Below are positions 1-64,000 of a stretch of 64,000 bases of DNA, piece by piece. How positions within the stretch are numbered: the stretch's first letter is position 1; each line of letters starts with the position of its first letter. Position numbers and translations under genes: made by a program. The notes beneath the pieces were generated by a model that saw only the letters and a program-made list of their open reading frames with translations, searched no databases and had not been told where the DNA came from. This DNA is from Sparassis latifolia. Its lineage: Eukaryota > Basidiomycota > Agaricomycetes > Polyporales > Sparassidaceae. Location of the stretch: positions 868,001 through 932,000 of the forward strand of contig CM031562.1 of the NCBI GenBank assembly GCA_018466975.1, given 5' to 3'.

Positions 1-1737
1 AAGGAAGAAGAATGTACACAGTCATAAGTAGCCTTTTTATTCTCTTCTCTTACGTGGTGTCTCGCTGAAGCCTTTCAGGCCGAGCACTGCTTCAATATTA
101 ATATGAATGTGGGCATGGGTTGTGTCAGTACCCGCCGTTGATGGTAGCAGTAGTCATGAATGAGTTTGACACTGCTCCGTTAATCGTGGGCTGCTCTAGA
201 TAGCGAGAGACTCATCTCCGACCGAGTCTGAAGTCGCGCAACACGCGACGCGTTTATCACCTGACTCACGTCAATGACAGGACAGTCACGAAGACGAAGC
301 AAAGACGAAGCCACTTAGCTTGAACTTATTTCAGACCGCATGGGTGTGGAATTTGCCTTTCATCAAGTACAGTATGTATTATGGCGAATATGGGGAAATT
401 GGTCTGGACACCACAGATTTGCCTGAGCAGCTCTTTGCTATCATGATGCTATAACTCCTGACAATATCTTTGTCTTCGAGGTGAACGGGAAGACACTACT
501 TGAGGCGTTCAAGCACTATAGGAATGCAATTCTGCTCGGCCATCTACCTCGAGAGCCGCTGGCGGCGACATGGCTCTCTTTTGCTTGTCGGACGCATTAC
601 ACTCGACTTCCCACTGGGCTAGTGGCGGTACTCTGAGGAACTTCGAATTGCCGGCTTCGTCTGTAAGTTAATGCTCTAGTTTTGATACCCCTTGTTGGCT
701 GTGCGCGTACGTTTCTCAGTCTGTTTGTTCATCCTTTGCGGTATGCCGTGCTTTGTTGGTCAGTTCCTTGGTCTTTCGACCTGTGTCATTGTCATTCCTT
801 TTTGGCTGGCTCCTTCTTCGTCTGGAGCTGGCAAGGGCTAAATTTAGTGGCTCCGAGCGACTCTCGGTCGAAGCCGACATCGAGACGCACAGAACATGCG
901 ACGGGTCTTCGTCGTAACTGCATGTTGAAAGAGTGCCGTGGGCTCTGTCGGTTCTTTAGACCAGACTCGGACACCTGGGAAATAACGTGTAGGCTCCACC
1001 GTTGCAGGGAAATGCTAGTTGGGTTTGCATGATGGGATTGAGCGAGCTTGCAGTGAGCCTATTGTCGTTTGTCTCACTTCGCTGAACCGTCTCTGCTCAT
1101 TGCATGGATCGCTGGCGGTGAATCCGTATGTAGTCAGGAGTTCGCGTTCCTGGCCGGATCAAGCGTATGGAGAAAAGACATTGCACATTACAGGAGGCAG
1201 TTGGAACTACGGTTTGACAATGAACAGTGGGCATCGACATCGGAGCCAAGTTGGAGGCAAAACATGGCATCGATCGTGATCGATCATGAATTCTGAATAT
1301 TGAATTTTGAAGTTTCTCACATTTTGTTGCTACGTTGGCTCGGAACGTTGATATCGTCTGTGTAGACGAAGTACTGCCCTCTTGAGCTTGAAGCTGAAGT
1401 CCAAAGTAGATGTATGAAATTGCCAGCCGGAGTTGTATCCTCACGTGGTGATGCAGTCTGATACTGATTCGTGCTTGGGGCTGACAGCCACATGAAGATG
1501 TTACAGTGCTTTGCAAATATGAGCAACGTTAATTGTCCCGCCACATAGAGCACAAGTATTCCGGGCGGGATCAAAGTAATCTTCTCGTAGATCTCGCAAA
1601 AAATATGAAGGTCCCTAGATGAGTACAGAGCGACAGCAGAATATAATACAGTGTTGATGACACCAATAAAGAGAAGATACAGTATCTATCCAAACAACAA
1701 TGCACGAAAACATATATACTACAGAGCTCAATACAAC
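1..1737. other. Intergenic stretch, no recognised gene
   Basis: No frame gives a protein I recognise. On the plus strand, about 466-633 holds one open stretch whose translation (starting near FVFEVNGKTLLEAF) has exon-like codon content, but I cannot join it to neighbouring exons. On the minus strand, a frame at about 1317-1574 with a hydrophobic run could be an extra 3' exon of the PB1-ZZ gene, because a donor-like GTAAGT overlaps that gene's proposed stop. Neither is strong enough to call. Confidence 0.4.
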
Positions 1738-4700
1738 TTACGGGTGATAGATGGGATAAGGAATAATTGGGGGACTAGGGCCGTTGGGGTCGTTGCCCAG
1801 TTCAGCGAAACGCCTGTCCGTGTGTCATCAGTGAGCGCCGCAAAGGTTATGCGGAGCAAACAAATTCTTACTTGAACATATGCATGTCAACCTGGGAACA
1901 GAGACGGCTGAGCAAAGCATCTAGACAGGGATAAGGGAATGAATACGCACCGACGACTTGAAGACGACGAAAGCGTGCGCATTGTCGTGCGTGTCTATCT
2001 CCTGGCACACTTCGCACAGGTCCCGCCCACAATATGCGCAGCGGTACCACGCGCCCTGTATTTTCATCATGCAACAATCGCACAGCAGACTGTTATGAAA
2101 CAGGTCCTTCAAGTATGCTACGATTCCGACGTCAGCAAGTACGCAGAGGCTACTGACATGCAGATGAACTACCTTTTGGATCATCACGGTTAAACGGGGA
2201 CAGCGATCCTACTGGTGCTTTGTATCTGTCCGGAATATTCAGTAGGACGGAGAGACAGGGCATTGATATACTGACAGCCTTGGGATGAAAGGATATTCCG
2301 ACTGTAGGGGGCGATCAACGGGTCGAGGGAATTTGAAGAAGATATGCATTGGGTCGTGTACAATGTAGGAGCGTTCCTCGCAGAGCGAGCACTGCAATTA
2401 GCAGTCAACACCACTCGCACGTTGTGAAAAAGTAAACATACAAGATTATATGGTCGTGGGATAGATGGGCATTCTGCGCACTGATATCGATTACCAACGA
2501 TATTCTATGAAAGTGCGTTAATACGGCTTCCATCACTATTCAGATCGTTCCAACACACCTGGTTACACCCATTACATCGTATCCCGTGATCATCCGTCTC
2601 GCTCGTCACAGAGACGTCGTCCAGCGCTGACGTTATGCCTATACGGGTGGACGAGCCGAGCACTGTACCATCATATGAGGAAATCAGCGAGTTGCGCCGC
2701 TCCCGCGATGTCACGCGCTGGCCGGTGGCAGCATCACGTCCAGTCCAGAGGCTCTTCGCAGTCCTACTGGCGGATTGGAGTTCGGCGGTACCAAGGGGGT
2801 ACGGGATCTTTGGACCAGTGATCAGTCAATTTCTGTGCTTTTGGGGATCGAGAAGAGGAGCGCGAGAGGTACCTTAATCATGATGTGTGAGGAGTTATGG
2901 CCCCCGTCCGATGAATCGAGATTGCCAGGAAGACCGGCCGACTCGCAGTTCGAGCATATGTCTATTGCTTCGCATATTGCACAATGGAACCTTGCACCAA
3001 CAATATCTTGCATGCAACTGCAAGGGAAGGTATTCAACGTCAAGAGTTCAACTGGTCTGGCAGAGAACATACTGCACGCATTTCACTCCGGGATGTGTCA
3101 TTGCTATATAAGAGGGTCAACAGACTAGATGCTTGACATCATACAAATCACTTACACAGCTCGCACGTCGGTAATGAGGGGGTGATACTGATGACAGGCA
3201 CGGACCGTGCCCTCACAGCTTTGTCTGGAACGACAAGGAAGGCGTGCGAAGGATGGATCTCATGTACTTGACTGAAGCACACCTGGTTAGACATCGCGAT
3301 GTAAATATAAATAAAGTCAACTGACCTGTAGCACGCTCGACACAAGTTGAAGTTCTTGCATGACGCGCACTTGAACCTATGGTTCACAATGACGGTGCTG
3401 CACCCCGAACATGTGCAGGACCGATGTTCGTCTTGCTCTTTAAAGAAGATCAATCAGTCAAACTAACCTCACTGGCAATGAAATGCCACGGATAGAAACC
3501 GACGCTCACCGACGTCCTGCCATCCCTTATGCCCCCAGCTCTTCTCGATGAATGCATGCCTCAACTGGCCCTTCTGGCTCGGCGCCGACCTACGCCACTG
3601 CGACAACGCACGCTGCGCGTCCTCGGGTGAGGATGGCCAGTCGCCGGAGCCAGGCGACGACCCCGGGGCGACGCTCATCTCAAGCGCATGCGTAACTCCC
3701 GCAGACTCAATGCATCCCCAGCACAGCTCGTAGCCCGTTTCCTTGGGTGTGCTGGGCATAGACTCCGGCGTCACTGCGAGGTACTTGGGGCTCGGGATCG
3801 CGGGAAGCGGTTTCCACGGCGCGTTGTCACCAAGTGGTCGGAGTGGGATGTCGGAGCCTGTGACGACAGACCAGGAGGAGAGCGAAGGTGATGTCGCGCG
3901 CTGCAGCGGTGACAGCGACGGCGAGTGCGCGTGCGAGCTGTGATTATGGCTGCGCTCGACGTACACCTCGCGGTCCTTGCCCTTCCCTCCGTTCTCCTGT
4001 GCGCCGGGCGGCTTCTTCTCCCCACACTTAGAGCAGACGTAGCGGATCGCGTCGAGGATCACCCCGCACTCGGAACAGCTCGGCGGATCCTGCGGGGGAA
4101 CGGGCGGGACAGTCGTAATGTACGGCAGTACGTCGTGCGGAACGTCCGGGTGCACAAAGTCCTGCGTAAACGTGGGCTCGGAGTTTGAGCGACGGGTGAA
4201 GGGGTTGGATACGGAGGAAGACGAAGACGAAGACGACGTAGATGCGGAGGACGCGCATCGGTGCAAGTCACTGGTTTCGCCGGATGCAGCGCCCTGCAGG
4301 TCAAACACGTTCACCTCCATCGACACCGGGCGGCTCTGCACCACCTCGTCCGAGCCCGCGACGCTCGTGCCGAGGTCATCATACACGCTCGAGCGGTCGT
4401 CGTACCCCGAGTCGTGTGCACTCTGCGAGCCCGCTGACGAGCCCGCAGTGTACGCAAAATAGTACTTCCCGCTCGAGTCCTGCTGCAGCGCAAGCTCACC
4501 GCCCATCGCAGAGCTCGCATCGTCGAGCATGTCTGCCGAGTCCGCACCACTGTATGACAAAGGGCGCGAGGGCACGTCTCCCAACATCGCCTTCACCGCC
4601 CGGGCGTTTTGGTCGCGCAACCACGCCGCGCCACGCTCGCTGTGCAACGTGGATGAACTGTGGCTCGAGCTCGCCTGCCGGGTATCCTCAAGCTTCAGCC

Positions 4701-5522
4701 GCTGGAAGACCGACGACGGGTCGTCACGGTGCCCGGAGTCTTCTGGGGGAGAGTCGTCGTCCAGGAACGGATTTGCGAGCGAGGACCGGGCGGACTGCAC
4801 ATCGCCCAGGTCCAGCGTCGGCGCAATACTGGGCACCGAGCTGGCTTCCCAGTCGTCTGGGGGCCTCGCTGGGCGCGCGATCAACGGCTCCTGGCTGGGC
4901 GCAGATACGATCGTCTTTGCACCGCGAGCACGGTAAAGTTCATACTTGGATCCCAGATCTTTCGAGCTGATAGTGACGGAGTCATCGTCAATTTCTGCGG
5001 GTGGAGGAGATGTGAACGAGAGCGAGAAATCGCTACCGTTACGGTTCCTGTACTCGTCTAGGCTGACTAGCGAAGACGTGTCCGACAGACTCGGCCCGTC
5101 GTACTCGACTGTGATCCGGACGCGCACGGTAATCTTTCCTTTGTTGAAGCTGCGACCAGATAGGATGGAAGCTGCTGACGAGATGGGCTCCTCGTTTGCA
5201 GGATGAAAGTATCGGATAGCTTCCGTGAGATCGGACTCGGTAGAGATGTCTGTGACTTCGCCGTCGTCGTCCGTATATGTGATCGCGTACGACGTAGCGG
5301 ACAGCGAGAAACATTCTTCAACCTGCGAACTCAGAATAAGACGAGTTCTACCAGAAGAGGTTTTCTGCTCACTCTTTGGCGGAGAAAATCGTAAGAACAT
5401 GTACGTGCAGAATTAAAGGTGATCCTCTTGTTTAAACCCTCGTAGGAGCACTTGACGACAAGAGCCTTGTCAGGACGTGTTTCCGTCCAGTCAATGTCAG
5501 ACGATCCATATTCGGAGGACAT
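1738..5522 (-). CDS. PB1 domain plus five ZZ zinc-finger protein (NBR1/p62-like)
   Basis: The start is the ATG at 5522, in the exon that opens the PB1 domain (KALVVKCSYEGLNKRITF). A 50-nt intron at 5323-5372 splices RQRV to EECFSLS and restores the acidic PB1 stretch (YTDDDGEVTDIST). After PB1 comes about 450 residues of Ser/Pro-rich, low-complexity sequence. A degenerate ZZ follows (CSECGVILDAIRYVCSKC, then ELCWGC after an insert). Four further ZZ modules lie at about 3250-3450 (CSGCSTVIVNHRFKCASC), 2860-3150 (HPGVKCVHCMQDIVGARFHC, after removing an intron), 2300-2600 (IRCNGCNQNIVGNRYQC) and 1950-2130 (CDCCMMKIQGAWYRCAYC). A 58-nt intron at 1814-1871 leads to a Pro-rich tail ending at 1738. 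PB1 oligomerises or pairs with other PB1 domains, and ZZ fingers bind N-termini or peptides; the layout recalls NBR1/p62 selective-autophagy receptors. I see no FW domain and no clear LIR, so the autophagy role is inferred. The exact 3' end is uncertain. Confidence 0.82.
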
Positions 5523-6324
5523 GCAGCTGCCTGAAGTGGAATTGGACTGCGCATAAGGAGGTCGAATGCTGCGGACCAGAGGACAACTCACTGCGAATAA
5601 TATGGGGGATATGACCTGCTAGATGGAACCTCAGCACTGTATAGTTTGCAAGGCGCGACAGAAGTCTGTCAGGCTCAGAATTGAGGAACAAGGAGTGAAC
5701 AGGGTGTCTTGAAGTCACGGTCCGAGTCGCTCTTGGGTGGCAGAGATCACCATCACGTGATACTAGGACGTGGGGTAAGCTGCTTTTCGTTTCCTCGTTT
5801 CCTCGTTTCTGACGCGGGGGGTTAGTCGAGAGGTCGGACAATTTAGACGGAGCCGAAATTTACTATGGATTCGATGCGCCGGTAGTTGAAATCAATACAG
5901 CGTACCGGCGGGCCTTTTCACACCAAATTATGCCTTCCTGTGTAGCTCTTCCACATCACATCTCTGTGCCTCCATACTTGATATATGGTTAGAAAAGTGT
6001 CTTTTGGGGCTTTCTGTCTAATGGAAATTTTAAAACTGGTGGAGGAACGAAAGTGCTTTGAATAAACTCGTCGCAAGTCAAATGTCACGGAAAAGTAATT
6101 AATTGTACCCAATGAATATACGCGTTATTCGGCCAATTGATAGCGAAAAGCATTTGGAAGACTGGAGACATGGAAATCAAACTGACATCCATCTTCCAAG
6201 GTCATGCATGCGTCATGATGCTTTCTGCGCGAATGTCCGGAAATCAATTAGATAAACAGCAATATGACTGGAATTATGTTACACAGTAAAAAATTACATG
6301 ACATTCATGACAGAGACTCGAGAG
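5523..6324. other. Intergenic stretch, 5' flank of the PB1-ZZ gene
   Basis: AT-rich from about 5880 onward. Only short frames without recognisable similarity occur. It should contain the promoter of the PB1-ZZ gene and the 3' flank of the PHF5A gene. I see no repeat or RNA gene. Confidence 0.5.
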
Positions 6325-6940
6325 CTATCCCTTCTTGAACCCTAACGGAACAAAATTGTAAGCACGAGAACCAGTGAGGCATCCAACACACTTACCTAGA
6401 CGACGGCGTTCATAGAAGAGGTCTGTCCGACTCGCTCCCAAATTGACGATCTTGGGACACCCGTCGCGGTCTTTCTCTAATCTGGTGCATTCCGCGCAGT
6501 AGTACGCGTCCGAGATCCCTGCGCGCAGAGTGTTAGTGCGTGGATGTGACATGGAACGCGCTGACGAGGGACGAACCTGGCGAACCGCAGATGATGCATC
6601 GTCCACCGTAAGTACCGAAATTGCACTCATCACAAATGCGCACGAGCGTTTCTGGGCGTACGTAGGAATCACAGACAGGGCTGAGGGAGAACGAGTGTAA
6701 GCCAAATCACGCGCTACGTGATCAATGCTTCCACACGTACCATTTGCCATCACATTTCTCGCATAGTCGCCCGATGGCTGTTGCAAGGAATTAAGTGCTG
6801 GATGCTACACGGTACTGGGTTTAAGACTCACCGATTCCGGGCTGACGCCTGCACATGATTAAATCTTCCATGCGCGATAATTAATACACATTGAAACACT
6901 GCAGCACACCAAAATGCTTACCAGGATGATGCTTCGACAT
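6325..6940 (-). CDS. RDS3: PHF5A/Rds3-type SF3b subunit (splicing factor)
   Basis: This is a small, nearly invariant zinc-knot protein of the U2 snRNP SF3b complex, which helps recognise the intron branch point. Six exons assemble into about 110 residues. They begin [17 protein letters not shown] (exon 1 at 6922-6940, 57-nt intron at 6865-6921, exon 2 at 6832-6864) and continue through [32 protein letters not shown] and [16 protein letters not shown]. The 3' exons give [29 protein letters not shown] and FYERRRL, then the last short exon GFKKG. The CxxC pairs that bind three zincs are all present, and the length matches the family (about 110 aa). The last intron (about 53 nt) leaves only a five-residue final exon, which explains why uninterrupted translation runs into intron sequence. 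The start is fixed by the conserved MSKHHPDL. Confidence 0.97.
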
Positions 6941-7342
6941 GGTGGTCGCAAGACAACGAGTGGGATGCCGCACTTGTAAGACTCGGGCGCGTTTCCGTTT
7001 CTCCAGCTCTCTGCTTTGTCATCCTAGACCTACACGTGATCTTGTCACGGGAAGAACCGACCAACGCCGCGGCAACTTTCAAGTTCGTGCATACCACGCA
7101 CATACTGTACGTCCTCTACAGCCAAAAGTCAGGCGCGACAGACACATAACACTGCGATGTGTATAAATGATTGTCATTGCTTAATGTCCAAATAACTGGT
7201 ACTCAATGAGTTTCTCAATCTAGTAGCTAAGTAGCGAACATGTCAACGATGGGTAAAGCACAGCAGGAATTGAGCAGCAGGAACAAATACAAAGGAGGGA
7301 CGGATTGACCGAATCGAGTCAAGGATGAGGATGAGGATAATA
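6941..7342. other. Short intergenic stretch between PHF5A and UFD4 genes
   Basis: It contains the promoter side of the PHF5A gene and the 3' flank of the HECT ligase gene. Only short uninformative frames occur and no repeat is apparent. Confidence 0.5.
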
Positions 7343-10300
7343 TTACGACAAGTGGAAACTGCCAACGCCTTCTTTCATCGCAATCCCGAGCTTCTCCTTC
7401 ATCACGGCCTTTGACGAGTACTCCGGCAGCTTGAGGTAGTTGACACACGTCATTACGCTAGGCAGGTAGTCGTCCGCTGTGAGAGGTGCTTCGTGGGGCT
7501 TGCGTACAACAGTCAAGGGTGGGTTGAGACCCCGGAAGCCTACGACATCATGAGTACACGAACGCGATGAGAATTATGCATGATACATACCACCGATCGG
7601 CAACTTCGGGCTACCAGTGATGAACTGGAGGAAGCTCCTTCTCACCGGTGCGTCATAACCTGACATGACCTCGAGCAAATCACGGATCGCACGACTCTCG
7701 ACGTTGAAGCCGTGGTCAGCCTTTACGGCTTCGCTCAGGGCTGGTAAAACAGAAACACATGAGACAAGCGTACAGCCATTGCAAGAAGTCGACGTACTCT
7801 CTAAGCTCCAATCCTCGTCACCATTACCAAACAGCATCACCAGCTCGTCTGCTGTGAACGCCTGCAAGTCGGTGATAGGAAAAACCTTGGAGAATCCTTC
7901 CCGGAATGCCTTCGCTTGCAGCTGTGCGCCCTTACCGATAATAGCGTCGATGACGTCCTGGATGTACTGATCCACATTCTCGGCAGTGACAGACACGTTT
8001 CGTCCACCGGGCTGATGAAACATCGTCGTGAGCTTCAACAAAGAGAACAAACATCGAGGCGAGCGCACACACCATTAGCTCAATGTCATACCCCGGTATT
8101 GTGAAGTCAAGGGCGAGATCTTCCACGTTGACTTCTTCTACCATCGCGAGCTTGCGGCGCAACTGTGCCCCGTGCATGAGACTTCAGGATGCACATGTAG
8201 AATCAGGAATTATAATCATACCTTGTCGTTCTGGCTCTTCGTAGCAGCAAAACTTTGAACCTGTGCCAGTGAAGCGGCCAAATCAGGGTCAACGCGCTGG
8301 AGAGACTTCATCAAGAATTATGTCTCATAACACAACCAGGGAACTTACTCTGAGACTATCGACAGTCAATGGGACATCTTCTCCAAGGATGAGCTTGAGG
8401 AAAATCTTGTTCATCGAGAGGTCGATGATGCGAGAGTCTAGCATTGCCTTCGCAACAAACTGGCCAATGACCCGGAAGATGTGCGTTCGTTTTCTGTGTG
8501 AATATGGTGAGCTAATTGAGAGCTCAAGAAGACAAAGTTAACCTACTGTCCACCATCATTTGCGATACTAGCGACACTGATAGGGGCGGGGAACAGACCG
8601 AGGGGGTGGTGGACATAAGGGCCAGGTAGAGATGAATCTGCATCACGCCATATCTTCAAGTCTCTCCGGGCAAACTCCTTCGAGACAAGAGAGTAGAATT
8701 CCAAGGTAGGTCCCAGTCCGGTGCCGACCTCTTCGAAGTATTCCACTTCTAATATCGACGACGAAGAGCCATACAGTTCGAACACTTTCACAGCCGACTC
8801 GAGTATGTGCTGGCGAGATATCCTGACTTTCTGTCGCTGCAAGCGACCCAGAAAGCCTACACCGTCGTCTCGGCGAGAGGTGTCCTGAGATCGATTTTGC
8901 TGGCTCTGCCACTTAAGAATTAGGCGCGCATAACCAAACGATGTCGACTGCAAGAAGCTGTAACGGGTAGGGAAGGGAAAGAGGAACGGGAAATGTTGAG
9001 GGAGATCAAGCGCCCAGTCAGGCAAACATGAGCTACATATATCACGTTAGTACGAATGTAAGTGTGCAGCGTTGGCGGCAGAGAACGCGCCTAGCAACTA
9101 TCATAGGTTCTTCCAATTGTCGTGTAAGTTTGGCTGTGAGCTTGTTATTGACAAATGACGACTCCGGAAGTATGCGCTTTGGCGCAAGTACAGATTGCCG
9201 CTCGCTTTCGTGGGCATTCAACTTGTGAAGAACACGAAGTAAGCGAAGGATTTTGGCAGATGGAGCGTCGTCTGGGAGAGATGACAGTGTAGGACCTGGT
9301 GAGCGACTTCGTGTGATATCTTCACCACGAGCTGCTGGCACAGTTAACATGCGGTGATACAGATTTTCACGGAAACCTACCATCTGGGGCCGGTGGTGGT
9401 CCAGGCACCTTCTTGAACTTGATGCTGTACACTCCTTGCCAGATCATGCTTAGTGGAAGAGTAGGGCCAGACTTCTTTCGCATTTCATGCTGATGGATAG
9501 CACCGTAAATTGTCAGATCCAGAGGAAGCTTGTGATCATCCATGAAAAACTCCAAGTGCCAATCGCTTGGCTTCGCCTTCAAAGCAGCTGCATAGGAACC
9601 CTTGGGCGTCGACGTATTACGCGGGGTAGGTAGTGGTGGGAAGGCTCTAGCTAGATTTGGAGTGGGTACCCGTGTTCCATCGGGAGTCTGCGCCTCCACC
9701 TTATAGCCATCTAGTTTGCTAATAAGCGTCACAACAACACAACTCTGGACGATTAGCTAACCATCATCCACAGAAACAGTAACGGTTTTCTCTGTGACCG
9801 AGCTGTCTGGGTCAGCTTCTTCATCAAAGACCTAACACAAAATGAGAAAGGCAAGGAACAACACAATAACTCAAACATACATCTGCGTCGACATCGACCT
9901 CATCGTCGGTGAAATCGGCAGCATACTCAGTATCATTGAGCATGGTCTCAGTGGATGCATTCTCCGCGGAAGGGGCATCGCTAGGTTCGGGTACAGTGGA
10001 GGCCGTCGGCCCTTCCGAGGCTTCATGGCTGCCCTCCTCCTGAGTTCCTTGCGCTGGCTCCGCAGGTGCATCGACTGTTGCCTTCTTCGCACTGAGACGA
10101 AGGCTACGTCGCCGATGAACTCCTGCTGCTTCACCTGAAGATGGTGATGTCCTTGCACCACTCTCTGTTCCAGCAGGAGTTGACGCGGCCTTTGGTGGTT
10201 GTTCTACGTTGTCTCGGGCTGCAGATGGGGGAGCTAATCCAGATGCTGCGAGAGCAGCGAGCATGCCAGACAAGCGTGAGCCACCTGGAAGAGAACCAGC

Positions 10301-13300
10301 AACTCGAGGACGCAAATAGTCATGCAGAGCCTGGAAGGTTGCGATCGCATGAATTGACACCACGATGTTGCTCAGATTACGCGGAATATCTGAATCTTCC
10401 GCGGCAACTAAGCGAAGGCGAAGCTGCCGAGCGAGCAAGGAAGGAGAACTGCGCTTAGAATCTGTTGAACGACCACACCATTAGCGTGGTACATTCGTCG
10501 ACGGCAATGAGGAACATACCATCTGCACTTTGTGCTACAGTGACTACGTCAAACGACTCCATTCTTGTCAAGCTTTCCTGTAGCTTTTTGACAAATGTAG
10601 CAAACGAGGTCTGGCTGTTTGTACCCTTGAGTTTACGGGCGCTGAAGGCAGAGAAGAATAACTCTTGTCGACGACTCAGGCTCACTAGGGGTAATACAAG
10701 TCACATGAATGAAGTCGGCCAGAAAAACGAGGAGCTCTTACCACTACGATCAGTGTCGGTCGCGAAGTGGAGAAGTCCGTCGACAACTCCACTTTGGAGC
10801 AGTTCAAAGCTTGACACAGATGTGTGGGGAGAAGCAAATAAACCGGCCAGCTCTCCAAGAGCTGCAATCAACTGTGTCTCAGATGTTGATTGCTCTGAGA
10901 CGCGGTCGACTAGTCGGCGCAAAGTTGCGAACACATCATCGGAGTCATCGTGTTCCTCGCTAAGAAGGTACTTGAATCGAATGACTCGAGCACGAAGCGT
11001 GATGGCGTCATCAGGTTCTAGTGAAAGCGAAGATAGCTTCTTGTAGCCAGGAATCGTAGCCGCTATCGACGCAGAGATGGACGTATGTGTAGGCGTAGCA
11101 GGCTCTGCTGGTGAAGGTACTTCAGATACGTCTTTCTCCTTGTCCTTGTCCTTGTCTTTTTCCTTGGACTTCGATGAGATGTTCCGAGATCCCAGCATCT
11201 CTATTTCATGGAGGACTCCTTCACGCCGGAAGACCGGCTTGTATTCTGCAGCGAGCTTACTCAACAACAGTTCCACTAATTGGAGGGCGCCAATCACAAG
11301 TGTTGGATGGTCCTTAGAGGACAGAATTGAGGAAGCAAAACTCGCCACAGGGACGAACTAGATAATGAACATCAGAATCGACGAGAAATAGTAGGGGTTT
11401 CAAACCGACAATGAACACTGCTTTCAATTCTTCTCCATCCAAAAAACTGACTGCCTTCAGTAACCCAGTCAGTGTCTTGATTCTGACCGGGGTGATCACG
11501 CTTGCTGCGTACACGTCCACCAGTATGGGGACCATGAGTCGCAAGAAGCGTCCGACGACATTGGGTTTTGAACGAAGTAGCTCCGTACGGTCGGAAGTCG
11601 ACTCTTTAGCAGGGATAACTGGAGCGGCTTCCTCGCCATCCTGGACCGATGACGAGTCAGCAGCACCAGCATCAGGAGTAGAGCATCGAGCGGATACAGA
11701 GCTGGACGCGGACTCTGCGGGAAGCTCTGATGGTGCATTCATGAAGGCTGCTGCTACTACAGCTTGACGAGCAGCAGCTCGATCAGCCTTCGCCTTCGCC
11801 TTAGTCATCTTAGCAAAAGCCTTCTCCGTGTACGACTTGTGGTCAAAGACGCCATCTAATCCATGTCAGGAACACAGAAACCAGATCACTACACAATGGG
11901 GGGACTCGCCTTTGGGCAACGGCGGCATCAACTCTGAAATGAGACTGAGTGTCTCCTCAACCTGCTCCTTAGGACGATGAGCCAAATTCTCCATAACAGT
12001 CATATCAGCTAAACCACCGCCCAATCCCTGGCCGCTGACATAATCCCCTTGCTCCTCACCACTGTCAGATGCCGGAGGCAGTACGCCAGTCAGGATCTGG
12101 TACAGTGTCTCCACGATGCCAGCCTCAAGAAGGACCAAGGTGATCTTAGGGCTTGCTCGGGCAGACGTCGCCAAAGCTCGCAGTAGTAAGGTAAACGTGC
12201 TTGCAGCAATCAGAGGAGATCCACCGGCTGGGAGAAGGAGGAGGTTCACCGCCTTTATGAGGTCGACGTCGACCAAAGCTTCAAGGTGTTCTGGAGAAGA
12301 GCGATAATACGAGTCCACGACACGGATGACACAAAGGCATGCAAACTCCACCAGACGCTGATCAGAGTAACCAAGACAATTACGGATGATCGGCCAAACT
12401 CCACGGATCATTGGGAAATGCTCAGCAGAGACATTCCGACAGCAGTTCGAGGCAGCTTGGAGAGCCGTCCTTTGAACAGCAATGGAGAAGAAATCGAGGT
12501 AATTCAGCAACGCCGCCAAGCCACCTTCTCGCACAATCGAGCTGGGAAATTCTTCCGAGATTTTCTCCAGAGTCTGTACGCTAAATGAGCATTTGCAAAA
12601 ATTAGAAACCGCGAAAATCTTACGCTCAATGTCTGTTCTGCCAAGTCAATGTAGGAAATCTCAATAAGCTTGCTGCAAAGCACTGGAATCGCGCCATGGT
12701 AAACGACGGTGTGAGCTACACCGGGCAGAGCTTCCATCAAGTTCGCGAGACATCTGCACGCCAGAACTTGGGCTTCCAGATTCTCGTCACCTTGATAAGG
12801 AGCACCACCGGTGCTCATGGCCAAAGCTGCCGCAAGGGCCGCATCCTCGTCAGGATCTTGGGGATCATCGTCGTCACCTTCGTCCGAATCGTTTCCGGTG
12901 CCACCAAGTATTCGGACAAGTTCTCGGATAAATGCCTCCACTTGAAATGAACCTGCCAAAGTGTCTTCTGTGCTGATACTGAGCAATTCGCTGAGCGCTT
13001 GTAGCGTAACAAGCCTCGTAGTGGGATCCGCGGTAGGTTTGATGTTAGTCAACATTGCCTTCAGACGACTCGATAGACCCATCATATACGATCCTAGGTG
13101 GCGGAATTCACCAAAGATCGACATGGCAGAGGAGTCGTCCAAGGCGTCGTTTGGACCCTTCGCTGGCTCTGCTGGACTGTCATCGTTGGCATCCCCTTCA
13201 TCGTGACCACCGCCGTCATCACCTCCCTCCTCTATAACCTCTTCATCACCTTGATCGTCTTGCTTCTCATTGGGCTCAGCATGCTCTTCGTGCAAACACT

Positions 13301-14009
13301 CGGCATCTACCATCTCCACATCTTCGTCTTCAGCTCTTGATGAACTTGCTGCTGCTGCCATGGCTTTGCTCTTCATTGCTGCCTTGCCTTTCCCTGTCGC
13401 CGTAGATCTGGGAAGAAGCATTCTGTGCTGTGCTTGTAAAGACGGGGAAAACGTGGGCATACCTGGGTTTCTTGGTCATATTGGAAGGTTGTACGTCTAC
13501 TCTAGACCGGAGAGAATATGCGCTAGTGGAGGTCCTAAGACGTTTGCTAGATGCAGCTGCAGCTGTCGACTCGTCTTCTTCGGACTGAGGTTCTGGGACT
13601 GCGCGCTTCTTACCCTTGGCGTCTTTCGGAGGTTCGTTGATAGTTAGGGCAGTGTTGGGGGGATAGGTGGCGCGACGTGCTCTACAGCATACTCAGAATG
13701 AATCACTCAAGGTGATAATTGCACTGCATACCTCTTACTCGCACGTGAGGACTCGTCAGACACTACTTCTTTCGCCTTTCCCTTGCCTGTCTCGCGGCCA
13801 CGTTTGGATGAAGGCGAAGAGGAAGGCTGCTGCTCCGCGGTAATGCGTTCCTTTTCCCTTTCCTTCTGCTTTGCAGCTTTGACTCTTGCGCTGGAACGCA
13901 AGACTTTGGTCTCTACGGAGGATCCTGAACCTGATGTAGAATGCTCTTCCGGATGCGATGTTGATGGACTGTGACTACTGGCACCTTCTTGCTGCTCGAT
14001 GAAGTCCAT
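7343..14009 (-). CDS. UFD4: HECT-type E3 ubiquitin ligase, UFD4/TRIP12 family
   Basis: A large multi-exon gene. The N-terminus (ATG at 14009) is Ser/Lys-rich and disordered (10-15 kb exons carry [14 protein letters not shown] and long acidic stretches). An armadillo-like repeat region follows at about 11866-13100, including [20 protein letters not shown] and [17 protein letters not shown], typical of Ufd4/TRIP12. The middle part (about 9367-11800) contains the family-specific [15 protein letters not shown] and a segment ending [18 protein letters not shown]. The HECT domain starts around 8900 ([37 protein letters not shown]). It ends with the catalytic-cysteine loop [18 protein letters not shown] and the C-terminal SFHLS at 7343-7345. 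The Cys of MTC is the thioester site. Ufd4 enzymes build K29-linked or branched chains on ubiquitin-fusion and N-degron substrates for the proteasome. Many introns of about 50-60 nt interrupt the gene; I did not fix every junction. No inactivating change was seen. Confidence 0.95.
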
Positions 14010-14370
14010 TTAGTGCATACAGCCGGCCATCGATTCCCTGAGTGTAAGGCGATCGAGTGGGAGTCGTAACGAGAGAGTTTGTGGCGGCGTCCAACCAAGT
14101 CAGGACAGGCCGCTGCCGGCCCTCGCTCACATAATCTCCACTCCGCTGTCTCCGCTTGAACCTTCAAGTGGCGGAGACTGGGAAGAGCCTGAGGCTAAAG
14201 TCTGTTCAGCGTCTGTGTAGAGTTTCCAGTCACCAGGCACCGTGCGCGCAACGAGAAGGAAGGCAGACAGGACGGTGCTGTGGCTTTGTATACTTTCCCC
14301 CCTTCCCATACAAAGCCGTCTGAATTCGAGACTATTACAAGTGTTGCTCTACTACAATCCTTTAGTTCTG
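14010..14370. other. Intergenic stretch between UFD4 and aminotransferase genes
   Basis: This contains the 5' flank of the UFD4 gene and the 3' flank of the downstream-oriented aminotransferase. A pyrimidine-rich run with TATAC lies around 14288-14300. Nothing else is recognisable. Confidence 0.45.
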
Positions 14371-16196
14371 TTATACCACGGCCTCCTTCAAAATCTCCTC
14401 AACGCTTGCAACCAGAATATCCACAATCCTTTCCACCTCTGCCTTCGTGACGTTGTACGGCGGCGAAATCATCAGGTGGTCGCCCAGCGTTCCTTCGAGA
14501 TTCGAGCCGCCGGTCATACCCATGATCGCCAATCCGTTCTCCAGGCAGCGGGCTTGCACAACCAAGCCGAATTTCTCTGCCTTGAAATCCAGTTTTGCCG
14601 CTTCGGGCCCTGTGAAGTCGAACTCGATGCTCCACCATCCGCCAGCGCCGCGAATGTCGAAGACGAACGGTGCTGCGAGGGCGTTCGGCGACTCCAGGCG
14701 CTCGCGAAGCAATGATCCGAGATACGCGCCCTGCGTGCGGATGTTCTCCAGGAGGTTCTCCTCGACTATCACTTTCTGCACGGCAAGCGCGGCAGCGCAG
14801 GACAATGGGTGTGCCTGAGTCATTATTGCATATTAGTCTCAAAAGGCGAGGAGCTATCTCCTCTACTTACTTGGTAGGTGTGCCCATGTTTCCAATAACC
14901 GGAAGAATCACGAATACCTGAGGCAACCCTCCTCGACATCAAGACGGCGCCGATTGATGCATATCTGAAGATGAAAATGGGTAAACTTAACTTGGGAAAA
15001 ATCGGTGTACTCACCCTCCTCCGAGACCTTTTGCGATGGCTTGGATATCCGGAGAGGCACCGTCCCCTAGGCTCTCCCAAGCATGGAGGGTGCCAAGTCC
15101 TGGTATCGCTCAGGATCGACACCGTCTCTATAAACCAAGTCCTGTACTCACTGCCCATACCGCTCATAACCTCGTCGAGGATAAACAAGGCCCCATACTT
15201 CTCACATACCGCCTTCATGGCTTTGAAGTACCCTTTCGGGGCAGGCACGACTCCAGAGGTGGCCCCGACGACAGTCTCAGCAACAACTGTGAAGTACTCC
15301 GTGACTCGGCTCAAGCGCGCGTGAGAGAAAGCACGTACAGCCAATGACAGTGTCAGGACCAAGTTCAATAAATTTGTCTTCCAGCTCTTTACGGAGTCTC
15401 TCCACGTATTGTTCCTCAGTCTCATCGGGCTTCTGGAAACGCTTCGCGTACGCGGGGGAGACGTGGTGGAAATGAGTCTGGTCCAGGATAGCGGCATAAG
15501 GCGCCCTACGGGCCGGGTGGTTAGCCAACGACAGTGTTGACAGGGTATTTCCATGGAATGAAAGTTGTCTTGCGATGAAGTTCGTGCGCTGCGGCTGTTT
15601 CGTTTCGTAGTAATACTGCATCGGAGGCCTATCAGCTACGGTCTTTCATGAGAAAATTCATAGTAGCCACCTGACGAGCGAGCTTCATTGCACTCTCCAT
15701 GGCCTCGGACCCTAGACAGACAGTGTTCGCGTGAAGTCGAGTCCAATAACAGTAACTGGAGAGGATTAACATACCACCGGATAGGAAACCGCAAAGCTCG
15801 AAGGCGCCATTGCCAGTCTTCACGAGATATTGTGCCAACTCTTCTGCAGGCTGGTTAGAAAGCTGCATGTTGTACACATCTGAATTTACCACGCCAAGCC
15901 AAGTCAGTCAAGAAGCATTCACAGGTGTACATCCCCGACGACATACACGATAATTTATCGGCCTGTTCTGCAATCGCCTTCTTGACCGCAGGATGTCCAT
16001 GTCCAATACATGCCACCGCTGCACCTCCGCAACCATCGATGATCTTGCGGCCATCCTCCACGTAGATATAGATGCCCTCTGCATGAGTAGCGACGGGCGG
16101 AATCCAAGGCGTCCGGTGCAATATCGCGGTCGGCCTCGGAGAGGGCTTGGCGCCAGTGGCAGCTTGAGTGGGCTCAGTGGTGAGTGCAGGTGCCAT
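14371..16196 (-). CDS. Class III pyridoxal-phosphate aminotransferase
   Basis: The start is taken as the ATG at 16196 (MAPALTTEPTQAATG); an in-frame ATG five codons upstream (16211) is possible. The N-terminal exon shows the class III hallmark GIYIYVEDGRKIIDGCGGAA, then VACIGHGHPAVKKAI. Middle exons carry the PLP-binding aspartate context FILDEVMSGMG and the catalytic lysine context SPDIQAIAKGLGGGYASIGA, which I read across a splice junction near 15010-15090. The last exon (AQAHPLSCAAALAV-like, then GGWWSIEFDF) ends with KEAVV. The family transfers amino groups from omega-amino acids, ornithine or related donors to a keto acid. The fungal subgroup with this GWW(S/A)IEF signature is not assigned a substrate, so I leave the name generic. 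Roughly nine exons; about 450 residues, normal for the class. Key PLP residues look intact. Confidence 0.93.
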
Positions 16197-17439
16197 AGTC
16201 GTAAAGATCAACCTGGAGGCCTTGACTCGAATCCATATCCATTTGTTCCTTATAAGTTACCGCAAGCCGGATATCCAGGGGACTGGCTTTGTAGATAGAG
16301 ATCCGTGGATCTAGACGCCGATATTGGTCTAAGTTAAGAGATAGTCAGATCGAATGCAGTTCCAGGTTCCTGAAGTTTGCGATCGTCTGACAGGACGATA
16401 ACGACATTCATCGGTCTATTAGGTGACAGTACTGGGTTTGTATGACTCTGAGGGTGCACATCCTCGCACATTACAACCTTAGCGTCTCACAAGAGCCTTT
16501 TGAAAAAGCTTGAAGCGGGAGCAGCGAATAAGCGCAATCGGAAACATCACCTCTTCCGTGCTCAATCATGGGAGCAGCAACGATGCTTTGCACGCGACGA
16601 TAAGGATCGTATTGCATATTCAGAAGCATGATAATAACCACGAGTGGGAGATAGTAGGACTTACGCGAACTGTGGTACGTTACTGGGTATATCCACAGAA
16701 GTAAGGAGAAGCAGCGAGATCGACAGATGGATGTCTATCAACTAGGGATCATCAACGTTGGCGGCAGGTGGACAGTCCCACCATGTGGCTGAATAGTACA
16801 CCACCATTGACCGGATGAGACAGGTGGTGAAGAACGGCGTCGTGGCGTTTCGTGTCCTTGAATTGTGCCCTGCCCGCCTTGCCACTCGAGTCGTGTCAAG
16901 ATCAGTCGACATAACCTGGCAAAGACGTGCGAATACCCAGAATTATAGTAACCTCTAGAGCTTTCTGGGCCTCCGATGCCAACAAGGGCATGCTGAAGTA
17001 CATAATGCTTGCCCGTGCACGTTAATCGAGCCTGCAAAGGCACGATCCTCCCATGCAAAGAAAGGATACACACAGTTATATCAGCCTCCAAACTTCCTTC
17101 GTCACATTTATCAAAGGCGTGCGCACCAAACATACCGGAAGAGTAACCGTTGAACATTCGTGGGCGGCCCGCCCTGAGGTCCGACGACCCGTGACCATGC
17201 TACCCCTCCCCGCAGACAAATTTCGAGAATGCTGTTAACTTGCATGATGTGCTGAGAATTTCTCTGGCATGATAATCGCGTGAGCTGAGGTCATGGAGGC
17301 GAACGGCGCGTCCGAAAGCGAATGCAACTGACACGAAGTTGCACGTTGCCTTCCTGTTTCGGGTATTCACTGCTTTGTCAGCAAGAGCACTTCGTGCGGG
17401 CGCCTGAGTAAAACTCATCCTCGTGTATGTTCTGCTAGC
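16197..17439. other. Divergent intergenic region between aminotransferase and TFIP11 genes
   Basis: About 1.2 kb lies between two genes transcribed away from each other. On the minus strand, 16738-17157 is open for 139 codons (starting MFNGYSSGMFGAHAFDK). It contains several donor/acceptor-like signals, so a small multi-exon gene is possible, but I recognise no family and do not call it. Otherwise nothing is apparent. Confidence 0.4.
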
Positions 17440-20400
17440 ATGGCTCGTCGGAAGCGACAGCTGCTCGAAGACTCTTCTGACTCTTCTGACGGCTCTGAAG
17501 GCGACATTAACGACTATGGTCCCGACCAGAATGATCCGGATGCACGCGAAGAACGAGCATTATTCGAGGACCCTTACAAGCGCAAGCGCAGGCGGAAGAA
17601 CGGAAAGGACGACGCCATCTACGGAGTATTCGGGAGTGAGGATGAAGACGAGGGATTCGGAAGGAAGAAGGGGGAGGCTCAGAAGCGGAGTGACTGGACG
17701 AAGGCACCTGCGTTCGTGTCTGGAGAGAAGGTAGAGAAGGTAGACCTGGACAAGACAGTGAAGGTAGACGAAGGTACGAAGGATGCCTCAAGTGGTGAGG
17801 AGGGTGTTGAGCAGGGTGAAGTGGAAGACGAGCAGGATGAGGAGGTGGGAGAGGAGGTGGGCGAGGACGAGTCGGAGCCTTCAAAGCCGCCATCCCCGCG
17901 TGTCCGAGAGGAAGATCAACAAGCTGAGGAGGAGGAAACAAGACCGCGCTTTGGTGGCCTGGGCTTCGGCGCATCCAAAGCTCAAGCTGGCGGCACGTTC
18001 TCCGGATTCCATAGAGGGGGGATCGGGTCACGTCCGTCGCCTGCTGCTTCGCCGTCTCCGACACCGGTGGTCGCAGAAGACATGCCCACAGCGTTTGGCA
18101 GCTCTCGCGCTCAACGCTCATTTCTACGCAATGGCGGTAGTGGGACATCTTCTCCAAGGCCTGCAACGCCTCTCAGCACCGCTGACCGTCAGCATTTCAG
18201 CAAGCTGGGGGGCACGTTCGGTGCGCGCTTACTTGAGAAGATGGGTTGGCAGGCTGGCATGGGTCTTGGTACCACCGGTGAAGGTATCGTGACGCCTGTT
18301 GAGAGCAAACTGCGTCCGAAGGGTATGGGTCTCGCGTTCAAAGGCTTCAAGGAGAAGACTGCTCAGGCGAAGGCCGAGGCGAGGCGGAAGGGTGAAGTCG
18401 TTAGCGACGATGAAGAGGAGTCGAAGGCGGCGGCGAGGAAGGCGCGGAAGGCTGCCAAAGCCCAGGAAGAGAAGGCTGACGCTTGGAAAAAACCAAGAAG
18501 GTCAAGACCAGAGTCGAGCACAAGACCTATGAACAGATTATTGCAGAAGCAGGCCACGAAGTTCCGCAAGCTGGGCTTGGCCAAATCATCGATGCGACTG
18601 GGGCTACGGTGCGTGGCACCTGAATTATTCATTTTGTACTGCCCGTTGATACGTACTGCTTTACTCTCTTACAGCCTCGAGAAGTAGCTTCCATTGCTGA
18701 GGTTTCTTTGGCGTCTTGGACGCCGACTGCCGACTCCACACGGCTACCTGAAGTCCGACATAACGTTCGTCTCATCTCGGACGCTTGCAAGAGCGATCTC
18801 GATGGTCTCGCACGGGAAGCGAGATCATTGCAAGAACGAAAGATTTGGACTCGTCAACAAGACCTCAGTTTACGGAAGAAAGTCGAGGAGGAGGCGGAAT
18901 GTAAGCATGCATTAATATGCACCAATTGACTACTATCTTGACGCATTTTTATCAGTGATTTCGCGCCTACAGCAGGTGCACCTGGTGGTAGATGACATCG
19001 ACTCACAAGCCAAAGAGATGGCTTCTATGTATGAGCCATCCCTTGAACCGTTCTCTGTGAACTTCGATAAGTTGCTCGGATTATACCCCAAAGAATTTGA
19101 TAGATACCGGTTAGACGAGATAATTGTTGCAGCCATCACACCTACTGTAAGCATCAGTGTACCCTGCGTTTCATACTCGGAACTAATGCATCTTGTAGGT
19201 ACGGCGAATGTTCGCGCAATGGCATCCATTGCAAGATCCAACTGCAATAACGCCTACTTTCCGCTTGTGGAGGCGTGCGCTGAAGATGTCGGTGTTCGAA
19301 GAAAAGCTGCAAGATCAGGTGCAGGTCTACGGCTCGAGCATAGTAACATCTGCTCCCGTAGCAGTGTGAGTATTCTCAGTATATCTGGCACTTATACTAT
19401 TACTTATACTATTCAAACAGTGAGAAACCGATGACGCCATATGAAAGCCTCATGTGGAACGTCTGGTTGCCCAAAGTGCGATCATCCATCAATAATGACT
19501 GGTCTCCAGAAGACCCACACTCTGCAGTTCGTCTGTATGAAGCGTGGTCAAGCTTTCTGCCTCCCTTTGTCCGCGACAATTTCTTCGATCAGCTGATTTT
19601 GCCCAAGGTGTCGAAGGCTGTGGCGGATTGGAATCCTCGTCGCAGCAAGGTTTCCTTGCAGAGCGTCGTATTCCCTTGGCTACCACACATCGGCCTCCGG
19701 ATTGAGGAGGTTCTGGCAGATGCGAGGAGAAAGGTCAAGAGCTTGTTACGGGGATGGGTTATTACTGATGGCGTACCAAAGGACCTTGCCGATTGGAAAG
19801 ATGTAAGCCACGCTAGTGTTTTGGATCAGGACTGCTGACTTAAATTGCCCGTAATTCAGGTTTTCGACAGCAGCGAGTGGGACACGATGCTATTGAAGTA
19901 TATCGTACCGAAGCTGGGATCGAGGTTGAGGACGACTTCCGGATCAATCCGCGCGACCAAGATATGGCGCCTCTCCAAGAGGTCATGTTATGGGAATCTC
20001 TGTTACGACCATCGATACTGTCTCAGATCCTCGAGACCGAGTTCTTCCCGAAGTGGCTGGATGTCTTGCACATTTGGTTAATACAACCAAGTCCGAGCCT
20101 GGAAGAGGTGGCACGGTGGTACACCTTTTGGAAGGGGACGTTTACGGAAGAAGTACAGAACATGCCAGGCGTCGCCAAGGGCTTCACGCGTGGTCTGGAG
20201 ATGATGAACAAGGCTATCGAGCTGGGCTCAGATGCAGCGACGTTGTTGCCTCGCCCAGGTCATGGTGCTCCTATGGTGTCGGTTCCAAGTGTCAAACAGA
20301 CTCCGGTTAAGGCGCGACCAGCGCGAACACAGGAGATCACCTTCCGCTCAATTGTGGAAGACTATGCCTCTTCGCACAATCTGCTCTTTATCCCTATTGG

Positions 20401-20572
20401 ACGCGTACATGAGAAGTCGAGGATGCCGCTCTATCGCGTGTCGCAGACGGCTGATGGGAAGGGTGGTTTGTTGGTCTATATTCAGGACGATGCTGTCTGG
20501 GCACAGGATGGCGACGAATACCGAGCGATCACGTTGGAGACTATGGTGCTCCGAGGCACTAAAGAAAAGTAG
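17440..20572 (+). CDS. TFIP11/Ntr1-type G-patch splicing factor (GCFC domain)
   Basis: The start ATG at 17440 opens an acidic TIP-N region (KRKRRRKNGKDDAIYGVFG, then WTKAPAFVSG) that is diagnostic of tuftelin-interacting protein 11 (human TFIP11, yeast Ntr1/Spp382). The G-patch lies at about 18200-18350 (TFGARLLEKMGWQAGMGLG, then GIVTPVESKLRPKGMGLAF). Downstream exons (18670-20572) encode the GCFC helical domain, including PYESLMWNVWLPKVRSSINN, AVRLYEAWSSFLPPFVRDNF and a C-terminal exon beginning FDSSEWDTMLLKYIVPKLG in spliced form. The protein activates the DEAH helicase Prp43 through the G-patch to disassemble the intron-lariat spliceosome. Length (about 900 residues) fits the family. Introns are short; one between 18607 and 18675 ends the first long exon. 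Together with PHF5A, this is the second spliceosome gene in the window, though they are not adjacent. Confidence 0.95.
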
Positions 20573-21162
20573 GGTTGTATACTGTGTGTGGAGCATGAAA
20601 ACAATCGCTGTACTAATGTCTGGATGTCTTCTGTTGTATTCCCTGCTGTAGCCTAATGCTTAGATGTACAGACTAATGCCAGATAATAGTGTGGATGACG
20701 GTGCGTGTAGGTCGACTGACGATCTTGTTCTTCTAATTAGCGATTGGTCCTATCATTTATGCGTCTATTCAATCCGCCTCTCGCTGAAGGCAACGCGTCG
20801 CGCTCTACAAGATCGACACGACGCGTTTCGGAGATCAACCTGCTTATGTAACTCTGAAATGGCGAGGGACGGTGTTTACCCCTCAAATGAAGCAGACTAC
20901 TAGGCAGTACCTCGCAAAGTAAGTTTCTGATGTTATTGTGCATGAAACTTGAATGATCTTAAGTTCCTGGCTGCTAGTGATGATGATGATAAAAATCATC
21001 TACTTACTCGTAAAGAGAGTATGAGGTGGTTGCCTCATCACGTGACATCCATCTCACTTGCCCTGAAGTGACCCAATGCGGCAGGTGTGAATTTTGTGGG
21101 CGTGAAACCCACAAGCTCAAGGCCGTCGGCGTCGACAACGTCAAGCCCGCAAAAACTCCAAT
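20573..21162. other. Intergenic region and promoter/5' UTR of eS4 gene
   Basis: This contains the 3' flank of the TFIP11 gene and the upstream region of the ribosomal protein gene. A short GATGAT run lies near 20977-20990. No other gene or repeat is recognised. Confidence 0.45.
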
Positions 21163-22327
21163 ATGGTCAGTGGAACGATTCAAGCAGTCGCAATGGAGGC
21201 GCATCTGCCAGTCTGTGCGGTCAAAACTACACCTTTGGACTCGAGGTGGGGTGGATGCTGAAGTTGGACTTCGGATGCACCTCCGCGACTGGCATCGTCT
21301 CCATTCACGTATGGCTCTGCTTTGTTCGTAGTACTGATGTCCTTGTTGTGCATCTCGTGTAGGCCCGAGGACCCAAAAAGCATTTGAAGCGGTTGGCTGC
21401 CCCCTCCTCATGGATGCTCGATAAGTTGAGCGGGACTTACGTGCGTGTCGTAGTCACCGTCATTTGCGCCCGTGGTGCTGAGTTGCGTCTGTCGCTGTCG
21501 ATCAGGCTCCTCGTCCATCGCCTGGTCCCCACAAACTTCGCGAATCCCTTCCTCTCACTATCTTCCTCCGTAACAGGCTCAAGTATGCGCTGACCGGCCG
21601 GGAAGTCACTTCGATTGTTATGCAGCGCTTGATTAAGGTCGATGGCAAGGTTAGAACCGACCCCACCTACCCCGCTGGCTTCCAGGGTACGATTGTTTGC
21701 ATGTTGGAGAGACCTCAGGTCGATATTTCTATTTAGATGTCATCTCCATCGAGAAGTCTGGCGAGCATTTCCGCCTCCTTTATGACGTCAAGGGTCGTTT
21801 CACAATCCACCGCATCACCCCCGAGGAGGCGTCCTACAAGCTCCTGAAAGTCCGCAAGATGGCCATCGGTGCTAGGGGCGTCCCTTACATCGTCACCCAC
21901 GACGGTCGCACCATCCGTTATCCCGACCCCCTCATCAAGGTCAACGACACTGTTAAATTCGACCTTGAGCAGGGCAAGATCACCGACTACGTCAAGTTTG
22001 ATACGGGAAACATTGTCATGATCACTGGTGGTCGTAACATGGGTCGCGCGGGTGTCATCGTACATCGTGAGAAACACATCGGTGGATTCGACATCGTGCA
22101 TGTGAGGGATGTGTTGGATCGGACGTTCGCTACGCGGTATGTCGTCACTCAGTTTTTATTCAAATATCTAATCGATTGTCACGATCGTCGATGGCAGGGT
22201 AACGAACATTTTCGTTATCGGCGAGGGCACGAAGCCTTGGATATCGCTACCAAAGGGCAAAGGTACCAAGCTCACCATCTCTGAGGAGAGAGATGCCAGG
22301 AGGAGACAGCGTGCCGCCGAGCAATAA
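21163..22327 (+). CDS. RPS4: 40S ribosomal protein eS4
   Basis: Five coding exons. The first is only the ATG (21163-21165), followed by a 197-nt intron (21166-21362). Exon 2 (21363-21440) reads [20 protein letters not shown]. Exon 3 (21506-21686) contains [20 protein letters not shown] and [20 protein letters not shown]. Exon 4 (21737-22136) contains [20 protein letters not shown] and carries the KOW-like stretch. Exon 5 (22198-22327) begins [20 protein letters not shown] and ends RRRQRAAEQ. eS4 sits on the body of the small subunit. An ATG-only first coding exon is common in fungal ribosomal protein genes, and the splice signals (GTCAGT...TAG) fit, but this start is inferred because no other in-frame ATG precedes ARGPKK. 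The length is about 263 residues, as in the family. Confidence 0.96.
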
Positions 22328-22599
22328 ACGTCTGTATTCGCTCGCTTACCCTGACTCTTCTCGCATGTCTATGCCATGCTTTGTATGCCACTCCTACGAC
22401 ACCAAAATTACTGCATGCACGCTTATCGCTACAGGGTATTCAGGGAGTATCGTCCCGTCTGCAGTAGTTATGTGTCTAGAATTGTACACCAGGATGGGAA
22501 CACCATCGCCACCGTCTTGCAGATGATGGACTCGACTGCGATGCAAATGAGAATGATGAGGGTTGCCGCACTGAAAACGCGCACCTTCGGAGCTGGGCG

Positions 22600-24131
22600 T
22601 TACTGCAGTTTGCGCTTTTGTGAAGGGTTCGCGGTAGGAGTGAAGCGGGAGGTATTGGTTACTATGTTGATGTCTGTGACCAGTTTGCTGGTCTTCTCAA
22701 AACAGGAGCGAATTATATCGGCGTCCCAGGGTTGACTCTCGAATGGTTGCAGCCTCTCCACTACCAAAGTGAACTTCTTGCCTTCAGCATGACTGACATT
22801 TTCTCCGATCTCCGCGACACAATCGTCGACCGAAGACCAAGGCATCGAATGCCAACTTGGCCTCACGTAGATATGGAGATAAACCCACGACGTCTGGTCG
22901 CCAACTATTTGGCTTAGTAGCTTGAGGATGAATGCGGCCTCTGTGAAGCTGTTCCAGAAGAGAGTGGCGGCTAGTCGTCTCAGACCACTGCCCAAGATGG
23001 GTCGCTCAGCGAGGAGAGAAAGTGCACGTTCGACTCCGGCGTCGGGAGGAACGAACGTTAGGGTCTGCATGACACCTTGGTGAGATTCATCGACGTCAAT
23101 TGGGGTCGCTTGCCGTCGTCGCAACTCCACTATGCTTTGACTGAAAGCGTCGGGGCCAACGCGTGCTTGCTGGCGGGACAGGAGGTACCAGTCTGAGGTG
23201 CCCATGCGACGTTAGAAAGGTAACCAGGTAAAGGTATGATGCTCCTAACCTGGCAGAAATCCCCTCTTCTCCAAATGTAGAGTCACTAGCGAGGGAGCGA
23301 GCTTGCGCATCAACTCCACCAGATAGACGAAATTTAAGTCGTCCCATAGAATTCCTACATGCGCGATGTCGACGGACGTTCGGTGACCCAGCACCCAATA
23401 AATAAGGGGAATATAGCGCATATTTCTAACCCCGTGAAGCACGAGCTGGTCAATCTTAAGTGGTGCTGTAGAGGTGACCTGGCTTGTCGTGTGATTCGGA
23501 CGATAACATGATATCGCGCATGTATAAAGGATGGAAAGGTTTGGGAATGCTTGCAAGGTCCGTATTAACTCGCGCGAGGTCCAGAAGTCGACCGCTCTAA
23601 GGGAAAGGTGTATGACTGAGGGAAAGTTCGACAGGATGAACTCGCGTGCTTCACGCGGGATGTCGCCCCAGCTCAAGTCGCACAATTCCAAGCATCGTAT
23701 ACCCTTGAATCTGTGAAGATAAGGCAGGACATGGATGATCCAGGTATAGTCGGGCCGATACATAGCAGAGCTGAAGAGCGGACAGTCATGCCTGTCGGAG
23801 AAATCCTTGGTTTGGCATCCGCAAAATGCTACTTGGCGAACATAAGTCAACAGGCGATCAGGGTAAACAAAGTATCCAATGCTTGGAGGTCAGTATGAGC
23901 CCTCAACCGGATGCCGCCGTGGAGGTATTTGCGAGCACTGTGAACGAACACTCGGCCAGCTGATTTGCATGCGGCCAAGTCCGCAACACTTTTGTTTGCA
24001 GCGACCGCGTCAATGATCATATCATAGAGCTCTTGACAGAGCGGCGGTGTCACCGCTAATACACTGTTCCCATCCGTCCATTAAGGATATATTTTGTGTA
24101 AGGTGATGGATGCATACTGTGATTTCGACAT
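22600..24131 (-). CDS. F-box/LRR-like protein with apparent frame break
   Basis: This has the typical Agaricomycete layout: a short N-terminal F-box-like helix region (PPLCQELYDMIIDAVAANKS, DLAACKSAGRVFVHSARKYL), then LRR-like repeats (GIRCLELCDLSWGDIPREAR, FPSVIHLSLRAVDFW, FPNLSILYTCAIS). I place the start at the ATG at 24131 (MSKS). A 54-nt intron at 24064-24117 then gives MSKSHVLAVTPPLCQELYD. Around 23850-23880 the frame that reads LQALDTLFTL changes to the frame that reads PDRLLTYVRQVAFCGC, with no usable GT-AG intron. This is either a 1-nt indel in the genome, an unusual intron, or an assembly error. A further intron near 23200-23240 joins RGFLP to DWYLLSRQQ. The substrate is unknown; such proteins would recruit targets to SCF ligases. 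The confidence is for gene existence, not for an intact product. Confidence 0.7.
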
Positions 24132-24774
24132 GTTCGGTTCAATTGAAGGTGGGTGTAACTAGAAACTGTATCGATGAGCAAAATGAACACCAAGTCTTGA
24201 GATCAGGACGCCAGAAATCGAGGTAAGAGCATAGAGATGCACCGCAGCCTTGATGGAGAACGGAAGGGTGAGATATGTGATTGAGGCATGAGGTTCACCA
24301 TGATATATGCCGGAGAGACAACGACTGGAAACACCACACGAAACAATGGCATTGAAGGACGTAGGAACTCCATAAGGTATCAGATCGCGAAGTGTAGCGG
24401 TCTAGCAGCTTGGCAGTCGGGCGCAGTTGCCAGTGAGCAAGGTTTCCACCACAATAGTCATGGCTGCGGCGTTACCGCGTGAACAACACCCTTGTCGTAG
24501 TGTACAAAAACATGCAGCTCAGCTAGATCAGCATAATATTTAAAGTGACGACCAAGATCATCTCCGTCAGAGTAAACAAGGCTTGGAAATGAAGCTTGAA
24601 GTCCGACTCGTCAACCGCAACCAGCGATCCGTCAAACCCCGGACACTCTCGTATAGGCGTGTAGATTGAAATTGGCACCCCGGACACTGCCGAGGTCAGA
24701 GTGACTTCATCAGCATCGCCTTTCAGCACAGGCGTAGCACCCGGGCACCGTCAACTCGCCTTCAACAGCCCATC
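24132..24774. other. Divergent intergenic region between F-box and SEC1 genes
   Basis: About 640 bp lie between divergent genes. I see only short frames with no recognisable product and no repeat. Confidence 0.45.
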
Positions 24775-27718
24775 ATGACCTCACTTATAACGTCCGTGCG
24801 CTCGAGTACGTTGTTCTATATCATGCCGCGGTTGTGGTAGTACTGAGTCGTCTAGAATTTTTGGATGCGATCAGGTCTGTCAACCCACCCGGGAGGTGGA
24901 AGATTCTGGTTGTCGACGAACATTCCCAGCAGCTGCTGAGCTCTGTTCTGAAACAGTTTGACATCCTCGAAGAGAATGTAACCCGTATGTCTCCCCCTAC
25001 TCGTCGCGTCGCCCTCGTTCACGAGTCGCCAGTAATTGAATCGATCAGCAACTACCGTGATCCGCAGCCCCAGTTTGAGGCTATATACTTGCTTATGTCG
25101 ACCTCGCAGAATGTGGATCGCATCATCAGAGACTTCTCGGATGGTAATCAGCAATATGCTGCCGCGCACCTATTCTTCGTGGATGGTATGTGCAAACGCG
25201 TCTCGTCCGCTCGGAGTCTAACTTCGGATCACAAGGATTGGACGAACAGCTGTTTGAGCGACTTACTTCATCCCCCGCGGAGCCGCACCTCCAAGCGTTG
25301 AAAGAGCTGTTCATAAACTTCTGGGGTACGTTCTAGTGCATGCAGCGGTAGCCCATGAGTGCTGAGTCGAAAATAGCGATTGAATCCCAGGCATTCTCTG
25401 TCAAATCTCCCGGCGCATTCTTCAACATGTACAGTCCGCCCCGAAGCGACTCCGCGTTCAAATCGGCACGCGACCGTTTAGAAGAGGAGCTGCGGTTCAT
25501 CAGCAAGACGGCATGTCATCAGCACCTCACTCTAGGGCATTTCACTTACGTGCACCGCACAGATCATGAACGTCTGCATAACGCTCAACGAGTTCCCGTA
25601 CATTCGTTACTACCTGCCGACACATCACGCCCCGCTCGGCGCGCTGAAGCCCCACGCATCAACGCGAGCACCCGCCCCTTCCGATGCGAGCAGCCGCTGG
25701 CGCACGAACTTGGCGCGTGGGAGCGAAGCTCGCGCGTATGAAACTGCCGAGGGAGACTACGTGACCAAGCTGCTTGCGTTCATGGTGCAGAACGACCTGG
25801 ACGAGTATAAGAAAGCGAATCCTGACTTCCCCGTGCGTGTGTGACTCCTTCCGTCAGCTGTACACACTGTAGCTGTGATTGCAGGCATCTGACGCACAGC
25901 GACCGCGCTCAACTCTAATTATTACGGATCGTACGATGGACACTGTCGCGCCCTTGTTACACGAATTTACGTACCAGGCGATGGCCAACGACTTGCTCCC
26001 AATCGAAGATGGCACGAAATATACGTGAGTGACTGTCCGTCCGCTGCTTAGTGAGCTCGTCTCAATCGCAGACCGTAGATACAAGTTTCAATCCGCTATT
26101 GGCGCGTACGAAGACAAGACAGCTACATTGAGTGATGCCGACAATGTCTGGACGGCAGTGCGCCACATGCACATGCGCGAGGCGATCGACAAGCTCATGG
26201 CCGACTTCAACCAGTTCTTGCAGGACAATGCTGGTTTCAAGGGGTACATCACCCACCTGTGATATGTTGCTATCACTGCTGACTCGCGTGTAGAGATGGG
26301 GCAGCGAACTTGAATGACATGAAGGACATGCTTGCGAACCTTCCGCAATACCAAGAACAGCGAGAAAAGGTTGGTCCATGTGGTAATCTATTTGCCTTGA
26401 CTGACGCGCGTTGCACTAGTTCTCTCTGCACTTGAACATGGCCCAAGAGTGTATGGGAATTTTCGAACGCGACAAGCTGCCGGCAGCAGCGACCGTTGAA
26501 CAGGTGTGGTCTAGAAGTCGTACCCAAATTTACTTGCAAGCTTTCTAATACCGTTATTAGAATTGTGCTACTGGTATGACCGCCGAAGGCAAGACACCCA
26601 AGACATTAGTGGAAGAGATGGTACCGCTCTTAGATGGGCGAGACGTGCTGTAGGCTTTGAACTCTCCGCTTGTTCCATCGTCTAACTTCAGCATTACAGC
26701 AATTCCAACAAAGTCCGCATAATCGCACTATACATTCAGTACCGAGATGGTGTGCCGGATGAGGATCGGCGGCGGTTGTACCAACACGCGCGACTATCCA
26801 TGGCAGAACAAGACGCAGTAAATGCACTGGTGCATCTTGGTATCCGAATAAGCAAAGTGCGTGATGTCTGGTCGTTGCTGCAATCCGTCGGTTGAAACGC
26901 GAATCATCCAGGGACCAGGTGATCGTGACACGAAGAAGAAGCTGAAGCAGAAAACGAAGAACGATGATGTATATGAACTGTCGCGATACAAGCCTCTGTT
27001 GAACGCCGTTCTCGAAGTACGCAGCCTGTCCGCTTCGTAAATACGGAGTACTGAGCTTTGGCAGGAGCATGTCACGAACAAGCTCGACCCTTCCCTTTTC
27101 CCTTACGTCAAGGATGCACCATCACTCGCCCCTGCACCAAGCTTACGCTCAACACCTTCCTCACAGACGGCAACGTCGCTGCGCAGCGCAAAACCATCTT
27201 GGCATCGTGCTGCCCGACCAGGGGCGAGTGCGCAGGAGGTCCGACAGCGGGTCATCGTCTTCGTTGCCGGCGGTATGACGTACTCGGAAATGCGAGAAGC
27301 GTACCTGCTGTCGAAGTCGTTGAACAAAGACATCATCATAGGTGCGGGATTTATGTCTCACCTGCCTGTGGGCGAGCGCTGAAGACCAAGTCCAGGCTCA
27401 ACACATGCTGTCACACCGCTTGAGTTCGTCGATGACCTGAAGGTCCTCGAACTCAGCGGGATAGGTTCGAAGGCCATTCCTAATGGTTTGGGCGAAGGCC
27501 GAGGTCAGCGACCACTGCAGCAATACTACGACGAGAAGTATTTCACGCAGGACGCCCCGCCACCGCAGCGGCCGGCACCTGCGTCGATACCACAGCCGCG
27601 CCATGAACACGGGCGTTCGAACAAGCCGCTCATCCCCTCATTTGCAGGGTCATCCGCGTCGGTCAACAGCAGCGTCAAGGCAGAGAAAAAGAAGAAGCGG
27701 GGTCTGTTCCATTTCTGA
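24775..27718 (+). CDS. SEC1: Sec1/Munc18 (SM) family protein, exocytic
   Basis: SM proteins clasp SNARE bundles and are needed for vesicle fusion at the plasma membrane. The start ATG at 24775 gives [10 protein letters not shown], spliced to [20 protein letters not shown]. Diagnostic segments include [43 protein letters not shown] and, in the middle, [20 protein letters not shown] with [17 protein letters not shown]. Domain 3 shows [20 protein letters not shown], and the end shows [21 protein letters not shown] Pro-rich basic tail ([15 protein letters not shown]) ends [10 protein letters not shown]. At least ten short exons; length about 700 residues, typical of fungal Sec1. The tail is longer than in animal Munc18, as in other fungal Sec1 proteins. 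No defect was seen. Paralogues Sly1, Vps33 and Vps45 are less likely because of the [12 protein letters not shown] block and the long basic tail. Confidence 0.94.
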
Positions 27719-28082
27719 TTACTGTCGCTCCTGCCCTTGGACAATGCTTATCTTATTTGTTCCGCTCGTTACTGTTACAATTGTCTTATACCATGGATGC
27801 AATGATGATTATGTTTGACTTTGTGGTGCGAGTGGTCTGCAGCCTCCGGCTGTGGCTGAGGCAGCTCGCGCACCACCAGGTTCCTGTGTGATCGACAACG
27901 AAGAAATACTGATCTATGTTTTGAGTATAATTATGATCTGAGCAGTGACGAAACAGACATCGAATGGGCGTTGAGTCCGACATGGCCCGGAAAGGCGAAT
28001 TGTGATTGCCGCGGCAACTGTAAGCTTCGCTCAGAACTTGCTCGTCGTTGCCCACGTCGGGCAGACTTGCCTGCTCGTCGCC
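27719..28082. other. Short intergenic stretch between SEC1 and RhoGEF genes
   Basis: Both flanking genes are on the plus strand; this holds the SEC1 3' flank and the RhoGEF promoter/5' UTR. No other feature is seen. Confidence 0.45.
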
Positions 28083-31000
28083 ATGAACAGGCCGCTCGGC
28101 CCTCGACAGCCAGACAAGCGCAACGCCGCCTTCGAGTCCATCTTTGGTCGTCCGAGCGCAAACCACCATCAGCCTCAAAGCCCTCCTGTCTACTATTCCC
28201 ACTCTCTGCAGCCTCCCCCGTCCGACGGCCAGCCGTATCCTTATTACCCCCAGCAGTATAACTCACCGCTCGACAGGAGGGTGTCCAGCTCTTCCCAGTC
28301 AACGTCGATCAATTATCCGCAGCAGCATGCAGCCCAGCCCGCGTTCGGCCAGTCGTACTACTCCCCATCATCTCAGCAGCATCAGCAAGGGTATGCACCC
28401 GCTCAGCACCCAGGTTATGCTCAGTCCCTTGCCCCGCCCTCTGTGATCGGTCGCGCAAGTTCCATCGGCAATTCTCCTGGTGTTATTGCACCCCAGCCTG
28501 AAGAGCCCGCAGATGCTGGCCTGGAGGCATTGGTGCAGTCAGGTCTCACTCCCGCTCAGGCTTATCAGGCCCAGGTCTACCTCACCAGCCCAATGGGACA
28601 GCAGAACAATCGGCAGCGGCCAAACAACACGGCGACCGACTCTCGTGCCCAGTTGCCATTACAGCCATCGCACTCACCCGCAGCCAGCCTGCCGAAGTTA
28701 GGTGTCAACATCGAGACGGACGACGGGAGACTGGGCATCGACTTTGGAGGGGAGAGCAGTACACCGAGTGACCAGGGTGCAGAGGACGCTAGCGAGCTCC
28801 CCTGGGCGAGACAGCACCGGTCGAAACCCAGCAGTGTACGGTCGCGACTATCTGGCGCCTCAGGTGGGCTCGCTTCTACCCCAGAATACCCACCATTCCC
28901 CTCCAGCTCCAATTCTCGCCCGTACCCTCTCCAGCTTGACACCGCCGTCAGCTCCGCGCCCGCCGGCACAGGCGCGAGCAATTCTCCCGCATCCTCTACC
29001 ATGGTCGATCCCACAAATTCCATCGCATCCGGTCGACGCTCTTCCGATTCCTCAAAGGCTCTCTCTGATCCTGTCTTGCGCAAGGACCGCAACTCTTCCG
29101 ACCGTTCGCGGTCAATGTCTGCTACTATTACGCCCCAGTTCCGCGCTATGTTGGAGTCCGGGCGCATACCCAGACCGCCCATCCCTTCTGCCCCCGGCAA
29201 CCGCGAGTCTTCTGCATCTGCGCGTGCTTCAGTGCCGCCTCGCGCACCCATTGTATATCCTGCGTTACTGTCGCGAGTGGCAGAAGCATTCAAGGCGCGT
29301 ATCCAGCTCGCCGACCGTGTGAAGGATGGCCTGACGTACAAAGATGCGTTTGACGGACGTGAGGCGGTCGATCACATCGCGTACATTATCAAGACTACTG
29401 ACCGCAATCTCGCACTACTTCTTGGGCGTGCGTTGGACGCGCAGAAATTCTTCCATGCGGTCACGTATGACCATCGCTTGCGCGATAGTGCTAGCGACCT
29501 GTACCAGTTCCGCACAAGGCTACCGAGTCCTTTCGTCAGTGGTGAGTTGGAGAATGTGGAGGAGGAGGGTGACAGCAAGGCTCCGGGACAGGCTCTCATC
29601 AGCGACGGAGTCGCAGCAGAGCTTTCGGCGTTGATGAAGGACAGTCCGACAGCATCTGCGGAGTCCGATGCGGAGAAGAAGGACACTTCACGGCCTACGT
29701 CTCCATCACCGCCGGATTCGGTTGCCTCGCCAACGACACGACCACGGGGAGGGTCGGTGTCGGCGGATGATGTACCGTTGCCCTCAGGCGTTTTCACCTT
29801 GCTAACGGATTGTTATTCCCCCACATGCTCGAGGGACCAACTATGTTACTCCATCGCCTGTCCAAGACGGTTGGAGCAGCAAGCTCGGTTGAACATGAAG
29901 CCACAACCTGGACTGAAAAAGCAGATCAGTCGGGAGAGTCTGGGTGATCTCGTGGTAGGAGCATTGCAGTTCTTGTTCGCGCTCCCAGGTCAACATTTGT
30001 ATTGTGACAGGAGCCCGGCACTCTATGGATCCATTCGGTGCCGCAGGAAGTGGTCAACAGCGTCTCCGATGCCGAGAAGAAACGGCAAGAAGCTATCAAC
30101 GAGGTCATGTACACGGAGCGGGATTTCGTACGAGACATGGAGTACCTCCGAGATGTAAGACTTTTCTTCAGTGCTTGAACTAAATTTCACTTCGTGTTCG
30201 TCCCAGTTCTGGATGAAGCCGCTCAAGGATTCGGACATCATCCCAGAACCGCGCCGCGTAGACTTCCTACAGCAGGTCTTTTGGAATATCAACGACATTA
30301 TCGCGGTTAACATACGCCTCCGCGACGCTCTCAACAAACGGCAGAAGTCGTACGCTGTCGTCGAGCAGATCGGAGACATACTCTTGGAGGCTGTTCCACA
30401 TTTCGGTCCTTTCGTTTCGTACGGAGCTCACCAATTATACGGGAAGTACGAGTTCGAGAAGGAAAAGGGTTCGAATACCGCGTTTGCTCAATTCGTCGAG
30501 GTCGGTGGAAATGATCTCATGGGCCGACCCATTGATTGCTGAATGAAATGAATCTTATTCAACAGGAAGTAGAGCGATTGCCGGAATCGCGCAAGCTAGA
30601 ACTTAACGGCTATTTGACGAAACCGACCACCCGTCTTGCCAGATATCCCCTACTTCTGGAGGCCGTACTAAAGCATACATCTGATGATAACCCCGATAAG
30701 ACAACACTACCTAAAGTCGTCGAGATTGTCAGAAATTTCTTGAAATCTGTGAACGCCGAGACCGGCAAAGCAGAGAATCGCTTTAACCTTCTGCAAATTG
30801 ACCAGCAGCTTTTTTTCCGGCCAGGGGAACAAGTTGCAAGTCTTGTTCGCCTCATGGGTGTCTCTTTCTTGTCTCACCGTCTGTCCTTGTATAGGATTTG
30901 CGTCTGAAGGAGGAAGGTCGAGAACTGATCTATAAGGGTGCGTTGAAGAAGCGCGGGAATTCACAAGGCGACAACGGCGAGCTGCAAGTCTTCCTGTTTG

Positions 31001-32845
31001 ACCATGCTCTGTTGATGGTCAAGCCAAAGAGTAAGGTCGATCAATACAAAGTGTACCGCCGAGTGAGTCACTTCTTTTCGTGGCTTATTGGGGTGAGAGA
31101 TGACGTTTTCGTCGTAGCCAATACCTCTGGAGCTGCTACTTGTCTCGGCACCCGACGATTATCCTTCAACAAAGCCCCAAAAAGAGCGGCAAAAGCAGTT
31201 GGTCAAGAACTCGCCGCATGCTCCCGTTGTTCCCGTGAAGGACATCAAGGGCGGATTCTCCATAACATTCGTTCATCTTGGGCGCAAGTATTACCAGATG
31301 ACGCTGTGGGCGAGCACGTATGTCAGCCAGCGCAAGTGGGTCGAGCACATCCAAAAACAGCAGGATCTCATGCGAGAGCGGAGTCTGGCATTTGAAACCC
31401 TTGTATTGAGCGAAGGATTCTTCGTCGGTCCAAATAGAGTGAACTGCGCGGCACCTTTCAGTGAGCAAATCTTGTAGCAGTCATCGTGGTGCTTCACGGT
31501 TGAATATTCTTGTCAAAGGTCATGGCAAGCGTGCTGTGTACGGTACCGAGGACGGTATATATCTGTCCAACCTCTGGGAACGAAATCGAGAACCGGTCAA
31601 AGTGCTGGCTTTGAAGGATGTACAACAGGTCGATGTGCTGGAAGACTATCAACTTCTCATTGTTCTCTCCGGTGAGTGATGATCCGTGATTTTATCCGTG
31701 ACAACCCTGATCTTGTATTCCAGAGCGGCAAGTTATTACATTCCCGCTCGATGCCCTGGATCCGATGGATCCAATGTCAGGTCTGAAGCGCGCGAAGAGA
31801 ATAGCTTCCCACATTTCCTTCTTCAAAGCAGGCGTCTGCCTCGGGAAAACTCTTGTATGTGTCGTCAAAGCCAGCCCGCTCTCCAGTACTATCAAGACTT
31901 TTGAACCCATTGACCAAAACATACGCGGTCGGAACAAGCCAACTTTCCGGAAGCTGTTGCAAGGCGGCAATGACACTCTACGGGTATTCAAGGTGAGGGG
32001 ATTGTTTATACTCGTTTACTTGTTCTTATGCAAGCTCGGTTCGCAGGAGTTTTATATTCCGGTTCAGTCCAGCTCTATTCACTTCCTTAAAACGAAGTTG
32101 TGCGTGGGTTGCACGAACGGCTTCGAGATCGTCGATCTGGAAACCTTAGATACACAAGGATTACTGGATCCTGCAGACCAATCTCTCGAGTTTGTCCGCA
32201 AGCGGGAGAATTTGCGTCCGTTGGCGATTTATCGGATAGACAACGAATTCCTTCTTTGCTACGATGGTGGGTATCGTCGCGCTCGTCCCCAAAGGCGCTG
32301 GGCTGAGATTCGGTTGCAGAGTTTGCCTTCTACGTGAACAAGACTGGCTGGCGGTCACGAAAAGACTTCATGGTCTATTGGGAAGGCTACCCAACCGGTT
32401 TTGGTACGTGTTCAACCCCGTCCGTATACTACAGTCAGCCAAATATTATCCGATAGCCCTACACTATCCCTATGTTCTCGCATTCGAACCCACCTTTGTC
32501 GAGATCCGCCACGTCGAAACTGGGTCGATGTCGCAGATCATTCAAGGCAATAACTTGCGCTGTCTTTTCGCCGACACTCCTCCATCGACCACCCACTCTG
32601 CGGTCCAGCATCAGTCCAGCCCGTACCAAGCAGGATACGGCGGATACAATCAATACAGTTCGCCACCGCCTCCAAGTGCCTATGGCAGCCGACATTCCTT
32701 CGGTAACGGGTACGCCACCTCGCCACAGTCCCCATACCCGAGTCCGTACATGCCTCGGGCGCACCAGCAGTCCGGCCGTGACGAGATCCTCGTGGTGTCC
32801 GACGATAGGGTGATGCGGCTGCAATTGTGCGCGCCCGCCCAATAG
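28083..32845 (+). CDS. ROM2: Rho guanine nucleotide exchange factor, Rom1/Rom2 type
   Basis: The start is the ATG at 28083 (MNRPLGPRQPDKRNAAFESI), the first in-frame ATG of a long disordered Pro/Gln/Ser-rich N-terminus. A DEP domain follows at about 29250-29520 (YPALLSRVAEAFKARIQLAD, DGREAVDHIAYIIKT). The DH domain runs at about 30070-30840: NEVMYTERDFVRDMEYLRD, GPFVSYGAHQLYGKYEFEKE, and the conserved helix LTKPTTRLARYPLLLEAVLK. A PH domain lies at about 30900-31380 (ELIYKGALKKRGN, ELQVFLFDHALLMVK). A citron-homology (CNH) domain spans about 31500-32570 (KRAVYGTEDGIYLSNL, ALHYPYVLAFEPTFVEIRHV), followed by a Tyr/Ser/Pro-rich tail. This order matches fungal Rom1/2, which activate Rho1 for cell-wall integrity signalling. 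Length is about 1,300 residues. All domain cores look intact. It follows SEC1 in the same orientation; both act in polarised growth, but linkage may be chance. Confidence 0.95.
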
Positions 32846-33591
32846 CCCCGTCTGCGCTATTACGGTGGTGTGTGATTGCTGCGACCTGGATTGCCACGTA
32901 ACACGTCGTTTCATCTCTCGTTGTTGTAATGTTGTCTTTCGCATAGGCTTCCCCCGCCTTCGTCTACTGATTGGTTCTCGTCCCTCGTCCCTGGCTCCCA
33001 TCTTGCTGCCTGTGTCCTAGGAGATATTTATCTCCGTTGTTGTTCGCTCATCCACCAGCTTCTACTTCACGGCATTTATATATCCTACGAACCGCATTGT
33101 ATCAGAATCTCGTCGCAGTTAACGCACTGCTTGTCGTAAGAGCGATCGTCTCAAGCAACTTTTACGTCGTCATTCAGGCGTTGGTTTGCTCCCAGAAGAA
33201 AACGTAGCTGCAAGCAAATCAAGATGCATATGTACTACCCATCCCATACATGACTACGTCACGTGATCCATTTTGTCAAGCTGGAGAACAGCACCAAATG
33301 TTAAATACCTCGGGATAGAGAACACTGAGAGAAAATATGCTTCATGGAATATCTTGTAAAACATGTTGCCAATGATTAATGACTCCCAGGAAGCAATTTT
33401 TGTACTTTGCAGCCGGTTAAGCCTGTATTTGACGATCTTCGACGCAGTCTCACCCAATTTGGCGGCGGACGGCGGGCGCTTGTTCATCACGGCATTGCAT
33501 TTTGGCAGGTAGCACCATGTTGTCGCTCCATAATGGGGTCTATTTTACCAGGCCCAAGCCACAGAAAAAAAGACAATATAAAATCTCCCAG
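32846..33591. other. Intergenic region 3' of RhoGEF
   Basis: Nothing coding is recognised. The stretch leads to the Pol III terminator and tRNA gene. AT content rises after 33200, marking the transition into the repeat-rich segment. Confidence 0.45.
33565..33571 (-). terminator. Pol III T-run terminator of tRNA-Pro
   Basis: Seven consecutive T residues on the minus strand, 20 nt beyond the mature 3' end of the tRNA. This is a standard RNA polymerase III termination signal and supports a transcribable tRNA gene. Confidence 0.7.
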
Positions 33592-33668
33592 GGTCTGGCC
33601 GGGGATCGAACCCGGGACCTCCTCCATTCAAGCCCTAAGAAGGAATCATACCACTAGACCACCAGACC
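33592..33668 (-). tRNA. tRNA-Pro(AGG) with 6-nt intron
   Basis: The minus strand folds as a cloverleaf. The acceptor stem is GGTCTGG/CCAGACC (7 of 7 paired), the D-arm contains GTCTAGTGGTATGAT (the usual tRNA-Pro A box), and the anticodon stem is CCTTC/GGAGG. The T-arm is CCGGG-TTCGATC-CCCGG. The anticodon loop reads TTAGGG followed by extra bases; positions 34-36 are AGG and position 37 is G, as in proline tRNAs. The loop is 13 nt instead of 7, which fits a six-base intron (about CTTGAA) at the canonical 37/38 site. The discriminator base is C. It lies just downstream of the 3' end of the non-LTR retrotransposon, on the same strand. A tRNA-derived SINE head is the alternative, but no SINE body is visible. 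Confidence 0.88.
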
Positions 33669-33906
33669 AATGATATTTCTGTGATGAGAAAATATCTTAA
33701 CCCCATAAAGTGTCCAGCAGAGAAATTCCTGACTCCATTGCCAGGGAGTCCCAGTTTGGAGGAGCTTAGAATGACCGGAGAGCGGCTAACAAGGTTAGCC
33801 TGCTCCAGTTGGCTGGATGTGGGATTTACACCCATGTAACTTCACCTTAAGAAAATGCAATTTATGCACACCTGTTACTACAGGCAGTGTGGGACTTGAC
33901 CCTCCA

Positions 33907-36900
33907 TCAGTGCACAGGCGGACACCAGTGCTCCGGGGCGACCATACCCACTAAAACCTCAGGTAATAATAGCCAGTTGTCCAGAAGTCCCTTTTCATCA
34001 TAGAGACAACCCGCCCAAGTGGCACGAATCAGTGGGGCGGGAAGAGCTCTTTTACTAAGGTTCCTGCGAGTCATAGTCCGATCAAGGGTCAAGCGACAGG
34101 AGACAACCTTGTACCATCGAGAATAGATTTCTCGTTCAGAGTGTCCTGAGGCAGGGAGGTCATCATGGCCAAAAACCCGCTCGCAGCGAAGTTTTCAAAT
34201 GAAATGAGCGGCTTTTGAGATCAGAATGCAGAACAGACGATCAGCACCTGCATGGTGATGATGAGGGGAAGAGAAATAAATGGCACCACAGCCAAGGATT
34301 GTACCGATAGAGAGGGGTGGTCAGGGAAGGTGTTTGTTTGACCAGAGATTTCTGCAGAGGTCCCAGATGAGGCTTTGGCCCAGTGCCGAGCATTCCGTAA
34401 GGATATGGTCAATTGAGTCCAGACAGCCACAGGAGGAGCAAGTGGAATGCTCCTCGTAGCCTGGAATGTTGTCCCAGAAGTGTCCACAGTGTAGTGCTCC
34501 ATGCATACATTTCCAGAGGAAATCTTAGATCGGGCGGGAGATGTCATGGGTATGTAAAGATCACCAAAGGGTAGAGTCAGTGGGCAAGTGATCGCAGGCA
34601 TCCTGAACCGTGTATCTGGTGATGTCAAGTTGTACTGTCATGGTGTGGTGGGGTGCAGGAGTGTGGGTGGCCCTGATACCCCGGTATGCGAGCTTCTGGG
34701 TCATAGAGGCCATACGTGCACCAGTGAGGTTGAAGCAGTCTGGAATGTGGAGGTCAAGATCATCGGTTATTGGCTTGCATGCTGCTTGACCAGCTAAAGC
34801 ATCAGCAGCGTTGTTTCCAATGGACATGCTGTGACCTTTGGTCCATTCAAAGGTAGTGGGTGCCGCCCTACTGTGTAGTGCTGCAGCTGTAGCCCAGAAT
34901 AGACGGCTGTTAGAGACGTCAATCCAACCACGGTCTTCCTAGTGAGGGAGATGGGTTGTTAAGCCATCGATTGTGTAAAGGGAGTCATTGATAACATGGA
35001 GAGGGGCTGCCATTGGAGTATGCTGGGCTGCTACCAACACAGCAACAACTTCTCCAGCTTGGTTAGATTGGTCGGGGCCAGGGAGGCGTAGGGCCTGATT
35101 CCTGGTGTCATCTGGACCAAACCAGACCCCAACACCTGTACGTGCATCAGCATCCCCATTGTTCAAGCAGGAACCATCAGTGTAGACAGTAACAGCTTCC
35201 TCGGGCAGGCCTCGACTAGCACGATAGGCAGGAAGTGATGAGTGTACAGCAGGGTTGGTGAATATATGGAAACCATTGGCAATGTGGCCCGACACAGTGA
35301 GGGAGAGGTTAAATGTAAGGACATCCCATGCTTGGCGAGCCTCATGGTTTTTCTGCTTACAGTGGCGAGTTAGTGTCAGGCTATTTTGAGGCAGGATCGA
35401 ATCAGAATGTCATTTAGGTTCAAGGTTGGTGAGGGTCGCTTGTGCAGCAAGCATGCATTTGTGAGGGTGGGGACATCCATGATGCCGGTCACGGTGACAG
35501 TACTTACATGCACAATTTTGCCGAGGTTGATGAGGGGGAGAGAGCATGGGTAGCCTAGAACATTTAATTATATGGAGAAGGTCTTTGATTGTCAGGGCAG
35601 AATGGTGGTCACGCAAGCAGTCTGAGGCTATAGAGGTGTTAAGTCATTTTGAACCTGGACGGAAACCGATGTGGTACCATGCGAGTAGTCTCTTCTTCAA
35701 TGAGGAGGATAGCTTAAGGGCCTCAAAAGTGACATGGAATTTCTCTCCAGCTTGGAGCATGAGGAGCAGGTCTCGAGGAAGAGGGGAGGAAGAATGAAGA
35801 CCTGCTCTTCAGGTCTGGAGAAATACATTAATTTGAGAAAGACAGTGCACCCGTCCGGATGCTTTGGTAACTGTGTCATTGATGAGTGAGTCGGCTATAT
35901 ATACCCAAGATGGGTGGGAAGGGGAGAGACATAGGTAGTATTAGAGACGCATAATGTCAATTTCTTGGTTGCGACTGTGTAAGTCAAGAAGTCCAAGTCC
36001 ACTGGCCTCAAGGGGACGTTGGATGGTTTCTAGGCTGACCAGTGGAGGGCGATCACTGTCCCATATAAAATGCTGGATGATCTTCATCAGGGTTAATTCG
36101 ATATGATGCGGCATGCCTTGCACGGCAGTCAGGTACTGGGTCATGCCACCTACTATCATTTGAACGATCAGCTTCCTGCCATGAAGGGTAGGGTGAGATT
36201 GGTTCCACTGGGTAAGAGAGTGTGATATCTTATCAATTACTGCCGACCAAGGTCCTGCATGATTGGTACCATTTCTGAGCCAAGCACCAAGAATGTGGAC
36301 AGGTTTGCCATCCTGTGCAATATGTATATTATTAGGAAGTAATGAGCCATTGGGGAAGAGGCGGCGAGTACGAATGACAGCATTACAGTAGAATAGAGAG
36401 CCAATGGGAATAATTTCAGTCTTATCAGCATTGAAGCGTGCCCGGGAGGCCTTGCACCACATAGAGAGAATAGCTTGAAGGTCATCGAAGCTGTCATATT
36501 CTGACAGGTATGTTGTAGTGTCATCAGCAAAAAGGGATGTAATTAAGCGAGAAGGCAGGCCAGGGATATGGAAGTCACGAAGGTGTGATTGTTGAAGTAG
36601 GCAGGCGAGAGGCTCAATTGCGAGATCAAAGAGTAGGCAGGATAGGGGATCCCCTTGGCATACACCTCTTGTAACATGGAAGGAGGAACTACATTCTCCA
36701 TTGATGATAACAATTGTATAAGCGTGTTCATAGAGAGAGCATACAGTGGCTATGAATGTATGGGGAATGTGCATTTGTTCCAGAACTTGTCACAGATAGT
36801 CATGGGCAACCTTATCATACGCTTTTTCTTGGTCTAGGGCTACTATGACTCCATTCTTCTCCATAGCCTCTCCATAGTCAATAAGTGATTTTGAAAGTTG

Positions 36901-39110
36901 GACTTGGTCAAGAATGTTGTGACCAGGAACAAACCCGGCTTGATCAGGATGGATAAGAGTTTGAGCGACTTGGGACAGGCGCAAGCTTAAAGCTTTAGTA
37001 AAGATTTTGTAGTCGGTGTTGAGGAGAGTAATGGGATGATAATTTGCAATGTCCCATCTGTCCTTCTTCTTGTATAAGGGGCATAGCCAACTGTCAGCAA
37101 AAGCGGTATTGGGGGATACGCCAAAGGTGTGTATGTCATCATACACCTCTGTAAGGGTGTTAAGAACATTAAAAGTGGGTATTCCATCTGCCGATTGACC
37201 TGTGTATCGGGTTTTTAGGGATTTCCAAAATTCATATGGTAGTCCATTTAGGCCTGCAGCCTGACCATTCTGGGATAGGCGTAGGGCTTCATCCACAAGG
37301 TCAGTGGTCAGAGAGTCAGCTAGTTGTGTGTGTTCAGAGTCAGAAAAATGAGCGGTAAGAGCTGTCAGAGCTGTAGTGGTGGCTTGTGCACATTCCATGG
37401 GTGTGCAGGGGTCATATACAGTCTGTAGGTGATTGTGATAGTCACAGGCAAGTTCAGCCATATGATCCGATCTTGTGGCATAGGTAGGAGGGTTGGAATT
37501 TGGGTGACATAGAGAGAAGATGGCCTCACGAGACTTTCTCTGTTTACTAAGGTTTGACCAATATTTACTTGGGATTTCTGCCTCTAGGCAGTGTCGGGCA
37601 GCTGTAGAGAGGCCTATCTTCTGGGTATGTACACATTCAAGGTCAATTATATGTTGCTGAAGCATTGCAGCAGAGAGTTGGAGGGCAGGATCATCTTGAA
37701 TGTTAGTGGAGTTTAGCATAGCATTGAGCTGTTCATGAAGAACAGATATTTTTGATTGAAGTTAGGGGTAGCGATCTTGGCACATTTGCAGGCCACAGCA
37801 ATGACTGCATCTTTGAAAGTTGCAAAGAAAGTTTGTGGATTTTGTGTGAGTGAGCGAGATGGTAAGGAGTTCTGGATATCTTGTTCTAGTTTTCAGCCAA
37901 GGTAATCCACATCTGAGGCGAATTTGGCATCCTGGAGGAGGAAGAGAGGGAGGGTCCACCTGCCTTTCCCGATATGTGGAGCTTTTTGGTCGACAATGCA
38001 GACAGATATCAGATGATGATTCGTTGATACCACAGAGGCAAAGATTTGCCAGTCTGTGGCAGAGGCAAGAATTTGTGAAGAGACATAGATATGATTGATG
38101 AATAATTGACTGCTCATGGCTTGTTGTAGAAAAGAGAACGCTCGAGTATCCGGGAAGGTGGTACACCATCCATCTTGAAGACAGAAGTGTAGGTGTAGGT
38201 CAGTGAGAGCAGAGACAGCTGCAGTAGCATCTGGATGGCAAGGTAGTCGGTCCAGCACATCTTCCACAAGATTAAAGTTGCCTAGTAGAATATCCGGTCT
38301 GGGGAGATTGGCATTCTCCCAAGCGTGACGTAGTTCAGACCAGAAGTGTTCACTCTCAGTCATCCCGTTGGGTGCATAGACATTTAGGATTTTTAAGGTG
38401 AGTGAAGCATGCCAAGGTATCGTGAGGAAAAGGGCACGTCTGGGAATAAGGACAGTGGAGGTGACATTTTGAACATTGGTGACTTCCTTATTTAAAACAA
38501 TAGCAACGCCTTGAGCATTCGCGGTGTGTTCCGCAGCAGAAAAGTGGATGTCAAGGCGCTTCCCGAAGAGATGATGTAGACGGTCTACATATGTTTGGTC
38601 AAGGTGGGCTTCCTGAATGGCCAGGATGCCAAGTCGTTCGGACTTCATCAAAGCATGAATGGATGTCCACTTACTTTGGGTATGAGATGGATCACTTGCA
38701 CCATGACCACGTATGTTCAGGGAGGCCACTCGTAAAGACACACAAGTATTTTTCCTGGGCTTCTTCCTGCGGAGTTTCCGCTGTCGTGGAGCAGCCTGGC
38801 CATGTGGGGCATTTGGATATGTTGGTGGCTGCTCAGATGCACCAGATGAGAGCACCGTCAATGGGGCAGGATAAGAAGAGGCCAGGAGTGGTGACAATGG
38901 ATGTTGAGACAAAGCAAGAGAAGGAGAACATGAGGGAGATGACCCGCCGCCTAGCTCTACCTGCCCGTCCTCAGGGATAAAATTGGCAGGAGGGATTTGG
39001 TCCCCTCCAGGTAGGTGGAGGCACGAACTGGAAGCCATTTGCGAAGCCAGAGTGAGAGGTGATAATTGCAATGTGTTAGATGTTGGTATACCACTTCCCG
39101 CATACAACAA
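33907..39110 (-). pseudogene. LINE ORF2: endonuclease, reverse transcriptase, RNase H
   Basis: The endonuclease is at 37893-39110 (RVASLNIRGHG, LAIQEAHLDQTY, ILNVYAPNG). Its usual GDFN reads GNFN, IDRIY reads INHIY, and the SDH-type motif reads TNH, so three catalytic positions are changed. An in-frame TGA at 37893 (expected Trp) and a 1-nt frame change near 37750 precede the RT fingers (GVIVALDQEKAYDKVAHDYL). Another TGA at 36790 interrupts before the palm. The palm keeps the catalytic FADD (LFADDTTTYLSEYDS, about 36530). RNase H lies at about 34560-35295 (VTVYTDGSCLNNGDADA, NQAGEVVAVLVAA), with the D-E-D set visible. A CxxC...H...C knuckle (CSSCGCLDSIDHILTEC) lies near 34400, and the C-terminus ends near HWCPPVH at 33907. 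Reading needs frame jumps, so no intact protein is made. Confidence 0.88.
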
Positions 39111-39626
39111 TTAGCGAGGAGGGAGTGACAGGTCCTGGATCACTACAGGTGACAATGCCCACACGTACTGGATTCAACTACTTATCGCGCAGAGTCGGTC
39201 ATTCGGTAGGGGCTTAAGCCTCTCGGCGTGGCATGCCAGGGCCTAAATAAGCCGCTGCTGTTGCTACAAAGTAGCGGAAAATGGTCTCGCGCGGCTTTCC
39301 TGTCCCACTGCAGTGGTCAGTATATGTGGGCCAGCGAGATGAAGGGCGGAACGGCCTTTTCAGAGGCAGCATGATGTCCTTAGAGGCCGGGGTATGAGCA
39401 CATGGGTCATATCAGTGAACGTATTGATTACGTGGCAGGGTATCATTAGGGAGGATACAAAGATTCAACGCCTAAGCAGTCACATAATTATAAATATGTC
39501 TACAAGGTGGCGAATGGTAATGACAGATGCAGGTAAGCGAGAGCCGCCAGGAGATGAAGAGAGGGGAGTGAGAGTACATGAGCAAGGAAATACCAAATAT
39601 CAATGTGGTGCATGCACCGCCAAGGC

Positions 39627-41806
39627 CTAGAAACAACCACAACCACGACCTCTACCTCCTGCAGGGCGACCGTGCGAGAGTGGGCTATTCGAGCGAGGAC
39701 CCGATGGGCCAGCACTGCCATTGTCGGGCACATTGTTGTCATCATTGTCATTCAGACCAGGGTCATTGATGCCCAGGCCATGCCAGCTGGGGATGCGAGG
39801 GAAGGGGCAGAGGCCATGAGGATGGTCCGATGCATGGCAGCTGCTGCAGTGCCAGCCCGAGTGCCCTTGTCCACAGCCGATGAAGTTAGTGGGGAATAGT
39901 TGGTGGTAAATATGGTTGCGCCAGACAAGCCAGTCAGCAAGGGCGTCCATCAGTGCATCTATATATAGGTTCGCCATGGGCACAGGGTAGCCCCCAGGTC
40001 CATAAAGATCCAGGATGACGATTTTGAGGGATTGGATGATCGCGAACGCATGCACGACATTGGATTCATCATCATTGCTGAGGATGTCGATAAGGATGTG
40101 GAGGGATGCATCTTCGCAGAGGCGTGCAATGATGATGTCACGAATTTCATTCTGGTCCAATGACGTGAATCCGTTGAGAGTGCAGACCTAACGAGGGAGT
40201 TCTCATGCAAGGCTATAGGCGAAGAATGTGAGATCGGGCATGGAGACGCAGAACTGATGAAGTGGGCTGCGCGTGCTGTTGGAGGTACATTGTAGAGAAG
40301 ATATGCCAAAGGAGGCTGGTTGGGATGACGGGCATCAGTGAGCATGAGGGGAGGGGCAAGGTGTGCATTCGGGGCATTAAAGTGTTGTGCGACGATTCGC
40401 GGGACGATCACAAGGACAGCCAGGCGGAACACTAGGTCACTAGCACTAAAACCAAAAGGGACAATAGCTTAAGCCGAGTCCTCCGAGAAGCACCACTGGA
40501 TACTCTGTTCCGTGTTCATGCCCTCCAGGAACCAGAGGGGCCTGTCTGCGAATACTCTGGGAAAGCCACCAGCCGGCATCGGGGTGAAAGCGTTTTCCAG
40601 CGGTGCACCAGGGCACGGTGCAAGGGGCGTAAAATGTGCCATCTGATTGAGGTGATCCCTCGCCATGGCTGTATTGGTGAGTTGCGCCGGTCATGGCATT
40701 GGAGGGTGGATCAGAGAGCTCTGGTTGCTGAGTCTCATGAATGACGGAATGCCCGTGGTGAGGCTAGACCCAGATGCGATGATGCAGGGGATGCGGGAGC
40801 CACCTTGAAGCACACGGGCTGCAGACGTCGGGCTCTCCGGGCATGGGACATCTGGCTCCTTGTTGTCAAGACACAGTGAAATGCAGACGCACGCCGGGGG
40901 AGGGGGAGGAGGGAAGAAAGGGTCATCCGGCAGAGCATTTAAGACCATGTCCTCCTTGCTATCTGACAATTCATGGGCCCACTTGTGAGCAGCACTCTCG
41001 GAGTCAGAGGGTTTGGACACAGCCAGTAAGTCTCCCCCCAATTAGGTGGAGGATTCGCCACTGTCGCCTAAGGATGTCAAGGTGTTGTCAAAGTCGACCT
41101 GACTAGGTGTTAGGAATAATATCACAGGATGTGATTGTTTACTTACGTCGATGAAAGCTTCACCATCGGTGTCCCTCCAAAACTCATTATCCGAGTCGAA
41201 CATCGAGGGCAGGCTGGAGGCTCGCTCCTTCCCTTTCTTGTGGGTAGGGATGGGTTCGGTCACAGAGACAGGACCCAGAGTGTGTTCGGTAGGAGTGGAG
41301 AGCACTTTTGCGATCTGGGCGAGATGCTGGGCAGAAGCATGGGCGATCAGACGGGTCGATGAACACATCGTGGTGGACTCTTGTATAACAGGCAGTATTT
41401 CCTGGTGGGCCGACTGTGTGCCGGTGGCATTGGGAGCAGAGGGCAGTGCAGGGAAATCCTCAGTGACCGAGAGATCGGGCACCACAGGTGTAGCGGTTGC
41501 CACCGGTACTGTAGGCATGATGGGCTCCACTGCAGTCGTGGGCACAGCAGAAGGCACTAGGGTGGTCGTAGTTGCAACAATCTGCACAAATGTCGGAGCC
41601 GGAGTAATCGTTGTTGGAGTCGTTTGGACTAATGGCTCGGGTATGGACGATTCTGAGGAGAGTAGAGAGATATAAGTTATTTTGATTTTACGTAGTTGCA
41701 GAGGTGGCGTACCCTTCGCTGTTTTGGAGCGCGTCATGCATTTTATGGATTTCCCGGATGTAGTGCGCTGCTTCTTCGGGTTGGAAGGCATGGAGAAAGG
41801 AGACAA
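39627..41806 (-). pseudogene. LINE ORF1 (gag-like), interrupted
   Basis: One frame can be followed from 41806 (MSPFSMPSNPKKQRTTSGKS) down to about 40190. In-frame TAA codons lie at 41042 and about 40468. The frame then shifts to one that ends at 39627. The N-terminal half is Thr/Pro/Val-rich and disordered. The middle has a conserved-looking block (RPLWFLEGMNTEQSIQWCF, HFTPLAPCPGAPLENAFTPM), and the C-terminal half is helical (EIRDIIIARL...VVHAFAIIQSLKI). The end carries a Cys/His motif, GCGQGHSGWHCSSC followed by DHPHGLCPFPRIPSWHG, then Gly/Arg-rich sequence, suggesting RNA binding. The spacing is not the retroviral CCHC. The position upstream of the endonuclease/RT ORF and on the same strand supports the ORF1 call. 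Confidence 0.72.
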
Positions 41807-41900
41807 TTAAGACTGGGATAAGGGAGTGAACTGAGTTGGATATAGATCAAAGTAAATGAGATGCGAATAAATGAAGTGAACGGCGACGTGCCTCCTTATA

Positions 41901-42645
41901 TCCTGGGGAGCCAGGCCGAACAGGGACATGTGGAAATAGTGGGGGAGAGGGAAATTGGTTTGCTGAGTGTCAGTCATCAGGGTCCATTGATACGGACTTA
42001 GATGGCCATCGAATTTTTCTCTCGAGTCTTATGGCATTTTGTTGCTTCGCGTGAAGCGGCACGTAGCATATTGCATGCAGGATTCTCGAGACATGTGGAG
42101 AACGACATACGAAATCTGTGAGGTACAAAATTGGTGTCTGTGGTCGACAACATAGTCCCGGGTTAGTTAAATGAGAGGTCAACTAAAAGGACACTTTTTC
42201 ATCATAGTAAAATGCAGGTGCTTACATGGCGATGCGACCGTGTATGTCCTGGTTGAAATTTCTGCAGAAACCAGTCAGGCCTGGGTCAGAGAGCCCATTT
42301 TTATTTGTCCAGTAATGAGTGGTTCGTGATGCATGTTCAGAAGGTCGAGCGGGAAGGGGTCTCCATGCTGGCATGCTGCGGTGCTTAGCCAGCAAAGAAA
42401 ATTTTTTCTGGCTCCGAATTGAGAGATAACGTTGCCCGGGAGGAGGCGACATGCCGGCTTTCTGGTTGTGCACGTCGTTTTATGAGATTCATATGGTTAG
42501 CTATCCTCACCTGTGTCTCACTGTGTGTGGGTTGTGGGAGGGCCGACCACAGTTTAGTAGGGGAGAAATGTGGTCAGGGCGTTGGGCATTTCGGATGAGT
42601 CATCAAATGGTGAATATATATAGAGAAAGGTCTAGACAGGGCTCT
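41901..42645. other. Stretch between LINE ORF1 and foldback element
   Basis: Probably the 5' part of the LINE or older repeat debris. Short frames on both strands show nothing recognisable. Confidence 0.35.
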
Positions 42646-42993
42646 ATGTCGGAAAACTCTTAGCGCCCATATAGTGTCACGATTTTGTCACAATTTCATT
42701 GAATATCCTTGAGTTACAAATTTTGTTGCCTTTTAAGGCCATTATAAGGTTTTGTCCCGAAGAAAAATGCCCAAAAATGGTTTAAATGGTACTCAATGAA
42801 ATTGTGATGCATTGTGACTGTCACTTTTTGGTCACATTGCCATCAAGTACCATTTAAACCATTTTTGGGCATTTTTCTTCGGGACAAAACCTTATAATGG
42901 CCTTAAAAGGCAACAAAATTTGTAACTCAAGGGTATTCAATGAAATTGTGACAAAACCATGACACTATATGGGCGCTAAGAGTTTTCCGACAT
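42646..42993. repeat. 348-bp near-perfect palindromic foldback element (MITE-like)
   Basis: The two arms (42646-42793 and 42846-42993, 148 bp each) are reverse complements with only three mismatches by eye; a 52-nt loop separates them. The arms begin ATGTCGGAAAACTCTTAGCG and include AAAAATGCCCAAAAATGG. No coding capacity is seen inside. Single-strand DNA or RNA from here would form one long hairpin. The form fits a foldback/MITE-type transposon; a convincing target-site duplication is not visible (flanks GGCTCT and TTATGG), so class and exact ends are uncertain. Two of the three mismatches are adjacent to a former CpG. Confidence 0.9.
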
Positions 42994-43598
42994 TTATGGC
43001 ATGTGGTGTCATGTGAGCACTTTGGGATGCAGGGTGATTCAAGCTCACATCTACTGAGGTTCCCGCAGTTCCCTTTCGAATTCTCTGCCTTAAGGCTATG
43101 GCGGAAGTGATGGAGTTTGCAGAATGCTGGATCGGCCCATTCGAGGTGCGTCGATAAAAAGAAGGTCTCTCCGCGAGTTATTTCGAGAATTTTGAAGGTG
43201 ATATAACAGTTTCCGAGGTGGAGGACGGTGGCAATAACACCTCTACCATATCTTCCGACACGAATTTTGCTGCCAATGGCAAGAGGGATATATGTTGGAA
43301 GAGCTGCCCACCAGGGGCGAGTGTGGGATGGTTGCTCAATTGGTTTATGAATCCACACCATGATTGTGTCAGAAAAAGATTCAAGGAGAGGGGGGGAGAA
43401 GATGATTTCCTCCTCGAATGAGCCAGTCGGCGTGAGATCTGATGGATGCGGGAGAGGGATGCGGGATTTATCAGCAATAGAGTCAGGAGGGAGGGCTATG
43501 TGAGTCAAGAGTGTAGCTGAAAGTGGTTTTGGAGGTGTAAAGAAAAATGGCAGGAGCCATGGGGAGTTTGAGGAGGACCAGTTCTCTTCATTCACCAT
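42927..43598 (-). CDS. Orphan ORF of 223 codons, 3' end inside the palindrome
   Basis: Opens with MVNEENWSSSNSPWLLPFFF and is uninterrupted for 223 codons. It has no family I recognise. A central block (IGSKIRVGRYGRGVIATVLH, CYITFKILEITRGE) looks like a small beta-rich module. A Cys/His cluster (CSHDTTCHKC) follows. The codons after that cluster, including the stop, lie within the right arm of the foldback element, so the original 3' end has probably been replaced. It could be a fragment of a transposon gene. Function unknown; whether it is expressed is unknown. Confidence 0.35.
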   Translation of the reverse strand: MVNEENWSSSNSPWLLPFFFTPPKPLSATLLTHIALPPDSIADKSRIPLPHPSDLTPTGSFEEEIIFSPPLLESFSDTIMVWIHKPIEQPSHTRPWWAALPTYIPLAIGSKIRVGRYGRGVIATVLHLGNCYITFKILEITRGETFFLSTHLEWADPAFCKLHHFRHSLKAENSKGNCGNLSRCELESPCIPKCSHDTTCHKCRKTLSAHIVSWFCHNFIEYP

Positions 43599-44404
43599 TA
43601 TGGGGGGTCTATTTCTGACTTTAGCTTTGCTGTGAATAGGCTTGTCGCTTTAATGGCTTGCTGGGCATTTACATAGCCGATATCATGGTTCGAATTGATG
43701 TTATTGAGAGCGATCATGGTTCATTGATGTTCGGGGTATTTACGGGTGACTGATGGTCATTGGGAAAAGGGATAAATGTAGCTACCGCAAGGGTTGGACA
43801 TGTTGCTAAATAAATTTGGACAGAGTACACTGCTACATAGAAGCCTCATGTCCATGCTTATGTCAGCAAGTTGCCTAAAAAGGGCATGGCGGGTGACGCG
43901 GCCTATTGCCGTAGTGAGCGGGGGCGGGAGGCTCTGTGAAAGTAGTCCTATCGTCCCAGACTGTTATCGGGGTCTGGAGGCAGTAGTAGAAGGGGTGTTC
44001 ATGCTAATGGTAGCGCCCCAGGGGCAGGTTTGGCATACCTAGCCCGACAGGGTTCTCCTGGTATGGAGGGCCTGGTGTGGCCCGCGGTATGATGGCCGCA
44101 GCTCGGTGAGAGCACCGTACGAGGACGGTATGGGAATATATAGCCAAGGGAGATGTTTGGGAGGCAGGGAAAGAGCGTACCATAGCAGTTGCGTCTGGGA
44201 CATCCTATCCCCACTGCACTTCCTGTGTGCGGATTACCCTCCTTGTTTTCTCTGCGCCCGTTTGCTTCCCTCCTAGAGGTACTAGTCCCCTGGACCACGT
44301 AGAGGTCGGCGCAGGCAGGTCCCGTAGTGGGGACCGCCAGGGGGAGTCCCAGTTTATATCTTCGAAGTCCCTTGCGAATGTCTCCATGCAACCTCGAGGA
44401 AGGA
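43599..44404. other. Stretch with no recognised gene
   Basis: Several short frames on both strands occur (for example minus 43999-44391), none with recognisable similarity. The segment is probably the right-hand part of the repeat-rich block. A small local inverted repeat (CCGTACGAGGACGG) is at about 44115. Confidence 0.35.
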
Positions 44405-44919
44405 TTATACTACCAGGCCTGGCAGCTTCTCCTTGATATATTTCACAACACCATCTGGTCCCTGCTCAACCTGTAACCCATGAGGGAGGCTGAGAGTCTT
44501 GATCTCGGGTATCGTTTGCCGTGCAATGTTCACGATGATCTGTTCATTTGCTGCGTTGTTACATGGATCCTGACCAAGGAGAGATGCCATTCTGCTCACG
44601 GATGCCTCCTCTGGAGTCCACATGGATGCTGTGAACTGTGGTAGAGACTTGGTCATTGAAGAGCTCAATTTCCAGAGAATTTCTCACCAGTACGTTTGGC
44701 TGTTCGCGCATCAGGGTGGTCTCAACATCATCAATTCCTATACGATTGAACGTCAGCAACATAGCATCGAAGATGAAATGGGAACGTTTGGATCTTACTC
44801 TCGACATTGGCTGCGTGTATGATCGTATACTGGTCCTTCACCTCTTCTATGATGCGACCGATGATACGTTTAGCACGCTCCGGCACTGTATTGACAGTAA
44901 TCAGCTTGATCGCAGACAT
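44405..44919 (-). CDS. Small conserved fungal protein, unknown function
   Basis: Four exons assemble to about 110 residues. Exon 1 from the ATG at 44919 reads MSAIKLITVNTVPERAKRII and VEEVKDQYTIIHAANVE-like sequence. The next reads IDDVETTLMREQPNVL, then FTASMWTPEEAS, then NEQIIVNIARQTIPEIKTLS and ends YIKEKLPGLVV. The introns (for example the one between NVL and FTASMW) have GTGAG donors and CAG acceptors, and splicing restores a smooth alpha/beta pattern. The pattern resembles a short family of fungal proteins I have seen annotated only as hypothetical. No signal peptide or membrane segment. Function is not assigned. Confidence 0.72.
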
Positions 44920-45655
44920 ATTGTGCGAGGGTCGATACTATGCCGGGGGAGGCAGGGAAGGTATGATGTTTGCATTGATTTATACTGACTCCTCGAGTCA
45001 GCCTCTTGGTCATCTGGTGCATCTAGGTCACACACGCGATCGTGGAAATCATCGGAGAATTTGGATAGCCAACCTGGCGTAGTCGATATTGTCGCAATCC
45101 ACACCCCATCAGGCACTCCCGGAACTAGCTAGGAAGCTGCGCGGAAGAAATGGGCCTTGTGGTATGAGCGCACGATAAGATCGACTTACGAAAGAATGTC
45201 ATGGCCTTCACTTCCAATGCCACAGTGGATGGAGAAGTCTCGACTCACCGCGCTGTGGATCCTGCGCAACAATGTTGGAACATACTTAGCCAAGTTAGTG
45301 TGAAGCCAAGTCCATGTGGGTTGCTTGCAATGCCAAGGAAGACAAGGCAAGGCAGAGGCTATGCAAAAGTGCGTCTATCTTAATTACGAATCGCTCTTTC
45401 GTATCTTACATTCAGCATCCTCAGACACCCATTCCTTGAATCCACAAATGAGCGACAACAGCAGACTATGGGGACAAAAAGGCAACGCGACGAGCGGTTG
45501 GTTTCCACAGGAAATTATTCGTCAGTTATGCCGGTCATTAATTGTATGTACGTACAAGCATATGATTTCAATTCGAAACACACTATGAGATCGTTACCCA
45601 AACAGCGCAAACAAGAACAAGGAGTATATACAACTCTCTAAGCACTTGTCGTCAG
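44920..45655. other. Intergenic region, no recognised feature
   Basis: This holds the 5' flank of the small conserved gene and the 3' flank of the carboxypeptidase gene. Nothing else is seen. Confidence 0.4.
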
Positions 45656-48588
45656 TCAGAGACTTCTGTTCTGTCCAGGAAGAGCTCGCCTCTCGGCTGG
45701 CTGCGACGTGATGGCAGCGCTTGGACTCGCAGTGGCAGTCAGAATGTAACTGCTCCATGCTGCTATGGTGGCAGACGGATACGTGTACGTGCCCTGGGTC
45801 GACCCTGATCCAGTGTATATGCCCAGCTGGCCAGGCAGGATGGCCTCCGCCAACGAGGATACCTCCCCGCTAATCACCGTCGCCACGCCGTTGATTTCGG
45901 TGACGAGGCCGGTCGAATTGGTGCCCAGGATGAATTCGCGAAGTACCGTTAGTGCCTACGACAGAGTATGTAAGCCGGATTTCGACGCTAGCGATTGCTA
46001 GAAACTCACCACCTCCGGCTGGTTGCCTGCAACAAGATGCCCTGCGCCCTTGATCAGAATGTAGGTCCAGTTACGTTCTTGGTGGACAATGCCGGCAAAC
46101 TCTCCTTCTTCATTATACCAGGGTGTGGATGGTTCCCGAGTGAACCCCTGGATGCCACCGAACGTGGTATTCTGGGTAGAAAAAATAAGAACCAGTCATG
46201 CATTCGCAGAGGTGGTTTGACACCACCGTACCTGGATGACAACTGGAGAAGCGTCAGCGAGGATAGTCAAACGATATGCCACACTCACCTTGTGAGCCTC
46301 GGTGAGAGACAAGAGTATCATCGTTCCCGGAGTAGATAACAATGGCGACACCACGATCGGAAGCATTGGTTGCCAGCTCGTTCAGGAACGCCATAGGCCT
46401 GGGCAAAGTATTCACTACTCGTCCTAATCATTGATACAACAGGACCAACGTACTCGACACCTGTCAGAGTATTTAGAATTGTTCTATGTCGTGATGTAAA
46501 AAAAAAACAATGCTCACTAGGATCCTCGCAGTCCTCGCCACCTGACAACCACCAGTCCTTGCATGTCAGTCAACGATCGGCTACATATCAGAGCTCAACA
46601 TACCCAAGAAGCAGTAACCTGCTTCACCCACCCACGCCTTGCTCGTAGGTGCATGCAATGCCGCTACTGAGCCGGGATCTTTAAGTATAGAAGAGCCTCA
46701 GCTACGCGGTTATGCAACTAAGTGAGATGCACTGACCGTTGAAGAATGTACTACCATCCATAGGGACCTCCGGGTTGAGCGCATCCCGCACGGAATAAAC
46801 CTGAGGTGAGTGAGTAATCCTGTCACGCATGGCAAGCGAGGATATATGCACGTCAAATCCGTTGTAGTTTTCCGATCCAGCGAGGCCTGCAGAACGAGTC
46901 AGACTAAGACGAATCGATCACGACGAGACACTGACTCCACGGGTACGAGAAATTGAGTGCATAGTCGATCATAGCATCGTACGTGAAGCACCCATACCAC
47001 GGGTCAATAGTCCCATTCGCCCTCCCCGTCAGGTCCCGCTTGTACTGGTCCCTGCGCAGGTGACCCACACGCCCCGCAGGAATGCGCCCGAAGTTGCCGT
47101 AACGCACGCGCGCCTCCTGCAGCAGCGCCCTCTTGGTGAGGATCGGTTTGCGCTTGTTGAGCGTCTCGGCATTGATGGCGCCATTCACAGGGTAGACGTA
47201 TCCGAGGTCGGGGAAGTACCCGTCTTGCGGGTACGTCAGGTTCAAATCGTACCCGCACAGATGCTGTCTGTGTGAAGGTCGCACATCAGATGCAGAGACT
47301 TCAGATGCTACTGGTACTTACTGTTCTTGGAACCACTGGAACACCTCTGGATCGTAACCGATCAGCTGTGGGTATGTTTCGATGACGTAGGTCTGCGAGG
47401 GTGACTGAGTATGTATATGAGCCCCGCGGGACTTCAGCGATGCGTACCGTAGGAAGGAGCTCGGACGTGGCTCCAGAGCCGATCGTCCCGTCTCCAATGG
47501 CAATCTTGGCCAACTTAACGGGCGGATTTGGGGTCGAGAAGAGCGCCTTTGTGATGTACGGCTACGGGATTGAAAGTGCATGACATCGCTGTGCCACTCG
47601 AGCTACATAGCAACTTACTATGTACGTTCCAGCATAGCTCTCGCCGGTCAGATACAGAGGTCGAGTGGCAAGGCTAGGGAACACTTTGACCAGATTTTCC
47701 AAGAACCCGACCTGCGCCCGTGAGCTTCATCAGACGATCGAGGACAGACACGCAGGCCGTGAACTCACGAAATCCGATGCGACCTGATCCTCATCAGCGG
47801 CTGGGCATCCTTTCAACAACTAAGAAACAAAGGTGCCGATGAATATCGCTTACCGTACCCTTCCGCATCTGCCGTTGCCCATCCTGTGCCTCTGTTTGCC
47901 CGATATGAGCTGTCTCGTATTAGGCTAATGATGAAGAAACTGACACAGGTTGATCAATCCAGATGTAGTCCGCGAGGGTGTTCCATGCGTAAGGATTCTC
48001 GTAAGCTCCAAGGTCTACATTCAGATGAATCGGTCCATTCTGAACGACCCACGTTCAGGTGTGCGACCTGAAATTCAGAAAACAGTCGGCGCACCTCGTA
48101 AAGTAGTCCCAGGAGACTGGATGCGCCAGGTCTGCAGCAGAGAGACTCAGATACGGAGCACGTAGTGAGACTTGTGGAAGCTCGGTAAGGCCGCCTTACC
48201 CTCCATTCAACCATATCCCCCAAGGCTGAACACTGTCGGTGGCAGTCAGAGAACCGGGCTCGCTCTCGAACGCCCAGAAAAAGAGCGTGTCATTCGGGTG
48301 TCCCGAACGCTGCACGTCAATGTTTCCCGCGAAGGATCGCGGGAGCTGCCATGTGACGTTGGGCAACGATTCTGCCACTTCAAAGTCTGCGGTATGGTAT
48401 GGTGTGAGGCAGACACGACTAGGAGACTCGCGGAAGGCGGCCAAGTACTCACAACACTGCCACTCTGGGCTGTAGTCGCCATCCGGGATGCTCGGGTAAT
48501 CATGCGGCCAACTGCTGGTGAGATTCTGGCAGCGAGCCAAAGGGAGCACGGCAGCGACTGCCAGTGCCAGCCATGACGTTTCTAGCAT
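45656..48588 (-). CDS. Serine carboxypeptidase, peptidase family S10, secreted
   Basis: The start ATG at 48588 begins a clear signal peptide (MLETSWLALAVAAVLPLARC), followed by possible N-glycosylation sites (NLTSSW, NVTWQ). Exons then give GIWLNGGPG-type sequence before the oxyanion region and the nucleophile elbow TGESYAGTYIPYITKALFS near 47640. The aspartate region is VIYSGNDDTLVSHRG near 46330, and the histidine region GAGHLVAGNQPE near 46020. The mature chain also has many Cys (WQCCEYLAAF, QKHLCGYDLNLTYP, SWVGEAGYC-type), as expected for S10. The C-terminus is Ser/Thr-rich (GQLGIYTGSGSTQGTYTYPS) and lacks a clear GPI signal. Such enzymes remove C-terminal residues from peptides, in the vacuole or outside the cell; the signal peptide and the Ser/Thr tail favour secretion. 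More than ten exons; catalytic residues look intact. Confidence 0.93.
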
Positions 48589-49297
48589 TGTGGGTGAAGG
48601 TTCGTACTACCATCCCCGCGCACTGTACTGCTTAAGTATCTGTAAGGTTGTCCAGTGGCTGAGTAGGCAAACAGATGTCAGCCGCTGGTGAATTGAAGCC
48701 GAGGAGTTCACCATGGGCAAACGGCCAGAGAAGGTAAACAAATAGCATCGGAGGAAGCGTGGACGGGGAAACAATTGCGGAGAAGCCTTGACGACGTCCG
48801 TGAGTGGGGCACGGTCCACTAGTGCTACGCGTGCGGCGCCGGTCGTATGACCGCTCCGTGCAGTTCTTCAATCCTCGAACAACCAAATACGATAGATTGT
48901 TGTCCAAGCATGCGCTCCTGTGGGAGGAGAAGCTGTCTCGGTGAACGCAGGCCGAGGTTCTAACACATCAAACTGTACACGTGTAGACAGATATAAGCTG
49001 CGAATACCCCGAATAGGCGAACATGAGTAGTTCGATCATATAGCGTCAGGATAAAATCGCGTGAAGTACACCCACCGTGTTACTTGTACGTGCGCAGGCT
49101 GATCCAGTGACCCGTTGTATGGACCCCGTGCAGTCTCAGGACCAACATCTACCAGGAGCTACGTATAAACTGTAAGAGACACTGAGGAGCGCACAAATTC
49201 GAGGTAGCTCGCAGATAATCCCAGGTGCGGAAAACATGGATTAGCGATAAGGGGACGTGTCATGCCGAGTCCGTAGAATACAAAACAAAGCGAGAAT
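48589..49297. other. Intergenic region, no recognised feature
   Basis: Lies between the carboxypeptidase promoter and the RPT4 3' end. Only short frames; no repeat recognised. Confidence 0.4.
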
Positions 49298-51237
49298 CTA
49301 AGCAGTGAACTCCAATTTACCTGGAAAGCACGTCATATCAGTTAGGCAACAGATCTGGATAAATTGACAAGAGCTTACTCTCATGCTTCTTCGCCTCACC
49401 TACCTTCCTCGCTGCCTTCGTGTAGTCCTCCTGCGTGGTATATTCCCTAATCGTATCGTGACAACCAATGATGAGTGGGAGACAGGCCGAATAATAAACT
49501 GCATCGCGCACCTGTCATCTCGGATCGCAAACATACCGGCCTCGGTCACCACGTTCCGCAAGTCCGCACCGTTGAAGCCATCCGACAGCTGCATCATGCT
49601 CATTAGCTATTGTCGCGGTACAATAGATGCACGTACCTTGACAATGGCCTCATAATCGATGTCCCCGCTTTTATTCACAGGGGCCGCGTGGATCTTCAGG
49701 ATCTCTAGCCGTGCCTGTTCATTTGGCAGAGGGATCTCTATCTTACGATCCAACCGTCCTGGCCGAAGGAGTGCGGGATCCAGAGTATCCGGCCTGTTGG
49801 TCGCCATGATGAGTTTTGTCCGACCGAGTGAGTCAAATCCATCCATCTGGTTCAGCAGCTGCAGCCCGGTGTCAGATACAACTTCACAGACGTGACGAAC
49901 ATCGAACCTCCATCAGTGTCCGCTGAATTTCACGGTCAGCACTTGTGCCCTCCGAGAAACGTCGCCCGCCAATGGCATCAATTTCGTCCATGAAAATGAC
50001 GCATGGCTCGTGGTCTCTGGCATACCCGAACATCTCGCGCACCACCCGCGCAGACTCGCCAATGTACTTGTCGACGATCGCTGACGATACTACTTTGAGG
50101 AAGTTGGTGTTCAGCGTGGCTGCCACTGCCCGAGCGAGAAGAGTCTTTCCCGTCCCTGGAGGACCGTACAGCAGCACACCTTTCGGTGGTTGGATCCCCA
50201 CACGCTGGAACAACTCGGGGCTGAGGAGCGGCAGCTCGATAACCTGAAGACGAACGGGTGAGAAGATATATCGTTATGAACAAAGATTCGTACCTCTCGC
50301 AATTCCCGAACTTGCTCACCCAAGCCACCAATACCAGCGAACGTTGCGCCTCCGGGATCCTCAAGGCTCATCTTGTACACCAAAGGATCGACTTCCCGGG
50401 GTAAAATGCGCATTATCGTGAGGGTGGTCATATCGAGGCTGACTCGGGTGCCCGACTTTAGCTTTGCCACGGGGAGGGTAGGCCGGTATGATACAACATA
50501 GCGAGGTCCTGACGATGCCTTCACGATGACTACAGAGAAAGCCTTAGTGCAATTATTGGCGGGACGGAAACATCCGTGCAGTGATTGAACATGCTAACTG
50601 CAGCCCATGTTCCAATAAGCATTACAGCTATGCCAAGGAAGGCTCATTGGTAGCGCCCTAAACTTTCGCGTTATGTAGATCAGCTTCTATGGCGAGATTT
50701 GTCTGCGAGAAGGTAACAAATATCTCCATGGAAGCTGATACAACGGTGACATAATGCTGCAGGGGAGCCTAGCCAAAACTCAGCTGACTGCTCTTGCATC
50801 GCACATTTCTAATTGGGCGAACCAGCAAAATAAACAGCTCCACCGGTCCTACAAACTACCAACACGGGCGTAGGATGTAATTGGATCGTACTCACAGCGC
50901 TCGTCGTCTAATTGCTTCATCACTTCGCCAATAATCTGCCCGACAGATTGAACAGCCTTGATGTCATCTTCAGTCTTCTCATAGTCTTTCTCCAAGTCCT
51001 TCAGGGCGAAGCGCACTAAAGCACACGTTATAAATGGCTCGCTACCCGTGATAGTCAAGAAAGCGCTCACAATCCTTGAGACTCTGGCTGCTAGTCTCGT
51101 GCTGACGCATTTTCTGCATTCGACTTCAGTAAGAAGTCAGAAACCGCCATAAACTTGTGAAACACCTCACGGTAGCCCTTGAGGGCATCTATTCTTCGCT
51201 GTTCCAAGCCGCCCGACGATGATGTTGCTGCGCTCAT
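49298..51237 (-). CDS. RPT4: 26S proteasome regulatory ATPase subunit Rpt4 (PSMC6)
   Basis: The start ATG at 51237 gives [20 protein letters not shown] and an N-terminal coiled coil. The OB-fold follows ([38 protein letters not shown]). The AAA domain has Walker A GPPGTGKT (about 50150), Walker [16 protein letters not shown] and the second-region-of-homology arginines ([20 protein letters not shown]). The C-terminal helical domain contains [20 protein letters not shown] and GEAKKHE. A last intron of about 60 nt leads to a short exon ending SKLEFTA at 49298-49300. The IEGL linker reads IGGL, and [12 protein letters not shown] is the Rpt4-specific signature. The subunit is part of the hexameric unfoldase base of the proteasome. 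About 390 residues; all nucleotide-binding residues look intact. Functionally linked to the UFD4 ligase at 7-14 kb, but not adjacent. Confidence 0.96.
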
Positions 51238-51469
51238 GGTGCTGAAGGACAGAAATGTGGGATGAGTGAACTGGCGGTACGCGCAAGCGTCGCGTTGCTT
51301 ACATAAGGAGAACGAAGCACGTGATCTTAATCACAGGAGCTCCAGTGAGCGTCTGTTCTGAGTCTGTTGCTCTTTCCAGTCTGCGCGTATCTGACACTGA
51401 GCGCAGTACTGCTTGTATCTTTGTAGTATCACTTTTCGTGCCTGTGCAGTCTCTTGATTCTCACGTTCC
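51238..51469. promoter_or_regulatory. Compact bidirectional promoter of RPT4 and PSO2
   Basis: Only 232 bp separate the start codons of the two divergent genes. No TATA box is obvious on either side. Whether a proteasome-type control element is present cannot be decided by eye. Confidence 0.45.
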
Positions 51470-54189
51470 ATGGCAAAAAAGCGAAAAGAGACACAAAGTG
51501 CTACTCTACATGATTTCTTCTCGAGGAGCGCGGCGAACAAGAAGCCCAAGGTTGAAGAACTCGTTGTTGGCTTGAAGAACAAGAAGAAGGATAGACTCAG
51601 GACCGTGCCCACCCACGAAATTATCGTGATTGATTCGGATGAGGAGGTCGAGGCGAACATCGCGGTGGACCCTTCTACAAGCCGTCGAGCGAGAGAAAGC
51701 GTCGCGTCGAAGGCCGTCGACGTGGGACCGAAGACTTCGTTCTCCTCTGGACTAACTTTGAAGGTTGATTCCAGTCTCTTCGGAAAACCATCTGCTTTGC
51801 TACCTTTCGATACTCCTGGCTCTGAGACGAAGGCGGACCCGCGGAAGAGTTCGCCGTTCGGGATTCCTTCTCTCTTACTCCCGTCGAACGCTTACTCATC
51901 ATGCACGATCTTCAGGAATGGTAGTGCCAAAGCTGAGGCTGTAGAGTCGTGTTCAACCTCAATTTCAGGGCCATCCACGGTTCGGACAGATGCAGAACTC
52001 GAAGAGATTGATATTAGCCAGGGTGACTGGGCAATGGGAGACGACGAACTGGATTTCGCCAATGGCCATGTCAACGCCGAGCCTGACGGCTTCGAAGATG
52101 TGGACATTGACCTCACAGTCGACGATTCGGACTCGTCCGCAAACTTTGGTGGTCCGGACGTTCAGGAGTGTCCTCTGTGCGGGAAGCAGCTAGTAGGGCT
52201 TGACATCGTGGTAAGGCGTTCGCTGCCTGGAGATGGAGCTTGCTCTAACATAGACAAACAGGCAATTCATGAACATGTGAACCGATGTATAGACACAGTA
52301 TCGTCGCCCAAGGGCAATGCTTCGGCTGACACTCGCAACATTTTGAAACCATCATCTTCTCTTCAAACACTCGATGCCCGTAGCTGTATTGCTCATCCAA
52401 TGAAGAAAGAATTCAGCAGCTCCAAAAGCGTGGATGGGGGCGGTATATTCTCTCGCATGATGGTTTCCAATCAAGAGAATGAAGCATGGAAAGAAGCATC
52501 AGTCCTCGAGGAGCGACTCAGCACAGGCCGCCGGGGTAGAAGGAAAGCGCCTTTCTACAAGGTCATGCAGGGTATGCCCATCGCCGTAGACGCGTTCTGC
52601 TACGGCACAATCCCGGGTGTGACTGCGTATTTCTTGACGTGAGCGATGGTGGAGAAATCGACGCCTGACGAAAGCGACTAATTGCATCGTGCACAGGCAT
52701 GCGCACTCTGATCACTATACCAACCTCTCGTCGAAATGGAACAGCGGGCCAATATACTGTTCAGAGGGTACTGCCAACCTCATCATCCACATGCTCGACG
52801 TTGACCGCAAGTGGGTCCACCCGTTGCCCATGGATGTACTGACTGTGATCCCTGATACTGGCGGTGTCAGCGTGACGCTAATTGAGGCCAATCATTGTCA
52901 GTAACCTTCATCCACTAGTTGCAATGTCGCTGAAATCAAACTCCGATACCTCTGCAGGCCCCGGGTCATGCCTCTTCCTCTTCGAAGGCTTCCAGACGGT
53001 CAACGCAGGGGATAGTGCGTTCAAGTCCCCATCTGTCGGCACATCTAGGACGTTCAGATACCTCCACTGTGGCGATTTTCGAGCATCACCGCAACACGTC
53101 CTGCATCCTGCTATCAAAGGCAAACGGTTGGACCATGTCTACCTCGACACCACTTATCTTGACCCGAAGGTACGACGGAATTTCCTCAGTGCATGTCTGA
53201 GCTGTCTCATTTTTGATCATGCATAGTATTGCTTTCCTTCACAACCTCAAGTGATCTCAGCATGTGCTGAGCTTGCTAGGAGGATAGTCACAGGACAACC
53301 TCTTCGCGATCCAGGAGACTTGAATGCCAAGAAGAGCCCAACTATGGACAAGTGGATCACTGTGCAGGAGAAGCCTGCCGACAAGAAAGAGGAGAAACCA
53401 GGCAGGGTGCTCGTTGTTGTGGGGTAGGGCTAGTCAATCATTGCAGTGTATCAATTGACGCTTCTCTCGCGCCTCAGAACGTATTCTATTGGGAAGGAGC
53501 GAATCGTCAAAGGTGCAGTACGTTCTCATTTAGAACGTTTCCGCGGTAACAATATCGAACTACAGCCATCGCACGAGAGTTGAATACACAAGTTTACTGT
53601 GACACGCGCAAGACAGCTATCCTCCGCTGCCAGCCCGATCCTGAGCTGCATTCAATGTTGACAACGGACCCAATTAAGGCCGGGATACACCTGGTCCCTC
53701 TGGCAGTCATTGCATCGGATAGACTGAAGACCTATGTCGAGAGATGGAAGGGCCATTTCAGCAAAGCTGTTGGATTCCGACCGACAGGATGGACGTGAGT
53801 GTTTCTTGACCAACTTGCAGTTGAAGGTGCGTTACTGAACCATTTGTGCTAGATATACCCCTCCTAGCGGCGCAGAGCCCATGCCAACGATCTCGTCCGT
53901 CATCTCCCGCTCGCAGAGTCGCACATTCACGCACGCCCATCTTATCCCGACGAAGAACTCTACGGCGACGCTGCAGGTCTACGGGGTACCATACTCTGAG
54001 CATAGCTCATTCTTCGAGCTGACATGCTTCGCGCTCTCACTCGACTGGGTGAAGATGATTGCGACAGTCAATGTTGGGAGCGAAAACTCAAGACGGAAGA
54101 TGGCAAAATGGATAGAGAGATGGGAAGCGGAAAGGAAGAAGAAAGGAACGGTGGAGATCGTCAGTCATAGAGCGGAGGACTACTGGTAG
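51470..54189 (+). CDS. PSO2: PSO2/SNM1 DNA interstrand cross-link repair nuclease
   Basis: The start ATG at 51470 gives MAKKRKETQSATLHDFFSRS, where SATLHDFF resembles a PCNA-binding (PIP) box lacking its glutamine. A disordered nuclear-type region follows (IIVIDSDEEVE). A UBZ4 zinc finger is at about 52160-52300 (CPLCGKQLVGLD...HEHVNRC). The metallo-beta-lactamase core starts around 52550 (FYKVMQGMPIAVDAFCYG) and carries the zinc-binding HAHSDH across a splice site near 52690. The beta-CASP part has ANHCPGSCLFLFEG, HCGDFRASP and DTTYLDP. The end carries GVPYSEHSSFFEL and VNVGSENSRRKM. The family is a 5' exonuclease that trims unhooked cross-links. About ten exons; length about 800 residues. 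It diverges from RPT4, with only about 230 bp between the two ATGs, so they probably share a promoter. Confidence 0.94.
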
Positions 54190-55006
54190 CTCTCTGCTTT
54201 CCCTATTGATTTGAATAAGTTATTCCTTGCGCGTAGAACCGTAGAATTGTTTCTTGGAAATGCCTGCCAGCAGAACACGCTTCGGCTTGCCCTAAACTGG
54301 TGGTCCGTGCGCAATCTGTCTCCCGTACATAAGGGAGCTGCGAAGAAGGTAACAACTCATACTTACCTTGATGGCACAAGCTCCTTCACGTCCCTGGGTC
54401 TGTGGGCCGTGAGGGCCTCTCATAGCACGGCGACCATGTCCTCAGGGGGGCCTTGCGGTTTGTGTGGGCTTCGGCTCATGCACCGTCTCAATATTTTCCT
54501 GTCCTGCTTCGGCCCTCGGGCTGGGCAGGCCTTTTTTTCTGCCCTTCGGTGTTTCTAACCCTAACCCTAAATGCGATCAAATATAATGTTCATGCCGAAT
54601 GTCAGACCCTGACATGTATTCGCAGTCAATTCTTGAGTATTTAATTCTACTCAAGTGGGAGCGCACGCTTTGTGGGACTATCTACCGCACTGTGAATACT
54701 GTGTCTCAAAGTAATATTGTGCATTGAGAATGATTATGGCATTCCTCGAGGGTTGTGCATTCTGCCATCACCAGAATGTTCGTCGATGGACATCGCTGTG
54801 GTGAGTAGAACTCCTTCGAGTGAAGATGGACAAGTGCCGCTGCTCCGACACAATCCCAATTAAAAGGTCGGTCGACGACCGCTCAAGCTCGTTCGTAGAA
54901 ACCTTCCAAATTTGGTGGATTGAATCACATGGGGCCGGCGTGGTAGAGGCCGTCGACCGAGACGATGAGCTCGGGCTGCTGCTCAACATCCTCCCCGGCG
55001 AGCGGG
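54190..55006. other. Intergenic region with possible transposon relic
   Basis: 54300-54550 is GC-rich, contains a CTTCGG-rich segment (CCTTCGGTG, GGCCCTCGGGCTGGGC) and abuts a telomere-like tract. This looks like the truncated end of a retroelement, but no protein frame supports it. The rest shows nothing. Confidence 0.4.
54555..54571. repeat. Interstitial telomere-like tract
   Basis: Two tandem CCCTAA units plus a partial third (CTAACCCTAACCCTAAA), equal to the TTAGGG telomere repeat common in basidiomycetes. It directly follows a GC-rich sequence with T and TTCGG runs. Confidence 0.6.
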
Positions 55007-55013
55007 TATATAA
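55007..55013 (+). promoter_or_regulatory. TATA box of carnitine acetyltransferase gene
   Basis: TATATAA in a GC-rich surrounding, 43 bp before the first ATG. With the usual spacing, transcription would start around 55035-55045, leaving a 5' leader of only about 5-15 nt before the first ATG. Confidence 0.5.
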
Positions 55014-55049
55014 CGCGCCAGCCACCCCACCCCCACACGCTCGACCCTA

Positions 55050-57914
55050 ATGCTCCGTATACCCCGCATCGCGACGAGCTGCCCGTTTCGCGCCATGTCC
55101 TCCCGCACCCGTCCAGCGAACTGGAAGTTTCTCGCACCACCACCACTCCCCGGACCCACCTTCGCCGCCCAGTCAACCCTTCCGTCGCTGCCCGTGCCCA
55201 CGCTCACGCACACTTTGCATGCGCTGAAGGCATCACTGCGACCCATCGCGTGGGACGAGCAGGAGTATGCAGCAGCGTTACGCAAGATCGACGAGTTTGC
55301 GACAGGTCCCGCAGAAGAGCTTCAGAACAGGCTAGAGACGCGACAAAAGGAGACCATTCATTGGCTTGAGGACTGGTGGGACGACGGCGGATACCTTATG
55401 TATCGGGACTCGGTATGTCTCGTCATTTATAATCAAGTGCGGATAGTAAGGGCTGACCGGCAGGACCGGCTAGATCGTCGTCAATGTGTCTTATTACTGT
55501 AAGTTCTGCTGTGCTTTGTTGAGCTATCCAGGAGGTACAGACAAGCAATTCTGCGTGGTTCCTTCTCAAGCGCAGCGCGGTACGAGAATGTACACGCCCA
55601 ATTATTCGGTGTTTTGTACGCACCGGCGACCGCCTCAGACAATACAAATGTCTTAGCGTGTGTTCGCAGCCGAGATGTCTGAAAAACTCTCGATTTTGAG
55701 ATATTATCGTCGGCCTTGGAAGAATGCTGCATGTGTCCCAGTGGAGATCTTTAGATGAAGGTCACCTCCACGGAATTCGTGCAACTTTCACGGAGGGTTT
55801 TGATACGATAATCTTGAGACAGATGCGGCGCGAACACACTTTAGGATCTTGCCGGTGTAGAATCATCTTTACGATCATGTCGCGTTGCCCTGAAGTGCGT
55901 GATAGAATTCTGACCCGGTTACTTGGACGAAATACACAATGTTGCACACTTCAAGGTAGACCACAGAAATGACTGCTGGACGTGCCGTCGACATCCCGAA
56001 TTTTCTCGATTAATTCCACCGTGACCGTGGTGCTGATTCATCCCAGACGGGTTCAAGGAGCACCCCCCACACCTTCCCCAGACATCCGTCCATCGCGCGG
56101 CTTCGCTCGTACGCGCCGGAATGTTGTTCAGACAGCAGGTTAAGCTTGGACAAGTTCCTCCTGACGCAGTGAAGGAGGGACCACTGTGCATGGACACCTG
56201 GCGGTATGTAACCCGCGTGCCAGGTCGTAATCGCACTGATCACGTCTGCAGGTGGATGTTTGACTGCAGCCGCGTTCCAGGTCCTGGAGCGGACTGGAGC
56301 GTAAGCTATGCGCTGCCCGGTGAGCGCGGGGACTCGGGACACGTCGTGGTTCTGCGACGTGGGCGCGTCTGGCGGCTTGAGCCGTGGCGCAACGGGCAGC
56401 TTCTAAGCCTTGCGGCACTGCAGAAGTGAGTGCTGCAGTGGTTCTCCGTTTATTCAACGGGTATGGAGCGTCTCCGCAGGCAGATCCAGCACATTTACGA
56501 CAACACTACGGCCGAATATCCTGGTGTAGGCATCTTGACTGCGTCGAACCGCGATGTCTGGAATAATGTACTTATCTCAATTCCTCGCCCGTTCTACTAG
56601 CTAATGAAGCACAGGACTACAACGAACTTGCCGCTGACCCTCACAACGCCGAGGTTCTCAAAACGATTCATGGAGCCGCATTCGTCGTCTGCCTCGACTC
56701 GGAGCCTTACCCATCCTTCATGGACCACAGCCGCTCTCTCTGGCATGGCGCGGTCACCCCTCAGGCGGACGCGCCCGGCGGGGCACTCCTGGGGCTACGG
56801 AACCGGTGGATGGACAAACCGTGCCAGTTCATCGTCTCCGAAGATGGAAAGGCCGGCTTGCTCGGAGAACACTCCGTCATGGACGGCACGCCGACCGTTA
56901 CGCTGTGCGATCGCGTCCTCGATATCATCGCCGCGCCAGACTTCGTGCAGCAGTCGGGTGCTAAGGATGGCGCGCTGCCGACCGCACTTGACTGGAATGT
57001 GTCCCCCGCAACGCAGACTGCCATTGGTGAGGCTGCGCGAGCTGCCAGAGAGCTGATTGAGAGCCAGGCGATGGGCATAATCCGCACGTCGTATGGGAAG
57101 GCTGCTATCAAGGCGTTTGGCGTCTCCCCGGACTCGTGGACCCAGCTCATCATCCAGCTCGCATACGCGCGGCTTCTGCGGGCACGCGGCGAGAGGCGCC
57201 AGGGTGGTACGTATGAGGCTGCTACGACACGCCGGTTCTTCAAGGGTCGTACGGAGGCGATCCGGGTGGTCAGTGCGGCGTCTGATGCGTGGGTGGCGAG
57301 CATGGATGACCCAAAAGTAAGCGTGAGTGAGAAAGGGGAACTGTTCGCACACGCTGTGAAGGTGCACGGGAGCTGGGCGCGCATGGCTGGCAAGGCGCAT
57401 GGCATAGATCGCCACTTACTCGGTGAGTGCTTAGTTGTTCAAAGAAGTTGCCAAGTTAATTTAGTCCAACGTACTATCAGGTCTCAAGAAAGTGTTGAAG
57501 GAGGGCGAGCCTACACCCGAGATGTTCGCGGACCCTGTCTTCTTGCGCTCGAGCAACTGGGTGCTCAGCACGTCTGCAATTTTCTCAAAGCATTTTGGCC
57601 CGTACGGCTGGGGCGAGGTCGGTCTTTATTTATTTCTCTCACTTCGTTGTCCTCATTTCAGTAACTTCAGGTCGTAGCGAACGGGTTTGGAGTGGCTTAC
57701 TTGACCGGCTTCGACGGTGAAGCTCTCGTCTCTCCGCTTTGGAATTTTCGCTCATTTTCCAACAGATTACTTGCAGTTCACCATTACATCGCGCACTGAA
57801 ATGCCCAACGCGGAATTCTGCACGGAGGTTGAGCGCGCCGCGAACGATCTGTACCAGCTGCACCAAGCGTTGGCTGCAGAGAAGGCGTCACACGTCCCCA
57901 AGGCGAAGATGTGA
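55050..57914 (+). CDS. Carnitine O-acetyltransferase, likely dual targeted
   Basis: The enzyme moves acetyl groups between CoA and carnitine, allowing acetyl transfer between peroxisome, cytosol and mitochondria. From the ATG at 55050 the N-terminus is Arg-rich without acidic residues (MLRIPRIATSCPFRAM), a likely mitochondrial presequence. A second in-frame ATG at 55095 starts MSSRTRPANWKFLAPPP. Exon 1 ends at 55412 and exon 2 (IVVNVSYY) is 55474-55498. A long intron 55499-56046 follows, then GFKEHPPHLPQTS and MLFRQQVKLGQVPPD. The core shows CMDTWRWMFDCSRVPGPGAD, the catalytic histidine in LLGEHSVMDGTPT, the CoA/carnitine motif around RTEAIRVVS, and FGPYGWGEVVANGFGVAYLT after removing an intron near 57620. 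The protein ends AKM, which fits the [SAC]-[KRH]-[LM] peroxisomal PTS1. The length (about 630 residues) fits the family. Confidence 0.94.
55499..56046 (+). other. Unusually long intron (548 nt) in carnitine acetyltransferase gene
   Basis: The donor GTAAGT after VSYY and the acceptor CCCAG before GFKEHPP keep the reading frame and restore the family sequence. All other introns I could measure in the window are about 50-200 nt. The intron contains no frame I recognise. Confidence 0.75.
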
Positions 57915-58508
57915 AGGCCCAGCCAGATTCAGAAGAGTTTAATGCGGTGTCCGTATCACGGTCATGCATGTATTGTATACCTCTGGAGCTGCATTTCTCC
58001 AGGCGGGGTTTACAAAAGAGCTGTGGGACATTACCACATGTGGTGGCGTTCACGGGCGTCTAATGATAAGTTGCTTTGTTCCCGTTGCTCTGCGGCCGGT
58101 CACAAGCAAACACAGTTTTGTGCTGATATGCTCGCCTGTGGCATCGTGTAGCTGTCGGAGTAAAGCACACAAGGACATCCATTTGTTCTCACAATCTTAC
58201 CTCAGAAGCGGGTTACCTTTTGCTTTCCGGTCAAATGTCAGTCAAGAAATGCCGTTCCGAGTCTTTTGTTTCCACGGGTACTTCTGATGTGCTTAGGACT
58301 CCTCAACAACTTCTCAGATCCCAGTGCTTGTGCGTCCATCATTTACCTCTTGTACGCATCAGTCTCGTAGCCAACGATTCCATGAGGCAAGCACGAGGCT
58401 TGCGCGTTTTCCCTACGCTTTTGCTTCTGACGTGGCTGCACTGGCGATAATGCCATATGCCCAGGCTGGGCGACTGCGCTATACTAAAGCGCTGCTGTGG
58501 CGACTGAG
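57915..58508. other. Intergenic region, no recognised feature
   Basis: It separates the carnitine acetyltransferase gene from the small DUF-type gene. No gene or repeat recognised. Confidence 0.4.
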
Positions 58509-58514
58509 TATAAA
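58509..58514 (+). promoter_or_regulatory. Possible TATA box
   Basis: TATAAA about 150 bp upstream of the next start codon. Plausible core promoter for the single-exon gene at 58663; not further supported. Confidence 0.35.
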
Positions 58515-58662
58515 GGCCACCGCGTTCGAGCGACTGTCTGTGGTCATCCATCAGCTCTTGCGCAATCTTCAGGTAACGTCGAGTGTACACTGTCTATGAC
58601 CAATTGTGCTGATCATTGTCTTATTGTAGATCTCTTCTCTCCCTCCCTCCGTGCCTTTGATA

Positions 58663-59142
58663 ATGTCTCTGCCCCCTCCTTGCTTCACCCCCGGCTCTCT
58701 ATACCTTGCTGGCTTCGCACAAGCCCGCGGCCCACACGCTGCTCTCATCATCCCGTTCAGTCCCTCAGCCGGGCGCCTTGTGCACATCCGTATCGACTAT
58801 GAGCGGTCTCAAACTTGGGTATACCAATCTAAACTGCAAGAAATCACGGGAGACATGTTCCTTTCGACATTGATCAAGCTGCGAGACGTCTCTCTGGGCC
58901 ATGTGACCGTCGAGCAGCTCGAGCACGCTGCGGCGTATGTGCCACTACCACCCAATGACCACCACGGAGAATGTCTGCCATGGGCCTTGGGCGTCGTCCG
59001 GAAGCTCCAAGAGATGGGCTTGCTGAACGTGTCTGATGTCCATCAGCTGGGGGAGGAGTTTGTCCAATTTTCGGCCGGGAACTGGTTGTACGCCACACGC
59101 CATAGGTTCCCGAACGTTAAGGAATCTCAGTTCACCTCGTAG
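58663..59142 (+). CDS. Small fungal protein, unknown function (DUF6914-like)
   Basis: A single exon of 159 codons from the ATG at 58663 (MSLPPPCFTPGSLYLAGFAQ) to KESQFTS. The order is LVHIRIDYERSQTWVYQSKL, then EITGDMFLSTLIKL, then GECLPWALGVVRKLQEMGLL and FSAGNWLYATRHRFPNV. This pattern recurs in many Agaricomycete proteins, which I believe are grouped as DUF6914, but I cannot verify the number here. The family often occurs in many copies per genome. There is no signal peptide or membrane segment. Function unknown. Confidence 0.75.
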   Translation: MSLPPPCFTPGSLYLAGFAQARGPHAALIIPFSPSAGRLVHIRIDYERSQTWVYQSKLQEITGDMFLSTLIKLRDVSLGHVTVEQLEHAAAYVPLPPNDHHGECLPWALGVVRKLQEMGLLNVSDVHQLGEEFVQFSAGNWLYATRHRFPNVKESQFTS

Positions 59143-59359
59143 CCGTCCATGTATTTTTCATTATAGATAGAATGCATCGTTACCCACCTCTGACCTCATT
59201 CAACGCAACCCCGCTGTTCTGCAAAAAGTCTTGACAATTAGCGAGTAACAGACATATTATACATTGAGCTGAGATATGAAACCTGAGGATGGCCATAACT
59301 AAAACAGACCTCGCGACCATGTCGACTCCTTCCCTTGTGCTCGGGCACTAGTGAATTAT

Positions 59360-59901
59360 CTACAGAGACAAGAATTGATAGAGAGCAGGCAACCTATTCT
59401 GCTGGTACATCACGTCGGTGACGTCGTCCTTCAGTAGCATGCGCAACTCTTCTAGCGGGACGTCGACGCCCCGTTCAGCCAGCTTACGCTGCGCGACGGC
59501 CTCCCAGTCGACTTGGGGATATGTCTCCATTGCTACTGACAGATGATCCCAACCACGGAAGCCGCATTTGAGAGCAAGCTCGTCTCGCTTTTCTTCGGCG
59601 AGATTGGTAAAATTGTTGAGTGCCTGCGCCCTGTCAGCTGCAACGTCACCTGAGGATAAGAAAACAAATTTACTCGTCTCTCTAGCCTATCGATGTGCCT
59701 GTCTATCATCCTTATATCATCCATCATGGAATTATATTCCTCCTTGGTAAAGACGACGACATCGGAGTCCACAACTGACGTCGTGGAAGTCGGCTGTGTC
59801 CTGGCTTCTCTTGAACCCCAAATTGAACGCCTTGGAGTCCAACGCGGCAAGACACGCGGCCTTGCAGAAAAGACACTTCGAGATGAGCGTGTGAGAAACA
59901 T
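59360..59901 (-). CDS. Putative mitochondrial protein of unknown function
   Basis: The start is the ATG at 59901, MFLTRSSRSVFSARPRVLPR, an Arg/Ser-rich stretch without acidic residues typical of a mitochondrial presequence. Exon 1 continues with VVVFTKEEYNSMMDDIRMID and RHIDRLERR. A 50-nt intron with acceptor GCGCAG joins it to ALNNFTNLAEEKRDELALKC, GFRGWDHLSVAMETYPQVDW and RKLAERGVDVPLEELRMLLK, ending YQFLSL at 59360. The C-terminal part looks helical. I recognise no domain name. The 57 bp upstream of the start are followed directly by an inserted hAT-type element, so the native promoter is interrupted. Confidence 0.68.
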
Positions 59902-59957
59902 AGTAGCTAGTACAGATAGTACACAAAGGGAATTCGGATTCGCCCCTGTTCCCAAGA

Positions 59958-59965
59958 ATGGAAAG
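59958..59965. repeat. Left 8-bp target-site duplication
   Basis: ATGGAAAG, identical to the octamer at 60838-60845, immediately outside the left inverted end of the element. Confidence 0.8.
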
Positions 59966-60837
59966 CAAGGGGCATGCACCGGCAGATTCCGAGACACAGG
60001 GTAGGGGGAGGGGGGGGGGGCTCCGAGGCCCTTAACCGGAAATTATATATATATATTTAAAACCTGCATAAAATATCCTAAGCACCATGTCGGTCGGAAG
60101 GGGCCAGCAGTCTCACGAATATAAGTTGTGGTGAGCACAGTCCTTTAAGCTTTAATTGTTTTCATTACTCTAACACCAACATCTCAAATCTTTAGCTGTT
60201 ACCCTCGAGTCCCACGGGCGAGCCATCTACCTATCAGCTGGACGGTCCTGATCTAGCGTTGCGGGCTCAACCTGTGACCAACCGGTTGGATATTCCTATT
60301 GATCCTAAGCTTCCACCTGAGAGCGAAGAGGATTTGGACATCGACATAGCAACCCAGCACTCGACGGAGCCAGTAAACTCGGAATCCCACGAGGAGACTT
60401 TCTGCTGGTGTCAAGGTCCTGAATCGGGGGAGGCAGTACATCTGGCTGTAAGCAATGGGTGTGTTGACTTATCATTATTTTTCGTCGTTGCATCTCACGT
60501 CCGCGTTATCCTGCTGTCAGTACCACTTTGAATGTGTCGACCTCCTGGAGCCACTGAAAGGCCCATGGTTTTGCATGGATGAATGCCATGCAAAATATCA
60601 GAAATCTCATGCGCACAAGAAAAGGAGAACAATGTATTGATCCGCGTGTAGTTACAGAGCTATATTGATAGTATATGCATCGAAAAACCTTTGTCTCTAC
60701 TCTCCACGCGAAAACATACAGAAACCTTCCATATATGGACCGTGGGAAATTCACACGGGGGGAGGGGGGGGGTCTCAAGGGTGCTTAACCGGATTTTCTG
60801 ACCCTGTGTCTTAAATCCGATTTATGCATGCCCCTTG
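59966..60837. mobile_element. hAT-type non-autonomous element carrying PHD-finger exons
   Basis: 872 bp bounded by inverted ends. Both start CAAGGGGCATGCA (13 of 13 matching) and share GACACAGGGT 14 nt further in. Eight-bp duplications (ATGGAAAG) flank it on both sides. An 8-bp duplication and ends of the form C-A-A/G-N-G are hallmarks of the hAT superfamily. There is no transposase. Next to each end is a G-rich tract followed by CTTAACCGG (about 60003-60040 and 60758-60793); these two lie in direct, not inverted, orientation. The interior holds PHD-finger coding exons in forward direction. The element lies between two divergent genes. Confidence 0.8.
60196..60640 (+). CDS. PHD-finger protein fragment inside the hAT-type element
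   Basis: An exon open from an acceptor at about 60195 reads LLPSSPTGEPSTYQLDGPDL and continues EETFCWCQGPESGEAVHLAV to SNGC at 60462. A 58-nt intron at 60463-60520 leads to YHFECVDLLEPLKGPWFCMD, then KKRRTMY and stop at 60638-60640. Ligands visible are C-W-C, C-YHFEC and W-F-C-x3-C; the third cysteine expected after GEAV is absent, so one zinc site looks incomplete. PHD fingers usually read histone H3 tails. An upstream ATG at 60088 (MSVGRGQQSHEYKLW) with a GTGAGC donor is nearby but does not join in frame, so the start is unknown. Probably a captured or decaying gene part. Confidence 0.6.
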
Positions 60838-60845
60838 ATGGAAAG
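60838..60845. repeat. Right 8-bp target-site duplication
   Basis: ATGGAAAG, exact copy of 59958-59965, directly after the right inverted end. Confidence 0.8.
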
Positions 60846-60937
60846 CGTAGTGGTTGCGGTGTGTCACATATCATGTGACCGTCTCACGCGACGCCGTAAT
60901 TTTCAACCGTGACTTGGACTAAGACTTGGACCAAAAC

Positions 60938-62499
60938 ATGGACCTCCTCAGTCTGAACGACGATATCCTCTCCCTCATAGCAGCTCTTCTGTCTTCAAGA
61001 GACGCGCTTTCTTTGTCTCGCACAAGCAGGAAAGTCCATGTGATGGCGAAGCGACACGCTCTCTCGACGGTCGAACTCACTTCCTCGGGTCAACTCGCAG
61101 CCTTTTGCACATATATGCTCTGTGATGTGTCGACTCACTTACTGTGTCTGCGAAGCCTGAAGGTGACCCTGTCTGCGGTTGGAGTGGAAGATGAGGGAAT
61201 GATCGACTATGCCAGCTTCAACAGCGCGTCTCTGCTTGCGGCACTTATCGGACAGGCATCTCGTCTCAGATGCCTTTCGATTAGCTGCTTAGATGAGCTC
61301 ATAAAAACCGAACCTCATATTGGGGCTGCTGTTGCTTCTCTTCCTAACCTCGAGAAGCTTGAACTGCATGAAGTTGGTGCACGCGCACTCGACGTAGTGA
61401 GGAGGCTGCGGAGCAGGCCCCGCGTACTTAGCCTGCACTACTACGGTAGCAAAATCAACTCGAATCCAATCTCCTATACCCTTCGCAATCTTCAAAACCT
61501 ACAGATCGTCCGCCTCTCGGGTATCGTCTGGCCAGAGGAAGATAGTGCACCCGTCTGGACTAAGCCATGGCTCGGCGTCCGTGAACTCCAGGTGATGTAC
61601 AGTGAAGCTCCCATGACGGAATTCGTCCGCGCATTTCCCAATGTTCGCAAGCTCAGTATTCGGGGATTGTATAGAATCTATGACCACGTTCAAGAGCCGT
61701 TGTGCTGGCATAGCTTGGATTTCATCCATATCTACCAGTATGACGATCTTGCTCGCTGGAAGATAACTTGTCCCGTCTTTTGGCTGCGGTACGAGCAGTT
61801 CGGGACGTATCCACAGCAGATACGCAACATCGTCAATGCAGTGCGGGACATGACGCCCCGTATACTGTCCTTGACAGTCTGCCCGATTTCGAAAATCGAG
61901 TTCTGGACCGGTCTAGCGGACGTTGCTTCAAGACTCAGATATCTGGACCTCCGCTTGGGAAATCTGAGTCGACGTTCAAACTCTAGCTACCTTGCAGAAT
62001 GGCTGGTGAGATTGGTGCCATTCAACACAGGACAAAATTCGCGCATGCTGACATCAATGATATTCAGGATTCTATGCCTCCAGTCCTCGAATTGAATATA
62101 ATCTGCATCCGAGTGGGTGTAGACTCCAGGATGGTGCACCGTCCATTGACTCCAGGACACACAACCACTCAGCGTCCACCCTTGCGTCTTGCATCGTCCA
62201 TTCCCTCGCTGAGGTACATCGCTCTCGATCACGATATTGTGAGTAGCGGCACCACAGCACTCCCTATGGTGGAGAATGCGTCTTGGTATCGCGCCTGGGG
62301 ACCCGCGGAAGAGCGTCAGGTGCATACAATTCCGTCCCATGTGGGTGTGCGCGTCCATGGGTACTTGCATGCCGACGATATGGAGTCACTCGAGAAGCTC
62401 GAAGGTGAGCGTTTCTTATTCTAACACACTGTTGGAGCAAGTGCACTGAATCTTTTTGAAGAACTGTTCTCGCCGTCAGAAGTAGCCAGGAAGGACTGA
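60938..62499 (+). CDS. F-box/LRR-like protein
   Basis: The start ATG at 60938 opens an F-box-like helix set (MDLLSLNDDILSLIAALLSS, RDALSLSRTSRKVHVMAKRH). It is followed by LRR-like repeats (LPNLEKLELHEVGARALDVV, LRNLQNLQIVRLSGIVW, FPNVRKLSIRGLYRI, SRLRYLDLRLGNLSRR). Exon 1 ends SSYLAEWL at about 62008. A 74-nt intron joins DSMPPVLELNIICIRVGV, and further exons give LRYIALDHDIVSSG and HADDMESLEKLE. A last intron leads to the exon ELFSPSEVARKD, stop at 62497-62499. About 480 residues. F-box proteins supply substrate specificity to SCF ubiquitin ligases; the target is unknown. It is the right neighbour of the hAT-type insertion: the right target-site copy ends 92 bp before its start codon. Confidence 0.82.
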
Positions 62500-63111
62500 A
62501 GTAAATGTAACTAAATCGTACCCAAGTGTATGCTATATTTTGACGCGTGGAGTCTACGCCTTATGTCTCACACTTCGTCGTGCCGATATCGTTCTATTAG
62601 ACCACAAATATAACAATTGAACACGTTTTCAAGCGAAGATTTATCTCTAAGTTGCGGCAAGATCTCCCGGAAAGAATGCAGGAAAGACGTATTACAACAT
62701 GCATGAGGATGGCATACCTCAGGGTGACCGGTCCTTAAGTGTCTAAGTGTGAGCTAAATCATGGAGAAAGGATGCCTGATACGGAAAATTCGAAAGTGAC
62801 GGTATACGTGTCGAAAGACTGTCAAGACCGCAGAGTTTCACCAGTGAGACCCAAAACTAAAACTGAGGGAGAACGTGATATCGTTAAACGCATAGGGTAA
62901 TGTATGCTGAAATCACCGCGTGGATGTTAGTAAAACCCAGACAATTAAAAAAGTGCATGGCAAGTGCTCTAAAATGACATGAAAATTTATTGAGCTGCCC
63001 GGTTTGGCATTTTTGGGGAGGGAGAATCGAATATGGAGAAATTGAGCAGAGGGCGTGCTGTAGCTAAACATGTGTATGAGAAGACGCGTGGTTGGGCGGA
63101 AGCAACATGAT
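62500..63111. other. Convergent intergenic region, no recognised feature
   Basis: AT-rich stretch between the 3' ends of the F-box gene and the gene at the window edge. Nothing recognised. Confidence 0.4.
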
Positions 63112-64000
63112 TCAGACACTCGATGTACAAGGCGTGGGCGGCCGCTCGAAAATGACATAAACCTTGAGGTCTTTGTTCGATATAACGCGTGGCAAATAAG
63201 TCTGTGTAAGAGCTCGAGCCGCCAAAGGGGCCGCGGGACAAACAGGCGAAGGCACCATGAGTTGTAATTCGAAGACTGCGCCGCAGACCCCCTTCGGAAT
63301 GCTGACAGATGCAAGGACGGAGTCAAGCGTGGGCCAGTCCATGAAAATCCAGTTCTCCGGGAAGGGAAGCATGATGCGGATCACGAAGAGGGTCGTACGT
63401 GGGGAAATTAATTGCGTGAGCAGCTTGACTGCGAGGGGTGCCATTGGGGACCAATGAATAGAAGCGGCGACTCGTTCCAGGGCACTATCACGGATGGGAT
63501 CTGTTTCCAGAGCGAGGATGCCTGCTCTGTTCGCCGTGTCTTCGTCTATGATCGTCTTGAACTCGGCGTCGAATTCCGAGGTAGAATTTTCCTCGACTTC
63601 ATCGTCGTCGAGGTCTATCGAATAGTCTTCCATGCCATCCAGGTCAAGACCGCCATCGATGTTAGAATGATCATCATCGCCGGTTATGGCGTCGTCATCG
63701 TTGCCTGCAGCCTGAGCGTCGTAGTACTGCTGGGGCATGTCTCCGTCCTGGAATCGATTGTCGGGAGGCGTCGCATCGTCCTCGAAATCCACTATATTGA
63801 CCAGATGCTCAGCGAATTATAGAACACCACAGATATAGCACGTACTCCGAGAGACTCGCGAACATTGCTCGTAGGATAGATTTCTCAAAGTCGGAGCAAT
63901 CTTCCGAATTAAGGCGAAGAGGCTATCCACGTCCGTGTCATCCCAGTGAATGAACGCATTATCGACCGTGACACTCGCCCGACTCCCCACTAGCCACTGA
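63112..64000 (-). CDS. Unknown acidic protein, 5' part beyond the window
   Basis: The gene enters at 64000 on the minus strand, already open (QWLVGSRASVTVDNAFIHWD, DDTDVDSLFALIRKIAP). An intron of about 55 nt near 63790-63850 (GTACGT...ATAG) joins RVSR to MDFEDDATPPDNRFQDGDMP. A strongly acidic stretch follows (DLDGMEDYSIDLDDDEVEEN), then a C-terminal half ending FERPPTPCTSSV at 63112. The C-terminal half (SIHWSPMAPLAVKLLTQLIS, LPFPENWIFMDWPTLDSVLA) resembles the LRR-like tail of Agaricomycete F-box proteins, but the N-terminal domain is outside the window. Function not assigned. The Met at the start of MDFEDD is internal, not the start codon. Confidence 0.6.

Follow-up and report, generated by a model that had tools for sequence, protein, structure and literature searches.

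The DNA analysed (the window) is a stretch of 64,000 bp covering positions 868001-932000 of contig 11 of Sparassis latifolia, the genome of which measures 41.4 Mb and is assembled in 22 contigs. Two divergent genes are here separated by an element of 872 bp (59966-60837), hereafter called M1, which is delimited by identical 13-bp inverted ends. One inner box lies inside each end, and the same octamer is found outside both (Table 1). The ends, boxes and duplicated octamer that the original prediction had described are exact to the base. The start codons of the neighbouring genes lie 1036 bp apart now, and 156 bp apart once the element and the duplication (872+8 bp) are subtracted, a computed spacing which bears out the proposed insertion into a short divergent space. 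No transposase was found within the 872 bp among open reading frames or by Pfam. M1 had been regarded as a non-autonomous DNA transposon, and both this result and the seven young copies described below, which speak for recent mobility, uphold that view.

Table 1. Features of the M1 locus (window coordinates)
Feature	Position	Strand	Remarks
Neighbour gene, leftward	59360..59901	-	start codon 59901; at least one intron predicted; no Pfam family
Left 8-bp target-site duplication ATGGAAAG	59958..59965	.	sequence
Left 13-bp TIR CAAGGGGCATGCA	59966..59978	+	sequence, genome pattern counts
Left inner inverted box AGACACAGGGT	59992..60002	+	sequence
Left G-tract, then CTTAACCGGA	60000..60040	+	G-tract and CTTAW box found again near the right end, same orientation
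TATA-like AT run	60044..60062	+	just within the common left end; sequence only
Possible first exon, ATG, donor GTGAGC	60087..60130	+	predicted from sequence
Exon: acidic linker and first PHD half	60210..60462	+	frame open from 60196, start predicted; ends GGGTGT, then poor donor GTTGAC
Last exon: second PHD half to stop TGA	60521..60640	+	stop 197 bp short of the right end of the element
Right G-tract and CTTAACCGGA	60757..60793	+	direct repeat of the left one, 78%
Right inner inverted box	60801..60811	-	sequence; complement of AGACACAGGGT
Right 13-bp TIR	60825..60837	-	sequence, genome pattern counts; exact complement of CAAGGGGCATGCA
Right 8-bp target-site duplication ATGGAAAG	60838..60845	.	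sequence
Neighbour gene, rightward	60938..62095	+	start codon 60938; F-box/LRR-like, under Pfam cut-offs

A palindrome resembling a CArG box (CCATATATGG, 60729-60738) lies within the right end of M1; altered forms occupy the equivalent place in M1 relatives, and an intact one is present in the loci L078 and L079 (see below). Elsewhere in the window, the 8 kb between 36001 and 44000 feature a GC skew of about 0.2, unlike the rest of the window, and enclose an endonuclease-like retroelement frame recognised by eye (37893-39110, minus strand).

According to ORF geometry, another M1 copy (L012) also separates two divergent frames, whose first ATGs lie 111 and 59 bp away from it; a further one (L015) sits 42 bp upstream of one frame, and Pfam assigned no family to the frames beside these two copies. 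Among eight ORFs scanned in the flanks of other M1 copies, one gene was recognised by Pfam, a tRNA ligase. The orientation of flanking genes was also monitored by codon usage, with a model trained on the genes of the window, in the 38 flanks of 19 insertions. At a low threshold 8 flanks point away from the insertion, 5 toward it, and 25 gave no call. At a higher threshold 1/38 flanks scored, against 822/3872 flanks of random window points, a comparison biased by the training of the model on the genes of that same window.

Copies of M1 and the family of related ends

M1 is found in at least seven full-length copies on five contigs, 98-100% identical, all copy counts being lower bounds. Each of the seven is flanked by a perfect 8-bp duplication of its own. 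The mean pairwise substitution among them is only 0.42%, which marks the amplification as recent; divergence is greatest in the window copy and one C9 copy, each of which departs from the majority by six substitutions. The original prediction had staked itself on the existence of a second copy of the ends somewhere in the genome, and survived. Across the 41.4 Mb of the genome the exact 13-mer end was counted 18 times, and its reversed control not once. Fourteen occurrences are the ends of the seven elements, and two the right ends of shorter relatives. The last two (C7:317449 and C8:3008303) look like chance, the inner box being present beside the other 16 only. The loci L074 and L080, featuring the 13-mer without the inner box, were rejected as elements, and L075 and L076 were set aside as right ends only.

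The ends of M1 also delimit other sequences. The M2 elements, about 420 bp long and at least five in number, match M1 over approximately its initial 81 and terminal 113 bp but have a different middle. At least eight elements of another type (M3) feature the same end regions and again a different middle, two of these M3 elements being broken up by other insertions; two further M1 relatives are known as right ends only. A looser left-end pattern turned up at 34 places, its reversed control at 1, and reveals additional end types. Target duplications were sought in 21 elements, allowing the ends to shift by up to 3 bases: 18 are perfect 8-bp duplications, one has one mismatch, and two do not match. 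A G-tract followed by a CTTAW box is found near both ends of M1, of an element residing on contig 10 and of an element nested on C12, and also at the right end of the C12 relative described below; at the threshold used it was flagged only on the right side of the M2 example, and only on the left side of the M3 example. Judged by its sequence, M1 is a member of a broad end-family of Sparassis latifolia, distinguished by CAAGRG... ends, an ACCGG...CCGAGAC left box, and the G-tract plus CTTAW box. As far as seen, M1 and its relatives have in common the PHD exons and the subterminal boxes only, not the rest of the interior.

Two large loci were considered as autonomous parents and discarded, some of their ORFs being scanned with Pfam. 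L071 (C4:2250482-2257746; 6.3 kb between ends) is a copy of the 420-bp type interrupted by another transposon. The large insertion, approximately 1208-4828 of the locus, contains tyrosine-recombinase-like and reverse-transcriptase-like frames recognised by eye (DIRS-like), and the three L071 frames scanned had no significant Pfam family. L072 (6.9 kb) is likewise a copy of the 420-bp type, split by other sequence and by a related element, some 510 bp long, nested within it. The nested element (L072:6879-~7388; C12:359275-359784) is inserted within a C run, has ends CAAGAGGGCCCAG.../CCAGAGGGCTCCG..., and represents one more end type of the broad family. L078 (C15:283000-284500) and L079 (C14:211300-212800), which are 99.6% identical, hold M1-like right-end pieces between long inverted repeats. 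The pieces match M1 positions 742-786 and 834-872, include M1-specific bases just within the common end, and reside outside any complete element; as relatives bearing the PHD the two loci were rejected, no PHD being seen in their frames and no further copies being found. L077 and L097 are lone right-type ends, with no partner in the sequence examined. The virus collection gave no match to the ends, and none to the C12 PHD.

PHD exons in M1 and in diverged elements

With the putative splicing, deduced from the sequence and dependent on the poor donor, the exons of M1 encode a degenerate PHD finger of the ING type. The window reading matched YNG2 (7vvu, 2.5e-6), YNG1 (2jmi, 2.7e-5) and ING1 (9m4r, 6.4e-5) among PDB sequences. 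The zinc ligands are only partly retained, the second ligand pair missing its first cysteine, and the usual tryptophan is lost as well. At E 0.1 Pfam gave no family for the reading of 138 residues, and a slightly altered reading reached E 0.16 only. The PHD-finger exons announced by the original prediction are thus PHD-type indeed, in degenerate form.

The parental PHD gene that the original prediction had called for was not found. Searched in six frames with the M1 reading, the genome gave 16 matches: 14 are accounted for by the seven copies, one falls at C10:3824779 (E 0.017), and one has an E of 0.25; no parental host gene emerged. The protein collection contained no homologue of the M1 PHD, though it includes fungal relatives of another gene of the window (219 hits), and the miss may be taken as informative, not conclusive. 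The one ING-domain match of the genome (C5:4111067) lies away from the elements, and no ING N-terminal domain was seen in the PHD-bearing transposons.

The weak match at C10:3824779 resides in the contig-10 element, which spans 925 bp (L095:896-1820), has CAAGAGGGTGGCA ends on both sides and the duplication AGGAACCG, and contains a homologous PHD. A genome search with this second PHD gave 9 rows at 7 loci: itself, C4:922175-922470, the window element, C12:351846, C6:1500164 (E 0.13), C11:4339905 and C8:687527. The C4 sequence is a close relative of the contig-10 PHD, and sits just inside a left end found independently (C4:922882). The C12 and C6 PHDs lie 5.7 and 7.0 kb downstream, on the same strand, of left-type ends with two and three mismatches, respectively, the chance of a random match within 8 kb of such an end being about 0.003; the corresponding candidate intervals are C12:346179-352194 and C6:1493206-~1500500. 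No listed end is found near the C11 and C8 loci.

The C12 PHD, contained in L034 (C12:351397-354504), is intact and comes after an acidic stretch, in a frame that stays open over 146 codons to the edge of the locus. It has the zinc ligands of an ING-type finger, passes the Pfam PHD cut-off (26.4 vs 24), and matches YNG1 at 9.7e-11 among PDB sequences. A right end starting CAAGAGGGTGG follows its stop. The left end at C12:346179 agrees with this right end in the first six bases only, and their pairing is a proposal. No candidate for a long relative of the C12 PHD was retrieved by a padded query.

The three PHDs are homologous (C12-contig 10, E 6e-16; window-contig 10, E 7e-9; window-C12, E 5e-9). 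Each has its intron acceptor at the same codon (phase 0), and the stop lies at a similar distance from the right end (197 bp in the window, 191 bp in contig 10, 241 bp in C12). Because domain, place and splice acceptor are the same in diverged elements, descent from a larger element with a gene ending in a PHD is the best explanation. At a rough probability of 0.7, M1 is a short non-autonomous transposon, an internal-deletion derivative which kept the last exons of the gene of its parent, was moved in trans, and multiplied very recently. The larger parent would carry a gene of its own terminating with an acidic linker and a C-terminal ING-type PHD. Internal deletion would have spared both ends and the last exons, at the expense of the remainder of the gene, and the contig-10 element would be a derivative of the same kind. 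A transposase supplied from elsewhere would then mobilise M1 in trans; M1 itself landed, with its 8-bp target duplication, in the 156-bp divergent space. The longer frame of C12 may encode the transposase or a partner protein. The weakness of the C6 match, the agreement of the C12 ends in only six bases, the two of seven PHD loci with no listed end, and the limitation of the sequence seen in common to PHD exons and subterminal boxes count against this reading.

The original prediction had likened M1 to Pack elements; on this view, M1 or a recent ancestor would have taken the exons from a host PHD/ING gene and then spread them. M1 is non-autonomous and has TIRs and a duplication, as Pack-TYPE elements do, and the 420-bp relatives, with which it has only the ends in common, differ from it in their interior; moreover, the PHD belongs to the host ING type, and an ING gene is present at C5:4111067. 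Host-captured DNA was not recognised, however: the two genome matches outside the seven copies are one in another element and one of E 0.25, the protein collection is silent, and the common splice acceptor and right-end distance in diverged relatives argue for descent. Capture is quite unlikely. As no parental host copy was found, and a homologous PHD occupies the same place beside the right end in relatives, the PHD looks like inherited transposon content.

The PHD could also be a separate cargo or accessory gene, distinct from that of the transposase, acquired ancestrally by the transposons for their own use (e.g. against silencing) and carried by the short elements as a small working gene with a TATA-like sequence and a start codon. 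Upstream of the PHD, M1 indeed has a TATA-like run, a possible ATG and a possible first exon, the PHD is present in three or more lineages, and fungal transposons are described as carriers of TET/JBP genes in the accessible text of PMC12730594. Yet zinc-ligand and cage positions are lost in the M1 PHD, the C12 PHD is the end of a longer acidic frame, and the frame is altered in 4/7 M1 copies. The C10 copy and one C4 copy have in common a 1-bp deletion in the PHD exon (alignment column 461), which sits in a G run and could reflect faulty assembly; a 7-bp deletion at the end of the exon (columns 666-672) is common to the C7 copy and one C9 copy. That two pairs of copies have indels in common, at different sites, suggests renewed movement of frame-altered copies, so the frame is probably dispensable in cis. 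A working accessory gene is thus an unlikely explanation.

Transposon class and relation to known systems

M1 had been assigned to the hAT type. The 8-bp duplications, found in 7/7 M1 copies and in 18/21 family members examined, fit this assignment, though they are not unique to hAT elements. The ends are short and start CAAGG, and the consensus of hAT-type termini, itself short, fits such ends. The genome contains 27 matches to the hAT dimerisation domain, but all of those listed fall outside the mapped elements and the candidate intervals of C12 and C6; dimerisation domains split by introns can escape the genome search. The target preference of hAT elements is nTnnnnAn, and was not observed here, T occupying position 2 in 10/36 cases (18 duplications, symmetrised), a weak criterion. 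Duplications of 8 bp are also attributed to Zisupton and Dileera (accessible text of PMC12730594), and of 8-11 bp to MULEs (accessible text of PMC6446971). The length of the duplication therefore stood as a fit, not as proof of the hAT type. That the M1 family is truly hAT is a tentative view, somewhat short of even odds, and the derivation of M1 by deletion would hold with a hAT parent.

As to other classes, the 8-bp duplication taken alone is compatible with MULE and Rehavkus elements. KDZ elements are very abundant in Sparassis latifolia, at least 164 transposase matches being found in the 41-Mb genome; every match listed is located away from the mapped elements and from the two candidate intervals on C12 and C6.

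Ds is the internal-deletion derivative of an autonomous DNA transposon, Ac. Like M1, derivatives of the Ds/Ac type keep both ends and a fragment of the parental gene, have no transposase, and are moved in trans; M1 differs in that the piece kept is the C-terminal pair of PHD-finger exons, and its parent is a proposal. Plant Pack-TYPE elements, as described in the accessible text of PMC8903248, are similarly non-autonomous, with TIRs, a duplication and coding exons inside. Their exons are captured from host genes, whereas the M1 exons reappear in diverged relatives and could be traced to no host gene.

The closest relatives of the element PHD with a solved structure are the fingers of the ING family (YNG1, YNG2, ING1-5). 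Unlike these, the element PHD is encoded inside transposons, with no ING N-terminal domain seen. ING PHDs bind H3K4me3.

Among transposon proteins, a PHD finger is on record for the RAG2-like group and for Rehavkus (accessible text of PMC7204232, PMC4411706 and PMC6446971). The RAG2-like proteins of RAGL transposons are transposon-encoded and feature a PHD finger at the end, as here, and the RAG2 of jawed vertebrates has an acidic stretch before the PHD, as the C12 frame does. In contrast, RAG2L proteins have kelch repeats, of which none was seen in the fungal sequence, and belong to animal Transib-type elements, and those of invertebrates are reported to lack the acidic linker found here (accessible parts of PMC7204232 and PMC4411706). 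The PHDs of mouse RAG2 and sea-urchin RAG2L bind methylated H3K4 (PMC7204232, in the part available). Rehavkus, a MULE-related group, has the PHD finger in the transposase and a 9-bp duplication, close to the 8 bp of M1; compared by description, it differs in its hosts (arthropods, annelids), in the length of the duplication and in its minisatellite (accessible text of PMC6446971). Fungal DNA transposons carrying TET/JBP genes, KDZ and others, also contain a protein related to chromatin or DNA modification, a dioxygenase in place of the PHD reader found here, and the term 'PHD' is absent from the main text of the source (PMC12730594). Among the matches listed in the open-licence literature, no fungal transposon with an ING-type PHD was found.

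By analogy with ING and RAG2 proteins, a fungal transposon lineage may be envisaged whose transposition protein ends in an ING-type PHD reading promoter chromatin through H3K4 methylation, and steering insertion to promoters such as the 156-bp one; M1-like short copies would be trans-mobilised leftovers still carrying the reader exons. This larger scheme is doubtful at present.

The exons of an unread parent transposon may pass for captured host genes, and such elements call for caution. At the M1 locus itself, nature has supplied a candidate regulatory change, a young insertion in intergenic space common to both neighbours, with putative effects on expression such as the uncoupling of the two genes or the donated promoter envisaged by the original prediction. 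If true, the proposed lineage would give fungi an equivalent of the RAG2 arrangement, its PHD likewise preceded by an acidic stretch. Guidance of cut-and-paste insertion by a chromatin reader could be put to a direct test in such a fungal lineage, whose PHD is C-terminal and of the ING type.
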